Shown here one piece after another: positions 1-64,000 of a stretch of 64,000 nt of DNA. Source of the stretch: Rhizobium sp. WSM4643. Its GTDB lineage: Bacteria; Pseudomonadota; Alphaproteobacteria; Rhizobiales; Rhizobiaceae. Below the pieces are notes generated by a model, which saw only the letters and a program-made list of their open reading frames with translations, made no database searches and was not told the DNA's origin. Each line of letters begins with the position of its first letter. Positions within the stretch are counted from its first letter, which is position 1. The stretch is from NCBI RefSeq assembly GCF_025152745.1, contig NZ_CP104040.1:1674001-1738000 (forward strand), written 5' to 3'. Both the position numbers and the translations under genes were made by a program.

Positions 1-164
1 TGAGCGAATGGTTGCTGCAGTGCACAATATTCTGGGGTGGCTGCACTTCCAAGCGCGTGGGCATGGTGCGCCGGCTCCCGCGACGAACCGGCTCCGGGCA
101 AGTTCCATGACGTAGGCTCAAACCTACGGCAAACCACTCTCTCACCGAGTGACGAGGAAAACGG

Positions 165-415
165 TCAATTCAATTTGACCGATGGCTCCCGGCCCCAGAC
201 ACGCAGTTTGCCAAGCGCCTTGATAAAAGCTGTAACGTCCTTCGTCGCTCCGAGCGCAATCACGCCTCATCGGGTGAATTGGCGATTCCGGCCTTCTGCA
301 TCAGCGCCTGTGCTGATTCCACATAGCCGATGAACTTGCAGTGCACGAAGGCATCCGCCACGAAATCGCGGGCCGTTGCCTCCTTTAGCAAGTCGCCGGT
401 TCCCTCGGCCGAGGG
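165..415 (-). pseudogene. Catalase (KatE/HPII type) C-terminal remnant, frameshifted
   Basis: On the minus strand a stretch reads ...RDFVADAFVHCKFIGY... and ...QALMQKAGI..., then after DE the frame hits TGA. Shifting frame by one base at about position 268 continues directly as GVIALGATKDVTAFIK... to ...VWGREPSVKLN and a stop at 165-167. From memory this matches the end of large-subunit catalases with a DJ-1/PfpI-like C-terminal domain, whose tails end in a similar WxREPxV block. Restoring one G (GAGGGCGTG instead of GAGGCGTG) joins the two parts. No catalase core is found upstream, so this is a 5'-truncated, frameshifted remnant. Family assignment is by recall, not search. Confidence 0.6.
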
Positions 416-601
416 GAGGAGTGCGGTCCGCCGTACTCCGGTGAGATTTTGACCTCACCGAAGCATCACCACGGCCGCATGTTCCGCTCGATGCAAAATA
501 AATCGCCAATTGGGAAAGAGGCTGGCGGCGGAGAGCCGCGATGGCGCCGGTTAAAAGGGGACGCGTTGCCCTTCGACCCCGCGCCCGGTTTCCGTCGATT
601 C

Positions 602-1522
602 TTAAATCCGAGGTGTGACGAGGAGATCCTCCTCTTCATCGCGCTGCGACCCACCGAACGCTGCGGCGGCAGAGGCGATGAAAGCCCCGATCAGAAGCGA
701 CAACGCGCCGAGCAATGCCGTGGTGGAGGCCGCCTTGCGTGCCTTATCGGCGGCTTTCTGGGCGGCGACCTTGGCGTCGTCGATCCGCTTCAGAACGGTG
801 TCGACGCGGGTACGCGCATCGGCTTCGGAAAGACCGGTCCGCGCAGAGACGATGGTGGCGAGATAGGCCTTGTCATCATCAGGAATTTGGCCTTCAGCGG
901 CGCCGTTCAGGAGGATGCGGGATACTTCCGCCGTTGCCGCGGCGTCATTCGACGGTGCCGCTGCGCGAGTCTGATCAGGACGCAGCAACGCGTCGGTAAA
1001 ATAGGCAGTGGGCAAATCCATCGGCGATGCTGTCGACGATGCGGCTGCCGTGCCGGCTGCAGTGGCGGTCGAACCCACAGCTTGTGCGGCGGAGCCTACG
1101 GCTTGTGCGCCTGCGCCGGCAAGCGAAGTCAGCGACGACGCCAGAAATCCGGCGACGAAGATCGTAGCCAGCGCCCAGCTGATGAAGCCATGCGCCGTAT
1201 CGCGGAAGAACACCTCGTCGGTGTGGACGGCCGCCCACTTCGTGCGCAGCCGGCCGGTGATGTAGCCTCCGAGCCCGGAGGAGAGCCATTGCACGACAAC
1301 GAGCCAGATCGCTGCCGTCACCCCCACCGTGCCGAGCGAACTGCTTTGCCCCGACCAGGGCGACACCATCGTCAACCCAACCCCGGATCCAAGCAACAGA
1401 AGAATGAGCGTCACCCCGATGGCAGCCGCGGCGCCTGCGAAGATAGGCCCCCATGTGATGGCGGATTTGGACGATTCGACCGGAGTAGCAATCTCTCCGG
1501 AACCTGTCATTGAAACCGACAT
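602..1522 (-). CDS. Multi-pass membrane protein of unknown function, small-residue-rich
   Basis: A 306-residue protein with no recognised enzymatic motif. Hydrophobic segments lie near residues 24-54, 66-86, 108-134 and 270-292, separated by an Ala/Ser/Thr-rich stretch (about 140-165) and a charged helical region (about 220-265) that could form a coiled coil. The acidic C-terminus (DEEED) is probably cytoplasmic. It begins 9 bases after the stop of a 25-residue membrane peptide gene, so the two are probably cotranscribed from an EcfG-like box at 1656-1680. That placement suggests a stress-induced envelope protein. Function is not recognised. Confidence 0.8.
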   Translation of the reverse strand: MSVSMTGSGEIATPVESSKSAITWGPIFAGAAAAIGVTLILLLLGSGVGLTMVSPWSGQSSSLGTVGVTAAIWLVVVQWLSSGLGGYITGRLRTKWAAVHTDEVFFRDTAHGFISWALATIFVAGFLASSLTSLAGAGAQAVGSAAQAVGSTATAAGTAAASSTASPMDLPTAYFTDALLRPDQTRAAAPSNDAAATAEVSRILLNGAAEGQIPDDDKAYLATIVSARTGLSEADARTRVDTVLKRIDDAKVAAQKAADKARKAASTTALLGALSLLIGAFIASAAAAFGGSQRDEEEDLLVTPRI

Positions 1523-1531
1523 GATCTGTTC

Positions 1532-1609
1532 CTATCGCATAAACAGAGCAAGAAGGATGATGATCGGCAGTGGAACACCAAGCAGCCAAAGAAGAATACC
1601 GCGACCCAT
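1532..1609 (-). CDS. 25-residue single-span membrane peptide
   Basis: Too short for usual ORF cut-offs. It translates as M-G-R-G followed by one hydrophobic helix (ILLWLLGVPLP...) and ends FMR-stop. A strong Shine-Dalgarno (ACAGGAGG) stands 6-7 bases before the ATG. A putative EcfG-type promoter lies about 47 bases upstream, and the 306-residue membrane gene starts 9 bases downstream. The ribosome-binding site, promoter and tight coupling support expression. I recall similar tiny hydrophobic ORFs in other rhizobia but cannot check conservation here. Role unknown; it may modulate the downstream membrane protein. Confidence 0.65.
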   Translation of the reverse strand: MGRGILLWLLGVPLPIIILLALFMR

Positions 1610-1655
1610 GAGAGACCTCCTGTCAGGAACTGACGTTACGTGGTTGATGCCACTC

Positions 1656-1680
1656 AACTTTTATCCACGGCGTTTGTTCC
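1656..1680 (-). promoter_or_regulatory. Putative EcfG/RpoE2 general-stress promoter
   Basis: Minus strand shows GGAAC, 16 bases, AGTT. The known rhizobial RpoE2/EcfG consensus is GGAAC-N16/17-cGTT (also written GGAAC-N18/19-TT). It sits about 47 bases before the 25-residue peptide start at 1609. Confidence 0.55.
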
Positions 1681-1740
1681 CGGCCGGCTTCTCTCGCGCG
1701 AGTTCAGCCGAAACCCGACATGATCTGCCGCGCAATCTCT

Positions 1741-2010
1741 TCAATCACGCGGCAGCTTATAAAGTAACAACAGATTGTCGGATCGGTTGCCGCATCCTTG
1801 ATATTTGAGGCGCTTGGCAACCTCGGCGAGAGATATGTCACGGCCGCAACGGCGAGCAATCTCCCGCCGGTCGATGGATGTTTCGTGATGGCATATGCGG
1901 CAACGGGCATGGAGGACGTACCACTGCGGCAAGGTCGCCAGCGTTTCTTTTTCGATTTCGACGGCATGGCGACCAGGAGATGCGAGTTCAATACTGCGGC
2001 GATGTTTCAT
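1741..2010 (-). CDS. Small cysteine-containing protein (possible zinc ribbon)
   Basis: An 89-residue protein with CRIC near residues 36-39 followed by HHE, a further Cys near 54 and CGNR near residues 72-75. The Cys/His spacing suggests a zinc-binding fold. The middle (SLAEVAKRLKY) could be a short helix-turn-helix-like segment. Its start overlaps the stop of the upstream 86-residue gene by four bases (ATGA), so the two are probably translated as a coupled pair. I recall this family as a common rhizobial hypothetical but know no function. Confidence 0.7.
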   Translation of the reverse strand: MKHRRSIELASPGRHAVEIEKETLATLPQWYVLHARCRICHHETSIDRREIARRCGRDISLAEVAKRLKYQGCGNRSDNLLLLYKLPRD

Positions 2011-2267
2011 GCCCGTTCAACGCTCTGTGTCCGTCCACGTGTCATGTCGCAACCCATCCCTCTTTCCGCGAAGGCAAGCTGAAGTCGCAGGTGATGGCAG
2101 TCCAGCAGCAATGTCGTGATGGCGGCACGGACGTCACCATCATGAAAGGCGACAACTGCGTCGACTTCTCTTCTCAGCGCTTCTTCTGCCAGCTTTTCAG
2201 CTATCTGCGGACGCACGACCTCGATCTCCTTCAGAGTTCCACCGCAAGTTTTCAGATTGGCGGCCAT
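2007..2267 (-). CDS. Small hypothetical protein, helical
   Basis: An 86-residue protein, Ala/Glu/Arg-rich and predicted largely alpha-helical, with one Cys-His pair (CHH) near residue 57. No domain recognised. It overlaps the following zinc-ribbon-like gene by four bases (ATGA), which argues that both are real and form a two-gene operon. The ATG at 2267 was taken because it opens the frame; no strong ribosome-binding site is visible, so a shorter start is possible. Confidence 0.55.
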   Translation of the reverse strand: MAANLKTCGGTLKEIEVVRPQIAEKLAEEALRREVDAVVAFHDGDVRAAITTLLLDCHHLRLQLAFAERGMGCDMTRGRTQSVERA

Positions 2268-2285
2268 TACGCCGATGTTCCTATT

Positions 2286-2534
2286 ATGTTCCCATGGGCT
2301 GACGAGTCAAGAGAGGTCGACGCTGAGGTTTCCGTAGCTTTCGAACGGAAACAATCTCAAGAGCCCCTGGTTGACGTTGCAGAGCTTACGGAGGTCGCAA
2401 GAGAATCTTGCGCGTTCGGAGCTAACGCCAATCGAGGAGTGCGCCTATATCTCAAGATGATCTGGAAGGAGATGAGTTCTGGGAAAATTTCTCCCAGTAT
2501 TCCAAAAAGGGGAGAGGCTCTCATCGCTTCGTAA
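2286..2534 (+). CDS. Possible small protein, weak call
   Basis: An 82-residue reading frame with balanced acidic/basic composition and a plausible amphipathic core (LVDVAELTEVAR). It ends 15 bases before the small lipoprotein-like gene at 2550. No recognisable domain and no clear ribosome-binding site before the ATG. The same frame extends upstream only as antisense to the 2007-2267 gene. It may be a genuine small gene, the tail of a decayed gene, or chance. Confidence 0.25.
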   Translation: MFPWADESREVDAEVSVAFERKQSQEPLVDVAELTEVARESCAFGANANRGVRLYLKMIWKEMSSGKISPSIPKRGEALIAS

Positions 2535-2549
2535 ACTGGAGAAGCATCG

Positions 2550-2729
2550 ATGAACAGACTTCACGCATTTGTAGCAGCCGCGGCAATCAGCCTTGCCGCC
2601 ATGACCTCGGCCTGCTCGACACCACCGAATTCATATGGCTCTGCATCAGGATATCAGCCGGGCGATTCAATGAACCCGGCCTGTGCGGATGGATTTCGGC
2701 CAGGCGACGGCCGTTCATGCAGCTATTAG
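2550..2729 (+). CDS. 59-residue secreted or lipoprotein-like peptide
   Basis: Starts M-N-R-L-H, then a hydrophobic Ala-rich signal segment to about residue 20, followed by T-S-A-C-S-T-P-P, which resembles a lipobox though the -3 position is atypical. The mature part is short, Gly/Ser/Pro-rich, and contains two further cysteines (CADGFRPGDG...SCSY). A ribosome-binding site (CTGGAG) lies 7-8 bases before the ATG. Short YXPGD/FRPGD-type tails are common in small rhizobial envelope proteins. Function unknown. Confidence 0.6.
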   Translation: MNRLHAFVAAAAISLAAMTSACSTPPNSYGSASGYQPGDSMNPACADGFRPGDGRSCSY

Positions 2730-2893
2730 AGCCAGGCGTCTAAAGGCGGGCGTCTCTTTGTCAGTACAACAGGCGGTGGCTGGCCGCTTCAGCGCTAGGT
2801 TCCTGGAGCGCCAACCGGCACCGTGGCGGACTATTTCGCCGGCCGGCCGGCTGCAATACAAGCGCGCCGTCAGGTCGCTTTTATCGAGCATGC

Positions 2894-3097
2894 TTACTTG
2901 TTTGTGCGGCCGCGCTGTTTAGGGTTTATGCCGCCAAATCTGTTGGTGTCGTTGGCCACATCGCCTTCTTCGGTGTTCTCCCCGGCAATATCGTCGGCGC
3001 CCGTGTCACGATGCAGCCCCTTCGATTGTCCGATACCCGGATCTCGCTCGAGATCTGCGTCGGTAGGGCGAGATGACTTGGGATGTTTGGAAGTCAT
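2894..3097 (-). CDS. Small hydrophilic stress-type protein
   Basis: A 67-residue, highly charged, probably disordered protein (MTSKHPKSSRPTD... to ...NPKQRGRTNK) with no hydrophobic segment or cysteine. A good ribosome-binding site (CGGAGGAAAATC-ATG) precedes the ATG. An EcfG-like box at 3129-3153 ends about 32 bases upstream of the ATG, so it is likely induced in the general stress response. I recall it as a conserved rhizobial hypothetical; role unknown. Confidence 0.7.
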   Translation of the reverse strand: MTSKHPKSSRPTDADLERDPGIGQSKGLHRDTGADDIAGENTEEGDVANDTNRFGGINPKQRGRTNK

Positions 3098-3128
3098 GAT
3101 TTTCCTCCGTTTCGTTGGCTAAATGCAA

Positions 3129-3153
3129 AACAGCGGTCGGCTGCGAGAGTTCC
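3129..3153 (-). promoter_or_regulatory. Putative EcfG/RpoE2 general-stress promoter
   Basis: Minus strand shows GGAAC, 16 bases, TGTT, with the same spacing as the box at 1656-1680. It lies 32-56 bases upstream of the 67-residue gene starting at 3097. Confidence 0.6.
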
Positions 3154-3293
3154 AGTGAAAACGGGATTAAGCGGGCATATTGGTGCTTTAATCAGAACAC
3201 GTAGGGGCGGCTGATCGCCTCCTTGACGGCGTCGCCCTTGCCGGGGGCGGCGACCGCTCCAAATCAGGTGCCAATGTTGTCAGAGGCGGAACG

Positions 3294-5231
3294 ATGCTCA
3301 TTCAGCCAATTGATTACTTTCTGCTTGTTTGGTTTGCACTTGCCCTTGCGTCCACCTTGTACGTTGCTTGGGACCAGTACACCAACAATCCCGAACCGGT
3401 GGTGATGAAGTGGGGCTTCATCCTCGTCACGCTCTACCTCGGTCCCTTCGGGTTGCTGATCTATGTGCTCGCCGACAAGGAGCCGCGGCCGGGCACGCAC
3501 GAAGAGTTCGTCAAACCGCTATGGAAGCAGGGCATCGGCTCCACGATCCACTGTGTGGCGGGAGATGCTACCGGTATCATCATCGCCGCGGTGATCGTCG
3601 CGCTACTGGGTCTGCCAATGTGGCTCGACCTGATCGTCGAGTACATCGCCGGGTTCGTGGTCGGCCTCTTCATCTTCCAGTCCCTCTTCATGAAGAACAT
3701 GATGGGCGGCACCTACCAAGAGAACGTTCGCAAGTCCTTCCTGCCTGAGTTCATCTCCATGAATTTCATGATGGCCGGCATGGCGCCTGTCATGAGCTTC
3801 CTGATGATGGGCCGCGATATGCGCGCCATGGAACCGACCGAACTGCTATTCTGGGGCGTCATGTCGTTGGGCGTCATGGTCGGGTTCGCGCTCGCCTATC
3901 CGTCCAATGTCTGGATGGTCGCCCATGGTCTCAAGCACGGTTTGATGACCGACCGCGGAGACACTGACCATGCCGAGCGTGCGCACGAAAGCCGTTCGGA
4001 GCCCTCGCCACCAGCGCATGAGCACAAGGAAAACCATCGACACGCCGTGATGGAAGCTCCGCGGTCGCCGCGTCGCGGGAGCGCGCTCCATCATGATGGC
4101 CGCGGTTCCGGCCACGACATGGCCCCGGATACGCCTGTGCCACAGCTCGCTGCCGTTGGTGGCATCTCACTGATGTTGTTGCTGTTCGGCATGGTCGCCC
4201 CTGCCAACTGGGTCAATATGACGTTGAGCGCGCGCGATGTCGAGGGCGCCATCATGCCGCCGGGCATGATCATGGATCGCGACACTCCGGCCGAGGCGAT
4301 GCTGGATATGGCGGCGATCCATCCACGCTATATCACCGCTACCTATGGCCTCGACACGCGCGGCGACCGTGTGCTCGAACCTCGCATCGAGGGCGGCGTC
4401 AAGGTCTTCGACATGGAGACCAAGGTCGTTCGCTGGACGATTCTGCCAGGAATCACGGTCGACGCCTACACTTTCAATGGTCAGCTACCCGGTCCGCGGC
4501 TTCAGATCCGTGAAGGTGATCGCGTCCGCATCAAGGTGAAAAACAGCCTGCCCGAAAGCACGTCAGTGCATTGGCACGGTTTGGTCCTTCCCAACGAGAT
4601 GGACGGACCGGCAGAAATTACCCAGCCGCCGATCAATCCGGGCGAGACCTACGTGTACGAATTTACTGCGGGGCAGTCGGGTTCATATTTCTATCACTCG
4701 CACGACCACGTCGACCGGCAGCAGGCTCTGGGCCTCTATGGCGCGTTGATGATCGATCCGGCGCAAGCCGATCCGACCACGATCGCAGACCACGAGTATG
4801 TCATTCTCTTGCAGGAGTGGCTGAAGCGCGAGGGCCTCACCTATCCAGCCATGCCGATGGATGGCGGGCAGCCCAACTACTTTACCATCAACGGCCGTGC
4901 CTATCCCGAGACAGACACCATCAAAATGAAGGTCGGCGAAACCCTGAAGGTGCGCTTTGTCGGGTCGAACAATGGCTTCATCCATCCCATGCACATTCAT
5001 GGTGGACCATTTACCGTCGTTGCCCGTGACGGCATCAATCTCTCGCCAACAGCGCGCTTTCAGGCGGACACTGTCAATGTCGGCCCAGGACAGCGCTACG
5101 ACGTTATCTGGAAGGCGCTCAATCCCGGCAAATGGCTCATTCACTGCCACATCGGGCACCACACGACCAACAATAATACCGAAACCGAAGGGGGCGGCGG
5201 CCTGATGATGGTCATCGAGGTTGAGGTCTAA
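3294..5231 (+). CDS. DUF4396-multicopper oxidase fusion, membrane-anchored
   Basis: A 645-residue two-part protein. Residues 1-220 are an integral-membrane DUF4396-like region with about five or six spans and Met-rich stretches (MKNMMGG, MNFMMAGMAP). A His/charge-rich linker (about 222-280, many HE/HD/HR pairs) and another membrane span (about 287-307) follow. Residues 350-645 form a two-cupredoxin laccase-like multicopper oxidase. The copper ligands are visible: HWH at 426-428, HSH at 468-470, HPMHIH at 564-569 and HCHIGHH at 617-623. The oxidase part should face the periplasm and may oxidise Cu(I), Fe(II) or phenolics. Met- and His-rich stretches suggest copper handling. It stands alone. 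Separately known families are joined here; the fusion itself is seen directly. Confidence 0.85.
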   Translation: MLIQPIDYFLLVWFALALASTLYVAWDQYTNNPEPVVMKWGFILVTLYLGPFGLLIYVLADKEPRPGTHEEFVKPLWKQGIGSTIHCVAGDATGIIIAAVIVALLGLPMWLDLIVEYIAGFVVGLFIFQSLFMKNMMGGTYQENVRKSFLPEFISMNFMMAGMAPVMSFLMMGRDMRAMEPTELLFWGVMSLGVMVGFALAYPSNVWMVAHGLKHGLMTDRGDTDHAERAHESRSEPSPPAHEHKENHRHAVMEAPRSPRRGSALHHDGRGSGHDMAPDTPVPQLAAVGGISLMLLLFGMVAPANWVNMTLSARDVEGAIMPPGMIMDRDTPAEAMLDMAAIHPRYITATYGLDTRGDRVLEPRIEGGVKVFDMETKVVRWTILPGITVDAYTFNGQLPGPRLQIREGDRVRIKVKNSLPESTSVHWHGLVLPNEMDGPAEITQPPINPGETYVYEFTAGQSGSYFYHSHDHVDRQQALGLYGALMIDPAQADPTTIADHEYVILLQEWLKREGLTYPAMPMDGGQPNYFTINGRAYPETDTIKMKVGETLKVRFVGSNNGFIHPMHIHGGPFTVVARDGINLSPTARFQADTVNVGPGQRYDVIWKALNPGKWLIHCHIGHHTTNNNTETEGGGGLMMVIEVEV

Positions 5232-5322
5232 CAAACACCGCCGCAAATCACACCGCGTCGGTCACCCCGTTGCCAACACCAGCAGCGAGCTGGTTGGTTG
5301 GTTTGACTGCCAATTCACTTCG

Positions 5323-5577
5323 CTACCGCTTTTTCCGGAGGTCACCGGGCAAAGCGTCAATAAGTTGATGCACTTTTCCGGTGGCGAAGGCGATGTCTTC
5401 GCGCGGCAGATGGACTGTTATCTCGATCTCTTGCCACCTGCCGCCATGGCCTTTTGCGAACCTGACGGCGGCTTCCAAAGAGGTGAATTGCACCGCCGGT
5501 GCATTGGCGGTCCAGAACTGCACGCTGCAGTCCGCCGTACTGTAATCTAAGAATGCTTTTTCGGGATCTAGCGCCAT
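5323..5577 (-). CDS. Small hypothetical protein
   Basis: An 84-residue protein starting MALDPEK, with one aromatic-rich core (VQFWTANAPAVQF, then FTSLEAAVRFAKG) and no cysteine cluster or membrane span. The reading frame is open to 5829, but the upstream part is compositionally poor and the ATG at 5577 gives a compact protein. The ribosome-binding site is weak (GGCGGTG). I recall similar short proteins beside stress genes in rhizobia; function unknown. Confidence 0.6.
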   Translation of the reverse strand: MALDPEKAFLDYSTADCSVQFWTANAPAVQFTSLEAAVRFAKGHGGRWQEIEITVHLPREDIAFATGKVHQLIDALPGDLRKKR

Positions 5578-5792
5578 GGCATTTGCTGTACACCGCCGGC
5601 AGTTTTTTGGCCAGCGGTTACCTGCTCGCAGTAAAAAGCGCGTTGTCAGCCAGCAGAATTTTACTACCGAAGCCATCACAAGGGCGCCGCCGGTCTCACC
5701 AACCGGCGGGCCGTCGTGCTGCAAAGCGGGGAGGGAAGTGAGAAGAAAGCGCCTGCGTTCGGAGTTATCAACGGAGCAGGCGCTTAACTTGA

Positions 5793-5805
5793 AAAATGGC
5801 TCCCC
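5793..5805. repeat. Distal copy of tRNA-Asn 3' end (putative att site)
   Basis: Thirteen bases (AAAATGGCTCCCC) are identical to 8359-8371, the 3' end of tRNA-Asn including CCA. Beyond it (5710-5792) lies a hairpin and a CTCCC-rich stretch that parallel those beyond the tRNA itself (8288-8358). This is the layout left by site-specific insertion into a tRNA 3' end. Confidence 0.6.
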
Positions 5806-5957
5806 TAATGGAGATCTGACGTTCCACAAGAACGCATCAGCTTTCGCCAGCCGCGCTCACGCTATCGAGTTCTTCGGAGCATATCGCGGGTCGGACCTGC
5901 TCGGCGTCGATGCGTTCAGGCGCGTGATTCTCCCGTGGGGGATTATCTAAAGTGAGC

Positions 5958-5990
5958 GGCCACGGCACTGCGCTAACAAGTGCCGTGGCC
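5958..5990 (-). terminator. Hairpin after acyltransferase
   Basis: Arms GGCCACGGCAC and GTGCCGTGGCC form a perfect 11-bp stem with an 11-base loop, just beyond the acyltransferase stop. No clear T-run follows. Confidence 0.5.
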
Positions 5991-5997
5991 TGAACTG

Positions 5998-7056
5998 TCA
6001 AGTGCTCTCTGGTAGAAGCAGGGCTGATGTGACAACGCGCTTCTTCCACACTCGACTGACGCGTTCGCGAAGAAAGTCATGGGATGGCCTGTCGAAGACA
6101 TAGTAGCAGAGCAGGCCGACCGCCATTGAAGCCAAAAAGGTGAAAGCGGCTAAGAGTAGCTGCTGGCTCAATGGAACACCCCATCGCTCAAGACCGATCT
6201 TCGAGAAGAGATATTTACAAACACCGATCGTGATCAAGTGGGATAGATAAATGGCATAAGAGGCATCGCCGAGCGTCTTCAGAAACTCGATATGTCTGAC
6301 GCTGCCGTTTCTCTCGTAGGACAATGATCCGACTAGAACGACGGCTGCAGGTAATCCCCACATGACCACGCGCGCGAAACCGCCTTCTGGTGGCGCGATG
6401 AAGGACAGCGCTATGCCAGCAATGCCGAGGGCGATCAACAATAGGTCAACGCCGCTTTGAAGCCTGCGGCCCGACCTATACCAAGCCGCGATCGAAATGC
6501 CTGCGGCGAATTCGAGAAGCATCGGCGAAGTGAAAAGTCCGAATGGTGCATTGTGGAACGGGAGTTCTCTGGCCAGGACGAAAGAAATCAGGGCCACCAG
6601 GATGCATGGCAGGCGATAACGCTCGCGAACCAGCAGAGACAGCGCAAAAATCAAGTAGAAAAACATCTCGTAGTTGAGCGTCCAACCCACCCCCAGAGCC
6701 GGTTCCATGTCGCCGTTTCGACCATAGTAAGGGATGAACAGCAACGACATCACGATCTGAAGAGGTGTCGACAAGAAATTTCCAAATGAGCCCGGCGACA
6801 CTTCTGAGGCAATAACAAATATCACAGTAAAGAGCCAATAAAGCGGAACGATTTTTATTAATCGATGAGTCAAAAACGTTCCAAATTTCATGTCCTTGCC
6901 CGCAGTTACCGACCACATAATGAAGCCGCTGATCAGGAAGAACAAATCGACTCCTGCGGCTAAAGGCCTCCACTCGCACCCAAAAATATAGCCTACATGC
7001 ATTACGACCACCGCCGTTGCGGCAAGCGCTCTTAAGTATTGAATTGAGTAAATCAC
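5998..7056 (-). CDS. Acyltransferase family 3 (OafA/YrhL-like) membrane protein
   Basis: A 352-residue polytopic membrane protein with around ten predicted spans. It opens with the family hallmark YSIQYLRALAA and the catalytic-type His in VVMHVGY (about residue 20). GVDLFFLISGFIM at about 35-47 is also characteristic. Such enzymes O-acylate sugars of lipopolysaccharide, exopolysaccharide, Nod factor or peptidoglycan using acyl donors at the inner membrane. Substrate cannot be predicted. It is the only intact recognisable gene in the tRNA-Asn-flanked insert, so it may give a strain-specific surface modification, as O-antigen acylation genes on islands often do. Confidence 0.85.
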   Translation of the reverse strand: MIYSIQYLRALAATAVVVMHVGYIFGCEWRPLAAGVDLFFLISGFIMWSVTAGKDMKFGTFLTHRLIKIVPLYWLFTVIFVIASEVSPGSFGNFLSTPLQIVMSLLFIPYYGRNGDMEPALGVGWTLNYEMFFYLIFALSLLVRERYRLPCILVALISFVLARELPFHNAPFGLFTSPMLLEFAAGISIAAWYRSGRRLQSGVDLLLIALGIAGIALSFIAPPEGGFARVVMWGLPAAVVLVGSLSYERNGSVRHIEFLKTLGDASYAIYLSHLITIGVCKYLFSKIGLERWGVPLSQQLLLAAFTFLASMAVGLLCYYVFDRPSHDFLRERVSRVWKKRVVTSALLLPEST

Positions 7057-7138
7057 CGACGACCCCCAGTTGAGTGGCGGCCACTAAACATGCGCAGTTG
7101 CCGGTGTCAATGATTGCAACCTTCGACCGTGGAATTTC

Positions 7139-7910
7139 CTAGCCTATAACCTCAATATGCTCTGCGAGGGATTTATCCTGCACCGAAATCCATTTAGTAA
7201 CATCGCGATCCATGACGAAAGTAGGTGTCTTTCTCTCTCGTCTGTAATCGTCAGGCTTTGTAAATACTGAAGCGGCCTCGGTTGTCTCAATAAGCTCGTC
7301 GAGTTGATGCATTGCAACATGCTCTAGCGTCGTTTGCTTCAAATCAAACGGTCCGTTCAAGCGGGCAAATACATCAGGCAAACTGCTGACGCCTTTGACC
7401 ACTTTGATATCGGAGTAAGAAACGTCCGCACGATAAAGCGCTTGGCTCCGATCATCCCGGCGATCTTTTGCGTAAATTCAGTCACCCTATTAATGCGCAA
7501 AAGCCGACTGCCGAACTTGGCATGAAGAAAGTCTCTCCCGATATCTGGCGCGTCACATGAAGTGCATATAGCCAGGGCGTTGAACCCCGACATCAACAGC
7601 ATGTTAGCAAACCTTGTAGAGGATTCGAGATGGACCATTCCTAAGCCCTCACGAACGTCGATTGCGTGCTGATTTTCGATCGTATGGTAGAAATTGATGG
7701 GATTAAGGCGGATGTTTCCGTCGATCCAAAATTTAACCGCCGTGTCGTCTGTGAACATGTAAGCAACGTCTTCGTCGGCAGAGGAGGTTTGGCAGGCGTT
7801 ATGATAACGCGCGCGTAAGGAATAGCGGAGGGAGCCACTTGAGCCGCGAAACGGCGGCATTCAAGGGCCGCTAACACTTGGAAACAAGCGCGGGTCTTTT
7901 GAGGGTTCAT
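7139..7910 (-). pseudogene. Broken gene of unknown family, at least one frameshift
   Basis: Coding-like sequence on the minus strand jumps frame. One frame carries DDTAVKFWIDGNIRLNP, MLLMSGFNALAIC and FLHAKFGSRLLRINRV. Near 7470 a second frame takes over as IYAKDRRDD, ALYRADVSYSDIKVV and LPDVFARLNGPFDLKQ, ending at 7139. The likely original start (7910) overlaps the stop of the upstream 107-residue gene by four bases, and a further frame change is needed near 7800. Indels therefore inactivated it, or sequencing errors exist. No domain recognised. Low local GC compared with core genes fits an acquired segment. Confidence 0.55.
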
Positions 7911-8230
7911 CGTAAGATGCGCGTCTCCTCACCTTGATAGCAATGGAGATGCATCCACTTCCCAAAAAACTGAAAGGCTTCGACGACCTTGGAAATGGTA
8001 AATATGCAGATTCTCTCATCCGCCGGTGGCTTGCAACACGAGTGGAATAAGAGAACGCGCAAAGAATCGACTTTGCTGAGATATCTGCTTACTTCCGCTT
8101 TCACAGCAGCCGGCGGAATCGCGATGTGATCTGATCGCTCATAAGTTCGTTCCAGACGGCTTACACGCCCTTCCAGGTCGATGAGGAGATTGCGAAGTCC
8201 GGCTTGATGCATTTCCCGCCGCCATTGCAC
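7907..8230 (-). CDS. Hypothetical protein in tRNA-Asn island
   Basis: A 107-residue protein starting MQWRREMHQAG, with a helical, possibly coiled-coil segment (LLIDLEGRVSRLERTYERS) and three cysteines in the second half (SCCK, HCYQ). No domain recognised. Its stop overlaps the presumed start of the following broken gene by four bases (ATGA), which suggests an old two-gene operon. It lies close to tRNA-Asn inside the presumed island. Alternative start codons cannot be excluded. Confidence 0.4.
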   Translation of the reverse strand: MQWRREMHQAGLRNLLIDLEGRVSRLERTYERSDHIAIPPAAVKAEVSRYLSKVDSLRVLLFHSCCKPPADERICIFTISKVVEAFQFFGKWMHLHCYQGEETRILR

Positions 8231-8316
8231 GCGACGGACTATATCGCTGGCGCTAGAGGATAGGGAATAAGCTATTCACAGGCAGCTAAAAGCGGGAGGG
8301 AAAGTGGGAAGTTAGT

Positions 8317-8351
8317 ACCTGTTTCGGATTTCTCAACAAAAACAGGTACTT
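8317..8351 (-). terminator. Hairpin downstream of tRNA-Asn
   Basis: Arms GTACCTGTTT and AAACAGGTAC enclose a 15-base loop, directly after the tRNA 3' end. A hairpin of the same position and size but different sequence (AAGCGCCTGC/GCAGGCGCTT, 5748-5786) follows the duplicated tRNA end. Confidence 0.5.
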
Positions 8352-8362
8352 ATTTCCTAAAA

Positions 8363-8437
8363 TGGCTCCCCGGGCCGGATTCGAACCGGCGACCTGTCGA
8401 TTAACAGTCGAATGCTCTACCGCTGAGCTACCAGGGA
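8363..8437 (-). tRNA. tRNA-Asn (GTT)
   Basis: Minus strand folds into a cloverleaf: acceptor TCCCTGG pairs with CCGGGGA, the D-arm is AGCTCAGCGGTAGAGC, the anticodon loop CTGTTAA has anticodon GTT, the T-arm contains GGTTCGAATCC, and CCA is encoded. Its 3' end is duplicated at 5793-5805. Confidence 0.95.
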
Positions 8438-8554
8438 TCACTGCTTGGCGCGGTGTGAGTGCGCTAATACAAACGCTTTCCCGATTTGCCAAGCGGTTTT
8501 TTCAAAAAAATGAAATGAACTTGTATTTGGGTTGTCTGCGCCCATCTCTGGGCA

Positions 8555-8872
8555 ATGACAAATGTGAATGATCGCAGTGAGACAAACAGCGGCGAAAAGC
8601 GCAAGGCACGGGCAGGGCGCTTCGGCATCGATCATGCAAGCGGCAGGCTTGTGCTCGGCTCCTTCAGCATCGGCATGCCGCGCTCGCGCATCGCGCGGAT
8701 GGCGCTCGGCGCAGCCCTCATTTTCTGCGGATTACTGGGTTTCCTGCCCATCCTGGGCTTCTGGATGCTGCCGCTCGGTTTCCTCGTGCTCTCACACGAT
8801 CTGCCGTTCGCGCGCCGGCTGCGACGGCGTCTGGCGGTCTGGTGGCACAGACACCGGAGACCCGCTGACTGA
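8555..8872 (+). CDS. Small inner-membrane protein
   Basis: A 105-residue protein with a basic N-terminal tail and two adjacent hydrophobic segments (about residues 47-65 and 66-80: ALGAALIFCGLLGFLPILGFW...). The C-terminus is very basic (RRLRRRLAVWWHRHRR). The Gly/Pro-containing membrane hairpin recalls the short PGPGW-type membrane proteins of alphaproteobacteria. Stand-alone gene next to tRNA-Asn. Function unknown. Confidence 0.65.
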   Translation: MTNVNDRSETNSGEKRKARAGRFGIDHASGRLVLGSFSIGMPRSRIARMALGAALIFCGLLGFLPILGFWMLPLGFLVLSHDLPFARRLRRRLAVWWHRHRRPAD

Positions 8873-8976
8873 CGGCCACCCCGGAACGGGTCTTGTAGAA
8901 CAGTGGATCGCCTTTCGCATTCGTGGTTTATGGAACGTAAAATCCGAAAACGCGCCACAATGATGCAGGTGAGGAA

Positions 8977-9270
8977 ATGAAGGCATTTTTTGTTGTCGTC
9001 CTGTCGGCAACTGTCCTCTCAGGCATTTCCGCCGAGGCCCAAGTAGACAGCCGCGGCTTTGACGCTCGTGGCATCTGTCGCCGTCCTGAAGGCTGCGTGG
9101 TCGACCAAGGTCAAGGCGGCAGCTACAACGGACCGCGCAACTATCGCAATTTTAACGGCCGGAACGAGCGTGATGGGAGGAACGACCGCGAGCGGAACGA
9201 TCGCCGCTACCGTTCTCAGAACAGAAGTGACAATTTCAATGCGGGAACCGCGTTGGCGCAAGCCCTGTGA
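8977..9270 (+). CDS. Secreted Asn/Arg/Gly-rich small protein
   Basis: A 97-residue protein with a clear signal peptide (MKAFFVVVLSATVLSG... cleavage after AEA about residue 21). The mature region contains one Cys pair (GICRRPEGC) and a low-complexity N/R/D/G-rich segment (NGRNERDGRNDRERNDRR) that should be disordered. A ribosome-binding site (GTGAGGA) precedes the ATG. A periplasmic or extracellular protein of unknown function. Confidence 0.6.
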   Translation: MKAFFVVVLSATVLSGISAEAQVDSRGFDARGICRRPEGCVVDQGQGGSYNGPRNYRNFNGRNERDGRNDRERNDRRYRSQNRSDNFNAGTALAQAL

Positions 9271-9298
9271 TTGAGCTGGGCGTGCAGCCTATGCACAT

Positions 9299-9637
9299 CT
9301 AGTTCGATCTGAGTTCGCTTTCCTCGAAAGTCCCGCCATGGTCCGGATCAAGACCTGTCGCCAGCAACAAGCTGCAGGCGGCAAGGAGGAGGACGAGCTT
9401 GACTGCATAGGATGCCACGGAGACCGGTTGTCGACGGCCCTGTGATACGCGACACGGCGCTATATAATATTTGTAATAGAAGTGCGGATCATCGGTTTCC
9501 AGCAGGTTCTGGTAGACGTGCAACGGAATATCCGCATGCTTCAAAGGCGGAGAACCGGGGAACTTTACATAGAGATCCCGGGTTTCGGCGTCGTATGCCG
9601 CATGTACGTGCTTCGATTTGAGGGCAGCCCAATCCAT
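9299..9637 (-). CDS. KTSC-domain-like protein with C-terminal membrane segment
   Basis: A 112-residue protein. Residues 8-60 resemble the KTSC fold: VHAAYDAETRDLYVKF, then a proline-containing strand and VYQNLLETD...FYYKY, typical of short domains found alone or next to lysyl-tRNA synthetase-like sequences. A hydrophobic segment (about residues 78-95, VKLVLLLAACSLLLATG) could anchor it in the membrane, unusual for this small domain. Family assignment is by pattern recall. A second KTSC-like gene lies at 10595-10897. Confidence 0.55.
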   Translation of the reverse strand: MDWAALKSKHVHAAYDAETRDLYVKFPGSPPLKHADIPLHVYQNLLETDDPHFYYKYYIAPCRVSQGRRQPVSVASYAVKLVLLLAACSLLLATGLDPDHGGTFEESELRSN

Positions 9638-9899
9638 CGCAAGCTCCTATACCCTCCCGAAAATAATTGAGTCCCGGAGGAGGATCGAAGTCAAGTCAAG
9701 AATTTGTTTCAAATGCCATTATTGGCAGGAAATGGGGCATCGTCATGGCCATGGAAATTCCGGCCGGCGCGCGTGCCGTTTCGGGATGACAAAATGGTCG
9801 TTTCGGCAGCAGCGGAATGGCGTTTTTCCGAAATGCCCTCTTGCGATTTCCTTACGATCATTCTAAACGCTCGCCACGGCTCAGATAACGAGCGCGTGA

Positions 9900-9973
9900 G
9901 GCCTCGTGGCGGAGTGGTGACGCAGAGGACTGCAAATCCTTGTACCCCGGTTCAATTCCGGGCGAGGCCTCCA
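9900..9973 (+). tRNA. tRNA-Cys (GCA)
   Basis: Acceptor GGCCTCG pairs with CGAGGCC, discriminator T, CCA encoded. The anticodon stem-loop GAGGACTGCAAATCCTT carries anticodon GCA. The T-arm is CCCGGTTCAATTCCGGG. No duplicate of its 3' end was seen nearby. Confidence 0.95.
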
Positions 9974-10438
9974 TACTTTTTCACCATTGAAAACAAACGG
10001 TTGCCGCTTTCGAAGGCGGTTTCGCGCCGCCCGCCATGTCGCATTCACGTTGCCGGCAATTCCCCTGCAATTCCGGGTATTCCTCTGGGCTACCGGCAAA
10101 TCCACGCGAATGAAACGCGATGGAATGACCTCTATGGGTTTTTCGGGGCGCGGGAGGAATAAATGGTACGAGCGTCACGAGGGGAGTCGAGAGCGTCGTC
10201 GTTGCGCGAATCGATTCCGCTGATATGAATATTCTACTTTAGATTTCCTGAAGGCACGTCGGGTTTTCGGCGCGGTGTTCACTCGCTCATCTCAAAAGCG
10301 AGGCCCCGGCAACGGGAGACAGCTAAAGGTCCGGTTTCGTCACCCGGAAACCAGAGGTCACTCCTCTGCACCCTTCATCGCGATTGCAATCGATTGGCTT
10401 AACCGCCGGTGTACATCGGCCTCCTGTATGGAGCCGGA

Positions 10439-10534
10439 ATGAACATTACGTTCATCTGGAAGACGGGCGTAAAGGTGACGATAACCGCCAAATTCGTTTG
10501 GACGTTGTTCCTGATCTACGCCATGCTTCCCTAA
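10439..10534 (+). CDS. Possible 31-residue peptide
   Basis: ATG at 10439 with GGAG close upstream encodes M-N-I-T-F-I-W-K followed by a moderately hydrophobic stretch ending FLIYAMLP-stop. A strong GC-rich hairpin follows within 10 bases, which would suit a short transcript. There is no homology that I recognise. It could equally be part of a noncoding RNA ending in that hairpin. Confidence 0.3.
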   Translation: MNITFIWKTGVKVTITAKFVWTLFLIYAMLP

Positions 10535-10538
10535 CTCG

Positions 10539-10573
10539 CGCTGGGGGACCGACGTCAAGTCGGCCCCCCAGCT
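10539..10573 (+). terminator. Strong GC hairpin
   Basis: Arms GCTGGGGGACCGAC and GTCGGCCCCCCAGC pair at 13 of 14 positions around a GTCAA loop. No T-run follows, so it may be an RNA structure rather than an intrinsic terminator. Confidence 0.4.
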
Positions 10574-10594
10574 TCAGAAAGTCACCCTGAAACC

Positions 10595-10897
10595 CTACCA
10601 AACCCGCTGGCTCGGCGAAAAATCGAACCGTGACGGATTGATTCCCGTGAGGCGGTAGAGCGCCTTCAGGCCGCCCTTGCGAATTTGAGCCTGATATTCC
10701 AGATCGCTCAATTCAGGCCCGTCATCGATTTCGGGGCCGGCGCCAAGCAGCCGCCGCATGCCCTGCGGCGAAATGCAGGTGAAGCTGCGAATGTCGCCGC
10801 TGCTGTATTTGATCAGCAGCAGGCGGGCATCGGCGTTGTAGTGAAGCGCTTCTATGTAGCGCGATTGGATCAGGAAGGTTTGCATGCGCACACCCAT
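10595..10897 (-). CDS. KTSC-like small protein
   Basis: A 100-residue soluble protein. Residues 6-50 (IQSRYIEALHYNADARLLLIKYSSGD...) have the alternating strand pattern of KTSC domains: a short sequence pairing Y-x-x-x-x-L-x-V/I-x-Y with a following GxxxxF. No membrane span or signal peptide. It stands alone on the minus strand. Function of the domain is not established. Confidence 0.55.
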   Translation of the reverse strand: MGVRMQTFLIQSRYIEALHYNADARLLLIKYSSGDIRSFTCISPQGMRRLLGAGPEIDDGPELSDLEYQAQIRKGGLKALYRLTGINPSRFDFSPSQRVW

Positions 10898-11065
10898 AGC
10901 GGAAGGCGAGGGCGGTGCGACAAAATGGTTGACGTAACGTTAATGCGCATGCGGCTGTCGGTGCTGGATTTCAAAAGAAACAGACGCATATCAGGCCTGC
11001 GCCCGCCGGCATGAGATTGCCGCAGACGCCATGCAGAGAGATATCTCCGAGCTCGCTTCGGCGCC

Positions 11066-11176
11066 CTATCGTCTCCAGGTCGTTTCGCCGTCCAGCAACC
11101 CGCAGCAGAATACGCCGATAAGCGCTGCGACGATGAAGAAATCGAACAGCGTGAAATATTCGAAAATCGCAGACAT
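11066..11176 (-). CDS. 36-residue membrane peptide
   Basis: Encoded M-S-A-I-F-E-Y-F-T then one hydrophobic helix (LFDFFIVAALIGVFCCGLL) and a short polar tail ending TWRR. An excellent ribosome-binding site (GGAGGAGCAGGCC-ATG) stands before the start. A plausible -10 (TATGAT) lies about 40 bases upstream. The vicinal Cys-Cys in the helix is notable. Below common length cut-offs; function unknown. Confidence 0.5.
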   Translation of the reverse strand: MSAIFEYFTLFDFFIVAALIGVFCCGLLDGETTWRR

Positions 11177-11383
11177 GGCCTGCTCCTCCTATTTCCTCCG
11201 ATGCAGATCATAACATGAAGGGGCGGAACGTTCCACGCTGGGGTTGCAGCGTCCATCCTGCCCCTGTGGCGCGGATGAGGCGCCGGCCGGATTCTTTTCG
11301 CCGGCGGCTGCCAAGCCTTGAAAGCATCCGTGGCGGAGATTAAGAGACGAGGGACAGGAACCGCTTTTTAAGAGCGAGAGGAC

Positions 11384-12049
11384 ATGATGGATTTCGAAGC
11401 AGCGCGCGCAAAGATGGTCGATACCCAGGTTCGCACGACGGACGTTACCTCGCATTCCGTGCTGACGGCGTTTCTCACGGTGCCGCGTGAGGCTTTTGTG
11501 CCGGAGAAGGCGAAACTGCTGGCTTATATCGATAACGATGTCGAGATCTCCGCAGCCGCACCGGGAAAGCCGGCCCGCTTCCTGATGGAAGCGTCGCCGC
11601 TCGCCAAGCTGCTGCAGCTGGCCGCGATCACCAAGGATGATTTCGTGCTCGAAGTCGGTTGCGGCACCGGTTACACATCGGCGCTGCTATCGATCATTGC
11701 CGGCTCCGTCATCGCGCTTGAATGTGACGAGACGCTAGCCACTGAAGCGAAGGCGCAGCTGGCTGGTTACGCCAAAGTCGAAGTCGTGACCGGCCCGCTC
11801 GAACAGGGCTACGCTGCCGGCGCTCCCTATGATCTGATCTTCATCAACGGCGCAGTCGAAGAGGTTCCGGCCGCCCTTCTCGGGCAATTGCGTGATGGTG
11901 GCCGTCTGGTCACCGTCGAAGGTTACGGCAACGCCGCCCGCGCCAAGGTCTTCGTCGCCGAGCGCGGCGCCATTTCGGAAAACGTCTTCTTCAATGCCTC
12001 GGTCAAGCCACTGCCGGGCTTCGCCAAGGCGCGCGAATTCGTTTTCTGA
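11384..12049 (+). CDS. Protein-L-isoaspartate methyltransferase-like protein
   Basis: A 221-residue SAM-dependent methyltransferase of the isoaspartyl methyltransferase (PIMT/Pcm) fold. An N-terminal helical cap (MVDTQVRTTDV... VPREAFVP) precedes SAM motif I LEVGCGTGYTSALL at about residues 89-102. The acidic post-motif residue (ALECDE, about 112-117) binds the SAM ribose. The protein may repair isoaspartate damage, or may use another substrate, since the window also has a second, more typical pcm at 34097. Followed by a perfect terminator, then popZ and valS. Confidence 0.8.
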   Translation: MMDFEAARAKMVDTQVRTTDVTSHSVLTAFLTVPREAFVPEKAKLLAYIDNDVEISAAAPGKPARFLMEASPLAKLLQLAAITKDDFVLEVGCGTGYTSALLSIIAGSVIALECDETLATEAKAQLAGYAKVEVVTGPLEQGYAAGAPYDLIFINGAVEEVPAALLGQLRDGGRLVTVEGYGNAARAKVFVAERGAISENVFFNASVKPLPGFAKAREFVF

Positions 12050-12382
12050 CATCGTTCTTGTCGATGACATTCAGCGACGGGCGCCATCGGCGCCCGTTTT
12101 TATCAGCGCCGCTGGAAAGCCTTCACAAACATCATCTACCCTGACGCCGCCACGGCCGATCGGACGGATGTTATGCGCTTCAAATTCTTTTTCATCGGAT
12201 GTCGCCGCCGCAAAATTGCAACAGGCTTTGCGGGTGGCAAAGATCAGGTAACAAAACTGTGCATGGCCGCATTCATTTGATTCGCGATGATTTTTTTCAC
12301 GCCTGGGGTATTCTAAGGTCGTGGTGATTCGGATGAACGCTCCACACCATCCGGTCGTTGTTTTGGAATAACGGGGATAGAA
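12050..12382. other. 333-base gap with terminator
   Basis: Holds the terminator at 12077-12102 and presumably the popZ promoter. No gene seen. From memory, several Rhizobiales place a TolC-family gene between this methyltransferase and the popZ-valS pair; none is present here. Confidence 0.4.
12077..12102 (+). terminator. Rho-independent terminator
   Basis: Perfect stem ACGGGCGCC / GGCGCCCGT with ATC loop followed by TTTTT, 28 bases after the methyltransferase stop. Confidence 0.9.
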
Positions 12383-13252
12383 ATGGCTCAGCCAAGTGTA
12401 GCGCGTGAACCGTCCATGGAAGAAATTCTGGCGTCCATCCGTCAGATCATCGAAAGCAATGAGCCTGGCGGCGGCAAGGCGATTTCCGCATCCCTGCCAC
12501 CGGTCTACGGCGCCGACGAGGATGACAACAGCTCCGAAATTCATCTGACGGTCGACGACACCTATGCCGGCGTGGAGTTCCCCGAACCGGTCATGCGCTC
12601 CTCCGATCCGCGTTTCGTCGCCGCCAATTCGGCAGGTACCGCTCCCGAAGCAGAAGTGCCGGCGCGCGCGCTGTCGCTTGCCGATGTCGCCGCCCGCGTG
12701 CGCGCTGCCTCCGAGCGTAGCGCCGTGCAAGCCGGTCAGGCGCTGCGCGAAATTCCGAGCGGTTTCCGCCAGCCCGAACCGCAGCCGGCCGTGACGCCTG
12801 AAGCGCCGCGCGCCGCGGCACCACAGCCGCAGCAGTCGCAGCCTGTTTTCGCGGCTGCCGCAGCGCCCGTTCAGCCTGTTGCAATCCAGCAGCCGGCCGA
12901 GCCGGTTGTTATGGAAACGCCTGAGGTGGCCGTCGCCGAGCCAGCGCCTGCTATCGAAACAGTGCCGCCGGCCATGGCGCCCGCTCAATCGTCGACGGAC
13001 CGTTTCCTGCCGAGCGTTATGGACGAGGTCCAGCCGACGCTGCTTTCGGAGGATGCCGGCCTGCAGATCAGCCGCTCTTTCGAGGAGCTCGCCGCCGCGA
13101 TCGACGGTGCCGAGCGCCGCTCGCTGGACGAGATCGCGGAGGACATGCTGCGCCCGATGCTGCGCGAGTGGCTGGATGATAATCTGCCGACACTGGTCGA
13201 ACGGTTGGTGCGCGAGGAAATCGAGCGCGTGGCCCGCGGCCCGCGCCGCTGA
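12383..13252 (+). CDS. popZ: PopZ-family polar organizing protein (DUF2497)
   Basis: A 289-residue protein with the PopZ layout. A short N-terminal helix (PSMEEILASIRQIIE, about residues 10-25) binds client proteins. A long Pro/Ala/Gln/Glu-rich disordered middle (about 60-210) and a C-terminal oligomerisation region (about 240-285, RSLDEIAEDMLRPMLREWLD, LVERLVREEIERVARG) follow. In Caulobacter PopZ tethers the ParB-bound origin at the pole; in Agrobacterium, a rhizobial relative, it marks the growing or new pole. It sits 117 bases before valS with a terminator between, the common alphaproteobacterial arrangement. Confident on both conserved ends. Confidence 0.9.
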   Translation: MAQPSVAREPSMEEILASIRQIIESNEPGGGKAISASLPPVYGADEDDNSSEIHLTVDDTYAGVEFPEPVMRSSDPRFVAANSAGTAPEAEVPARALSLADVAARVRAASERSAVQAGQALREIPSGFRQPEPQPAVTPEAPRAAAPQPQQSQPVFAAAAAPVQPVAIQQPAEPVVMETPEVAVAEPAPAIETVPPAMAPAQSSTDRFLPSVMDEVQPTLLSEDAGLQISRSFEELAAAIDGAERRSLDEIAEDMLRPMLREWLDDNLPTLVERLVREEIERVARGPRR

Positions 13253-13270
13253 TCGGATTGCTTTTTCCTG

Positions 13271-13306
13271 AAAAGCCGCTCCGGTCTCCGGGGCGGCTTT
13301 TTTATT
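13271..13306 (+). terminator. Rho-independent terminator after popZ
   Basis: AAAAGCCGCtCCGG / CCGGgGCGGCTTTTTT forms a stem-loop with a T-run, 19 bases after the popZ stop. Confidence 0.9.
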
Positions 13307-13368
13307 GACTTGGCCGAGACCATCCTATTTACAAACGCCCATCCTCGAACCTCGAAATTGGTCAGAAA

Positions 13369-16212
13369 ATGCTCGACAAGACCTATGATTCCGCCGCCGT
13401 CGAACCGAAAATCGCCGCGATATGGGATGAGGCGGACGCTTTCCGCGCCGGCGCGAACGCCAAAGCCGGGGCCGAGACCTTCACCATCGTGATCCCGCCG
13501 CCGAATGTCACCGGTTCGCTGCACATGGGCCATGCGCTGAACAACACGCTGCAGGACATCCTGGTGCGCTTCGAGCGCATGCGCGGCAAGGACGTGCTCT
13601 GGCAGCCGGGCATGGACCACGCCGGCATCGCCACGCAGATGGTCGTCGAGCGCAAGCTGATGGAACAGCAGCTGCCGGGACGCCGCGACATGGGCCGCGA
13701 AGCCTTCATCGACAAGATCTGGGAATGGAAGGCTGAATCGGGCGGCCTGATCTTCAACCAGCTGAAACGCCTGGGTGCGTCGTGCGACTGGTCGCGCGAA
13801 CGTTTCACCATGGACGAGGGCCTGTCGAAGGCCGTTCTCGAGGTTTTCGTCACGCTCTACAAGCAGGGCCTGATCTATCGCGACAAGCGCCTGGTCAATT
13901 GGGACCCGAAGCTCTTGACGGCGATTTCCGATATCGAAGTCGAGCAGCACGAGGTCAAGGGCAATCTCTGGCACCTGCGCTATCCGCTGGAAAAGGGCGT
14001 AACCTACCAGTACCCGATCGCTTTCGATGAAGAAGGCAAGCCGACCGAATTCGAGACGCGCGATTATGTAGTCGTCGCAACGACACGACCGGAGACCATG
14101 CTGGGCGATACCGGTGTGGCTGTCAATCCGAAGGATGAACGCTATCAGGGCATTGTCGGCAAGCATGTCATTCTGCCGATCGTCGGCCGCAGGATTCCGA
14201 TCGTTGCCGACGATTATGCCGATCCGGCTGCCGGCACCGGCGCGGTGAAGATAACGCCCGCGCACGATTTCAACGACTTCGACGTCGGCAAGCGCGCAGG
14301 TCTTCGTGTCATCAATATCATGAATGGCGACGGCACGATCACCATCAAGGACAATGAGGACTTTCTCGAAGGTCTCGACAATCCGGCGGCGCTGCATGGC
14401 GCCTGGGATCGCCTGGAAGGGCAGGACCGTTTCTATGCGCGCAAGGTCATTGTCGAGATTTTCGAAGAGGCGGGCCTGGTCGACAAGATCGAACCGCACA
14501 AGCATATGGTCCCGCACGGCGACCGCGGCGGCGTGCCGATCGAGCCGCGGCTGACCGAACAATGGTATGTCGATGCCAAGACGCTCGCCGAACCGGCGAT
14601 CGCTTCGGTGCGCGAAGGCCGCACCAGGATGGTGCCGAAGAGCTGGGACAAGACTTATTACGAATGGATGGAAAACATCCAGCCCTGGTGCGTCTCCCGT
14701 CAGCTCTGGTGGGGTCACCAGATCCCCGCCTGGTACGGCCCGGACGGCCAGGTCTTCGTCGAAAGGGCCGAGGAAGAGGCACTGCAGGCGGCGATCCAGC
14801 ATTATCTCTCTCATGAGGGGCCGATGAAGGCCTATGTCGAGGACCTGCTCGAAAACTTCAAGCCGGGCGAGATCCTGACGCGTGACGAGGACGTGCTCGA
14901 CACCTGGTTCTCCTCAGCACTCTGGCCCTTCTCGACGCTCGGCTGGCCGGACGAGACGCCGGAGCTGGCGCGTTATTACCCGACCAATGTTCTCGTTACC
15001 GGCTTCGACATCATCTTCTTCTGGGTCGCCCGCATGATGATGATGGGTCTGCACTTCATGAAGGACGAGGACGGCGAACCCGTCGAGCCGTTCCAGACCG
15101 TCTATGTCCACGCGCTGGTGCGCGACAAGAATGGGCAGAAGATGTCGAAATCGAAAGGCAACGTCATCGATCCCCTGGAGCTGATCGACGAATACGGCGC
15201 CGACGCGCTACGGTTCACTCTGGCGATTATGGCGGCGCAGGGCCGCGACGTGAAGCTCGATCCGGCCCGCATCGCCGGCTACCGCAATTTCGGCACCAAG
15301 CTCTGGAACGCCACGCGCTTCGCTGAGATGAATGGTGCGAAGAGCGACCCGCACTTCGTGCCGGAGGCCGCCGAACTCACCATCAACCGCTGGATCCTTA
15401 CGGAACTTGCCCGCACGGAACGTGACGTTACGGAAGCGCTCGAAGCCTTCCGCTTCAACGATGCCGCCGGCGCGCTCTATCGCTTCGTCTGGAACGAGGT
15501 CTGCGACTGGTATCTCGAGCTCTTGAAGCCGGTCTTCAATGGCGAAGACGAGGGCGCCAAGGCTGAAGCCCAGGCTTGTAGCGCTTATGTTCTCGAAGAG
15601 ATTTACAAGCTGCTGCATCCCTTCATGCCCTTCATGACCGAAGAGCTCTGGGCGCATACGGCAGGCGAAGGTAAAGAGCGCGACACATTGGTCTGCCATG
15701 CCGAATGGCCGGCGCCGTCCTATGCCGACGACGGAGCGGCCGACGAGATCAACTGGCTGATCGACCTCGTTTCCGGCATCCGCTCGGTGCGCGCCGAAAT
15801 GAATGTGCCGCCGTCGGCGACAGCGCCGCTCGTCGTCGTCAAGGCCAATAACCTGACACGCGAAAGGCTGTTCCGCCACGACGCCGCCATCAAGCGGCTT
15901 GCGCGCGTCGAGGCGATATCGCTGGCTGAGGATGCGCCCAAGGGTGCCGCTCAGATCGTCGTCGCCGAAGCTACCATCTGCCTGCCGCTCGGCAAACTGA
16001 TCGACCTTTCCGCCGAAAAGGCTCGCTTGGAAAAGGCGATTGCCAAGATGGAAGGCGAGATCTCCCGCATCGACGGCAAGCTCTCCAATGAGAAGTTCGT
16101 CGCCAACGCCAATCCCGACGTGGTCGATGCCGAACGCGATCGTCTCGAGGAACTGAAGGGTCAGATCGCAAGCTTGAGGATCGCTCTTTCCAGGGTGAGC
16201 GAAGCCGGGTAA
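13369..16212 (+). CDS. valS: Valyl-tRNA synthetase
   Basis: A 947-residue class I aminoacyl-tRNA synthetase that charges tRNA-Val. Visible are the HIGH-type motif (PPPNVTGSLHMGH, about residues 43-55) and the CP1 editing domain (about 200-340, with TTRPETMLGDTGVAV and GTGAVKITPAHD). The KMSKS loop (GQKMSKSKGNV) lies near 588-598, an anticodon-binding domain follows, and the C-terminal coiled coil is at about 880-945 (LSAEKARLEKAI). Length agrees with bacterial ValRS (about 950). Own transcription unit between two terminators. Confidence 0.98.
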   Translation: MLDKTYDSAAVEPKIAAIWDEADAFRAGANAKAGAETFTIVIPPPNVTGSLHMGHALNNTLQDILVRFERMRGKDVLWQPGMDHAGIATQMVVERKLMEQQLPGRRDMGREAFIDKIWEWKAESGGLIFNQLKRLGASCDWSRERFTMDEGLSKAVLEVFVTLYKQGLIYRDKRLVNWDPKLLTAISDIEVEQHEVKGNLWHLRYPLEKGVTYQYPIAFDEEGKPTEFETRDYVVVATTRPETMLGDTGVAVNPKDERYQGIVGKHVILPIVGRRIPIVADDYADPAAGTGAVKITPAHDFNDFDVGKRAGLRVINIMNGDGTITIKDNEDFLEGLDNPAALHGAWDRLEGQDRFYARKVIVEIFEEAGLVDKIEPHKHMVPHGDRGGVPIEPRLTEQWYVDAKTLAEPAIASVREGRTRMVPKSWDKTYYEWMENIQPWCVSRQLWWGHQIPAWYGPDGQVFVERAEEEALQAAIQHYLSHEGPMKAYVEDLLENFKPGEILTRDEDVLDTWFSSALWPFSTLGWPDETPELARYYPTNVLVTGFDIIFFWVARMMMMGLHFMKDEDGEPVEPFQTVYVHALVRDKNGQKMSKSKGNVIDPLELIDEYGADALRFTLAIMAAQGRDVKLDPARIAGYRNFGTKLWNATRFAEMNGAKSDPHFVPEAAELTINRWILTELARTERDVTEALEAFRFNDAAGALYRFVWNEVCDWYLELLKPVFNGEDEGAKAEAQACSAYVLEEIYKLLHPFMPFMTEELWAHTAGEGKERDTLVCHAEWPAPSYADDGAADEINWLIDLVSGIRSVRAEMNVPPSATAPLVVVKANNLTRERLFRHDAAIKRLARVEAISLAEDAPKGAAQIVVAEATICLPLGKLIDLSAEKARLEKAIAKMEGEISRIDGKLSNEKFVANANPDVVDAERDRLEELKGQIASLRIALSRVSEAG

Positions 16213-16610
16213 GTTTCACCAACCCATTTTGGTAAGTTATTTCAAGGACGCGCCCTCTGCCGGCGCGTCTTTTTGTCGTTCTGGGCACACGCGATTCGGT
16301 CGTGAATTCGGCTAATTCGGGCGCTGAGCCTGTGGATTGAGGCTGAACGGGCGTCCAGATGGCGAAAACTGCCACTGTTGTGGGATTGATACAGCTTCGG
16401 CAATATTTGGAATGAAAACCCAAAAGCCCACCTGAAATTAGGCAAGTCTGGAATAAAATTTTATTAACCAGGTTTTTTGACGTGTCCGTCAATTTCTTTA
16501 CGTAAGTTGGTCGTTGCAATGCCCGGGAGCGCTGCCGTAGGCGCGTTGCCATATCACGCGAACACTTACTAGAGTGGGGTCACATCAATTGCTGGAGTGG
16601 GGGAGACACA
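16213..16610. other. 398-base intergenic region, no gene seen
   Basis: Contains the valS terminator (16247-16274) and AT-richer sequence (about 16400-16500) likely to hold the promoter of the FadL-type gene at 16611. No ORF with support on either strand. Confidence 0.5.
16247..16274 (+). terminator. Rho-independent terminator after valS
   Basis: GACGCGCC / GGCGCGTC stem with a seven-base loop followed by TTTTTG. Confidence 0.9.
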
Positions 16611-17858
16611 ATGGCATCTCGTAGGTTTTCCAAGGGCATAACGTCGCTCGTTCTTCTTTCGTCGCTTGCCTCGCCGTCCTTCGCCGGGGGGCTGGAGCGT
16701 GGCGGCTATAACATCGATCAGTTGTTCGACACGTCGCCTTTCACGTTTCAGTCCGGTGTGACCTACGTCACACCGCAACGCAGGCTGAAGGATGTCCGAG
16801 ATACGGATACGTCGATATTCTCAGGCGGCGGCAATCTGAACAGCCGTCCAAACACAGCTGACGATACCTCAAATTATACCATCCCATATATTGGCTTTAA
16901 GGCTGGATTTGGCGACGCAATCGACTGCTTGGTCGACTATTCAGAGCCCTTCGGCGGGCATAACGACCCCGGTGTGAACTGGGCTGGCGCCAACAACAAC
17001 ATTGAGACAGAGATCAAAACCCGCAACTATGGCGGCACCTGCTCCTATCGTTTTGATGTCGGCCCTGGGCAGCTTCGCTTCATCGGCGGCGCTTTCTATC
17101 AGGAAGTCGAAGGCTTCAAGGAACGTCTGGTTTCAACGCTTCCGCTTCTGCTCGGTACCGGAACTGGCGTCGGTCGCCTCGATATCGACGATAGCGGCTG
17201 GGGCTGGCGCGCCGGTCTCGCCTACGAGATCCCCGAATATGCGATGCGTGCGAGCCTCGTCTATAACAGCCGTGTCAACTACGATAACCTGACCGGGACT
17301 GTTGATCTGCGTCAGGTTCCAATTGTGCCGCTATATGGGGGCCAGGTAACACCTGTTTCCGGTTCCGCCGAAGCGCCGGATTCGCTGGAGCTGAAGTTAC
17401 AAAGCGGCATCGCTCCGGATTGGCTTGCATTCGGATCGGTTAAATGGACGAATTGGAGCGTCCTGCAGTCGGTAGCATTCTGCCCGACCAACGGGTTGCC
17501 TTGCCCAGCGGGCGGTCTAACTTCGCTCGACCTTCTTTACCAGGACGGTTGGACGATCTCCGGTGGTGTCGGCCACAAGTTCAACGACCAGTGGGCAGGT
17601 GCAGTCAGTCTCACCTGGGACCGTGGCACCAGCCAGGGCTATGGCGCGCAGACCGATAGCTGGACGCTGGGGCTCGGTGCAGCCTTCACCCCGACCGAAC
17701 ATATCGAATGGCGCGTCGCCGGTGCCGTGGGCGTGTTGACGAGCGGTTCGTCCGGCGCCGTGACCCAGAACGGCGTCACGTTTGGAGATGATGTCTCCTA
17801 TTCTTTTGGCAACGATCTGGTCGCTGCGCTGTCGACGAGCCTAAAGATCAAGTTCTAA
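16611..17858 (+). CDS. OmpP1/FadL-family outer membrane transporter
   Basis: A 415-residue outer membrane beta-barrel with a signal peptide (about residues 1-25, ending SLASPSFAGG). The N-terminus of the mature part (GGYNIDQLFDTSPFTFQSGVTYV) matches the FadL/TodX family start with an inner plug. Alternating amphipathic strands and a terminal Phe (SLKIKF) fit BAM recognition. FadL proteins import long-chain fatty acids or other hydrophobic compounds. A single-gene unit: a promoter gap before and a terminator after. Confidence 0.88.
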   Translation: MASRRFSKGITSLVLLSSLASPSFAGGLERGGYNIDQLFDTSPFTFQSGVTYVTPQRRLKDVRDTDTSIFSGGGNLNSRPNTADDTSNYTIPYIGFKAGFGDAIDCLVDYSEPFGGHNDPGVNWAGANNNIETEIKTRNYGGTCSYRFDVGPGQLRFIGGAFYQEVEGFKERLVSTLPLLLGTGTGVGRLDIDDSGWGWRAGLAYEIPEYAMRASLVYNSRVNYDNLTGTVDLRQVPIVPLYGGQVTPVSGSAEAPDSLELKLQSGIAPDWLAFGSVKWTNWSVLQSVAFCPTNGLPCPAGGLTSLDLLYQDGWTISGGVGHKFNDQWAGAVSLTWDRGTSQGYGAQTDSWTLGLGAAFTPTEHIEWRVAGAVGVLTSGSSGAVTQNGVTFGDDVSYSFGNDLVAALSTSLKIKF

Positions 17859-18578
17859 TTCTCCCACTTGAAGAATTGAGGAGCCCGGCGCTGCCGGGCT
17901 CTTCTTTATTCGTGGCCGTTAATCATGCCATTTCCCGGTCCCAATTTGTGACGATTCAGCAACACATTTTTACGACGTTTGGCGTATGGTGGTGGCGGGG
18001 CGAATTTGTCCATTTCCCGCCACAAAGAGGGCGCAGCGATATTTGCGAGTGAGGAAATGGCAGGCATACGGTGCGTGTAAATAGTAGCATGGGTCGATTT
18101 TTTTCCGGGTACATCAGATCGTGCGGCGCGATTGGCAACAATCGTTTGATTGCGGTCGTTTCGCTTTTCGAACAAGGCTGTTCCAGCCGCCAATCCGGCC
18201 TCGCGACGAAGTCGTCGATCCATTCATTGTCGTTATTTTCGACCCGCTCAGCTGAGCGGCCCGGCTTTGCCGAAAGGTCGATACCGGTTTCGTCACATTT
18301 GCCGTTTACGAATGCGATAAAGGCGGGAAGGCGGGATGCCGCGCCTGCCGAAAGAGTGCCACGGAGATTGCAGTCGGGCCATGCCGGGAGCCGGGTGGCT
18401 CTGAAGGATGTGCTGAGAATATCGCCTTTGAGAAAAGGCCAGTGGGCTGGATGCGACGCGGGCAAAGGAGCCATGGAGCTCGCCGCGGGATCGCTCGCCT
18501 CGAAGGAATACATCCGCGGGATGCACGGCGCCAGCGCCGTTGCCGCCTGCCTTGGATGAACGAAAGAAATCGGTTGAA
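17859..18578. other. 720-base intergenic region upstream of exoR
   Basis: Includes the terminator at 17881-17906 and presumably the exoR promoter. Open frames on both strands here (17956-18513 minus, 18071-18559 plus) lack ribosome-binding sites and recognisable motifs and have shadow composition. I see no supported gene. Confidence 0.5.
17881..17906 (+). terminator. Rho-independent terminator after FadL-type gene
   Basis: GAGCCCGGC / GCCGGGCTC stem with a GCT loop followed by TTCTTT. Confidence 0.85.
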
Positions 18579-19376
18579 ATGGTGACGTCCGAGTTCAAAC
18601 TGTTCAAATTCATGCTGGTGGGCATGTCGATAGCCATAGCGCTGTCCGGTCCGTGCCGCGCATTCGACATCAAAGGCGGCGTCAGCAAGGAGTCCGGACC
18701 CTTCGATCTCTTCAAGTTCGGCTTCAAGGCCTATAAGAACGGCCAGAAGGAAGAGGCGGTCGAAGCCTATAAATACGCCGCCGAAAAGGGCCACACCGGC
18801 TCGCGCTGGGCGCTCGCCAACATGTATGCCGACGGCGACGGTGTCACGCAGGATGATTTTGAAGCCTTCAAGATCTATAGCGAGATCGCCCAGCAGGGCG
18901 TCGAACCTGGTTCGGAAGATACGGGTTTCTTCGTCAACGCGCTGCTCTCGCTCGCCAGCTATTACAAGCATGGCATTGCCGGCAGCCCGGTCAGGATCGA
19001 CCTCAGCCAGGCGCGCCAGCTTTATTTTCAGGTGGCCTCCACCTTTGGCGTGCCCGAGGCGCAGTTCCAGCTGGCGCAGATGATGCTGGCCGGCGAGGGC
19101 GGCAATGCCAGCCCGCAGCAAGCCAAGAAATGGCTAAACCAGGCCCGCAAGAGTGGCCATCCTGGCGCCATGGCAGTCTTCGGCAATATTCTGTTCGACG
19201 AAGGCCAGACGGCTCGCGGCCTGGCGCTGATGACGGCAGCACTCGACCGCTGCAAGCCCAAGGACTGCGGCTGGATGGAAGCGCTGCAGGAGCAGGCCTT
19301 CTCGGTTGCCAACGAATCCGACCGACGCACGGCTGTCTCCCTCTCGCACACCATCGCGAGCGGTTCCGACGACTAG
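18579..19376 (+). CDS. exoR: ExoR, periplasmic regulator of exopolysaccharide and motility
   Basis: A 265-residue protein (S. meliloti ExoR is 268). The signal peptide is about residues 1-28, ending GPCRAFD. The mature protein carries Sel1-type repeats: AVEAYKYAAEKGHTGSRWALANMY (about 61-84), FKIYSEIAQQGVE, ARQLYFQVASTFGVPEAQFQLAQM and AKKWLNQARKSGHPGAMAVFG. ExoR binds the sensor kinase ExoS in the periplasm and holds the ExoS-ChvI system off. Loss causes succinoglycan overproduction and non-motility in S. meliloti. The Met at 18579 was chosen over 18540 because it directly precedes the signal sequence. Single gene, convergent with xthA. Confidence 0.9.
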   Translation: MVTSEFKLFKFMLVGMSIAIALSGPCRAFDIKGGVSKESGPFDLFKFGFKAYKNGQKEEAVEAYKYAAEKGHTGSRWALANMYADGDGVTQDDFEAFKIYSEIAQQGVEPGSEDTGFFVNALLSLASYYKHGIAGSPVRIDLSQARQLYFQVASTFGVPEAQFQLAQMMLAGEGGNASPQQAKKWLNQARKSGHPGAMAVFGNILFDEGQTARGLALMTAALDRCKPKDCGWMEALQEQAFSVANESDRRTAVSLSHTIASGSDD

Positions 19377-19475
19377 AGCAATTCCAGGAAAAGTGCGAAG
19401 CGGTTTCCGTCCGGAATTGCGTAAAGACAAAAGGCTAGAGCGGCGCCCGTAAAAGCTGAACCGCTCTAAGCCCCG
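19377..19475. repeat. Rhizobial intergenic repeat plus short palindrome
   Basis: GAGCAATTCCAGGAAAAGTGCG.. followed by CGTCCGGAATTGCGTAAA is a palindromic intergenic element I know from many rhizobial genomes. A second palindrome, AGAGCGG...CCGCTCT, follows. It lies between convergent exoR and xthA. Confidence 0.6.
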
Positions 19476-19484
19476 ATCGGACGC

Positions 19485-20276
19485 TCAGCCCGCCAAATCG
19501 AAATAGGCGATGACAGGCACGTGGTCGGACGGCTTTTCCCAGGCCCGCACATGTTTTTCGATCGCAGCCGATGTCATTCGGTCGGCAGCTTCCGGCGATA
19601 GCAGCAGATGGTCGATGCGGATGCCATTGTTTTTCGGCCAAGCGCCGGCCTGATAATCCCAGAAGGAATAGAACTGCGTCGCATCCGTCGTCGCGCGCAC
19701 CGCATCCATCAGCCCGAGATTTTCGAGCCTGCGGAACGCCTCCCGGGTCTGTGGCAGAAACAGTGCGTCGTTTTCCCAGACCTTGGGATCGAAGCAGTCG
19801 TGCGGTTCCGGGATGACATTGTAATCGCCGGCAAGAACCAGCATCTCCTCATAGGCCAGCCGTTCAGCAGCGAACGTCCTTAGACGCTCCATCCAGGCGA
19901 GCTTGTAGGGATATTTCTCCGTTTCGACAGGATTGCCGTTTGGTAGGTAGATGCAGCAGACGCGCAGGATGCGCGTATCGGACAGCGTAAACGCCGCTTC
20001 GAGGAAACGCGCCTGTTCGTCCAGCGGATCGCCGGGCAGGCCGCGGTTCACTTCGAAAGGTGAGCTCTTGGAGAGGATCGCCACGCCGTTGAAGCCTTTC
20101 TGGCCGTGCGTCTCGACATGATAGCCGAGCGCCTCGATCTCCAGTCGCGGGAAAGCTTCGTCGACCGTCTTGATCTCCTGAAGGCAGACGATATCCGGAT
20201 CGGAATCCTTCAGCCATTGCGTGAGATTGTCGATGCGCGCCTTGACGCCGTTGATGTTCCAGGTCGCGATCTTCAT
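19485..20276 (-). CDS. xthA: Exodeoxyribonuclease III (AP endonuclease)
   Basis: A 263-residue member of the endonuclease/exonuclease/phosphatase superfamily. Visible landmarks are MKIATWNINGVKARI at the start, the metal-binding Glu in CLQEIKT (about residue 34), YLPNGNP, AGDYNVIP (catalytic Asp/Asn about 150), LRTF, and the C-terminal RIDHLLLS and SDHVPV motifs. It acts in base excision repair, cleaving at abasic sites and removing blocked 3' ends. The Met at 20276 is chosen because upstream sequence in frame is repeat DNA. Monocistronic. Confidence 0.95.
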   Translation of the reverse strand: MKIATWNINGVKARIDNLTQWLKDSDPDIVCLQEIKTVDEAFPRLEIEALGYHVETHGQKGFNGVAILSKSSPFEVNRGLPGDPLDEQARFLEAAFTLSDTRILRVCCIYLPNGNPVETEKYPYKLAWMERLRTFAAERLAYEEMLVLAGDYNVIPEPHDCFDPKVWENDALFLPQTREAFRRLENLGLMDAVRATTDATQFYSFWDYQAGAWPKNNGIRIDHLLLSPEAADRMTSAAIEKHVRAWEKPSDHVPVIAYFDLAG

Positions 20277-20298
20277 GGCTCTGTCCCGTTCCGCATAC

Positions 20299-20402
20299 TG
20301 CATGTCGCCCAGAAGTGTGCAGCGGTTCTGGGATAACGACAGGCATAAAAACAAAGGGCTAAAGCGCACCGCATGAAGCAGCGTCGATGCAGCGCACTTT
20401 AG
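20299..20402. repeat. Rhizobial intergenic repeat, copy 1
   Basis: About 105 bases reading CATGTCGCCCAGAAGTGTGC..GGATAACGACAGGCATAAAAACAAAG.. then GCGCACCGCATGAAGC. Related copies are at 37581-37686 and 42557-42660, and a fragment at 49992-50016. Each has an inner inverted pair around the middle and another at the 3' side. Confidence 0.75.
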
Positions 20403-20503
20403 TGCGCTTCTTTTATCGCGGTCTTTCACCGGCGGACAAGACGATAAACCGGCCGGAAGGAATTCTTCGGCCGGTTTGATGGGGAGTCCGTGCGTTTAGA
20501 CGT

Positions 20504-20836
20504 TCAGATCGAGAAACTGGTGCCGCAGCCGCAGCTTGCCACTGCATTCGGGTTCTTGATCTGGAAGGATTGGCCAAGCAGATTGTCGACGAAGTCGATC
20601 TCCGAGCCCGCCATGTAGACGATCGACAGGCTGTCGATCAGCACCTTGGCATTGTTCTTCTCGACGATGATGTCGTCGTCCGCTGCGCTGTCGGCAAGAT
20701 CGAACTTGTAGGAAAAGCCCGAACAGCCGCCGCCTTCGACGGAAACGCGCAAGGCGCTCTTGCCGGCTTCGGCGCCGACGATGGCTGCGATACGCTTTGC
20801 CGCGGCATCTGAAAGGGTTACACTTGTATCCGTCAT
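20504..20836 (-). CDS. erpA: ErpA/IscA-type iron-sulfur cluster insertion protein
   Basis: A 110-residue A-type Fe-S carrier (HesB/IscA family). It has the three conserved cysteines: GGGCSGFSY (about residue 38) and the C-terminal SCGCGTSF pair. These proteins bind and hand on [2Fe-2S] or [4Fe-4S] clusters to apo-enzymes. The Met at 20836 (MTDTSVTLSD) is preferred to 20857, because a GGAGG-type ribosome-binding site overlaps the longer N-terminal codons. Monocistronic on the minus strand, divergent from the dNTPase gene. Confidence 0.93.
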   Translation of the reverse strand: MTDTSVTLSDAAAKRIAAIVGAEAGKSALRVSVEGGGCSGFSYKFDLADSAADDDIIVEKNNAKVLIDSLSIVYMAGSEIDFVDNLLGQSFQIKNPNAVASCGCGTSFSI

Positions 20837-21058
20837 ATTTCCTCCTGCCGGGGTCAAGATCCGGAGAGAATGGGTTTGGGCACTTGAATGTTCAAATGCC
20901 TGATATCAAAGAAACTTACCATGATCTTCGCGAAAAGGCGATGATGCGCCGAAGCGATTAGGAAAGAGCCTCTTTGCCGTTTCATCGACCTATAGGTATG
21001 AAGAGCACAAAGCGGCGTCAATGGGGGGAAGCGGCAACATGCAGGATGACGGTGAAGA

Positions 21059-22276
21059 ATGACGATCGATACGCGTGCTTTGGGTTTCGGCAGCAGTGAA
21101 AGGGCGGTTTATGCGGCCGACCCCTGGACGACGCGCGGACGGCTCTATCAGGAAGACGGAAGCCCGACGCGCTCCGATTTCCAGCGTGACCGCGACCGCA
21201 TCGTCCACACCACCGCCTTCCGCCGGCTGAAGCACAAGACCCAGGTCTTCATCGCCCAGGACGGCGATCATTACCGCACCCGGCTGACGCATACGATCGA
21301 AGTGGCGCAGATCGCCCGCGCTCTTGCCCGCGCGCTGAAGCTCGACGAGGATCTGGCCGAAGGTGTGGCGCTCGTGCACGATTTCGGCCACACGCCGTTC
21401 GGCCATACCGGCGAGGATGCGCTGCACGAGGTGCTGCTGCCCTATGGCGGCTTCGACCATAATGCACAATCGCTACGCATCGTGACCAAGCTGGAGAGGC
21501 GTTATGCCGAATTTGACGGCATCAATCTGACATGGGAAAGCCTGGAAGGTCTCGTCAAGCACAATGGTCCGCTTCTGACGCCTGATGGAGTGGGTACGCA
21601 CGGTCCCGTTCCGCAGCCGATCCTCGATTATTGCGAGCTGCACGATCTCGAGCTTGCAAGCTATGCCAGCCTCGAAGCCCAGGTCGCGGCGATCGCCGAC
21701 GACATCGCCTATAATACCCATGATATCGACGATGGCCTGCGTTCCGGCTACCTGACTTTCGACATGCTGGAGGAAATCCCGTTTCTTGCCGGGCTAATGG
21801 CCGAGGTGAGGGAGCGATATCCGCACCTGGAGCCGAGCCGCTTCACCCATGAGATCATGCGCCGCCAGATCACCCGCATGGTCGAAGACGTGATCGGCGT
21901 CGCGCAGCAGCGCCTGTCCCTCTTGCGCCCTGAGAGTGCAGACGATATTCGCGGCGCCGGCCAGGTTATCGCCACCTTTTCCGAGGGGATGGCCGAGACC
22001 GACAGGCAGATCAAGGCGATGCTCTTCAAACGCATCTACCGCAATCCCGATATCATGCGCATCCGTGCCGGTGCTGCCCAGATCGTCACCGATCTCTTTG
22101 CCGCCTACATGGCCAATCCGAAAGAGATGCAAAGCCACTACTGGGTCGATCATATCGCCGGCCTATCCGATGCGCCGAAGGCCCGCCATGTCGGCGATTA
22201 TCTCGCCGGCATGACCGACACCTATGCGATCAGCGCCCACAGGCGGTTGTTTGACCACACTCCTGATTTGCGATAG
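21059..22276 (+). CDS. Deoxyguanosinetriphosphate triphosphohydrolase-like protein
   Basis: A 405-residue HD-domain dNTPase of the Dgt family, which hydrolyses dNTPs to deoxynucleosides and triphosphate. The substrate-pocket signature [20 protein letters not shown] is at about residues 45-64. The HD metal site is visible as [13 protein letters not shown] (His about 79) and [15 protein letters not shown] (about 104-118), with a later [13 protein letters not shown] (about 219). Length and motifs fit the dGTPase type 2 subfamily common in alphaproteobacteria. argS starts 65 bases downstream, likely cotranscribed. Confidence 0.95.
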
Positions 22277-22341
22277 GCAGCGGTCGCCCACGCCGAGGGC
22301 CGATTTGAGCCTTTGGCACAGCCTATGCATGGAAGAGTGCG

Positions 22342-24099
22342 ATGAACCTTTTTACCGACTTCGAAGCCAGGATCAAAACCGCCCTTGAACAGATCGATCT
22401 GGTCAGGGAAAAGCGATCCGAGCTCGATTTCGGCCGCATCACCGTCGAGCCGCCGCGTGACGCGAGCCATGGCGATGTCGCGACCAATGCCGCGATGGTG
22501 CTGGCAAAACCGCTCGGAACCAACCCGCGCGCGCTGGCCGATGTCATCATCGCCAAGCTGAAAGAGGATTCCGACGTCGCCGATATCTCGGTCGCGGGTC
22601 CGGGCTTCATCAACATCCGTCTCGCCGTCGGCTACTGGCAGCGGCTGCTCGCCTCGATGATCGGTGCCGGTACCGATTACGGTCGCTCGACGCTTGGAAA
22701 CGGCAGGAAGGTCAACGTCGAATATGTCTCGGCCAACCCGACCGGCCCGATGCATGTCGGCCATTGCAGGGGTGCCGTCGTCGGCGACGCGCTTGCCAAC
22801 CTGCTCGCTTTTGCCGGTTACGGTGTCGAGAAGGAATATTACATCAACGACGCCGGCTCGCAGATCGATGTGCTCGCCCGCTCCGTCTTCCTGCGCTATC
22901 GCGAAGCGCTCGGCGAAAAGATCGGCGAAATCCCCTCGGGTCTCTATCCCGGCGACTATCTCGTGCCCGTCGGCCAGTCGCTTGCCGCCGATTACGGCGT
23001 GCGGCTGCACAACATGCCGGAAGACCAATGGATGCCGATCGTCAAGGACCGCACGATCGATGCGATGATGGTGATGATCCGGGACGATCTGGCGGCGCTG
23101 AACGTCCATCACGACGTCTTCTTCTCCGAACGCACCCTGCATGCCAATGGCGCGGCCGCGATCCGCACCGCGATCAACGACCTGACCTTCAAGGGCTATG
23201 TCTACAAGGGCACGCTGCCGCCGCCGAAGGGCCAGCTTCCCGAGGACTGGGAGGATCGCGAACAGACCCTGTTCCGTTCGACCGAGGTGGGCGACGATAT
23301 CGACCGGCCGCTGATCAAGTCGGATGGCTCCTACACCTATTTCGCCGCCGACGTCGCCTACTTCAAGAACAAGTTCGACCGTGGTTTCGACGAGATGATC
23401 TATGTGCTTGGCGCTGACCATGGCGGTTACGTCAAACGCCTGGAAGCGGTTGCACGTGGCGTTTCGGACGGCAAGGCGAAGCTGACTGTGCTGCTCTGTC
23501 AGCTCGTCAAGCTCTATCGCAACGGCGAACCGGTGAAGATGTCGAAGCGTTCGGGCGATTTCGTCACGCTTCGGGACGTCGTCGAAGAAGTCGGCCGTGA
23601 TTCGGTCCGGTTCATGATGCTTTACCGCAAGAATTCCGAACCGCTCGACTTCGATTTCGCCAAAGTGACGGAACAATCGAAAGATAATCCAGTCTTCTAC
23701 GTGCAATATGCGCATGCTCGCTGCATGTCGGTCTTCCGGCAGGCGAGGGAGGCTTTTCCCGACCTCGATGTCTCGCCCGAGAAACTCGCGAAAACCGTTG
23801 CAGGCATTGGCGATCCGGCCGAATTGCAGCTCGTCGCCAAGCTTGCTGAATTCCCGCGTGTCGTCGAGGCAGCGGCCCAGTCGCAGGAGCCGCATCGCAT
23901 CGCTTTTTACCTCTACGACGTCGCCAGTTCCTTCCACGCGCACTGGAACAAAGGTAAAGATCAGACGGAATTACGATTTGTTAATGATAAAAACCGAGAA
24001 TCAAGTATTGCCAGACTTGGGCTGGTGTACGCTGTCGCGTCGGTTTTGAAGTCGGGACTCGCCATTACAGGCACTGCCGCACCGGACGAAATGCGATAA
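22342..24099 (+). CDS. argS: Arginyl-tRNA synthetase
   Basis: A 585-residue class I synthetase that charges tRNA-Arg, and needs the tRNA for amino-acid activation. An additional N-terminal (Add-1) domain for tRNA recognition is at about residues 1-115. The HIGH-type motif [14 protein letters not shown] follows (about 134-147). KMSKRSGD (about 400-407) marks the KMSKS loop, and a C-terminal anticodon-binding (DALR) domain ends the protein. Length fits (about 580). Third in a run of close co-directional genes. Confidence 0.97.
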
Positions 24100-24160
24100 C
24101 GTCACCATTTCCCCACAATGCGCTGGCATTTGAGCGTTGGCGTTTGCGAGTGGGATAGGC

Positions 24161-27100
24161 ATGGCTGATAAACAACTTGCGTATGATACGCGCGGAAAAA
24201 ACGATCTGTTTGGCGACGATGATCCGTTGGCTGAACTTGCCCGTATCGTCGGCTTCGAGCCGCGTGTTGCAGCGAATACGGTGACCGAGGCCGAACGCCG
24301 CGAGCCCGCCCTTGATCTCGAGGACGAGCTGGGGCGTGAGTTCGATCTATACGATTCGCCCCGTCCGCTCGCAGAGCTCGACCGGCCCGCCGAGCCGATC
24401 TCTGATGATATGCCTGAAGATTACGTCGAGCCGGTTCTCGATACTTCTCCGGCTGCCGAAAATGCGGAGGTTCCTGAGCCGGTTTCCGTCGCCGCAGTTG
24501 AGGCTGAAGAAGCAGCTGTGCCTGCGGCCGCCGACTGGGCGGAGCATCTTTCCCCCGAGCCCGAGGCATCGCTGCAATCAGCATTCGGCGGTGCACGCGA
24601 TCTGATCGAGGAGCTTGAGCTGTCGATCGGCGCCGCACCCGTCTCTTCGCTGGCGCAGCCCGCCAAGGCGCCGCAATGGTCGGCTGCCAGCATCCGGCTA
24701 CCGCTTGCCAATTTCCATGCTCCGAAACGCGAAGAACCGGTTGTTTTGCCGGAGCCTGTGGCCGAAACGGTCGTAGCACCGGCAGCTGAAGTGCCGTCTG
24801 TCGATCTTCCTGTCCTGAAGCCTGAACTTGTCATCGAACCGCCGGCGCCCGTCGCCGCCATAGAGCCTTCCGAGGGATTCGAATCCGCTTCACCGTCGCT
24901 TGGCTTCCCCGCCGAACTCGACCGCCATGATGAGGTGATCGCGCCGGAAGAGACTGCCGAGGCCGAAGAATTCATCGAAGTCGAGGAGGAACCGGAGGAT
25001 TTCGGGTCCGATGCCGGTTTCGATCTGATCGCCGCCGCCGTCCAGGGCGAGATCCAGGCCGATGCCGCGCTGACCGAAGTCGTGCCTGATGTTCCGCACA
25101 CCGCCGGCACTTTCGATCTTGACGATCTGCTTGCCGACGTCTCGCGTTATCCGGTGCCGCAACGTGCCAATCCGGCGCCCGTCACGCCGCCGCCCGCATC
25201 GATCGAGGCCGCGCCCATTCCTGCCGCCCCCGTGGCAGACGCACCTGTCCAGACCGAGGTGATCGCCCCCCCACCAGTCGCCGCAGCGTCCGTCCGGCCT
25301 GCTCCGGTCTATGCAGCCGAAGCCGCACGGCCAGTCGCGCCGCAGCTTGCAGAGGTCGTTGCGTCAGAGCCTGCTGCAACGGCATATTCGCGGGCGCCGC
25401 AGCCGATACCGGAAGCCGAAGACCCCTTCGCCGGCCATGATTTTGAGTTGGATCTTGCCGGCATCGAGCTGGAGCTCGCCGATCTCGATTTCTCCGAGCC
25501 GTCCGAGCCCGCGCCGCAGCCTGAGGTGCCGGCGCCTGCTCCCCAGCAGGCCGCGGCCGTCCCGCCTCGGTCCGCTCCCGTTTTTGCTCCTGAGCCGCAA
25601 ACTCCGGCCTACCAGCAGGATGCTGCCCCCTCGCGGCCGGCTCCGGCCTTCGTTCCCGAGCCGCAGGCTCCAGCACCGGCTCCGTCTTTCAACTGGGCGT
25701 CAGCCGGCGACTCAACCGAAGACCTGCCATTCGATCCGGCGATGATCTCTGACCCGGAGGATCGTCCCGAGACCGTCGACGACATGCACGTGCCGGCGCT
25801 GCCGCCAGTGGAGCAGCCCGCCCCGGTCGCCAAAACCGCAGATTACGAGTTCGATCTCGACGCAGAGATCGCCAGCTTCTTTGAACCGGCCAAGCCGCGG
25901 GAAACACCGGCGCCTGCCCGGGATACGGCTGCCGCCGCGGCAAAGCCTGTCAAGCCTACCATCGCCGACGGCCTCGATGATTTCGAACGGGCGCTGGAGG
26001 AGGATTTCCGCCGCAGCGTGCGTGAACCGGTCGAGCGCCGTGAGACCTCCGAAGTTCGGATCGAATCGGCAAGCCAGGCCGCTGATTTCAGCCGCGCCCG
26101 GTCGATGCGTCGGCTGCTCGCCGGGGCCGTCGTGCTCGTGGTCTTTGGCGGCGTCGGTTATGGCGTCTATTCCTCCGTCTGGAACGGCGAGGGGCTCGGC
26201 ATTGTCGCGTCCGGTGAGCCGCGTGTGATCACCGCCGACAAGGAGCCGGTCAAGGTCGTTCCGGAAAATCCTGGCGGCAAGACCGTGCCGAACCAGGATA
26301 AGGCCGTTTACGACCGCGTTGCGGGTTCTGCCGAAGAGCCGAAGCAGAAGGCGCTGGTTTCATCCGACGAGGCGCCCGTCGATGTCGTCCAGCGCACGCT
26401 GACACCGGAAGCGCTGCCTGAGGACGACGAGAACGCCAACGCCGACGATCAGGTCACGCCGACTGCGGTCGGTGAGACGGAGGATCCGCGTCTGCTGCCG
26501 GACCAGGACAACGCCGACAAGGCTCTCGCAAGCGACGCCGACAAGACGCCGTCGGTTTCTCCGCGCAAGGTCCGCACGATGATCGTCAAGCCTGACGGTA
26601 CACTGGTCGCCCGCGAGGAACCGGCGCCCGTCGATCAGCCGGCGCCGTCTGCCCGGGCGACACAGTCTGCCCCGGCGACGCAGTCTGCCCAGGCGACGCA
26701 GTCTGCCCAGCCGACGCCGCCGGCTCAGCCACCGTTGACGGCTCAGTCGACCCCGCCCGTGCCGCCTGTCGGTGGAACGGCTGCGAGCTTCCCGGCAAGC
26801 GCCGAGGTTGCTTCTGCCGATGCTCGTTCTGCAGCCCCGATCGAAACCGCGCCGGTACAGCCGTCGCTCGCCGGCAGTGCGGATGCGCAGGCCGCAAACC
26901 CGGCCCCGGTCGCTCCACCGGTGCGCCCGGTCAAGAGCTCGGCGATCACCGATACCGCTCCGATCCCCACCGCCCGTCCGGCCGATCAGCCCGTTAACGT
27001 TGTCAGCACCGTGACCGAGAAGGGCAATGTCCGCCCGCCAGCGCAGCAGCCGAAGACGACTGAGGTCGCGGCCGCAGCGCCAGTCGCCGCAAAGCCGCAG

Positions 27101-27358
27101 CAGGCCGCATCCGCCGGCGGCTACGGCATCCAGATCGCCTCGCTGCCTTCGGAAGACGAGGCGACCAAATCCTATGCCAACCTGTCGAAGAAATTCGCCA
27201 GCGTGCTTAGTGGCCGCAGTCATGAGATCCGCAGGGCCGATATCGCCGGCAAGGGCACTTTCTATCGTGTCCGCATTCCGGCCGGTTCCAAGGACGAGGC
27301 CGCTGCACTCTGCGAACAGTATCGGGCAGCGGGCGGAAGCTGCCTGATCTCCAAGTAG
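24161..27358 (+). CDS. Large SPOR-domain membrane protein
   Basis: A 1065-residue protein. The first 640 residues are cytoplasmic, extremely Pro/Ala/Glu/Asp-rich and presumably disordered, with repeated acidic LADL/ELDLAGIELEL-like clusters. One membrane span lies at about 650-672 (RRLLAGAVVLVVFGGVGYGVY). A Pro/Thr/Ala-rich periplasmic linker includes tandem QSA repeats. The C-terminal SPOR domain (about 985-1062, YGIQIASLPSEDEATKSYANL... TFYRVRIPAG) binds denuded glycan at division septa. The Met at 24161 with GGGATAGGC upstream is chosen over 24137. Its position between argS and nagZ-scpAB ties it to septal peptidoglycan metabolism. Confidence 0.9.
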   Translation: MADKQLAYDTRGKNDLFGDDDPLAELARIVGFEPRVAANTVTEAERREPALDLEDELGREFDLYDSPRPLAELDRPAEPISDDMPEDYVEPVLDTSPAAENAEVPEPVSVAAVEAEEAAVPAAADWAEHLSPEPEASLQSAFGGARDLIEELELSIGAAPVSSLAQPAKAPQWSAASIRLPLANFHAPKREEPVVLPEPVAETVVAPAAEVPSVDLPVLKPELVIEPPAPVAAIEPSEGFESASPSLGFPAELDRHDEVIAPEETAEAEEFIEVEEEPEDFGSDAGFDLIAAAVQGEIQADAALTEVVPDVPHTAGTFDLDDLLADVSRYPVPQRANPAPVTPPPASIEAAPIPAAPVADAPVQTEVIAPPPVAAASVRPAPVYAAEAARPVAPQLAEVVASEPAATAYSRAPQPIPEAEDPFAGHDFELDLAGIELELADLDFSEPSEPAPQPEVPAPAPQQAAAVPPRSAPVFAPEPQTPAYQQDAAPSRPAPAFVPEPQAPAPAPSFNWASAGDSTEDLPFDPAMISDPEDRPETVDDMHVPALPPVEQPAPVAKTADYEFDLDAEIASFFEPAKPRETPAPARDTAAAAAKPVKPTIADGLDDFERALEEDFRRSVREPVERRETSEVRIESASQAADFSRARSMRRLLAGAVVLVVFGGVGYGVYSSVWNGEGLGIVASGEPRVITADKEPVKVVPENPGGKTVPNQDKAVYDRVAGSAEEPKQKALVSSDEAPVDVVQRTLTPEALPEDDENANADDQVTPTAVGETEDPRLLPDQDNADKALASDADKTPSVSPRKVRTMIVKPDGTLVAREEPAPVDQPAPSARATQSAPATQSAQATQSAQPTPPAQPPLTAQSTPPVPPVGGTAASFPASAEVASADARSAAPIETAPVQPSLAGSADAQAANPAPVAPPVRPVKSSAITDTAPIPTARPADQPVNVVSTVTEKGNVRPPAQQPKTTEVAAAAPVAAKPQQAASAGGYGIQIASLPSEDEATKSYANLSKKFASVLSGRSHEIRRADIAGKGTFYRVRIPAGSKDEAAALCEQYRAAGGSCLISK
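26657..26710 (+). repeat. Coding tandem repeat, three 18-base units
   Basis: Three near-identical units (GCGACGCAGTCTGCCCAG; first copy differs at two bases) encode ATQSA(P/Q) repeats in the periplasmic linker of the SPOR protein. Units could vary in number between strains. Confidence 0.75.
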
Positions 27359-27383
27359 ATCGGTTTTTTTTGGATAGAATGTA

Positions 27384-27419
27384 AGAGCGGCGGGCCGGAT
27401 CGGTCCGCTGCTCTTTTTT
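27384..27419 (+). terminator. Rho-independent terminator
   Basis: AGAGCGGCGGGCC / GGTCCGCTGCTCT stem followed by TTTTTT, 25 bases after the SPOR gene stop. Confidence 0.85.
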
Positions 27420-27474
27420 GTGCATCGCGCCCGACCTTGCTCGCATTTGGCCGGGCGCCGTCTATGATTCCGAT

Positions 27475-28488
27475 ATGACCGAATCAAAAGCGATGATCCT
27501 TGGCTGTAGCGGCCTTGCCCTCACATCCGAAGAGAAGGCCTTTTACCGGGGCGAACGACCCTGGGGCTTCATCCTCTTCGGGCGCAACATCTCCGAAGCG
27601 CCGCAGATCGCCGATCTCGTCGCCGAATTGCGCGACAGCGTCGGCTGGCATGCGCCGGTGCTGATCGACCAGGAGGGCGGCCGCGTCCAGCGCATCCGCC
27701 CGCCCGTTCTGGCGCGTTATCCTTCCGGCCAGGCGCTCGGCGATCTCTATCGCCGCGATCGCGCGCTCGGCCTGCGCGCCGCCTGGCTGATGTCGCGGCT
27801 GCACGCCTTCGACCTTTCGAGCCTCGGCATCGATGTCGATTGCCTGCCGGTGCTCGATGTGCCGGTCGAGGGCAGCAGCAACGTCATCGGCGACCGCGCC
27901 TATGGCGGCGATTCCGAAACCGTCATCGCGATGGGAAAAGCGGCTGCCGCAGGGCTGAAGGCCGGCGGCCTGTTGCCTGTAATGAAGCATATGCCCGGCC
28001 ACGGCCGCGGCTTTGCGGATTCACATCTGGAGCTGCCTGTGGTCACTGTCTCGCGCCATGAGCTGGAGTTCCATGATTTCCCACCCTTTGTTGCGATGAA
28101 GGACGAGTTGATGGCGATGACCTGTCACGTCGTTTTCGCCGCCATCGACCCCGACAACCCAGCGACGACCTCGCGCAAGGTGATCGACGGCATCATCCGC
28201 GAACACATCGGGTTTAACGGTCTGCTGCTCTCCGACGACAGCTCGATGAACGCACTTTCCGGCACGATCGGTGAACGTGCGGCGAATATCATTGCAGGCG
28301 GATGCGATATCGTGCTGCATTGCAACGGCAATATGGACGAGATGCTCGATGTCGTGGCAAATGTTCCGCCGCTCGCCGGCGTATCGCTTGCCCGCGCAAA
28401 AGCCGTGGAAGCGGGCTTCGCGGCGCCGGATACTTCAGATGAAGCGGAATTGAGGATGGAATTCGAGGCGATGTTTGCGACGGTCTGA
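27475..28488 (+). CDS. nagZ: Beta-N-acetylhexosaminidase (GH3), peptidoglycan recycling
   Basis: A 337-residue glycoside hydrolase family 3 enzyme of the NagZ type, which releases N-acetylglucosamine from anhydromuropeptides in the cytoplasm. Visible are the substrate-binding DQEGGRVQR (about 63-71), VDCLPVLDVP, and KHMPGHGRGFADSHL (about 171-185, His/Asp of the catalytic loop). LLSDDSSMNAL (about 246-256) carries the nucleophile Asp. No signal peptide. The ATG at 27475 (MTESKAMI) is preferred to 27418. It precedes scpA by 18 bases, forming nagZ-scpA-scpB. Confidence 0.93.
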   Translation: MTESKAMILGCSGLALTSEEKAFYRGERPWGFILFGRNISEAPQIADLVAELRDSVGWHAPVLIDQEGGRVQRIRPPVLARYPSGQALGDLYRRDRALGLRAAWLMSRLHAFDLSSLGIDVDCLPVLDVPVEGSSNVIGDRAYGGDSETVIAMGKAAAAGLKAGGLLPVMKHMPGHGRGFADSHLELPVVTVSRHELEFHDFPPFVAMKDELMAMTCHVVFAAIDPDNPATTSRKVIDGIIREHIGFNGLLLSDDSSMNALSGTIGERAANIIAGGCDIVLHCNGNMDEMLDVVANVPPLAGVSLARAKAVEAGFAAPDTSDEAELRMEFEAMFATV

Positions 28489-28506
28489 TCGTAAGGGAGC
28501 AGCTAG

Positions 28507-29364
28507 GTGAACACGGTCAAGGGCACGGAACGTCCGCAGGCGGCAACGCCAATGGACAAGCTGTGGCAGGATAACGGTGCCGAGCGCGCCAGCCACGAGC
28601 CGGCGCTGGTGATCGACGTCGCCGGCTTCGAAGGCCCGCTCGACCTGTTGCTCTATCTCGCCCGCAACCAGAAGGTCGATCTGTCGCGCATTTCGGTGCT
28701 GGCGCTCGCCGAGCAATATCTGCTGTTCATCGAAAGTGCCCGGCGTATTCGCATCGAGCTTGCCGCCGATTACCTCGTCATGGCAGCGTGGCTTGCCTAT
28801 CTCAAGTCGAAGCTGCTCATTCCCCAGCAAGCCAGGGATGACGGCCCTTCCGGCGAGGAGCTGGCGGCAACACTCGCCTTCCGCCTGAAACGTCTCGAAG
28901 CCATGCGACAGGCGGCGGACGGCCTCGTCAACCGCAACCGCCTCGGCCGCGATATCTTCGTGCGCGGCGCGCCCGAGCATATTCCCGACCGGCAGCAATC
29001 CGCTTATGCGGCAAGCCTCTACGATCTCTTGACCGCCTATGCGGCGCTGCGCCAGCGCCATGCCGTCACCCAGGTGACGATCGAGCGGCGTACCGTCTGG
29101 TCGCTGACCGACGCCCGCGAGCTGCTGACCCAGATGATCGGCGAGATCGGCGACTGGACGGCGATGGAGCATTATCTGCTGCGTTATCTCGCCGCGCCCG
29201 AGGAGCGCGTCACGGCGATCGCCAGCGCCTTTGCCGCCTCGCTGGAGCTGGTGCGCGAGGGCAAGCTCGAAATCCGCCAGGACGGCGCCTTTCAGCCGAT
29301 ATACATGCGCCGCGGTCCGAAACATGCCACACTGCAGGTGGTCGAACAGGAGCAGCCGGCTTGA
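28507..29364 (+). CDS. scpA: Segregation and condensation protein A
   Basis: A 285-residue kleisin subunit of the Smc-ScpAB condensin that compacts and separates chromosomes. The signature FEGPLDLLLYLARNQKVDLSRI lies at about residues 40-61, followed by LADYLVMAAWLAYLKSKLL (about 90-112). A C-terminal winged-helix end (EERVTAIASAFAASLELVREGKL) contacts SMC. Translation starts at GTG. Its stop overlaps the scpB start (TTGA), so the two are translationally coupled. Confidence 0.95.
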   Translation: MNTVKGTERPQAATPMDKLWQDNGAERASHEPALVIDVAGFEGPLDLLLYLARNQKVDLSRISVLALAEQYLLFIESARRIRIELAADYLVMAAWLAYLKSKLLIPQQARDDGPSGEELAATLAFRLKRLEAMRQAADGLVNRNRLGRDIFVRGAPEHIPDRQQSAYAASLYDLLTAYAALRQRHAVTQVTIERRTVWSLTDARELLTQMIGEIGDWTAMEHYLLRYLAAPEERVTAIASAFAASLELVREGKLEIRQDGAFQPIYMRRGPKHATLQVVEQEQPA

Positions 29365-30077
29365 TCGATCCGAGGAGCGAAGAGGAATTCGACGGCAATT
29401 TCGAAGACCGGGGCCGCGACCTGCAGGCCGATATCGAGGCCGAGCGCATTGCCGAGGCTCTGGTTTTCGCCTCCTCGCAACCGGTCTCCGAAGGCTTCCT
29501 CGCCGAGCGCCTGCCTGAGAAGACCGACGTGCACGCGATCATGCTGCGGCTGAAGGAGCAGTATGCGCCGCGCGGCGTCAATCTCGTGCAGGTCGAAGGC
29601 GCCTGGGCCTTTCGCACCGCCGCCGACCTGTCCTTTGTCATCCGTCGTGATGACAATGAGGTGAAGAAGCTTTCGCGCGCCGCACTGGAAGTGCTGGCGA
29701 TCATCGCCTATCACCAACCGGTGACGCGTGCCGAAATCGAGGATATCCGCGGCGTTCAGACCTCGCGCGGCACGCTCGACGTGCTGATGGAAGCCGGCTG
29801 GGTACGGTTTCGCGGCCGCGGCGCACGCCGGGCCGGGCCGGTGACATTGGGCACGACGCGCGATTTTCTCGACCATTTCGGCCTGGAAGAGCTGCGCGAT
29901 CTGCCTGGTCTCGAAGAATTGAAGGGGGCGGGCCTGCTGTCGGGCCGCATCCCGGCGAACTTCAATATTCCCTCGCCGTTGATGAACGATGAGTTGACCG
30001 AGGACGAAGATCCGATCACCCAGATGGATCTCGAAGAACTGGGGTTGCTGGCCCCGCGTTCTACCTCCGAAGATTGA
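29361..30077 (+). CDS. scpB: Segregation and condensation protein B
   Basis: A 238-residue two winged-helix protein that dimerises and binds ScpA in Smc-ScpAB. Landmarks are RIAEALVFASSQPVSE (about 30-45), TAADLSFVIRRDD, LEVLAIIAYHQPVTRAEIEDIRGV (about 110-133) and FLDHFGLEELRDLPGL. It begins at a TTG codon overlapping the scpA stop by four bases. The acidic C-terminal tail (DELTEDEDPI...) is a usual extension in alphaproteobacteria. Confidence 0.95.
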   Translation: MIDPRSEEEFDGNFEDRGRDLQADIEAERIAEALVFASSQPVSEGFLAERLPEKTDVHAIMLRLKEQYAPRGVNLVQVEGAWAFRTAADLSFVIRRDDNEVKKLSRAALEVLAIIAYHQPVTRAEIEDIRGVQTSRGTLDVLMEAGWVRFRGRGARRAGPVTLGTTRDFLDHFGLEELRDLPGLEELKGAGLLSGRIPANFNIPSPLMNDELTEDEDPITQMDLEELGLLAPRSTSED

Positions 30078-30258
30078 AGGACTTCGTCTTGCTTTTGCCA
30101 CGCATGACGAAAACAATAGTGCTCACCATTTTTCGACGGATCTGTGGCTTGTCACAAAGGGCGATACCGTGACATTAAGCACAGTTCAAAGGGCTTGATG
30201 TTGGAAACGGTGTGGGAAATTCTTACATTAGGGAACATCACAACAGGGAGTAAGCGTA

Positions 30259-30450
30259 ATGGGTTCTTTTGGCATCTACCACTGGCTGATCGTTCTGGCG
30301 GTCGTGCTGTTGTTGTTCGGTCGCGGCAAGATTCCGGAACTGATGGGCGATGTCGCCAAGGGCATCAAAAGCTTCAAGAAGGGCATGACGGACGAGGACG
30401 CGCCGGACACGGCAAAGACCGTCGATCACAAGGCCGACGAAACGAAGTAA
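30259..30450 (+). CDS. tatA: Twin-arginine translocase subunit TatA
   Basis: A 63-residue TatA: a single N-terminal membrane helix (about 3-20, with [16 protein letters not shown]), an [17 protein letters not shown] amphipathic hinge-helix, and a charged tail (KAADETK-like). TatA subunits oligomerise with TatBC to move folded, often cofactor-bearing proteins across the inner membrane. First gene of tatABC, 52 bases before tatB. Confidence 0.96.
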
Positions 30451-30501
30451 CCAAGTCCGGGAAAAAGCGCAGCCCCCGCGCTTCCCGTCCAGGAGCCTTG
30501 C

Positions 30502-31113
30502 ATGTTCGATATTGGCTGGACCGAGCTTTTGGTCATCGCGGTCGTACTGATCGTGGTGGTCGGTCCCAAGGATTTGCCGCCGATGCTGCGCGCTTTCGGC
30601 AAGATGACGCAGCGCGCCCGCAAGGTGGCGGGTGAATTTCGTGCGCAGTTCGACGAAGCGTTGCGCGAAGCCGAGCTTGACGACGTTCGGCAGACGATCA
30701 GCGACGCCCAGAAACTGAACCCGGTCAACAGCCTGCGCGAGGCGATGAACCCGCTTCGCCAGATGGGCAACGAGATCAAGGCCGACCTGCAGAAGTCGTC
30801 CACGATCACGGAAAACAAGACCGAGGTGCCGCCAAGTGCTGTCGCAGCCCCGACGCCGTCGATGAGCCTGCCGGAAACGCCGCCATTGGTAGCGACGCCT
30901 GCGCCGTCGGAACCCGTCGCAGCAGCGATTGTTCAGGCCGATACAGTTGCCGCCAAGCCGAAACCCGTGCGCAAGCCGCGCGTCAAGGCTGCTGACAGGG
31001 TCGATGCTGCGGCCGCTATCGCCGTGCCTGTGGAAAAACCGAAACGCACGACGGCAGCCAGGAAGCCTGCAACGCCGAAGAAGCCGGCGCAGACGAAGAA
31101 GGATGAGGCATGA
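30502..31113 (+). CDS. tatB: Twin-arginine translocase subunit TatB
   Basis: A 203-residue TatB: an N-terminal helix (MFDIGWTELLVIAVVLIVVVGPKDLP), an amphipathic helix (FGKMTQRARKVAGEF), then a long Pro/Ala/Lys-rich tail (about 110-203), typical of rhizobial TatB and longer than in E. coli (171). TatB and TatC together recognise the twin-arginine signal. Its stop overlaps the tatC start (ATGA). Confidence 0.95.
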   Translation: MFDIGWTELLVIAVVLIVVVGPKDLPPMLRAFGKMTQRARKVAGEFRAQFDEALREAELDDVRQTISDAQKLNPVNSLREAMNPLRQMGNEIKADLQKSSTITENKTEVPPSAVAAPTPSMSLPETPPLVATPAPSEPVAAAIVQADTVAAKPKPVRKPRVKAADRVDAAAAIAVPVEKPKRTTAARKPATPKKPAQTKKDEA

Positions 31114-31937
31114 GCGGTGATATCGAAGACAAGCCGCAGCCGTTGATCGAGCACTTGATGGAGCTGCGCAAGCGGCTGATATGGTCGATCGGCGCGTTTT
31201 TCGTCGCCTTCATCGCATGCTTCTTTTTTGCCAAGCATCTCTTCAACTATCTGGTCATTCCCTACAAGACAGCCGTCGTGTGGGCGCATCTCGACGTCGA
31301 GAAGGCCCAGCTCATCTACACCGCGCCGCAGGAATTCTTCTTCACGCAGGTCAAGGTGGCGATGTTCGGCGGCCTCGTGGTCGCGTTCCCGATCATTGCC
31401 GCCCAGGTCTACAAGTTCGTGGCGCCCGGTCTCTACAAGAACGAGCGCCAGGCTTTCTTGCCGTTCCTGATCGCCTCACCGGTCCTGTTCCTGATGGGCG
31501 GCGCGCTCGTCTATTTCTTCTTCACGCCGATGGTCATGTGGTTCTTCCTGTCGATGCAGCAGGCACCGGGTCATGACGAGATAGCGATCTCGCTGATGCC
31601 GAAGGTCTCGGAATATCTGAGCCTGATCATGACGCTGGTCTTCTCCTTCGGTCTCGTCTTCCAGCTTCCCGTCATCACCACGCTGCTCGCCCGTGTCGGT
31701 CTTCTGACGTCGCATTGGCTTGCCGAAAAGCGCAAGTTTGCCATCGTCCTCGCCTTTGTCGTCGCTGCCGTGCTGACGCCGCCGGACCCGATGTCCCAGA
31801 TCGGCCTTGCGATCCCGACGATCCTTCTCTACGAGATTTCCATCTATGCGGCGCGACTCGTGGAGCGCCAGCGTGCCCGGCAGGCGGTCGAAAAGGACAC
31901 CGGATCCGCGGACGTTGCCAAGACGGACAGCGTCTGA
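31110..31937 (+). CDS. tatC: Twin-arginine translocase subunit TatC
   Basis: A 275-residue six-span membrane protein. It opens with QPLIEHLMELRKRLIWSI (about 9-26), the signature twin-arginine-signal binding region. Further landmarks are APQEFFFTQVKVAMFGGLVVAFP, VAPGLYKNERQAF and ALLTPPDPMSQ-like loop (VLTPPDPMSQIGLAIP). TatC docks twin-arginine substrates. Third gene of tatABC; serS follows after about 100 bases. Confidence 0.97.
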   Translation: MSGDIEDKPQPLIEHLMELRKRLIWSIGAFFVAFIACFFFAKHLFNYLVIPYKTAVVWAHLDVEKAQLIYTAPQEFFFTQVKVAMFGGLVVAFPIIAAQVYKFVAPGLYKNERQAFLPFLIASPVLFLMGGALVYFFFTPMVMWFFLSMQQAPGHDEIAISLMPKVSEYLSLIMTLVFSFGLVFQLPVITTLLARVGLLTSHWLAEKRKFAIVLAFVVAAVLTPPDPMSQIGLAIPTILLYEISIYAARLVERQRARQAVEKDTGSADVAKTDSV

Positions 31938-32038
31938 GCGGCGATCCCAATCCTCCTTTGTGAACGCCGTTTCACATCCGGCCGAGGCCCGATCAGGCTT
32001 TGGCCGGGTCATCTCTGTTGCAACGACCTGGAACGACG

Positions 32039-33322
32039 ATGCTCGATATCAAATGGATCCGTGAGAATCCCGAAGCGCTCGATGCCGCCCTTGCCAAGCG
32101 CGGTGCGGAGCCTCTGGCCCAAAGCCTCGTTGCCCTCGATGAAAAGCGGCGCTCCGCCGTGCAGAAAGCGCAGGACTTGCTGTCCCGCCGCAACGTCGCC
32201 TCCAAGGAGATTGGCGCGGCGATGGCTCAAAAGAATAGCGAACTTGCCGAGAAGCTGAAGGCTGAGGTCGCAGAACTGAAGACGCTGCTGCCGGCGGTCG
32301 AGGAAGAAGACCGGCAACTGACGGCCGAACTCAACGACGCGCTCTCGCGCATCCCGAACATCCCCTTCGACGATGTCCCGGTCGGCAAGGACGAGCATGA
32401 CAATGTCGTCACCCGCACCGTCGGCGAAAAGCCGCGCTGGAACCACACGCCGAAGGAGCACTTCGAAATCGGCGAGGCGCTCGGCTATATGGATTTCGAG
32501 CGCGCCGCCAAGCTCTCCGGCTCGCGCTTCACGGTTCTGACCGGGCCGCTCGCCAAGCTCGAGCGCGCGCTCGGCCAGTTCATGATCGATCTCCACACCA
32601 GCGAGCACGGTTATACCGAGGTCAGCTCGCCACTGATGGTGCGCGCTGAAGCGGTGTTCGGCACCGGCAGCCTGCCGAAGTTCGAAGAGGATCTCTTCAA
32701 GACCACGGATGGCCGCTATCTGATCCCGACGGCCGAAGTGACGCTCACCAATCTGGTACGCGAGGAAATCCTCGATCAAGAAAATCTGCCGTTGCGCTTC
32801 ACCGCGCTGACGCCGTCCTTCCGCTCGGAAGCAGGCTCTGCCGGCCGTGATACGCGCGGCATGCTGCGCCAGCACCAGTTCTGGAAATGCGAACTCGTCT
32901 CGATCACCGATGCCGAGAGCGCCGTTGCCGAGCATGAACGCATGACCGCCTGCGCCGAGGAAGTGTTGAAACGCCTCGGCCTGCATTTCCGCACCATGAC
33001 GCTTTGTACCGGCGACATGGGCTTCGGCTCACGCAAGACCTACGATCTCGAAGTGTGGCTGCCGGGACAGAATGCCTTCCGTGAAATCTCCTCCTGCTCG
33101 GTCTGCGGCGATTTTCAGGGCCGCCGAATGAACGCGCGGTATCGCGGCAAGGAAGACAAGAGCAACAGGTTCGTGCACACGCTGAACGGTTCCGGCACGG
33201 CCGTCGGCCGCTGCCTGATCGCCGTCCTCGAAAATTATCTGAATGAGGACGGTTCCGTCACGATTCCGGACGTTTTGCTGCCTTATATGGGCGGATTGAC
33301 CAAGATCGAACGGGCGACCTGA
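32039..33322 (+). CDS. serS: Seryl-tRNA synthetase
   Basis: A 427-residue class II synthetase that charges tRNA-Ser and Sec-tRNA precursors. An N-terminal coiled-coil arm (about residues 30-100) grips the long variable arm of tRNA-Ser. Motif 2 ([21 protein letters not shown], about 262-282) and motif 3 ([19 protein letters not shown], about 381-399) are visible. The ATG at 32039 ([11 protein letters not shown]) is the family start, not the earlier in-frame Met at 32000. It heads a serS-surE-pcm run. Confidence 0.97.
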
Positions 33323-33326
33323 GGCG

Positions 33327-34100
33327 ATGCGCATCCTGCTTACGAATGACGACGGCATTCATGCCGAAGGCCTTGCCGCGCTGGAGCGGATCGCGCGCAC
33401 GCTGTCCGACGATGTCTGGATCGTGGCGCCGGAGACCGACCAGAGCGGTCTTGCCCATTCGCTGAGCCTCTCCGAACCTCTGCGGCTGCGCAAGATTTCC
33501 GAGAAGCATTTCGCCCTGCGCGGCACGCCGACCGATTGCGTCATCATGGGCATCAGGCAGGTTATGGACGTCAAGCCGGACCTTGTCCTCTCCGGCGTCA
33601 ATTCAGGCTCGAACGTTGCCGACGACGTGACCTATTCCGGCACGATCGCCGGCGCCATCGAGGGCACCATGCAGGGCGTGCGCTCCTTCGCGCTGAGCCA
33701 GGCCTATCTCTATGAGGACGGCGCGCGCATCGTGCCCTGGGAGGTCTGTGAGACGCATGCCCCGGCTCTTTTGGAAAAGCTGATGGTCCTGGACCTGCCG
33801 GAGGGCACGTTCCTCAATCTCAACTTCCCGAACTGCCGTCCCGACGAAGTCGATGGCGCCGAGGTGACCATGCAAGGCAAGCTGGCCTTCAATCTGCAGG
33901 TCGACGCCCGCTCCGACGGCCGGGGGTTTCCTTACTACTGGCTGAAGTTTGGCGAACGCGCCGGCGCCTTCATCGAAGGCACCGATATTCACGCCCTGAA
34001 GCATAACAAGATTTCGGTAACGCCTTTGAAACTGGATCTGACCGATTATTCCGTGACGGACCGCGTGGCGCGGGCCTTGGGATACGGAGCACAAGTTTGA
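33327..34100 (+). CDS. surE: 5'-nucleotidase / polyphosphatase SurE
   Basis: A 257-residue SurE family enzyme, a metal-dependent phosphatase acting on nucleoside 5'- and 3'-monophosphates and short polyphosphate. The N-terminal active site [16 protein letters not shown] (Asp9, Asp10) and [18 protein letters not shown] (about 90-108) are visible. Four bases separate it from serS, and its stop overlaps the pcm start (TTGA). The surE-pcm pair is widely conserved and linked to stress survival. Confidence 0.96.
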
Positions 34101-34750
34101 CGGCAAGACTGGCGGAGAAGGAGGGCTTTGCTGCGCTCGTCCTTAGATTGCGTGCCGAAGGCATCTCCGACCTCGATCTGCTGACGGCGGTCGAGCAGAC
34201 GCAGCGCTCGCTGTTCGTGCCGCCGCAATTTGCCGACGACGCCTATTCGAGCCGGACGATCCCGATCGAATGCGGCTCTTTTCTCGAAGGCATCGATATT
34301 GCCGTCCGCATCCTGCATCACCTGAAACTCAAGCCCGGCCAACGCGTCCTGGAGATCGGCACCGGAAGCGGCTTTACCGCCGCCGTCATGGGCCGCATGG
34401 CCGAGCGTGTCCTGTCCATCGACCGCTACAAGACGCTGACGACGGCAGCGCAGCGGCGCATGGAATCGCTTGGCCTGCGTAGCGTCATCATCCGCCACGC
34501 CGACGGCAGCGCCGGCATGCAGGGTGAGGGCACCTTCGACCGTATCCTGGTGACGGCCGCCTTCAACGCGATGCCGCGCTTTTATACCGACCAGCTCGTT
34601 TCCGGCGGCTCGATGATCGCGCCGCTGATGATTTCCGAAAATGAGTGTCGCATGGTGCGGCTGACGAAAACCGGCAGCCGTTTCGAACGCGAGGAACTGT
34701 TCGACGCTCCATATCTGCCGATCGTTCCGCGCCTTGCCTCACTGCTATAG
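34097..34750 (+). CDS. pcm: Protein-L-isoaspartate O-methyltransferase
   Basis: A 217-residue SAM-dependent enzyme that methylates isoaspartyl residues in aged proteins so they can be repaired. A cap region contains [24 protein letters not shown] (about 36-59); motif I is [16 protein letters not shown] (about 83-98), followed by [14 protein letters not shown] (about 148-161). Starts at TTG, overlapping surE. This is the canonical pcm by surE linkage; a shorter homologue is at 11384-12049. Confidence 0.95.
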
Positions 34751-34758
34751 ATTTGGAC

Positions 34759-34785
34759 GATTTCAGGCCGCATCGGCCTGAAATC
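34759..34785 (+). terminator. Hairpin after pcm
   Basis: Perfect inverted repeat GATTTCAGGCC / GGCCTGAAATC around GCATC-like loop, nine bases beyond the pcm stop. No T-run follows, so it may be an mRNA 3' stabiliser or repeat rather than an intrinsic terminator. Confidence 0.5.
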
Positions 34786-34992
34786 CGACCATCAAAAAAC
34801 CAGAGCATGGGGTGGTGCGAAAGCCGCTCAGGCCTTTTGGCATCATGCTCGGCACACTGCGATTTTTCACCCGTAAGCTATGGTTATCAACTTCTCAAAA
34901 ATATCGCACTGATTCCAGCATCTTAACGGCGTGGTAATACTAACGCGTTTTAATAGACTCACAAATGGTTGCGTTCTCAGTGGGTCGAGTTC

Positions 34993-36597
34993 ATGCGTTT
35001 CAGTCTTTCGCCAAAGTTCGGGAAGTCGGCCGGTAATCTTCTGGTTGTTGGCCTGCTGGCAAGTGCCGCAACGGGCTGCAGTTCCGATGTGACACGGTTT
35101 GGCGGCTTGTTTTCCTCCTCCGGGCAGGATCAGATCACCACAAGTTCCATTCCGCGCAGGAATATGAACGGTTCTCAGGGCGATCCGGTGCCGCGAGCCG
35201 ATCTCGGCGGTTCGGCGGTTGCCAGCCAGTCGGGCTACGGCGGCGGCAATGACGCGCTGAACCAGCCTTATCCCGCACGCCAGGGTTACGATCCGACCCG
35301 CACGTCGAACTCGAGCGCGCGTCTCGCTTCGGCACCGGTGTCGGTGCAGCGTTCCGAGCTGGCCGCGCCGACGGCTGCTGCCCCCTCCCGGCAGCGGGAA
35401 AAGGAGGTCGCGCTCGCCCAACCTTTCCCGTCTGCGCCGCAGGCTGAAAAGCCCCGATTGGTCGCGCCGGCTGCGCCGAAGATGACGCCCGATACGCTGA
35501 CGACCGGCACGACGCCGAAGGTTTCCGGCTGGTCCGCGACCAACGCGCCTTCCGTGACGCTGCGTCCGGGTGAAAGCATCGCCACGCTCTCCAGGCGTTT
35601 CGGCGTCCCGGAAAAAGAAATTCTGCGCGTCAATGCTCTGAGGACGGCATCTGCCGCCCAGCCTGGCCAGGCGATCCTGATCCCGACCTTCAACGGCGGC
35701 AATGCCGCCAAGGCGGCATCGCAAGCGGCTGACCTTTCCAAGCCCGCCAAGATGCCGGAGGCGCCGAAGACGCCTGAGCAGAACGTTGCCGTCATTCCAG
35801 GCGCCAATTCCGCCCGCGACAAGACGCTGGCGAGTGCCGATACCACCGGCAAAATTCCCGCCGGCACCGGCAAGGATCCGAAGGCGCCTGCCGGCACCTA
35901 TGTCGTCAAGCAAGGCGATTCCCTGGCGAAGATTGCCAAGGCGACTGGCAGCAATGTCGACGACCTCAAGGCCGCCAATAATCTGTCGGCCAACTCGCTC
36001 CGCATCGGTCAGGCCCTGAAGATCCCGAACGGCACCGCCGACAATATCAAGACCGCCTCGATCCCGGCCGGGAAGGTCGATTCGAAGCAGACCCAGCCGG
36101 CGGCTGCCCAGCAGACGGCGTCCGTTCAGCCCGCGCCCTATAAGGCGCCGGCCGCTACCCAGACCGTCGACGATGCCGAGAAGAAGTCGGACGTCAGCTC
36201 CGCCGCACCGGAATCGACCGGCATCGGCAAATACCGCTGGCCGGTGCGCGGCCAGGTCATTGCTTCATACGGCGCCAACGTCAACGGCAACCGCAATGAC
36301 GGCATCGACATCTCGGTACCGCAGGGCACGCCGATCAAGGCCGCTGAAAACGGCGTCGTCATTTATGCCGGCAACGGCCTGAAGGAACTCGGCAACACCG
36401 TTCTCGTCCGTCACGACGACGGCACTGTCACCGTCTACGGCAACGCCGATACGCTGAGCGTCACCCGCGGCCAGAAGATCCAGCGCGGCCAGACCGTCGC
36501 CGTCTCCGGCATGAGCGGCGACGTCAAGCAGCCGCAGGTCCATTTCGAGGTGCGCAAGGACGCGTCCCCGGTCAACCCGATGACTTTCCTGGAATAG
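34993..36597 (+). CDS. LysM/M23 peptidoglycan-associated lipoprotein (NlpD/DipM type)
   Basis: A 534-residue envelope protein. A signal sequence ends LLASAATGCSS (lipobox-like, Cys about 34). Two LysM domains bind peptidoglycan: about 183-227 (SVTLRPGESIATLSRRFGVPEKEI) and about 303-350 (YVVKQGDSLAKIAKATGSNVDDLK). A C-terminal M23 peptidase-fold domain covers about 415-534 (GIDISVPQGTPIKAAENGVVIYAG, VRHDDGTVTVYGNAD, VHFEVRK). In NlpD/DipM-like proteins this domain often activates amidases. The His-x-His in HFEV is kept, but the usual H..D metal set (HxxxD) appears changed (GNRNDGID). Position after serS-surE-pcm matches the surE-pcm-nlpD order of proteobacteria. Confidence 0.9.
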   Translation: MRFSLSPKFGKSAGNLLVVGLLASAATGCSSDVTRFGGLFSSSGQDQITTSSIPRRNMNGSQGDPVPRADLGGSAVASQSGYGGGNDALNQPYPARQGYDPTRTSNSSARLASAPVSVQRSELAAPTAAAPSRQREKEVALAQPFPSAPQAEKPRLVAPAAPKMTPDTLTTGTTPKVSGWSATNAPSVTLRPGESIATLSRRFGVPEKEILRVNALRTASAAQPGQAILIPTFNGGNAAKAASQAADLSKPAKMPEAPKTPEQNVAVIPGANSARDKTLASADTTGKIPAGTGKDPKAPAGTYVVKQGDSLAKIAKATGSNVDDLKAANNLSANSLRIGQALKIPNGTADNIKTASIPAGKVDSKQTQPAAAQQTASVQPAPYKAPAATQTVDDAEKKSDVSSAAPESTGIGKYRWPVRGQVIASYGANVNGNRNDGIDISVPQGTPIKAAENGVVIYAGNGLKELGNTVLVRHDDGTVTVYGNADTLSVTRGQKIQRGQTVAVSGMSGDVKQPQVHFEVRKDASPVNPMTFLE

Positions 36598-36618
36598 GTA
36601 CTGCGTACCAGGAAGCGC

Positions 36619-36648
36619 AAAAGCCCGGCCAACAGCCGGGCTTTTGTT
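36619..36648. terminator. Bidirectional terminator
   Basis: AAAAGCCCGGC / GCCGGGCTTTT with CAACA loop, between the convergent M23 gene and the DUF815 ATPase gene, with T-runs on both strands. Confidence 0.85.
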
Positions 36649-36651
36649 ATT

Positions 36652-37524
36652 TCAGGCTCTGTCGATATGAACGCGCATGCGCCCGGCCAGGTCCTGGATA
36701 TATTGCCAGGCGACGCGGCCGGAGCGCGCGCCGCGCGTCGTTGCCCATTCCAGCGCCTCGGCATGCATCTTGTCGCGTTCGAGCCCGAGCTTGAAGTGAT
36801 CGGCATAGCCGTCGATCATCCCGAGATAATCCTCCTGGCTGCATTTGTGGAAGCCGAGCCAGAGGCCGAAGCGGTCGGAAAGCGAAACCTTTTCCTCGAC
36901 CGCCTCCGATGGATTGATCGCCGTCGACTGCTCGTTTTCCATCATGTGGCGCGGCAGGAGGTGGCGCCGGTTGGAGGTGGCGTAGAAGAGCACATTGTCC
37001 GGCCGCCCTTCGACGCCGCCGTCGAGTGCCGCCTTCAGCGACTTGTAGGCGGTGTCGTCGTGATCGAAGGAAAGATCGTCGCAGAACACGATCACGCGGT
37101 ACGGCGTGTCCTTCAGGAGGTCGAGCAGATGGGGAAGGCTGGCGATATCCTCGCGATGGACTTCGACCAGCTTCAGCAAGATGCTGCTTTCGCGCCTGAC
37201 GTCTTCGTGGACGGCTTTGACCAGCGAGGATTTGCCCATGCCGCGCGCGCCCCAGAGCAGTACATTGTTGGCGGCATACCCCTCGGCGAAACGTACCGTA
37301 TTCTCATGCAGGATGTCGCGCACATGATCGACGCCGCGGATAAGCGTCAACGCCACCCGGTTCGGCTTCTTGACCGGCTGCAGATGCTGGCGCAATGGCA
37401 CCCAGACGAAACAATCGGCAGCATCCCAATCGTTGAGGGCAGGTGCCGGTCCGGCAAGACGTTCGACGGCCTCAGCGAGCCGTCTCAGTTCGGCGAGCAG
37501 GGCTGTGTTGATTTCCTCGGTCAT
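36652..37524 (-). CDS. AAA-type ATPase, DUF815 family
   Basis: A 290-residue soluble P-loop protein. Walker A GARGMGKSSLVKAVH (about residues 93-107), Walker B VIVFCDDLSFD (about 142-152), sensor-like YATSNRRHLLPR (about 179-190), then a C-terminal lid helical region. The family occurs widely in alphaproteobacteria; function is unestablished, though the AAA+ fold implies ATP-driven remodelling. Monocistronic, convergent with the M23 gene. Confidence 0.88.
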   Translation of the reverse strand: MTEEINTALLAELRRLAEAVERLAGPAPALNDWDAADCFVWVPLRQHLQPVKKPNRVALTLIRGVDHVRDILHENTVRFAEGYAANNVLLWGARGMGKSSLVKAVHEDVRRESSILLKLVEVHREDIASLPHLLDLLKDTPYRVIVFCDDLSFDHDDTAYKSLKAALDGGVEGRPDNVLFYATSNRRHLLPRHMMENEQSTAINPSEAVEEKVSLSDRFGLWLGFHKCSQEDYLGMIDGYADHFKLGLERDKMHAEALEWATTRGARSGRVAWQYIQDLAGRMRVHIDRA

Positions 37525-37580
37525 CGGTGGCCTCCTGATTTCTCACTGCGGCAATCCGCTTTGATCTTTCGATGCCGCTA

Positions 37581-37686
37581 ATGCATGTCGCCCGGAAGTG
37601 TGGAGCGGTTCCGGATAACGACATGCTTGAAAACAAAAGAGCTAAAGCGCGTCGCATCGATCAAGTTCGATGCGACGCGCTTTAGC
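37581..37686. repeat. Rhizobial intergenic repeat, copy 2
   Basis: Same element as 20299-20402: ATGCATGTCGCCCGGAAGTGTGG..CCGGATAACGACATGC..AAAACAAAAGAGCTAAAGCGCGTCGCATCG and a closing inverted TGCGACGCGCTTTAGC. Confidence 0.75.
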
Positions 37687-37833
37687 ATGGCGTTTTGACG
37701 GCGGAAAGGTTATGAGGCAGCGGAATCGGTACTGTTTCCGGCTGTTTCTGTTGCATTCATCGAAGCCGTAACTATAGTCCGGCAACCTGAAAAGAGAGGC
37801 GGAGCTCCGCCGCCCAAGCCTGAGGAGTTTAGC

Positions 37834-38181
37834 ATGTTCATCACCCCGGCATTCGCCCAGAGCGCGACCGATACCGCAACGGGATTCGGCGGCTCCGGTT
37901 TCGAAATGATCATCCTGTTCGTGCCGCTGATGGTCGTCTGGTACTTCCTGCTGATCCGTCCGCAGCGCGCACAGGCAAAGAAGCGTGAGGAGACCCTGAA
38001 GGCGATCCGTCGCGGCGACCAGGTCGTCACCGGCGGCGGTCTCGTCGGCAAGGTCACCAAGGTTGTTGACGAAAAGGAAGTCGAAGTCGAGATCGCTGAT
38101 GGCGTGCGTGTGCGCATTGTCCGCAGCGGCATCTCCGAAATTCGCGTCAAGGGTGAACCGGTCAAGGCCGACGCGGCGTAA
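37834..38181 (+). CDS. yajC: Preprotein translocase accessory subunit YajC
   Basis: A 115-residue protein with one N-terminal membrane helix (about 23-45, EMIILFVPLMVVWYFLLIRP). The conserved RPQRAQAKKREETLKAIRRGDQVVTGGGLVGKV (about 45-77) is the YajC core. YajC joins the SecDF accessory complex that assists Sec protein export. It is 45 bases upstream of the secDF fusion gene, the standard order. Confidence 0.97.
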   Translation: MFITPAFAQSATDTATGFGGSGFEMIILFVPLMVVWYFLLIRPQRAQAKKREETLKAIRRGDQVVTGGGLVGKVTKVVDEKEVEVEIADGVRVRIVRSGISEIRVKGEPVKADAA

Positions 38182-38226
38182 CAAGCGATAACGGCAGGAC
38201 CGCCGGATCGGAAGATCGTCGAGAGA

Positions 38227-40767
38227 ATGTTGCATTTTTCCCGCTGGAAAACACTTCTGATTTGGCTGGTCGCGTTTGCGGCCATCGTCGTCGCTGCGCC
38301 CAATCTGCTGACTGAGGCGCAGCGATCCTCCCTGCCGGACTGGTTGGGGCACGACCGCTTGACGCTCGGTCTCGACCTGCAGGGCGGCTCGCATATCGTT
38401 CTGAAGGTCGAGCGTTCCGATGTCGTCAAGGACCGCCTGGAGGAGTTGGTCGCCAATGTGCGTAACGCGCTACGCGGCGCCGGCATCCGCTATACTGGGC
38501 TGACCGGCAATGACCAGACCGTCACCGTCCGCATCACCGATCCGGCCCAGACGCAGGCGGCGGTCGATCTCCTGAAGCCGTTGACGACGGCTGGTGGACA
38601 TTCCGGATCTGAGGTCGCGCTTCGGCAGGGCGAGGAGGGGCAACTCTCACTGCAGATTTCCGACGCCGGCATTACGGCTGATGTCGCTTCCGCGCGGAGC
38701 CGCTCGCTCGATATCGTTGGCCGCCGCATCGCCGGATTCGGCTATGAAAATTTCCTCGTTCGCCCCGATGGCGCCGACCGCATCGTGATGCATGTGCTGG
38801 GATCGGTCGACGCCGAGCGGCTGAAGAACATCCTGAACCAGCCCGCCAAGCTTTCCTTTCATCTGATTGACGAAAGCATGTCGGGGCAGGAGGCGCTGAA
38901 CGGCCGCTGGCCTGCAACGTCGCAAGTCCTTTATTCCCTCGACGATCCGCCGATTCCCTATCTCGTCGACCGCACGGCTTTTGTCACCGGCAGCAACATG
39001 ATCGATATCGAGCCCATCGTCGATCCGCAGACGCAGGAGACCTCGATTGCCTACCGTCTCGATGCGGAAGGCACACAGCGGCTGGCGCAGGCGACGGAGC
39101 GGAATATCGGCAAGCACCTTGCCATCGTCTTCGACGACCAGGTGATGTCGTCACCGGTCATCGATGCGGCGATCACTGGCGGCGAGGGCCGGATTTCGGC
39201 AAACTTCTCCGAGGACGGCGTCCGCGACCTTGCGATCATGCTGCGCGCCGGCGCCTTGCCGGCGACGCTGACGAGCGTTGAGGAACGCAGCGTCAGCCCG
39301 AGCTTCGGCGCCGATTCCATCTTCAACGGTCTCGTTGCCGGCCTTGTCGCCGTCGTGCTGGTCGCAGCACTGATGATCGCCCTCTATCGTATTCTCGGCA
39401 TCATCGCCGTCGTCTCGCTCTTCCTCAACCTGATCCTCATCGTCGCGGTGCTCAGTCTTGTCGGTGCGACGCTCACCTTGCCCGGGATTGCCGGCATCGT
39501 GCTGATCGTCGGCATGGCGGTCGATTCGAACGTACTGATCTACGAGCGCATCCGCGAAGAGGAAAAAACCACCCATTTCTTTGCCGAGGCCGTCGGCCGC
39601 GGTTTCTCGCGCGCATTTGCAACGATCGTCGACGCCAATGTGACGATCTTCATCGCCGCCATCATCCTCTTTTTCCTTGGCAGCGAATCCATCCGCGGTT
39701 TCGCGGTGACGCTGGCGGTCGGCATCCTGACGACCGTTTCCACGGCTTTCACGCTGACGCGCTCGATCGTTGCCGTCTGGCTGAGCGCGCGCCATCCCCG
39801 GCATCTGCCGAAGAGCGTCCTGACCCATCTTTTCGAACACGCCAACATCCGATTCATGGGAATCCGCCGCTATGTCTTTACGGCGTCGGCGGTCATCTCG
39901 CTGATCGCCATGGCCGCCTTTGCCACCGTCGGCCTGCATCTCGGCATCGATTTCTCCGGCGGCTCGCTCATCGAGGTGACGGCAAAGCAGGGCAACGCCG
40001 ACATCGCCGATCTCCACTCGCGCCTCAATGATCTCAATCTCGGCGATGTCAGCGTTGAGCGCACGGGCGGGCCGGCGAACGCGCGAATCCGCATCGCTTC
40101 CCAGGGCGGCGGCGAGAATGCCGAGCAGTCGGCGGCGACGCTGGTGCGCGGTGAGCTCCAGGAAGATTATGATTTTCGCCGCGTCGACGTCGTCGGCCCC
40201 GCCATCTCGGGCGAATTGACGATGATGGCGACGCTCGGTGTGCTTGCAGCACTTGCGGCGATCCTGTTCTACATCTGGATCCGCTTCGAATGGCAATTCG
40301 CCGTCGGTGCCATCGTCGCAACGCTGCATGACGTCATCATTATGCTCGGTCTCTTCGTCCTCACCGGCATCGAGTTCAACCTGACGAGCATCGCCGCCGT
40401 GCTGACCATCGTCGGTTATTCCCTGAACGATACGGTCGTGGTCTACGACCGAATGCGCGAAAATCTCAAGCGATACAAGAAGATGCCGCTGCCGATCCTG
40501 ATCGATGCCTCGATCAATCAGACTCTGTCACGCACCGTTCTGACCGCGGCGACGACGCTGATCGCCTTGCTCGCGCTCTTTCTCTTCGGGGGCGAAGTCA
40601 TCCGCTCCTTCACCTTTGCGATGCTCTTCGGCGTCGCTCTCGGCACCTTCTCTTCGATCTATATCGCCGCTCCTATCTTGATCATCTTCCGGCTGCGGCC
40701 GGAGGCTCCCGACGGGGAAGAGAGCAACAAGACGGATGCTGGTGTAAAATCCGGCACGGTGGTTTGA
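38227..40767 (+). CDS. secDF: SecDF fused protein-export membrane subunit
   Basis: An 846-residue single-chain fusion of SecD and SecF, which use the proton-motive force to pull precursors through SecYEG on the periplasmic side. The SecD part (about 1-500) has the periplasmic P1 region (GLDLQGGSHIVLKV, then SPSFGADSIFNG) and six spans. The SecF part (about 540-830) begins FMGIRRYVFTASAVISLIA, with GIDFSGGSLIEV and a C-terminal six-span block (VYDRMRENLKRYKKM). Twelve spans in total. Fused SecDF occurs in several rhizobia and firmicutes. Confidence 0.96.
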   Translation: MLHFSRWKTLLIWLVAFAAIVVAAPNLLTEAQRSSLPDWLGHDRLTLGLDLQGGSHIVLKVERSDVVKDRLEELVANVRNALRGAGIRYTGLTGNDQTVTVRITDPAQTQAAVDLLKPLTTAGGHSGSEVALRQGEEGQLSLQISDAGITADVASARSRSLDIVGRRIAGFGYENFLVRPDGADRIVMHVLGSVDAERLKNILNQPAKLSFHLIDESMSGQEALNGRWPATSQVLYSLDDPPIPYLVDRTAFVTGSNMIDIEPIVDPQTQETSIAYRLDAEGTQRLAQATERNIGKHLAIVFDDQVMSSPVIDAAITGGEGRISANFSEDGVRDLAIMLRAGALPATLTSVEERSVSPSFGADSIFNGLVAGLVAVVLVAALMIALYRILGIIAVVSLFLNLILIVAVLSLVGATLTLPGIAGIVLIVGMAVDSNVLIYERIREEEKTTHFFAEAVGRGFSRAFATIVDANVTIFIAAIILFFLGSESIRGFAVTLAVGILTTVSTAFTLTRSIVAVWLSARHPRHLPKSVLTHLFEHANIRFMGIRRYVFTASAVISLIAMAAFATVGLHLGIDFSGGSLIEVTAKQGNADIADLHSRLNDLNLGDVSVERTGGPANARIRIASQGGGENAEQSAATLVRGELQEDYDFRRVDVVGPAISGELTMMATLGVLAALAAILFYIWIRFEWQFAVGAIVATLHDVIIMLGLFVLTGIEFNLTSIAAVLTIVGYSLNDTVVVYDRMRENLKRYKKMPLPILIDASINQTLSRTVLTAATTLIALLALFLFGGEVIRSFTFAMLFGVALGTFSSIYIAAPILIIFRLRPEAPDGEESNKTDAGVKSGTVV

Positions 40768-40771
40768 AAAC

Positions 40772-41158
40772 ATGGCAAAAGGCATAGAAATCCGCGCTGC
40801 GCATTTCCCCGGGCGCGCCCCGATCGACGCTTACGGCAATGGCGGCTTTCGCTTTGCCGACATGTCGCATCGCGGCTCGATCCTTTGTCTACCCTCCGGC
40901 ATTCATGGCTGGGACATGGATATGTCGAAACCGCTGTCGCCTGAAAATTTCCGCCGAGTGCTGGATGAGGGAGCCGATATCGAGGTTCTGCTCGTCGGCA
41001 CCGGAACCGAGCTTCGCCGTCTGCCCGAGGAATTGAGGCTGGCGCTGAAGTCGCGCGGCATCTCCTCCGATCCGATGAGCACCGGCGCTGCAGTGCGCAC
41101 CTTCAATATCATGCTCGCCGAGCAACGCGCCGTCGCCGCGGCATTGATTGCGGTCTGA
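40772..41158 (+). CDS. Mth938-like domain protein (DUF498)
   Basis: A 128-residue small alpha/beta protein of the Mth938 / NDUFAF3-related family. Motifs: IDAYGNGGFRFADMSHRGSILCLP (about 17-40), VLLVGTGTELRRLPEELR (about 71-88), DPMSTGAAVRTFNIMLAEQRAVAAALI (about 98-124). Mitochondrial relatives assist complex I assembly. The gene is four bases behind secDF and two before the phytoene synthase-like gene, an alphaproteobacterial operon order. Confidence 0.9.
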   Translation: MAKGIEIRAAHFPGRAPIDAYGNGGFRFADMSHRGSILCLPSGIHGWDMDMSKPLSPENFRRVLDEGADIEVLLVGTGTELRRLPEELRLALKSRGISSDPMSTGAAVRTFNIMLAEQRAVAAALIAV

Positions 41159-41160
41159 CG

Positions 41161-42018
41161 ATGACTGAAGCGCATATTGCGACGAACCAGGAGATCTGCC
41201 TGGCGATGCTGCGTGACAGCGATCGCGACCGCTATCTCGCCTGTCTGCTGTCGCCGGAGGAAAAGCGCGGCGCGCTTGCAGCTCTTTATGCCTTCAATGC
41301 CGAGCTTGCCCGCATCCGCGACCTCGTGCACGAGCCGCTGCCCGGCGAGGTGCGGCTACAATATTGGCACGACCTGCTGGAAGGCAGCGCACACGGCTCG
41401 ACGGCTGCCAATCCCGTCGCCGCAGCCCTTCTGACCGCGATCGAAACGAACCGCCTGCCGCGCAAGACGCTGATCGACATGATCGAGGCCCGCACCTTCG
41501 ATCTCTATGACGATCCGATGGAGACACGTCTTTCGCTTGAAGGCTATGCCGGTGAAACGGCATCGGCCCTGATCCAGCTCGCAAGTCTCGTGCTGTCGCC
41601 GGAGGAAGCCGCACGATCGGCCGACGCCGCCGGCCATGCCGGCGTCGCCCAGGCGGTCGCCGGATTGCTGCTGCTGATGCCGCTGCATCGTCGCCGCGGC
41701 CAGGTCTATATTCCGCTGCAGATCCTTTCCGCCACCGGTCTCGATCGCGATGCCTTCCTTGCCGGAAAAGACAGGCCGCGCATCTCTGCTGCCATCGAGG
41801 CCTTCGCCGGTCTTGGTCGCGAACATCTGGTGGAGGCGAGGGCGGCCGGGCCGATTGCGCCGGCCGTCTTTCCAGCCTTCCTTCCGGCGACGCTTGCCGA
41901 ACCGGTGCTCCTCAGGGCGCAGAAACGAGGCGCCTTGCTGTTCGACCGACCGCTGCAGCCGCCGCAATGGCGCCGCCAGCTGCGAATGGGACTGGCAGCA
42001 ACCCGCCGGAAAATCTGA
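41161..42018 (+). CDS. Squalene/phytoene synthase family protein
   Basis: A 285-residue isoprenoid-synthase-fold protein. EKRGALAALYAFNAELARIRDLV (about 34-56) and YDDPMETRLSLEGYAGETAS (about 118-137) match the trans-isoprenyl diphosphate synthase family. The two Asp-rich catalytic motifs of genuine phytoene synthases are reduced (RLSLEGY), as in the NDUFAF6-like group often found next to secDF. It may therefore be a complex I assembly factor and not a carotenoid enzyme. Coupled to the Mth938-like gene. Confidence 0.85.
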   Translation: MTEAHIATNQEICLAMLRDSDRDRYLACLLSPEEKRGALAALYAFNAELARIRDLVHEPLPGEVRLQYWHDLLEGSAHGSTAANPVAAALLTAIETNRLPRKTLIDMIEARTFDLYDDPMETRLSLEGYAGETASALIQLASLVLSPEEAARSADAAGHAGVAQAVAGLLLLMPLHRRRGQVYIPLQILSATGLDRDAFLAGKDRPRISAAIEAFAGLGREHLVEARAAGPIAPAVFPAFLPATLAEPVLLRAQKRGALLFDRPLQPPQWRRQLRMGLAATRRKI

Positions 42019-42089
42019 TATCGGTCAAATTCGCGCAAGTCTCGCGCGTTACAAGGCTTCCACCGCTACCCTTTGAACGGAGACTCGGC

Positions 42090-42557
42090 GTGGGCATTAT
42101 CGTCTGGTGCGTTCTTTTCGCCATCGTCATTATCATTGCTTTTGTAGCAACGCGCATGGCCGCGCAGAACAAGGAAGACGGCCTGCATGACACTGGCCTC
42201 GCCATCATCGAATTCGGTCGCGCCTTTCCGAACGAGGCGATCCGTCAGTTGCAGGCGACGGAAAACGGTCAGGCCGTCTTCGTGCGCCTGCATGACAACA
42301 AGGCGGGCTTCATGCGCAACATGTCGCGCCATTTCGCCTGCCATCTGATCGAGCCGGGTCGGGTGCGCGTCGTCGGCTCGGAGACGGGCCGGGGACTGGT
42401 GATCGACTTCCTCGATGCACCCTATCACAACGCTGATTTCGAATTCGCTTCAGCCAAGGAAGCCTCGGAGGTTTCGCTCTGGCTGCTCGGCAATTATATC
42501 GCCGAGCCGGATAAGGACCTGCCGACCGGCAATATTTCGGCGGCGAACAAGCAGTAA
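42090..42557 (+). CDS. Membrane-anchored hypothetical protein
   Basis: A 155-residue protein from a GTG start (VGIIVWCVLFAIVIIIAFVATR) with AGAC-GGAG-type ribosome-binding sequence upstream. One N-terminal membrane span is followed by an acidic/polar soluble domain with RQLQATENGQAVFVRLHDNKAGFMRNMSRHFACHLIEPG and RGLVIDFLDAPYHNADFEF. An ATG frame runs from 41967 but overlaps the preceding gene. No known domain recognised; unrelated to the squalene synthase it follows. Confidence 0.7.
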   Translation: MGIIVWCVLFAIVIIIAFVATRMAAQNKEDGLHDTGLAIIEFGRAFPNEAIRQLQATENGQAVFVRLHDNKAGFMRNMSRHFACHLIEPGRVRVVGSETGRGLVIDFLDAPYHNADFEFASAKEASEVSLWLLGNYIAEPDKDLPTGNISAANKQ

Positions 42558-42660
42558 TGCATGTCGCCCAAAAATGTGCAGCGGTTTTGGGAGGACGACA
42601 TGCTAAAGGCAAAGACTTCAAGCGGGTCGCATGAACCGGTTCGGTGCGACGCGCTTGAAA
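42557..42660. repeat. Rhizobial intergenic repeat, copy 3
   Basis: Third copy of the element at 20299-20402 and 37581-37686: ATGCATGTCGCCCAAAAATGTGC..GGGAGGACGACATGC..CAAGCGGGTCGCATGAACC, ended by GCGACGCGCTTGAAA. It begins at the last base of the preceding stop codon. Confidence 0.75.
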
Positions 42661-42667
42661 ACGCCGG

Positions 42668-44098
42668 TCAGGCGCTTTCGGCAAGCTTCGGTTCTTGACC
42701 GAGCCAGGTGCCGCAGTCGGCAAGGGCGCGGCGTGCGATCAGCTGCCGCTTCATGATCGTCTTGTCCTTGCCGCGGAAGCGCTTGACGCCTTCGGGCTTG
42801 ACGATCGAGCCCGGCTGGAGTTCCGGAAACAGCCCGAAATTGATGTTCATCGGCTGGAACGATCGTTTGCCCGGCTCCTCGTGGGTGACCAAGTGCCCAC
42901 CGGTGATATGACTAAGCAGCGAGCCGAGCGCCGTCGTCGCCGGCGGCAGCGAGATCGCCTCGCCCTTGCGTTCCGCGGCGGCGAAACGCCCGGCCAACAG
43001 CCCGACGCTGGCACTTTCCACATAACCCTCGCAGCCGGTGATCTGGCCGGCGAAACGCAGGCCGGGCCGCGATTTCAGCGTCAGCGACGGGTCGAGCAGG
43101 GTAGGCGAGTTGATATAGGTATTGCGGTGCAGCCCGCCGAGACGGGCAAATTCCGCATTTTCCAGACCCGGGATCATCCGGAAGATGTCCGCCTGCGCGC
43201 CATATTTCAGCTTCGTCTGGAAGCCAACCATATTGTAGAGCGTGCCGAGTGCATTGTCCTGCCGCAGTTGCACGACGGCATAGGCCTTGACCGTCGGATT
43301 ATGCGCGTTCGTCAGCCCCATCGGCTTCATCGGTCCGTGGCGCAGTGTCTCGCGGCCGCGTTCGGCCATCACCTCGATGGGCAGGCAGCCGTCAAAATAA
43401 GGCGTACCCTCCCATTCCTTGAAGCCGACCGTGTCGCCTGATATCAGCGCGTCGACGAAGGCATTGTACCGCGCCTCGTCCATCGGGCAGTTGATGTAAT
43501 CCTTGCCGGTGCCGCCAGGCCCGACCTTGTCGTAGCGCGACTGATACCAGCAGATGTCCATGTCGATGCTCTCGCGGTAGACGATCGGCGCGATGGCGTC
43601 GAAGAAGGCAAGCGAATCCTCGCCGGTTTCCACCTGGATGGCGCTCGCGAGCGACGGCGCCGTCAACGGTCCGGTGGCAACGATGGCCAGGTCCCAATCC
43701 TTCGGCGGCAGGCCGGTGACCTCTTCACGCACGACGGTGATCAGCGGGTGGTCATGGACGGCTTTGGTCACCGCCTCAGAGAAGCCATCGCGATCGACGG
43801 CGAGCGCACCACCGGCCGGTACCTGGCATCGATCGGCAGCGGCCATGATCAGCGAGCCCGCCATGCGCATCTCGGCATGGATGACGCCGACGGCATTGCT
43901 GGTCGCGTCATCGGACCGGAAAGAATTGGAGCAGACAAGTTCGGCAAGACCGTCGGTCTTGTGCGCATCCGTGCCGCGCACCCCGCGCATTTCATGCAGG
44001 ATGACCGGAACGCCGGAATTGGCGATCTGCCAGGCGGCTTCCGAACCGGCAAGCCCACCGCCGACGACGTGGATAGGGGAATAGGAGATCGTGTTCAT
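42668..44098 (-). CDS. trmFO: Methylenetetrahydrofolate-tRNA uracil-5-methyltransferase TrmFO
   Basis: A 476-residue FAD-dependent tRNA methyltransferase that makes ribothymidine at position 54 (T-loop) using 5,10-methylene-THF. The FAD site [18 protein letters not shown] is at residues 9-26. The catalytic-region signature [11 protein letters not shown] (about 54-64) and the long [19 protein letters not shown] (about 335-353) and [26 protein letters not shown] motifs are all present. TrmFO is used instead of TrmA by many alphaproteobacteria and firmicutes. Convergent with the preceding gene. Confidence 0.95.
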
Positions 44099-44147
44099 TC
44101 CGGGCTGATATCATGTCGGCCGGTGCGATCCAACACCCCGGAATCAA

Positions 44148-44172
44148 AAACGGCGCCTTGGGCGCCGTCTTG
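44148..44172 (-). terminator. Terminator of first DUF1127 gene
   Basis: Minus-strand stem ACGGCGCC / GGCGCCGT with CAA loop then TTTTTG, 19 bases after the 47-residue gene's stop at 44191. Confidence 0.85.
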
Positions 44173-44190
44173 GAAGCATCGTACTCGCTA

Positions 44191-44334
44191 TTAGCGGAAC
44201 GAGCGGGATGCGATATTGCGGATGTCGTAGCGGCTAACGCCGATATCGGACAGGGTCTGGTTCGAAAGGCCGCCGAGTTCATTGAGCGTGCGACGGTAGC
44301 TGAGCCAGCTTCTTGCAATGCGGATCGGGTTCAT
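44191..44334 (-). CDS. DUF1127 micro-protein (first copy)
   Basis: A 47-residue basic protein starting M-N-P-I-R-I-A-R-S-W. The DUF1127 core is LNELGGLSNQTLSDIGVSRYDI (about 18-39). DUF1127 (YjiS-like) proteins are conserved small arginine-rich proteins; in Agrobacterium and other alphaproteobacteria some members affect stress responses, phosphate or RNA-related regulation. It is one of two adjacent copies, each with its own terminator, both on the minus strand between trmFO and the small RNA locus. Confidence 0.85.
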   Translation of the reverse strand: MNPIRIARSWLSYRRTLNELGGLSNQTLSDIGVSRYDIRNIASRSFR

Positions 44335-44549
44335 TGTCTTCTTCCTATGTCCGCGGGACGGCGGGATCGCCTGTCTCTCTGCGGTTGATGTTTATATAGG
44401 CGAGAACCGTCCGATTGTGCAGTGCAAATAAAAGGCGTCTGCCATGCAATTGTGCACTATGATGCTCTTCAATTAAGCAGAGGATATTTTTTGAGCGGGC
44501 TAAACAAGCGGAAAACATGCAACCACCGCGGCCACCACGTGCAGACAAA

Positions 44550-44582
44550 AGAAAACGCCCGCTGTGTGTACAGCGGGCGTTT
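44550..44582 (-). terminator. Terminator of second DUF1127 gene
   Basis: Minus-strand AACGCCCGCTGTAC / GCGGGCGTTTTC hairpin with T-run, about 45 bases after the stop of the 48-residue gene. Confidence 0.85.
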
Positions 44583-44627
44583 CAATCGAGAACAATCCTG
44601 CTTGGGAGGAGCAGCGATCGCCTGGAA

Positions 44628-44774
44628 TTAGCGGGAAGAAGCCTCACGGGCAACGCGATGGATGTCCGAACGGTCGATGCCGAGATCGTGCAATTCGCGG
44701 TTGGTCATGCGGCCGAGTTCCGTGACGGTCTGACGATACTTGCGCCAGTTGTTGAAAGAGCGAGAGAAGTTCAT
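44628..44774 (-). CDS. DUF1127 micro-protein (second copy)
   Basis: A 48-residue protein starting M-N-F-S-R-S-F-N-N-W, with core VTELGRMTNRELHDLGIDRSDIHRVA (about 17-42). It matches the first copy at the ELGxLxNxxLxDxGxxRxDI pattern while differing at the ends, so the two are paralogs that arose by an old duplication. A ribosome-binding site (AAAGGGGCTTACC-like) lies before the ATG. Its own terminator suggests independent expression. Confidence 0.85.
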   Translation of the reverse strand: MNFSRSFNNWRKYRQTVTELGRMTNRELHDLGIDRSDIHRVAREASSR

Positions 44775-45202
44775 GGTAAGCCCCTTTCCGAGGGTTTCAT
44801 TCGCCAGCAGCCACCGATCGGCGCTGACCTCTGTTTGATGACTGGAATATATGTTGCGATGCGAAAGACTAAAACAGCCAAGTTTTCAGATCACCTATGC
44901 GAGACATGCAATGCTCAAAGGGTATTTGACGCAGACTTACCATTTTTTGGCCAACGAATAGGCAGAATGACTTTTGAGAAAGCGGTTCGATTTGGAGAGG
45001 CGAATGAAGTGCCATAGCAGAAAACGCTGCTTCCTCCGGTGATTCCGCTCGTCCATCCGCTGCAAAGAGGCGTTCCGCTTCGGATTGGAAGTCGCCCACC
45101 CATTCGCGGGGTTGGTGGCGCGGCGTGACGACAATGTGGCATGACGGCGCCCTGCGACGAAAATCCTCTTACCGCCAAGGCCTTAATGAAGCTCTGGCTA
45201 TA
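44775..45202. other. 428-base gap between DUF1127 gene and sRNA locus
   Basis: No supported gene. Minus-strand frames here (for example one with GDFQSEAERLFAADG) lack ribosome-binding sites and run into unrelated sequence. AT-richer part at 44830-44920 may hold promoter sequence of the second DUF1127 gene. Confidence 0.4.
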
Positions 45203-45325
45203 CAAAAACGCCCGCCGGGGGAGGATCCGGCGGGCGTGTTATGGTGACTGACAACTGGGAGGAGGAGTGTTGCCAGTCTATCGCAGCGCGCTGGGAGGAG
45301 GAGTGCGCGGCTGCGAATCTCGTCA
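45203..45325 (-). ncRNA. Alpha-r14 / NfeR1-type trans-acting small RNA
   Basis: On the minus strand three consecutive hairpins are seen. Hairpin 1 (45283-45314) and hairpin 2 (45246-45278) each have a loop reading CTCCTCCTCCCA. Hairpin 3 (45208-45237) is an ACGCCCGCCGG / CCGGCGGGCGT stem with loop ATCCTCCCC and a following T-run, an intrinsic terminator. This matches the rhizobial alpha-r14 family (NfeR1, Smr14C2 in S. meliloti, about 123 nt), which exposes anti-Shine-Dalgarno CCUCCUCCC loops for pairing with many transporter and regulator mRNAs. The 5' end is estimated, and no promoter is asserted. Confidence 0.8.
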
Positions 45326-45326
45326 C

Positions 45327-45643
45327 GGACAATGCATCCGCGGGCGTCCGGCTGATGCCGGGCCGGGGCGCCATCCCCGTGCTTTGATGTGTTGATCAAT
45401 AGTATGACTAATGAATATTGTGCAGTGCAATAGATTCATGCCGGATATGCGAAATACGCATATCTCTCCGTCCATAAGCTTATATTAGCGCGTCTGGCGT
45501 TAGCGGCTGGTTAACACTCGGTACTATTTAGACCAGTGAGGAACTTGTATGTTTGTTGCAGAGCGTTTTGCGAACACCGGTCCTGCGTCTATAACGGCGT
45601 GAGCCGCAGGCGCAGTCGGCGTTGCAGAAATAAGGGGTAGGGC
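45327..45643. other. 317-base gap upstream of DUF2157 gene
   Basis: No gene seen. It should hold the upstream region of the small RNA on the minus strand and the promoter of the 45644 operon. AT-rich palindromic traces at 45410-45500. Confidence 0.4.
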
Positions 45644-46747
45644 ATGTATCGCGGCAGATTGGAGCGGGATCTCTCGCTCTGGGTAGGCAAAGGCCTGCTC
45701 AGGCAGGAAACGGCGGGTGCGCTTCTCGCCGAATATGATAGCCGCCCGGCAAGCTTCAGCCTCGGCCGGGTGCTGATGGCGCTGGCGGCGGTGCTGCTTG
45801 CCGCTGCCATTCTGTTGGTCGTCGCCTCCAATTGGGAGGCCATCCCGCGCCTCGTCCGCGTCGGCGCCATCCTTGCCCTGATCTGGGTCGTGCACATCGC
45901 CGCTGCCCGTCTGCTCGCCCGCGGTGCGACGGCGGCGGCAGGAGGGTTGCTGGTCATCGGCGCGATGAGCTTCGGCGGCGCCATCTCGCTGGTCGGCCAG
46001 ATGTATCATCTCTCCGGCGATGAACAGACGGTAATGTATCTCTGGTTCGCCATCGCGACGATCTCGGCGATCCTGTTCCGTTCGGGCGCAGTGGCCGTCG
46101 TCGCGGGCTTCCTCTCCTGGGCGTCGTTTGCCCTCTATCTTGAGAACCACGACACGCATTGGATAGGGTTCGATCCCTGGATGGCGCCTCTCATGGCGGC
46201 AATCGTCATCGGGTTGGTGCGTTATACCGGCGCCGAGCGGGCCCGCCATCTCGCCTATCTGCTGCTGATCGGCTGGCTCGCCTGGCTCTACACTCTTTAT
46301 GAGGAGATCGCCGTGGCGCTTGCCTTCGCGATCGGCGGCATGGCGGCCTTCGTGCTGACGGCGTTGCCGCTCCGGCCTATTGCCTCCCTGGTCAGGAGCG
46401 CCGGCGCGGCCCCGGCCTTCTACAGCTTCCTTGTCGCCGGGATCGGCTTGCTGCTGCTGCATATCGAGATCGAGGACGGCTGGCGGCTGGTGGTGCTCGG
46501 AGTGGCGACACTTGCCGCTTCGGTGCTGGCGATTGCCCTGCATGGCAGGGATAATGGCGCGGTGCGTTATCTCGCTTATACGATTTTTGCCGCGGAGATG
46601 CTCTATCTCGCCTCCGTCACCGTCGGCTCGATCCTCGGCACGTCGAGCCTCTTCCTTTTCTCCGGTCTCGTGGTGGCACTTGTCGCCTGGATCGTCATCC
46701 GTCTCGAGCGGCGTTTTTCGGCGAATGCACAGGGGGAGGGCGCATGA
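45644..46747 (+). CDS. DUF2157 multi-span membrane protein
   Basis: A 367-residue polytopic protein with ten or so spans. The soluble N-terminus (YRGRLERDLSLWVGKGLLRQETAGALLAEYDSRP, about 2-35) is the DUF2157 signature, followed by tandem helices (LLAAAILLVVASNWEAIPR). DUF2157 proteins are membrane proteins of unknown function, often with a GDYXXLXY partner. Its stop overlaps the next gene's start (ATGA), forming a two-gene unit. Confidence 0.85.
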   Translation: MYRGRLERDLSLWVGKGLLRQETAGALLAEYDSRPASFSLGRVLMALAAVLLAAAILLVVASNWEAIPRLVRVGAILALIWVVHIAAARLLARGATAAAGGLLVIGAMSFGGAISLVGQMYHLSGDEQTVMYLWFAIATISAILFRSGAVAVVAGFLSWASFALYLENHDTHWIGFDPWMAPLMAAIVIGLVRYTGAERARHLAYLLLIGWLAWLYTLYEEIAVALAFAIGGMAAFVLTALPLRPIASLVRSAGAAPAFYSFLVAGIGLLLLHIEIEDGWRLVVLGVATLAASVLAIALHGRDNGAVRYLAYTIFAAEMLYLASVTVGSILGTSSLFLFSGLVVALVAWIVIRLERRFSANAQGEGA

Positions 46748-47334
46748 ACTCGTTCATGTCAAGGCTGCAATCCGGCAAGGGCTATCTGCTTTCGGCGATC
46801 ATCGTCGCCAGTCTGCAGACCCTGATCCTCGGCACGATCATCCAGAGCCGGGCGTCGATCCTCAGCGATGGCGCTGAAGTGCTGCTGAAGACGGCGCCCG
46901 TCGATCCGCGTGATTTCCTGCGCGGCGATTATGTCGTTTTGAACTACGACATTTCCTCTGTGCCGGTGCAGACGGTCTCCGGCGGCATTCCGGCAGAGCC
47001 AGGCGAACGCGTGCTATGGGTCCGGTTGAAGAAGCAGGAAGACGGTTTCTGGACGGTGATCGAATCGTCCTTTCACGAACTGCCTCCGCAGCCGGAGACC
47101 GTGATCCTGCGCAGCCAGCCATTTTATAGTGGCGGACTTGCTGCCGGCGACAGCATGCGTGTCGAATACGGCATCGAGCGCTACTACGTTCCAGAAGGCG
47201 AGGGCAAGCCGATCGAGGAGGCCCGCAATGACGGCAACGTCGCCATCGCAGTGCGTGTCTCGCCTGATGGAAGCGCACAGATTCGCAGCCTTCTCGTTGA
47301 CGGCAAGCCGGTTTACGACGAGCCGCTTTACTAA
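46744..47334 (+). CDS. GDYXXLXY membrane-linked protein
   Basis: A 196-residue protein with an N-terminal membrane segment (about 13-32, YLLSAIIVASLQTLILGTII) and the diagnostic GDYVVLNY (about 60-67) within DPRDFLRGDYVVLNYD. GDYXXLXY-family proteins have a beta-rich periplasmic domain of unknown function and typically pair with DUF2157 or DUF4401 partners, exactly as here. ATGA overlap with the preceding DUF2157 gene. Confidence 0.88.
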   Translation: MNSFMSRLQSGKGYLLSAIIVASLQTLILGTIIQSRASILSDGAEVLLKTAPVDPRDFLRGDYVVLNYDISSVPVQTVSGGIPAEPGERVLWVRLKKQEDGFWTVIESSFHELPPQPETVILRSQPFYSGGLAAGDSMRVEYGIERYYVPEGEGKPIEEARNDGNVAIAVRVSPDGSAQIRSLLVDGKPVYDEPLY

Positions 47335-47487
47335 TCTCGTCGCACTTCGGGGCAGGGCGGCTCCAGGGCCGCAAATGCCCTGTCATTTGCCGTTCATTTT
47401 TCCTTTGCCTCGACCAAATCGGGTGATATAGAGACGCCGCGCTCCGGAAGGCCTCATGCGCAGGCATAGGCATGCGGTTTTGTGAAC

Positions 47488-47572
<85 letters not shown>

Positions 47573-47772
47573 AGCTGTTTGCAGGCGGGAGACTGAAATC
47601 GGTTGGCTTAGGGCAGCCGAGAGTTGTCCCGAATAGCCCGCGAGTGCCGTTCCCCTTTGGGCGGAATGATACAGGAATTGGGAAAAGCCACGCGCGGCAG
47701 GATCGCCGGCGTCGTGCTCATCGAAACGAACGGCGTCTGGGCACGGCCGCCACGAAATGAAGGTAGGAAGAC

Positions 47773-49257
47773 ATGCAGGTTATCGAAACGCTCGCTGAAG
47801 GGCTGAAGCGCGAAATCAAGGTCGTTATCCCGGCCAAGGACATGCAAGACAAGATGAATGAGCGTCTTGCCGATGTGAAGGACAAGGTTCGCATCAACGG
47901 CTTCCGTCCGGGCAAGGTCCCTGCCGCTCACCTGAAGAAGGTCTACGGCAAGTCGATCATGGCCGATCTCGTCAACGAGATCGTCCGCGAGCAGCCGGCC
48001 GCCATCCTGTCCAGCCGCGGTGAGAAGTCGGCCACGCAGCCGGAAATCGCCATGACGGAAGACAAGGACGAAGCCGACAAGATCCTCGCTGCCGAGCAGG
48101 ATTTCGAATTCACGCTTTCCTATGAAGTGCTGCCGCCGATCGAACTGAAGTCGGTCAAGGGCATCAAGGTCACGCGCGAAGTGATCGACATCTCGGACGA
48201 CGAAGTCAACGAGCAGGTCCTGAAGGTCGCCGAAAGCGCTCGCGCCTACGAGACCAAGACCGGCAAGGCCGCGAATGGCGACCGCATCACCATGGATTAT
48301 GTCGGCAAGGTCGACGGCGAAGCCTTCGAAGGCGGCACCGATCAGGGCGCCGAACTGGTGCTCGGCTCCGGCCGCTTCATTCCGGGCTTCGAAGACCAGC
48401 TCGTCGGCGCCAAGGCCGGCGACGAGAAGACCATCACCGTGACCTTCCCGGCCGACTATCCGGCCAAGAACCTCGCCGGCAAGGAAGCGACCTTCGACGT
48501 GACAGTCAAGGAAGTCGCCGCACCTGCCGATGTCGAGATCAACGACGAACTCGCTTCCAAGCTCGGCATCGAATCCGCCGATCGCCTGAAGGAAATCGTC
48601 CGTGGCCAGATCGAATCGCAGTACGGCTCGCTGACCCGCCAGAAGCTGAAGCGCCAGATCCTCGACCAGCTGGACGAGATGTACAAGTTCGAAACCCCGA
48701 ACTCGCTCGTCGACGCCGAATATAACGGCATCTGGAGTCAGGTGAACAACGACCTCGCCCAGTCCGGCAAGACCTTCGAGGACGAAGACACGACCGAAGA
48801 GAAGGCTCGCGAGGAATACAAGACGCTCGCCGAGCGCCGTGTTCGCCTCGGCCTCGTTCTCTCCGAAATCGGCGAAAAGGCCGGCGTCGAAGTCAGCGAA
48901 GACGAAATGCAGCGCGCCATCTACGATCAACTGCGCCAGTATCCGGGCCAGGAAAAGCAGATCCTCGAATTCTTCCGCAGCCAGCCGGGTGCCGCCGCTT
49001 CGATCCGCGCACCGATCTTCGAAGAGAAGGTCATCGATCACCTGCTGACCGAAATCGATGTCACCGACAAGAAGGTGACGAAGGAAGAGCTGCTCGCCGA
49101 GGAAGAAGGCGAAGCGAAGGCCGAGACCAAGAAGGCCGCGCCGAAGAAGAAGGCTGCCGCCAAGGCCGAAGCAGCGGACACCGGTGAAGGCGAAGAAGCC
49201 GCACCGAAGAAGAAGGCTGCTCCGAAGAAGAAGGCGGCTGACGAAAGCGCCGAATAG
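47773..49257 (+). CDS. tig: Trigger factor
   Basis: A 494-residue ribosome-associated chaperone and peptidyl-prolyl isomerase. The ribosome-binding signature [16 protein letters not shown] lies at about residues 44-59. The FKBP-type PPIase domain covers about 165-245 ([36 protein letters not shown]), and the C-terminal chaperone arms about 250-440. A Lys/Ala-rich low-complexity tail (about 445-494, [13 protein letters not shown]) is common in rhizobial forms and could bind RNA or acidic partners. A monocistronic unit with strong codon bias. Confidence 0.96.
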
Positions 49258-49269
49258 TCGCTTTTCAGT

Positions 49270-49377
49270 TCTACAGCGCCGCGCGTCTTTTCAGACGCGC
49301 AAAGGACGCTGTAACACTTTGAGTTGCTGCATGATTTTGTCCTTAAATCGATTCCGATTTAAGGAATCATGCAGTAA
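49270..49377. repeat. Rhizobial intergenic mosaic repeat (second type)
   Basis: Composed of a palindrome CTACAGCGCCGCGCGTC / GACGCGC..GGACGCTGTAA followed by CATGATTTTGTCCTTAAATCG / CGATTTAAGGAATCATGCAG. I recognise it as a frequent rhizobial intergenic element; it differs from the 20299-type repeats. It may also terminate tig transcription. Confidence 0.65.
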
Positions 49378-49533
49378 AGTTTGGGAGGCCTCGCCATCGT
49401 GCGGGGCCTTTTCTATTGTACAGGGCAGTTCATTTCTCGCCGCCTACTCCTTTGTGTTTATTCACCAGGAACAACAAAGAGTTGCAATAAAGTATAATTC
49501 GATGCAGATTCTACTGATGGGGAGGACCTGAAA

Positions 49534-49953
49534 ATGACTGCAAAGCATGATATGAAGAAGCTGGTGGAAGAAATGTATGCTGTGCGCGACTGCGGCGATG
49601 TCGAAGCTACGCTGGCGCTGATCGGCGAGGGTTGCACCTTTCGCATGGTCGGCAATACACGGCTGGCGCCTTTTTCGACTGAATCAAGCGGGCATGCTTT
49701 TCGCCAAGCGATAACGCAGCTTATCACAGTATGGGATCTATCGAATATCAGGACAGCTATCTATGTGGACGAGGATGAGCATATGGTCTTTGCCCACCGT
49801 GAAGGCGAGGTCAGGCACATCCCATCGGGCGTGAGCTTCCATACGGAATTCATCGACAAGATCCATTTCCGGGATGGGAAACTGGTCAAGATCGTCGAAT
49901 TCGTCGACACGCTGCAAGTGGCCGAGACGGCCAAGATGATCCAAGTCGCTTAA
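49534..49953 (+). CDS. SnoaL/NTF2-like protein
   Basis: A 139-residue protein with the NTF2-like cone fold pattern: KKLVEEMYAVRDCGDVEATLALI (about 5-27) then GCTFRMVGNTR, a mid region HMVFAHREGEVRHI and C-terminal SFHTEFIDKIHFRDGKLVKIVEFVDT (about 98-123). SnoaL/ketosteroid-isomerase-like family; substrate unknown. A TATAAT box at about 49490-49496 may be its -10. Single gene. Confidence 0.75.
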   Translation: MTAKHDMKKLVEEMYAVRDCGDVEATLALIGEGCTFRMVGNTRLAPFSTESSGHAFRQAITQLITVWDLSNIRTAIYVDEDEHMVFAHREGEVRHIPSGVSFHTEFIDKIHFRDGKLVKIVEFVDTLQVAETAKMIQVA

Positions 49954-49991
49954 ACGGCCACCAAGGTCGGAGCCTTCGAAGCGTTGTCAAA

Positions 49992-50016
49992 GTTGATTCA
50001 TGCGACGCGCTTTAGA
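49992..50016. repeat. Fragment of rhizobial intergenic repeat
   Basis: Short run AGTTGATTCATGCGACGCGCTTTAGAG matches the 3' part of the 20299/37581/42557 element; the rest is missing. Confidence 0.5.
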
Positions 50017-50068
50017 GTTTAATGCCGCCCATGTTTTCGGGCGTCAGCCGCCGGTCAAGAATTGCCGC

Positions 50069-51838
50069 TCAATGCGCTGTCAGTTGCGCGACTTTCCTGA
50101 CATGGCTCACGGCTGCCGCACCGCCTGCGGTCTGTGTGAAGAGGTGGAGCGTTTCCTCTTCGTCGTCGGCGACAGGCGTCAGCGCCTGATCCATGTAGGT
50201 CCTCGACTTTGCATCCCTTGAAATCAGGAACGCCGAAATCGTCAGGCCAATGATCGTGCCGGCGAGCGAAGCATGTTTGCGGAAGGTTTCCCAGGCAAAG
50301 CGCGGCCAGAAGACCAGCGGATTCTCGCGCGGCAGGTCAGGGCGCCGCTCCGCCGGCGTCTTCAGGCGCAGCAGGCCGCTTTGCAGCGGATGCACGTTTT
50401 CCAGCGGCACGGTGGTCGCGAAGGAGACCAGAACCTTGACGAGCCTTGCCAGCGGTACCCCGGTCGCAACGGCGCGGCGCAGCAGCGTCTTCATATGATC
50501 AGGCGAATAATAGAGCGACCAGGCCTCGTGGTAGATGTCTTCCCATTCCTGCTTGGTCATTTTGGGATGCGCGGTGCAGACGTGCTCGACATCGTAGATG
50601 TTGAGATCGGCATCCATCTCGATGCCCTTCTTCCACAGGACCTGATGGTCCTCAGAGCCGGGCAGCGGCGTCAGGATGAAGAATTCGATGACGTCGAGCG
50701 GCAGCTCTTCCTGGATGATCGCGATGTCGCGGCGGATCGACTCCGGCGTATCGGCGGGGAAGCCCAAGATATAACCGGCAAGCGTCATGATGCCCTGTGC
50801 CTTCCAGGCGAGCAGCATCTTGCGATATTCGGTGATCTTGTTCTGGTTCTTCTTGGCGGCGGTCAGATTGTCCGGATTGACGTTTTCGAGGCCGATGAAG
50901 ACGCGGGTGACGCCGGCGCGCCGGGATTTCTCGATAAAATTAGGGATCTTGTGGCAGAGCGTGTCGACCTGGATCATCAGGCCGAGCGGAATGCCGTCCC
51001 GTTCCTTGAGTTCGATCAACCGGTCGAAGATCGCTTCCCAATCCTTGTTGCGGGCGAAATTGTCGTCGGTGATGAAAAATTTGTGGATGCCCTGCGCCCA
51101 GTTCATCCGCACCAGCTTTTCGACGTCGTCGGCCGAACGGAAGCGCGACTTGCGCCCCTGCACGTTGATGATGGTGCAGAACGAGCACTGATAGGGACAG
51201 CCACGTCCGGCATCGAAGCTGGTGCTGAGCCCGAGCGTGCGCTGGATATTGTCCTTCGGCAGAAAGGGAACCGGCGTGCCGCCGATGCCGGGAAGGTCGT
51301 TCATGAAATTGTAGAGCGGCTTCAGCTCACCGGCGGCGGCGTCGCGCAGCACCATGTCGAGCCGGCCCTCGGCTTCGCCGGCAAACATCGAGATGCCCAT
51401 GTCGCGGCAGGCGTCGAGCCCGACGGCCTTGCCATCCAGCATCGACAGGCAACCGGAAACATGGAAGCCGCCGATCGAAACCGGCAGGCCGGCATCGCGG
51501 AAGGGACGGGCGATATCGAGAGCGCGCGGATATTGGTTGGTCTGGACGCCGACGAGCGCGATCATGCCGAAATTGTCGTGACGCTTGAACTGTGCGAGCA
51601 GTCCGGCGATATCGATTCGTGTGTTGGTCTCGTCGATCACGGTGATGTCGATCGCCGTATCGTCTCCGAGCACCTTGCGCTCGGCACATTCGGCGGCAAT
51701 GCCGTAGAGCGCCGCCAGCGAATTGGAGGGGATCATCGCCCGCCACCAGCGGATGACGTAGCCGTCGTCATCATAATGCGACGGCTTGATCAAGATCAGC
51801 TGAAAACGTCTGCGCGCAGCTTCCAAGACATGGGACAA
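50069..51838 (-). CDS. B12-binding domain radical SAM protein
   Basis: A 589-residue enzyme. The N-terminal B12-binding-like Rossmann fold covers about 13-165 (LILIKPSHYDDDGYVIRWW, ITVIDETNTRID, VGVQTNQYPRALDIARP, SIGGFHVSGC). A radical SAM core follows, with the cluster ligands Cys214, Cys218 and Cys221 in GRGCPYQCSFC, FFITDDNFARN and RVFIGLENVNPDNL. A long C-terminal region (about 430-589) contains a probable membrane segment (HASLAGTIIGLTISAFLI, about 525-542) that may anchor it. Substrate is unknown. Members of this group methylate or rearrange unactivated carbons, such as in hopanoid or lipid modification. Confidence 0.85.
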   Translation of the reverse strand: MSHVLEAARRRFQLILIKPSHYDDDGYVIRWWRAMIPSNSLAALYGIAAECAERKVLGDDTAIDITVIDETNTRIDIAGLLAQFKRHDNFGMIALVGVQTNQYPRALDIARPFRDAGLPVSIGGFHVSGCLSMLDGKAVGLDACRDMGISMFAGEAEGRLDMVLRDAAAGELKPLYNFMNDLPGIGGTPVPFLPKDNIQRTLGLSTSFDAGRGCPYQCSFCTIINVQGRKSRFRSADDVEKLVRMNWAQGIHKFFITDDNFARNKDWEAIFDRLIELKERDGIPLGLMIQVDTLCHKIPNFIEKSRRAGVTRVFIGLENVNPDNLTAAKKNQNKITEYRKMLLAWKAQGIMTLAGYILGFPADTPESIRRDIAIIQEELPLDVIEFFILTPLPGSEDHQVLWKKGIEMDADLNIYDVEHVCTAHPKMTKQEWEDIYHEAWSLYYSPDHMKTLLRRAVATGVPLARLVKVLVSFATTVPLENVHPLQSGLLRLKTPAERRPDLPRENPLVFWPRFAWETFRKHASLAGTIIGLTISAFLISRDAKSRTYMDQALTPVADDEEETLHLFTQTAGGAAAVSHVRKVAQLTAH

Positions 51839-51997
51839 GAGTATCTATCTTTCTCTAGAAGCTTTTGCCCGAAGGCAAAATGGCGTTAAAGGCATATGCA
51901 GGCACGACGTATCAATGCGATTTAGGCGGTCAAACTAAGGCGTAAAAAAACGGCACGGCGCCCAAACGCTTCGCGAAGTGTATCATTCCTCAATATA

Positions 51998-52807
51998 CTA
52001 CCCGATATCGAGCAGCAATGCGCGATGGTCGGAGACTTCGGGCGCCGCGACCACCTCGAATTTGGCTACCTTGACCCCCGGCGTCACCAGCATGTAGTCG
52101 GCAAAGCGGCCCTGCTTCAGATAGTAGGAGGTTCGGGTGTCTACAAGACCGTTTCCGGTGACGAGATCGGAAAGCCCGAGTCTGGCGAGAATCGCAAAGG
52201 TCGCGCTGTCAGGCAGCACGTTGAAATCGCCGCAGACGACGAGATTTTCGTCGCCGGGCCAGACGCGCTCGATGAGCCTGACCAGCGCCTCGGCCTGCTC
52301 CTCGCGCGCGGCCGTATCGCCCTTACCTGCGGGATCGCGCAGGCCATGCATGTGGGCGATGGTCACGGTAGAAGCATGCTCATGGCTGAAAAGGCGGATG
52401 CAATGGGCGTTTCGCGGCCGCGGATGTTCGCCCCAGCCATCGGCGGAAAAACGGCTATGCACGAAGTCCAGCCCCTCTGCGATGAGGGAATGCGTCTTGC
52501 GCACGAAGGTCGCCAGCCCGAATTCGGCGACGATCGCGGTATCGCCATCGAAAAGCTCGCCTCTCGAGGTCGGGCAGAAGAAGCCGTCGTGGCCGGGCAG
52601 GGCGGTGCTGATCTCAGTAAACAGATTGGCGCGCTGTGGCAGCTCCAGCCCCGCGTCCCGATAGATCGACCAGCTGCCGCCCATACCTGGCGCCCGCAGC
52701 ACTTCTTGCAGGCAGAGTACATCCGGATCGGCTTGCCTGACATAGCCGATCAAGGCCTCATGCAGCCTGCCGCCCCATGCGTTCAGGGAAATGATGCGCA
52801 ATGTCAT
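51998..52807 (-). CDS. Endonuclease/exonuclease/phosphatase-family protein
   Basis: A 269-residue EEP-fold protein distinct from xthA. Motifs: MTLRIISLNAWGGRL (Asn9), CLQEVLRAPG (Glu about 37), MHGLRDPAGKG, VCGDFNVLPDS (Asp/Asn about 187-190), SDHRALLLD at the C-terminus. Substrate unknown: could be a phosphodiesterase, a DNase or sphingomyelinase-like hydrolase. No signal peptide. Convergent neighbourhood shares no operon with the radical SAM gene. Confidence 0.82.
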   Translation of the reverse strand: MTLRIISLNAWGGRLHEALIGYVRQADPDVLCLQEVLRAPGMGGSWSIYRDAGLELPQRANLFTEISTALPGHDGFFCPTSRGELFDGDTAIVAEFGLATFVRKTHSLIAEGLDFVHSRFSADGWGEHPRPRNAHCIRLFSHEHASTVTIAHMHGLRDPAGKGDTAAREEQAEALVRLIERVWPGDENLVVCGDFNVLPDSATFAILARLGLSDLVTGNGLVDTRTSYYLKQGRFADYMLVTPGVKVAKFEVVAAPEVSDHRALLLDIG

Positions 52808-52865
52808 TCGGCTCCGTTTTGGCGGCCGGATTTAGACGACAGCTCCGCGGTCTACATGATGCGTT

Positions 52866-54278
52866 TTAAAGTTCTGACTTGATGTCGCCCATCCGGTTCC
52901 AGGCATCGAGGCCGGCGATCTTGTAGGCTTCGGCGAGCGTCGGATAGTTGAAGGTGTTCTCGACGAAATATTCGACCGTGCCTTTGAGATTGAGCACCGC
53001 CTGGCCGATATGGACCAGCTCGGTGGCGCCTTCGCCGACGATATGCACGCCGAGCAGGCGGCGAGTCTTCAGCGAGAAGATCAGTTTCAAAAGACCCGTG
53101 TCGAGGCCCATGATATGACCGCGCGATGTCTCGCGGAAGCGCGCGATGCCGCATTCATAGGGAATGCCGCGCTCCTTCATTTCTTCCTCGGTCAGGCCGC
53201 AGGTCGAAATCTCCGGCACGGCATAGATGCCATAGGGAAAATATTTCGGCGGCTCCTTGGCGACCGCGCCGACCGCGACGCGGGCAGCGATGCGGCCCTG
53301 TTCCATCGAGGTCGAGGCAAGGCTCGGAAAGCCGACGACGTCGCCAGCGGCGTAAATGTTGGCAACCGATGTCTGGAAGGTTTCCGGATTGACCTTGAGA
53401 CGGCCGCGGCTGTCGGCGTCGAGGCCGATGGCCCGAAGGTTCAGCGCATCGGTTGCCCCCATGCGGCCGGCGGCGAAAAGCACCATGTCGGTCGTAAGGC
53501 GTCGGCCGCTGTCGAGCGTCAGTTCGACCTTGCCGTTTTCGAGCCTCTCCACCTTGTCGGCCTTCTGGCCGAGCAGCAGCTTCATGTTGCGGTCGCGCAG
53601 CTGGTAGGTAAAATCCTCGATGATTTCCTTGTCGATGAAGTCGAGCATCGTCGCCTTCGGATCGATGACGGTGACGGCGGTGTCGAGCGCGCTGAAGATC
53701 GTCGCATATTCGATTCCGATGACGCCGGCGCCGATGACGACCATTGATCGCGGCAGGTCCTGGATGTCGAGCAGTTCGTCGCTGTCGAGAACGGTCTTGC
53801 CGTCGAAGGGTATGTAATCTGGGCGGAAAGGCTTTGTGCCGACGGCAAGCAGCACGCTGGCGCCGGTGACCTGCGTGGTCTCGCCGTCATCCTTGATCAC
53901 CTGCAGCGTCGATGCATCGATGAAGCTCGCCTTGCCGCGAATATGCTGCACGCGGTTGCGGGCGAACTGGTGTTCCAGCACCTCGACCTCGTGGTTGAGC
54001 GTAATCAGCAGGCGGCGGCGCAGGTCATCTGCACTGATCTCTTCCTTGACGCGGTAAGACCGGCCGTAGAAGCCGCGTTCGCGCCAGCCGGAAAGATTAA
54101 GCGCGGTCTCGCGCAGCGTTTTGGAAGGGATGGTGCCGGTATGCACGGACACGCCGCCGACGCGTTTGCCCTGCTCGATGACAAGCACTTTCTTGCCGAG
54201 TTTTGCCGCCTGGATCGCGCCGCGGCGCCCTGCTGGACCGCTGCCCACCACAACGAGATCGTACTGAAGCATCATCAA
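52866..54278 (-). CDS. sthA: Soluble pyridine nucleotide transhydrogenase (Si-specific)
   Basis: A 470-residue flavoprotein of the pyridine nucleotide-disulfide oxidoreductase family that exchanges reducing equivalents between NAD(H) and NADP(H) without membrane coupling. FAD site YDLVVVGSGPAG (about 6-17), NAD(P) site MVVIGAGVIGIEYATIF (about 179-195), VLFAAGRMGATD, and AGDVVGFPSLAS near 313. In place of the lipoamide-dehydrogenase cysteine pair it has SVHTGTIPSKTL (about 44-55), so it lacks the disulfide, as SthA should. Length fits (466-470). Several start Mets (MMM) are possible. Confidence 0.93.
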   Translation of the reverse strand: MMMLQYDLVVVGSGPAGRRGAIQAAKLGKKVLVIEQGKRVGGVSVHTGTIPSKTLRETALNLSGWRERGFYGRSYRVKEEISADDLRRRLLITLNHEVEVLEHQFARNRVQHIRGKASFIDASTLQVIKDDGETTQVTGASVLLAVGTKPFRPDYIPFDGKTVLDSDELLDIQDLPRSMVVIGAGVIGIEYATIFSALDTAVTVIDPKATMLDFIDKEIIEDFTYQLRDRNMKLLLGQKADKVERLENGKVELTLDSGRRLTTDMVLFAAGRMGATDALNLRAIGLDADSRGRLKVNPETFQTSVANIYAAGDVVGFPSLASTSMEQGRIAARVAVGAVAKEPPKYFPYGIYAVPEISTCGLTEEEMKERGIPYECGIARFRETSRGHIMGLDTGLLKLIFSLKTRRLLGVHIVGEGATELVHIGQAVLNLKGTVEYFVENTFNYPTLAEAYKIAGLDAWNRMGDIKSEL

Positions 54279-54391
54279 GCCCCGGATTGGAAAGGAATCA
54301 TATTGCGACGCAAAATGTCACCCGTCCATCGTTAGCCGGTCAATGTTACAGATTGTTTTACGACCGCCGGTTCCGCCGGGCCTGTGCCTTT

Positions 54392-55219
54392 TCAGATCAG
54401 CTTCAGCCCCTTCAGGCTGACATGCCCATCCCTGCCGATGATGACGTGGTCGTGGACGGTGATATCGAGCGCCTTGGCGGCATCGATGATCACCTTCGTC
54501 ATGTCGATATCAGCGCGCGATGGCGTAGGATCGCCGGAGGGATGGTTGTGGACGAGGATCAACGCCGTTGCCGAAAGCTCGAGCGCGCGTTTGACCACCT
54601 CGCGCGGATAGACCGGCGTATGGTCGACCGTGCCGCGGCCCTGCACCTCATCGGCGATCAGCACATTGCGCTTGTCGAGGAAGAGGATGCGGAACTGTTC
54701 GCGTGTCTCGTGCGCCATGGCTGCATGGCAATACTGGATGACCGAAGACCACGAAGACAGAACCTGTTTGCTCCTGAGCTCGCTCTTCAGTGTCCGGTGG
54801 GCGACAGTCGAGATCAGCTTCAGGTCGAGCGCCACGGTCTCGCCGACGCCCTTGACTTCCATCAGCAGCGCCTGGGGCGCACCGAAGACGCCGGAGAGCG
54901 AGCCGAACCGTTCGATCAGCGCCTTGGCGATCGGTTTGGTGTCACGCCGCGGGATCAGCCGGAAAAGCAGCAGTTCGAGGATTTCATAGTCGGCAAGGGC
55001 GATGTCGCCCTGTTCGCGGAAGCGGTCACGCAGCCGCTCGCGATGGCCATGATAATGCTCCTGAGCGGCGAGCGAGGCGGGCAGGGCGGCCTTGGCATTC
55101 GGCCCGGCCGGTTTTTGCGGGTGTCCGCCGAAAAACGAGCGTTCGTCGGCGGCAATAGGCTCCTGCGTTGGGAAAGGCAGCTCGTCGTCGGAAGATGTCG
55201 AAACGGGGCCCTTCGCCAT
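54392..55219 (-). CDS. radC: RadC family (JAB/MPN) protein
   Basis: A 275-residue DUF2466 protein. N-terminal helix-hairpin-helix ([34 protein letters not shown], about 75-108). The JAMM metalloprotease-like core is at about 205-250: [37 protein letters not shown], with [11 protein letters not shown] being the zinc site. The name RadC reflects a historic, doubtful link to recombination repair. It starts seven bases after the map stop, so map and radC are cotranscribed. Confidence 0.93.
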
Positions 55220-55226
55220 CGAAGCG

Positions 55227-56063
55227 TCACCCGTTGTGTGACGGCAGGCCGGGGCGGTCGAGCCCGCCAGGCGACAGCGTGAAGATCTCGCAGCCGTCGG
55301 AGGTGACGCCGACGGTGTGTTCGTACTGCGCCGAAAGTGAGCGGTCGCGGGTGACTGCCGTCCAGCCGTCGGCCAGCACCTTCACATGCGGCCGGCCGAG
55401 GTTGATCATCGGCTCGATGGTGAAGATCATGCCTTCGCGCAGCTCCGGCCCCTCGTTGGCACGGCCGTAATGCAGGATATTCGGCGAATCGTGGAACAGC
55501 CGGCCAACGCCATGGCCGCAGAAATCGCGCACCACCGAACAGCGTTCGGCCTCCGCATAGGTCTGGATCGCCTCGCCGATCGCGCCGGTACGGGCGCCGG
55601 GCCTGACGGCGGCAATGCCGCGCATCAGCGATTCATAGGTGACTTCGAGCAGCCGCTCGGCAGCGCGCTTGACGACGCCGACGGGATACATCCGGCTGGA
55701 ATCGCCGTGCCAGCCGTCGAGCACGAAGGTGACGTCGATATTGACGATGTCGCCGTCACGCAGCGGTTTGTCGTTGGGAATGCCGTGGCAGACGACGTGG
55801 TTGATCGAGGTGCAGGTCGATTTGGTATAGCCGCGATAGTTCAGCGTCGCCGGATAGGCGCCGTGATCCATGCCGAAATCGAAGACGAACCTGTCGATCT
55901 CATCGGTCAGCAGGCCGGGTTTGACGATGTCGGCAAGCGCATCGAGGCAGCGCGCGGTCAGCTGACATGCCCTGCGCATACCCTCGAATGCTTCAGCATC
56001 ATAAAGCCGGATGGCGCCCGTATTCTTCGGGGGCGCGGTAGAGGCTTCGATATAGTTCACCAT
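55227..56063 (-). CDS. map: Methionine aminopeptidase type I
   Basis: A 278-residue metallopeptidase that removes the initiator methionine from nascent proteins. Type I core: [26 protein letters not shown] (about 30-55), [32 protein letters not shown] (metal-binding Asp/His region, about 77-115), and [19 protein letters not shown] (His about 181). Translated on the minus strand upstream of radC. Starts 56063. Confidence 0.96.
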
Positions 56064-56311
56064 TGCAGGGCCTTAGCAGAGATTGTTAGATTTGTTCATA
56101 ATGCAGCTATGCCGGGTTCGTCCATCACGATCAACTGCCAGGACGAGATTTCTGGACGGATCCGATCAGTCCGGCGTGCAGCTTTCCACATCCGTTCGGC
56201 GGACAATCAGCCGTCCGGCTGGAATATCCACAATCTTCCCAAAGGGATAGGATTGATTGCATGAAGCCTCCCCGCTACTCACCGATTGGTGACAGCGGGG
56301 AAGGGTCGATC

Positions 56312-56971
56312 ATGCTGAATGAAGCCGTAAATCTTGAAAATTCACCCGGGGCCGGCGGCGAGCCGGAACGGCGGGTGCGTGATCGCGGCGCCACCGAGCG
56401 CGCAATCCTTGCCGCCGCCAAGGGGCTGCTCGCCGAGGAAGGCTTCCAGAATTTCGGCATCAATGCGGTTGCCCGCCGCGCCGGTTGCGACAAGCAGTTG
56501 ATCTATCGCTACTATGGAGGCCTCGACGGCTTGGTCGAGGCGATCGGCACCGATCTCGGCACATGGGTAAAGGATCGCATCCCGGAAGACGCCGGCGGCA
56601 TGTTCCTGCTCACCTATGGCGACCTGATGGAGCGGCTGTCGCTTCTCCTTCTCGACGCCTTGAGAACCGATCCGCTGATGCGCCGCATCCTCGCCTGGGA
56701 GATTTCTGAAAACACCGAACAGGTGAGGCGGTTGTCCGAAGCGCGTTCGAAGGCGCTCGCTCTCTGGCTGGAGCGCATGCGCGGCTCGCTGGCGCCGCCG
56801 AAGGGCGTGGATGCGGCTGCCGTCAACGCCGTCGTCATCGCCGCGATCCAGCACCTCGTGCTGGCCGCCGCAGCCGGCGGGCAGTGCGCCGGCCTGTCGC
56901 TGAAGACATCAAAGGACTGGGAGAAGGCGGCACTAGCGCTGAAGCGCATCGTGCGCGGCGTCTACGGCTGA
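56312..56971 (+). CDS. TetR/AcrR-family transcriptional regulator
   Basis: A 219-residue repressor-type protein. The N-terminal TetR DNA-binding helix-turn-helix is ATERAILAAAKGLLAEEGFQNFGINAVARRAGCDKQLIYRYYGGLDGLVEAIG (about 28-80). The rest is a helical ligand/dimerisation domain without known specificity. The ATG at 56312 has GGGGAAGGG upstream and is chosen over 56261, which would add a Pro-rich 17 residues. Divergent from the map-radC operon, so it may regulate it or itself; ligand unknown. Confidence 0.88.
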   Translation: MLNEAVNLENSPGAGGEPERRVRDRGATERAILAAAKGLLAEEGFQNFGINAVARRAGCDKQLIYRYYGGLDGLVEAIGTDLGTWVKDRIPEDAGGMFLLTYGDLMERLSLLLLDALRTDPLMRRILAWEISENTEQVRRLSEARSKALALWLERMRGSLAPPKGVDAAAVNAVVIAAIQHLVLAAAAGGQCAGLSLKTSKDWEKAALALKRIVRGVYG

Positions 56972-57100
56972 TGCCTGCCTCATCCACAGGGGGCGGGGCC
57001 ACGTTAACCTTAACGAATGGTTTACGTTGCGGGGGCCTGGTTAACCCGACAGTGTGGCGGTGAGCAGAGATGTACGAGTAGAAGCCCCGAGTTGACGCCC

Positions 57101-57274
57101 ATGAGAATCAAGATCGCTAAAGCCGCGTTCCTGGTGACGGCGATGATGTTTTTCGCAGTCCTGGCGCTGGATATCGCAATTCCGGCGCTGGTGCTTTGCA
57201 TCATGGCATCGTCGACTTGGTTGGTCACCCTCGATCTGCCCGTGACGCGCAAGCATGGAGGAGAGGCCGCATGA
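57101..57274 (+). CDS. Small two-span membrane protein
   Basis: A 57-residue protein with two hydrophobic stretches (about 7-24 and 25-43, AFLVTAMMFFAVLALDIAIPALVL...). A short basic tail (TRKHGGEAA) precedes the stop, which overlaps the start of the next gene by four bases (ATGA). Together they form a two-gene membrane unit of unknown function. Start chosen at the ATG because 57017 would add an unlikely N-terminus. Confidence 0.65.
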   Translation: MRIKIAKAAFLVTAMMFFAVLALDIAIPALVLCIMASSTWLVTLDLPVTRKHGGEAA

Positions 57275-57603
57275 AGTGGTTTCTGGTCTTCTGGGCCGGC
57301 CCCATCGTCTTTCTGGGCGGATGGTACTGGCTCTCCTATTACGACATGAGTTTCGGCATCTTCATGTTCACGCGGCAGGTCCACGACCTGACATTCCAGC
57401 TTTACGGCAAGGCGCTCGGCATTCCGCCGGAGTCTATCCCGCCGCTCGTTGCCCGCGCGATCGCGGTCGACAGCCTCGTCGTCTTCGCGATCACGGCCTT
57501 CCGCAAGCGCAAGTCGATCATCGCCTGGTGGAAAGCGCGTCAGGCGCTGAATTCGTCTCCGTCAGACCTTGCCAGCAAGGAAAGCCTGTCGAGCGCGCCC
57601 TGA
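57271..57603 (+). CDS. Membrane protein of unknown function
   Basis: A 110-residue protein. A N-terminal span ([29 protein letters not shown], about 2-24), a central region with [29 protein letters not shown] containing a second span and a basic C-terminus ([10 protein letters not shown]). It overlaps the preceding 57-residue gene by four bases. Its 3' end overlaps the convergent ruvX coding sequence by 64 bases (57540-57603). I recall it as a rhizobial hypothetical pair. Confidence 0.7.
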
Positions 57604-58034
57604 AGGATGAAGCTTGCTGCGGCCGAATCGATCCGTTCGGCCCGCTTGGCGCGCGAGACGTCCATTTCGAGCAGCGTCCGTTCGGCCGCAACCGTCGAAA
57701 GCCGCTCATCCCAATAGACGAAGGGCAGCGCCGTCTTCTGCTCCATATTACGCACGAAGGCGCGTGTCGCCTGCACGCGCGGACCCGCCGATCCGTCCAT
57801 GTTCATCGGCAGGCCGATGACGAAGCCTGCGACCCTTTCCGCTACCGCGAAGTCGAGCAGCGCCTGGGCATCGATGGTGAACTTGACGCGGCGGATCACC
57901 GTGCGCGGCGTGGCGAAGCGCCGCCCGAGATCGGACATCGAAAGCCCGATCGTCTTGGTGCCGAGATCGAGGCCGGCAATTGCCTGTCGCGGAGCGAGCG
58001 TTTCGGCCATTTCCTCGATCGTCAGCACCGTCAT
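57540..58034 (-). CDS. ruvX: Holliday junction resolvase-like RuvX (YqgF)
   Basis: A 164-residue RNase H-fold protein. Motifs: [25 protein letters not shown] (about 18-42, first catalytic Asp), [25 protein letters not shown] (about 69-92), [24 protein letters not shown] (about 99-122, Glu/second acidic). It processes pre-16S rRNA ends in bacteria and may also act on DNA junctions. Converges on and overlaps the 57271 gene by 64 bases. Confidence 0.9.
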
Positions 58035-58150
58035 CGCCGTCTCATCCTGTCAAAACAAATTGAAGTTGCCGCCGCTTTTCTTTGCGGCCGCATAAGATAT
58101 GTCCTTAGCATCTAAACCGGCTTTGCATCACGTAATAAAGGAGACATTTC

Positions 58151-58855
58151 ATGAAGATCACCTGGCTTGGCCATTCCGCCTTCCGCATCGAGACATCAAG
58201 GGCGAAGATCCTGCTCGATCCATTCCTCAGCTATAACGCCTCCTTTTCCGGCCAGGATATCAAGGATGTGTCTGCCGGCATCACCCACATCCTGCTGACG
58301 CATGGCCATGGCGATCATGTCGGCGATACCGTGGCACTCGCCAAGGAAACCGGCGCCGTCGTTCTCGCCAATGCCGATCTCGCCGCTTGGCTCGGCTCCA
58401 AGGGCGTCGACAAGATCGAGATGGGCAATACCGGCGGCACGATCGCGCTCGGCAGCTTCTCGGCAACCTTCACCAACGCGCTGCACTCTTCCGCCCAGAT
58501 CACCGAGGACGGCGTCTCGCATGCGCTCGGCAACGCCAACGGCCTGATGCTGCATTTCGACGACGAAGCCTCGATCCTTGCCATGGGCGATACCGACATC
58601 TTCTCAGACATGGCGCTGATCAACGAATTGCACCAGCCCGATATCGGCTTCGTGCCGGTCGGCGACCGCTTTACCATGGGCGGCGCTGTGGCAGCCCTTG
58701 CCTGCCGGCGCTATTTCAACTTCAAGACCGCGATCCCCTGCCACTACGGCACCTTCCCGATCATCGACCAGACGGCGGAAAAATTCGTTGCCGGCATGGA
58801 AGGATCGAAGACCGAAGTGAAGGCGATCAGGCCTTCCGAGAGCCTGTCGATCTGA
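58151..58855 (+). CDS. UPF0173 metal-dependent hydrolase
   Basis: A 234-residue metallo-beta-lactamase-fold protein of the UPF0173 type. [26 protein letters not shown] (about 1-26) and [20 protein letters not shown] (about 46-65, HxHxDH metal site), plus GDTDIFSDM and HYGTFPI near 200. Substrate unknown; related to UlaG-like lactonases. Precedes gatC on the same strand but has its own promoter gap. Confidence 0.88.
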
Positions 58856-58924
58856 CGAAACCCCGTTGCGTCAGGCGGACAGGGCCTTTATAGCGGGTAG
58901 GAAAAATCCTACCCGGAGAATGCC

Positions 58925-59212
58925 ATGTCCGTCGATCTTGCCACCGTGAAGCGCGTCGCCCGCCTTGCCCGTATTGCCGTCTCCGAGGACGAAGCAAATC
59001 GCATGGTCGGCGAGCTGAACGGCATCCTCGGCTTCGTCGAGCAACTCTCCGAAGTGAATGTCGACGGCGTCGAGGCGATGACCTCGGTGACCCCAATGGC
59101 GATGAAGAAGCGCACCGACGCGGTGACTGACGGCAGCAAGGCAGCCGATATCGTCGCCAATGCGCCCGTCACCGACCACAATTTTTTCCTGGTGCCGAAA
59201 GTCGTCGAATAA
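58925..59212 (+). CDS. gatC: Aspartyl/glutamyl-tRNA amidotransferase subunit C
   Basis: A 95-residue subunit that clamps GatA to GatB in the GatCAB amidotransferase. Core: [53 protein letters not shown]. GatCAB converts misacylated Glu-tRNA-Gln and Asp-tRNA-Asn to the correct amide forms. GatC is 57 bases before gatA, and gatB is 3.5 kb further on with four unrelated genes between. Confidence 0.95.
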
Positions 59213-59269
59213 GGCTTCGCAGCCTCTTTCCGACCCTGTTGCCATTTCCAGATCTGAAGCGAAAACACG

Positions 59270-60751
59270 ATGAGCGAACTCACCAACCTGACCATTGCCG
59301 AAGCCCGCCAGAAGCTGCGCGGCAAGGAAATCACCGCGATCGAACTGACTGATTCCTATATCTCGGCGATCGATGCGGCCAATGATCGGTTGAATGCCTA
59401 TATCAAGGTCACGCCGGATCTCGCCCGCGTCATGGCGAAGAACTCCGACGAGCGCATCGCCGCCGGCAAGGCCGGTGACCTCGAAGGCATTCCGCTTGGC
59501 ATCAAGGATCTCTTCGCCACCGTCGGTGTCCACACCCAGGCCTGCAGCCACATTCTCGATGGTTTCGAGCCGCGTTATGAATCGACCGTCACGCAGAACC
59601 TCTGGGATGACGGCGCCGTCATGCTCGGCAAGCTCAACATGGACGAATTCGCCATGGGCTCGTCGAATGAAACATCCTATTACGGCCCGGTGATCAATCC
59701 CTGGCGCGCCGCAGGCTCCAACCAGCAACTTGTTCCCGGCGGCTCCTCCGGCGGTTCAGCCGCCGCCGTCGCCGCGCATCTTTGCGCCGGCGCGACCGCA
59801 ACCGATACCGGCGGCTCGATCCGCCAGCCGGCCGCCTTCACCGGCACCGTCGGCATCAAGCCGACCTATGGCCGCTGCTCGCGCTGGGGCACCGTCGCCT
59901 TTGCCTCCTCGCTCGACCAGGCCGGCCCGATCGCCCGCGACGTCCGCGATGCCGCCATCCTTTTGAAGTCGATGGCAAGCGTCGACGCCAAGGACACGAC
60001 ATCGGTCGATCTGCCGGTGCCGGATTACGAAGCGGCCCTCGGCCAGTCGCTGAAGGGCATGAAGATCGGCATTCCGAACGAATACCGTGTCGACGGCATG
60101 CCGGATGAGATCGAGACCCTCTGGCGCCAGGGCATCGCCTGGCTGAAGGATGCCGGCGCCGAGATCGTCGACATCTCGCTGCCGCACACCAAATACGCTC
60201 TTCCGGCCTATTACATCGTCGCTCCCGCCGAAGCATCCTCGAACCTCGCGCGTTACGACGGCGTGCGCTACGGCCTGCGCGTCGACGGCAAGGATATCGT
60301 CGACATGTATGAGAGGACGCGCGCCGCGGGCTTCGGCAAGGAAGTCAAGCGCCGCATCATGATCGGCACCTATGTGCTGTCGGCCGGTTATTACGATGCC
60401 TATTACATCCGCGCCCAGAAGGTGCGTACGCTGATCAAGCGCGATTTCGAACTCGCCTTCGACGCCGGTGTCAATGCTATCCTGACGCCGGCGACACCGT
60501 CGTCTGCCTTTGGCGTTGCCGATGAGAACCTCGCCGCCGATCCGGTGAAGATGTATCTGAACGACATCTTCACGGTGACCGTCAACATGGCGGGCCTGCC
60601 CGGCATCGCCGTGCCGGCCGGCCTCGACCACAAGGGCCTGCCGCTCGGCCTGCAGTTGATCGGCAAACCCTTCGATGAGGAAACCCTCTTCAAGACCGCC
60701 CACGTCATCGAACAGGCGGCCGGCCGGTTTACGCCGGCCAAGTGGTGGTAA
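59270..60751 (+). CDS. gatA: Aspartyl/glutamyl-tRNA amidotransferase subunit A
   Basis: A 493-residue amidase-signature enzyme that releases ammonia from glutamine for the GatCAB reaction. The signature [36 protein letters not shown] lies at about residues 154-188, containing the cis-Ser/Ser catalytic residues, with Lys in [14 protein letters not shown] [10 protein letters not shown] (about 76-85). GatC is upstream; gatB is downstream at 62724. Confidence 0.96.
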
Positions 60752-60854
60752 CGGATCTAACGATTCATAAGATAGCGGCTGCCGACCACGAAGCGGTCGG
60801 CGCCGTCGGCTTTGCCGCATGGTTGATTGATAGCCGGAACCAGGAGAAGGTTTT

Positions 60855-61130
60855 ATGGCCAGCAATGATATTGCGCAATTGATCGAGGCATTCGATCGCC
60901 TCTCTGCCGGTGGTTTCACCAAGGGCGCGGATTGGCAGGCCGTCCACGACATCTGCCAGCGCCACGAAGGCGAACAGCCGTTCGACTGGGGGCACGCCCT
61001 TTGCCATCGCATCGAGGGCGATGCCTGGAACGCCGATTACTGGTATCGCCGCGCCGGTAAGGCGCGGGGCACGGGCACGATGGCCGACGAGTGGTCGGTG
61101 ATGCGGACGGAACTTTCTGCAAAGGCCTGA
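60855..61130 (+). CDS. Small hypothetical protein
   Basis: A 91-residue acidic protein with a helical N-terminus (ASNDIAQLIEAFDRLS), a Trp/His-containing centre (GADWQAVHDICQRHEGEQPFDWGHALCHRIEGDAWNADYWYRRAGK) and a basic linker. The WGHALCHRIEGDAWNADYWYRRA motif is striking and conserved-looking (Trp/His/Cys for possible metal or cofactor binding). I recall it as a conserved rhizobial hypothetical. 103 bases after gatA; function unknown. Confidence 0.7.
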   Translation: MASNDIAQLIEAFDRLSAGGFTKGADWQAVHDICQRHEGEQPFDWGHALCHRIEGDAWNADYWYRRAGKARGTGTMADEWSVMRTELSAKA

Positions 61131-61180
61131 GACGATCCCCCTGACCGCGCCCGTTCGAGACGCGATCAGGGGTGCCACGA

Positions 61181-61438
61181 TTACCTGTTGTTCAGCTGCG
61201 ACCTGACCAACCTCAGCCCTCTTTCGGTGATCCGGTAGGGCTGGCCACCTGAGGACTTGATTGCCCTCAGCCGCTTCAGCCGGCGGAAGAGATCGAGGTC
61301 GACGCCGGGATAGAGCCAGCCGTCGCGGGTGAAGCAACTGACCGTCCCGATTTTCCTGTCGTCGTCGCGGGTAATTTCAATGCGGCCGCCTTGGGCCATG
61401 AGATGCAGGATGCGCTGCTCCGTGCGAGAAATATCCAT
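61181..61438 (-). CDS. YjhX-like (UPF0386) protein, possible topoisomerase inhibitor
   Basis: An 85-residue protein from the Met at 61438: MDISRTEQRILHLMAQGGRIE is the diagnostic UPF0386 start, with CFTRDGWLYPGVDLDLFRRLKRLRAIKSSGG and PYRITERGLRLVRSQLNNR after it. In E. coli, YjhX (also called TopAI) is reported to inhibit topoisomerase I and to be countered by the acetyltransferase-fold YjhQ. An upstream-adjacent divergent GNAT gene here (61750) makes a comparable pair possible, though chromosomal UPF0386 genes are also common without a partner. Confidence 0.85.
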   Translation of the reverse strand: MDISRTEQRILHLMAQGGRIEITRDDDRKIGTVSCFTRDGWLYPGVDLDLFRRLKRLRAIKSSGGQPYRITERGLRLVRSQLNNR

Positions 61439-61749
61439 GTGTTGAGATCCGGTATCGCGCCCGGCAGGGCGCACAAAAACGATCTGGCGCTCATTCGAAC
61501 GTCAGGGCTTCGTTTTTTTCGGGCCCATGCGCGCAAGCAAACTTGCGGGCAGGGCCTTTACCGGGTCTCAGGAAGGCTCAACATAAAACACCTCGATAGG
61601 GTCTATTATTCAGCCCGGAAAATTCGGTCAAGAGCCTGTTCTCAGGTCAAAACCAGTCGAAAACCGCGGTTTCGGTGGATCATCCCCTTGGAGCTACTGG
61701 TAAAATCCGCGACTCAATGGTCTAGTTCACGGGTAACGCGGAGGTGTCG
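61439..61749. other. 311-base divergent intergenic region
   Basis: Separates the YjhX-like gene (minus) from the GNAT gene (plus), so it should hold both promoters. No other gene seen. A GGAGG Shine-Dalgarno ends just before the GNAT start. Confidence 0.5.
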
Positions 61750-62259
61750 TTGATCCACATTCGCAATGCCCGCGACGGTGAAGCGGAGCTATTGAGCGAG
61801 ATCGGGCTGAGGGCCTGGCAAAAGGCGATGGCGTCGATCGGCGAATCGGACGCGATGATCGACGCAGCGCGCAACGCCTTTCGGAACTTCGTGGAAAACG
61901 ACTGGCTGACCATCACCGTCGTCGAGCAGAACGGCCAGGTCGCAGGCTGGGCAGCGCGCGAGGGATTGGACGAAACCATCTCGGATTTCTGGATCGATCC
62001 CGTCTTCACCCGCCGGGGCCTTGGTTCGGCCCTTCTCGCCCGCATCGAAAAGGAGATCGCCGATCAGGGCCTCGAGAAGGCGGCGATGCAGACCCACTCC
62101 GGCAATAGCGAGGCGATCGGCTTCTTCCGGAAGCACGGCTACCGCATCCATTGGCTCTCGGTCGCCTACAATCCGAAGCTTGATCGCGACGTACCCTCCG
62201 TTGGACTGAAGAAACAGCTCGTTTCGGATGACCAAGGTGGATATGGGCAGGAATTCTGA
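61750..62259 (+). CDS. GNAT-family N-acetyltransferase
   Basis: A 169-residue GNAT protein: acceptor/AcCoA segment about 78-105 (TISDFWIDPVFTRRGLGSALLARIEKEIADQ with the Arg-x-x-Gly-x-Gly/Ala AcCoA loop R-R-G-L-G-S) and GNSEAIGFFRKHGYRIHW (about 120-137). The TTG at 61750, five bases after GGAGG, is preferred to the GTG at 61744, which overlaps the Shine-Dalgarno. It is divergent from the YjhX-like gene, recalling E. coli yjhQ. Substrate unknown. Confidence 0.85.
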   Translation: MIHIRNARDGEAELLSEIGLRAWQKAMASIGESDAMIDAARNAFRNFVENDWLTITVVEQNGQVAGWAAREGLDETISDFWIDPVFTRRGLGSALLARIEKEIADQGLEKAAMQTHSGNSEAIGFFRKHGYRIHWLSVAYNPKLDRDVPSVGLKKQLVSDDQGGYGQEF

Positions 62260-62263
62260 TGCT

Positions 62264-62575
62264 TCAAAAATCCTGAAGAAGGAAAACGCGCCATTTTGGC
62301 GCAAAGATCAGCACCGCGGCCAATGCGCTGTGCAACATCAGGATCGCCGCCAGGATCGACCGGAACGGCTCCTTTCTCGTTTTGTGCCGCAGGAATTGCT
62401 GTGCAGCCACCGCGCCGAGGCTGCCGCCGATCAGCGCAAGCGTCAGAAGCGTACGCTCGCTGATCCGCCACCTGCCATCGCGCGCCGCCTGCTTGTCGAG
62501 GAAATAGATCGAGAAGACGAGGAGGTTCAGCGCCAGAAACGGTGCGGCCCACTTGGTGATATCGATTATCGTCAT
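62264..62575 (-). CDS. DUF1294 membrane protein
   Basis: A 103-residue small membrane protein with three hydrophobic segments and the DUF1294 signature YFLDKQAARDGRWRISERTLL (about 24-44) and GGSLGAVAAQQFLRHKTRKEPFR (about 50-72). Function unknown; it is sometimes fused to cold-shock domains in other bacteria, not here. Convergent with the GNAT gene, four bases apart at the stops. Confidence 0.88.
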   Translation of the reverse strand: MTIIDITKWAAPFLALNLLVFSIYFLDKQAARDGRWRISERTLLTLALIGGSLGAVAAQQFLRHKTRKEPFRSILAAILMLHSALAAVLIFAPKWRVFLLQDF

Positions 62576-62723
62576 GCGACAACTCTACCGTGCGTTGGTT
62601 AACACACGACAAATGTCGCCGCCCGCCGTCAAACCGTGATGCGGGCCATGGCGAAAGCCTTGCACCGGTACGCCATTTCCTTTACCTCACCAGTGGAAAA
62701 GAACAGCCTGCAAAGAGCATCAG

Positions 62724-64000
62724 ATGACCCTTGTCGACGTCCGCACGCCTGATCCGAAACGCTTCATCCCCGGCGCCACCGGCGACTGGGAAGTCATCGT
62801 CGGTATGGAAGTCCATGCCCAGGTGCTGTCCAATTCGAAGCTCTTCTCCGGCGCCTCGACGGAATTCGGCAAGCCGCAGAATTCGAACGTCTCGATGGTC
62901 GACGCCGCCATGCCCGGCATGCTGCCCGTGATCAACGAAGAATGCGTCAAGCAGGCGGTGCGCACCGGCCTCGGCCTGAAAGCCCAAATCAACAAGCGCT
63001 CCCTCTTTGATCGCAAGAACTATTTCTATCCCGACCTGCCGCAGGGCTATCAGATCTCGCAGTTCAAGGATCCGATCGTCGGCGAAGGCAAGATCGTCAT
63101 TTCGCTCGGGCCCGACCGCCAGGGTCAGTTCGAGGACATCGAGATCGGCATCGAGCGCCTGCATCTGGAGCAGGATGCCGGCAAGTCGATGCATGACCAG
63201 CACGCGACCATGTCCTATGTCGATCTGAACCGCTCCGGCGTCGCCTTGATGGAGATCGTCTCCAAGCCCGACATGCGCTCGTCCGACGAGGCCAAGGCCT
63301 ATATGACCAAGCTGCGCTCGATCGTGCGTTATCTCGGCACTTGCGACGGCAACATGGACGAGGGCTCGATGCGCGCCGACGTCAACGTCTCCGTCCGCCG
63401 GCCGGGCGAAGATTTTGGCACGCGCTGCGAGATCAAGAACGTTAACTCCATCCGCTTCATCGGCCAGGCGATCGAATATGAAGCCCGCCGCCAGATCGGC
63501 ATTCTGGAGGAGGGCGGCAAGATTGATCAGGAGACCCGCCTTTTCGATCCGAACAAGGGCGAGACGCGCTCGATGCGCTCCAAGGAGGATGCGCACGACT
63601 ATCGTTATTTCCCCGATCCGGATCTGCTGCCGCTCGAATTCGACGACGCCTTCATCAAGGCGCTCGAAGCCGATCTGCCGGAACTGCCTGACGACAAGAA
63701 GGAGCGCTTCGTGCGCGAGCTCGGCCTGTCGATCTACGACGCCTCGGTGCTCGTTTCCGAAAAAGCGATCGCCGACTATTTCGAAGCCGTCGCCGCAGGC
63801 CGTGACGGCAAGACGGCTGCCAACTGGGTGATTAACGATCTGCTCGGCGCGCTGAACCGCACGGGCAAGGACATCGAGCAGACGCCGGTTTCGCCGGCCC
63901 AGCTCGGCGCCATCATCGATCTCATCAAGGCCGAAACCATCTCCGGCAAGATCGCCAAGGATCTCTTCGAGATCGTGCTCAACGAGGGCGGCGATCCCGC
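62724..64000 (+). CDS. gatB: Aspartyl/glutamyl-tRNA amidotransferase subunit B (cut by window end)
   Basis: Starts ATG 62724 and is still open at the last base, so only about 425 of some 500 residues are visible. GatB activates Glu/Asp-tRNA by gamma/beta phosphorylation and transfers ammonia from GatA. Motifs: [24 protein letters not shown] (about 22-45), [57 protein letters not shown] and [13 protein letters not shown]. The tail domain that binds tRNA would lie beyond the window. Completes GatCAB with gatC and gatA upstream. Confidence 0.96.

Follow-up and report, generated by a model that had tools for sequence, protein, structure and literature searches.

An ar14 small RNA of Rhizobium sp. 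WSM4643 with a predicted structured 5′ leader and a putative promoter resembling that of a neighbouring DUF1127 gene

The minus strand of a 64,000-nucleotide stretch of the Rhizobium sp. WSM4643 genome (contig NZ_CP104040.1, positions 1,674,001 to 1,738,000; hereafter the window, with positions counted from its first letter) carries what is, by its sequence, a real member of ar14 (RF02344), a known family of small RNAs that block ribosome-binding sites and of which NfeR1 of Sinorhizobium meliloti is the founding member. The 5′ end of this RNA probably lies near 45390, giving a predicted transcript of about 187 nt that would reach about 70 bases beyond the family model. Family, mechanism and type of locus are already known; the new part is the leader together with the shared promoter. 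To the explanation that best accounts for the whole, a trans-acting ar14 (‘cuckoo’) sRNA in a conserved gene cluster, made as an RNA of about 187 nt that joins an anti-Shine-Dalgarno core to a leader domain, we assign a probability of roughly 80%.

A preliminary description of this DNA had proposed a small RNA of the alpha-r14/NfeR1 type with three adjacent stem-loops on the minus strand at 45203–45325, and had suggested a covariance-model search. This search returned RF02344 (Rfam ar14) over its full length (model positions 1–123) at 45321–45203 of the minus strand, with 113.4 bits (cut-off 58.8) and an E value of 3.3e-20, and so bears out the alpha-r14 architecture, while the CcsR1 model (RF02791) scored the same copy with 32.8 bits, under its cut-off of 65.3. 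The three stem-loops were recovered when 45203–45325 of the minus strand was folded (−58.3 kcal/mol, z −7.30, 0 of 200 shuffles equally stable). Within the ar14 core (45203–45321), hairpin 1 (45281–45316) and hairpin 2 (45246–45278) present CTCCTCCTCCCA in their loops, at 45292–45303 and 45256–45267, respectively, on stems of unrelated sequence, exactly as had been claimed for the first two loops. Hairpin 3 (45208–45237), with the loop ATCCTCCC, is followed by TTTTTG and is terminator-like, in keeping with the role previously given to the last stem. The two loops hold the only exact copies of CTCCTCCTCCCA in the 64-kb window, in which 0.01 would be expected, and their tandem arrangement was reproduced in none of 100 shuffles; they are therefore not a product of chance. 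The ar14 loop motif CCUCCUCCC is present in loops 1 and 2; loop 3 is shortened and contains UCCUCCC only.

Conservation was assessed on 70 sequences of this locus drawn from the 148 genomes that gave a match; 30 were returned automatically, and 40 were picked by hand, mostly among the more divergent ones. Mean column conservation amounted to 0.998, 0.996 and 0.964 in loops 1, 2 and 3 and to 0.898, 0.901 and 0.933 in the corresponding stems. The loops are thus nearly invariant and the stems more variable, which agrees with the earlier suggestion that the loop is the selected part. Both exact 12-mers are retained in 67 of the 70 sequences and one of them in the other three. As a family, the core is ordinary for these bacteria, since 146 of the 151 genomes in the family sample, and 105 of its 109 genera, have an ar14 match. 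The genome under study itself has eight matches on four contigs, all over the cut-off. Four of them (L004–L007) possess an additional 5′ anti-Shine-Dalgarno hairpin with CCTCCTCCC and represent a four-hairpin form. With 79 bits, L008 (C2:176502-176617) is the lowest-scoring own copy; its first loop (AACCCCTCCGA) is damaged, it lacks the LsrB consensus, and it is possibly decaying. The host belongs to the R. leguminosarum group: the DUF2157 protein encoded beside the window copy shares 99% identity with its counterpart in R. leguminosarum Vaf-46 and 94% with the one in R. johnstonii 3841, a strain in which the sRNA locus is present as well (L145).

The start of the RNA was approached through its promoter. 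A proposed −35 element, CTGCAC (45420–45425, minus strand), is part of TTGCACTGCACAAT (45417–45430) and is followed after 17 nt by a proposed −10 element, CTATTG (45397–45402); this spacing is the same in all 70 locus sequences. Still further upstream lies a TGCR-N6-GCAT box (TGCGTATTTCGCAT, 45447–45460), and in all 70 aligned sequences 56 nt separate the column of this box from that of TACTAT, the distance from TACTAT to the core ranging from 40 to 86 nt. Immediately upstream of 45325, no promoter-like letters with conserved spacing were found in the same 70 sequences. With the putative promoter about 70 nt upstream, its internal spacing fixed and its distance to the core variable, a start of the RNA at 45325 is improbable. 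The transcript of about 123 nt given in the preliminary description, a length within the range of about 115–125 nt expected of an ar14 RNA, is thus probably too short, a covarying stretch lying between the conserved promoter and that position. The −10 element predicts a start at about 45390 (45388–45394) and the box distance of NfeR1 one at about 45388; for NfeR1, the available text of PMC10746234 gives a CTTAGAC-N17-CTATAT promoter and places the box at −72 to −60.

Box and core are 139 nt apart in the window copy and 66 nt apart in NfeR1-like copies. Exactly 66 nt were measured in two own copies (L001 and L002), the former with CTATAT directly before its core, and 103 nt in two of the own four-hairpin copies (L005 and L007), the other two (L004 and L006) being without a strict match. 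Among 29 further loci of the genus (L009–L037), the distance is 66 nt in 22, 103 nt in one, 139 nt in one and 140 nt in one; four have no strict box match, one of which (L030) is a truncated locus that was probably read in the wrong orientation. Copies from other genera were represented by 80 loci (among L180–L259), hand-picked among the matches listed in the family sample, and 14 of these have box and core 66 or 67 nt apart.

Between promoter and core, the proposed leader (45322–45391, minus strand) was modelled as three hairpins: A (about 45364–45379, loop AUGGCG), B (about 45349–45360) and C (about 45324–45342). The underlying alignment comprised 63 distinct leaders, left after four loci with deleted or different leaders (L092, L094, L097 and L107) and three duplicates had been taken out of the 70. 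With 16 named pairs, 93.3% of the cells are paired, and two-sided changes occur in 97 cells versus 27.7 in shuffles, ten pairs having at least one. When partners were slid, 32–45% of the cells were paired, a control that leans in favour of the model because the structure was drawn from the same sequences. RNAalifold recovered seven pairs from this alignment and missed hairpin C. Folded alone, the leader of strain WSM4643 shows no exceptional stability (z −1.46; 18 of 200 shuffles did as well), and at minimum energy it adopts a long-range helix that closes the leader in place of the three hairpins. This helix was rejected, since it has no covariation support (77.1% of cells paired, 75.2% when shuffled; two-sided changes 2 vs 2.0); its slid versions pair less (21–47%). 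The loop of hairpin A reads ATGGCG in 41 of the 63 leaders and ATGGCA, GTGGCG or GTGGCA in 18. An upstream open reading frame was likewise considered and discarded: in 64 of the 70 sequences the conserved loop contains a start-like ATG, GTG or TTG, but frames and stops shift between relatives.

Of the 39 named Rhizobium loci, 36 are matched by a covariance model of the leader, two of these weakly; among the eight own ar14 copies, the model matches the window copy only, and a second match in the own genome (25.5 bits) falls into coding-like DNA and was taken as chance. A search through 297 family genomes, in which the first filter was weak, gave matches in 5, all from the own genus, and with filters off no such leader was detected in the 80 ar14 loci of other genera (best score 11 bits, E 0.68). 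The available text of the literature on NfeR1, ar14 and Rhizobium sRNAs yielded no description of such a leader, which may be noted in the 2015 cuckoo-RNA, 2017 NfeR1 and 2012 ar14 papers; in the available text of the R. etli tiling-array paper, the window locus was not identifiable.

Downstream of the sRNA and on the same strand follow two short DUF1127 genes, the first at 44628–44774 (48 aa; Pfam PF06568, 59 bits) and the second at 44191–44334 (47 aa; PF06568, 49.6 bits), and the cluster ends with the GidA-family gene trmFO (42668–44098; PF01134). The window contains exactly two copies of TTGCACTGCACAAT, one upstream of the sRNA and one, as part of a promoter-like site (TTGCACTGCACAAT...CTATAT, 44394–44427, minus strand), upstream of the second DUF1127 gene, both followed by a CTAT-type −10 at equal distance. 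Paired sites of this type exist in 31 of the 39 named loci, a single one in four and none in four. A stricter pattern ending in T picked out the DUF1127 site alone in the whole genome, with nothing in the reversed control; the sRNA site, with G as its last letter, is not matched. The putative sRNA promoter therewith resembles that of a DUF1127 gene of the same conserved cluster. On the sRNA strand, 33 of the 39 named Rhizobium loci carry two or more DUF1127 genes together with TrmFO, and the other six have two DUF1127 genes without a TrmFO match in the stretch examined. Directly 3′ of the first DUF1127 gene (44545–44630, minus strand; z −5.75), a single anti-Shine-Dalgarno hairpin with a CUCCUCCC loop is combined with a strong terminator-like hairpin. 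A second ar14-type motif pair is located at the equivalent place in some other genera, and the element may possibly be the remnant of a second ar14 copy, a worn-down sRNA.

The order sRNA-DUF1127-DUF1127-trmFO was found in all eight loci of other genera that were chosen from the 80 copies for their upstream region, one of them with three DUF1127 genes; one or two sets of anti-Shine-Dalgarno motifs precede the DUF1127 genes and, in some, also lie between them. A similar promoter is present 55–211 nt upstream of the core in 13 of the 80 copies, with different intervening sequence, and in at least two of these (L185 and L253) the interval reads as a DUF1127 gene and not as a leader. A DUF1127-like frame, identified by a loose motif, precedes 32 of the 80 copies, its stop lying within 12 nt in 22. 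In L197, L202, L211, L224 and others (L180–L259), ar14 starts no more than a dozen bases from a DUF1127-like stop, as if such copies were made from the 3′ UTR of the DUF1127 gene. DUF1127 proteins are known to be associated with CcsR-like RNAs in what is called the CIN1 locus (available text of PMC10253847). This type of locus is marked by a short DUF1127 gene next to the RNA and on its strand, and two such genes lie downstream here.

Other explanations of the locus have to be weighed. The RNA could be a plain ar14 RNA of 119–123 nt from about 45325, the conserved stretch upstream being merely regulatory DNA; the boundary of the Rfam model lies there, a length of 123 nt is reported for the NfeR1 transcript in the available text of PMC10746234, and the leader of this strain has no unusual folding energy. 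We consider this unlikely in view of the conserved −35/−10 pair about 70 nt upstream, with none directly before 45325, and of the intervening stretch, which covaries as RNA. A similarly small chance falls to the idea that the whole region belongs to the downstream DUF1127 gene as its leader, in which the ar14 hairpins act as a cis attenuator and the short RNA is a by-product. The strong terminator-like hairpin about 430 nt upstream of the DUF1127 gene speaks against it, as do loops that are those of a trans-acting family. DUF1127 genes do follow on the same strand, and a S. meliloti DUF1127 gene is controlled by leader attenuation according to the available text of PMC12218461, but that case needs an upstream open reading frame, and no conserved one was found in the window leader. 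Least probable is that the copy is a silent, untranscribed relic. A review, in the part available, states that one of six S. meliloti ar14 copies was reliably detected on Northern blots, the other five giving no reliable signal under the conditions used; at the window locus, however, relatives with as little as about 74% DNA identity still maintain the promoter spacing, the leader pairing and the loops, which has the look of selection and not of decay.

For the preferred reading, a trans-acting RNA of about 187 nt, we propose that a sigma-70-type promoter (45397–45425) starts transcription near 45390 and that the RNA would end at the terminator hairpin (45208–45237). In its 3′ two thirds, the three hairpins with their CUCCUCCUCCC-type loops would mimic the anti-Shine-Dalgarno end of 16S rRNA and could, in this species, base-pair with several mRNAs at their GGAGG-rich ribosome-binding sites and so block translation. 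We infer this action by analogy with NfeR1, for which the available text of PMC10746234 shows repression through redundant anti-Shine-Dalgarno loops and describes it as proceeding without Hfq. The start region of the own ntrB gene pairs with loop 1 at −16.6 kcal/mol, a value equalled by 54 of 500 shuffles. The 5′ third would form a separate three-hairpin domain, most likely, and this is a guess, a stabilizing or handling module; the conserved loop of hairpin A may be read by a protein, and cleavage would possibly release the core. The closest lead on the role of the leader is CcaF1, the Rhodobacter DUF1127 protein that binds RNA and promotes the maturation of neighbouring sRNAs (available text of PMC10253847); a counterargument is that DUF1127 proteins of other species act via proteins (available text of PMC12501420). 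A more far-reaching version, on balance improbable and offered tentatively, sees a two-domain regulator, in which an anti-Shine-Dalgarno domain is joined to a domain bound by the neighbouring, similarly promoted DUF1127 protein; sRNA and handler would rise together, apart from the LsrB/NtrC-controlled NfeR1 branch.

As to that branch, the LsrB consensus (GCAT-N3-TG-N3-T; available text of PMC8844928) is absent at the window copy and in 69 of the 70 locus sequences and present at six of the eight own copies, and no NtrC-type site (TGC-N11-GCA) was found within 260 nt upstream of the window core. Judged by its promoter region, the window copy looks like a differently controlled paralog and not like an NfeR1 ortholog. 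Own copy L002 (C1:4404877-4404997), with the LsrB consensus and an NtrC-type site at 111 nt upstream, is a better candidate for the NfeR1 counterpart. With the promoter as a ruler, at least three arrangements of the ar14 family are suggested: promoter at the core, promoter plus an additional anti-Shine-Dalgarno hairpin, and promoter plus a leader without the anti-Shine-Dalgarno motif. If true, this would explain the coexistence of near-identical anti-Shine-Dalgarno RNAs in one genome, control and front part differing while the loops stay constant. The promoter shared with DUF1127 makes a functional link between anti-Shine-Dalgarno RNA and DUF1127 protein testable in rhizobia.

Compared with known systems, the window copy is like NfeR1 and ar14 in its full-length model match, its three hairpins with anti-Shine-Dalgarno loops on variable stems and its terminator at the end; it differs in its predicted promoter, which is placed about 70 nt farther from the core and separated from it by a putative structured leader, in having neither the LsrB consensus nor the NtrC-type site of NfeR1, and in its shortened third loop. 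With the four-hairpin relative RFM SmelA099 (available text of PMC3927594) it shares the loop motif and the modular hairpins, whereas its own extra hairpins are without the anti-Shine-Dalgarno motif. The CcsR1-4/CcaF1 system of Rhodobacter sphaeroides is similar in that anti-Shine-Dalgarno RNAs adjoin a short DUF1127 gene, but CcsR1-4 are located downstream of this gene and are cut from its transcript (available text of PMC10253847); the window sRNA, in contrast, lies upstream of the DUF1127 genes and has its own predicted promoter.
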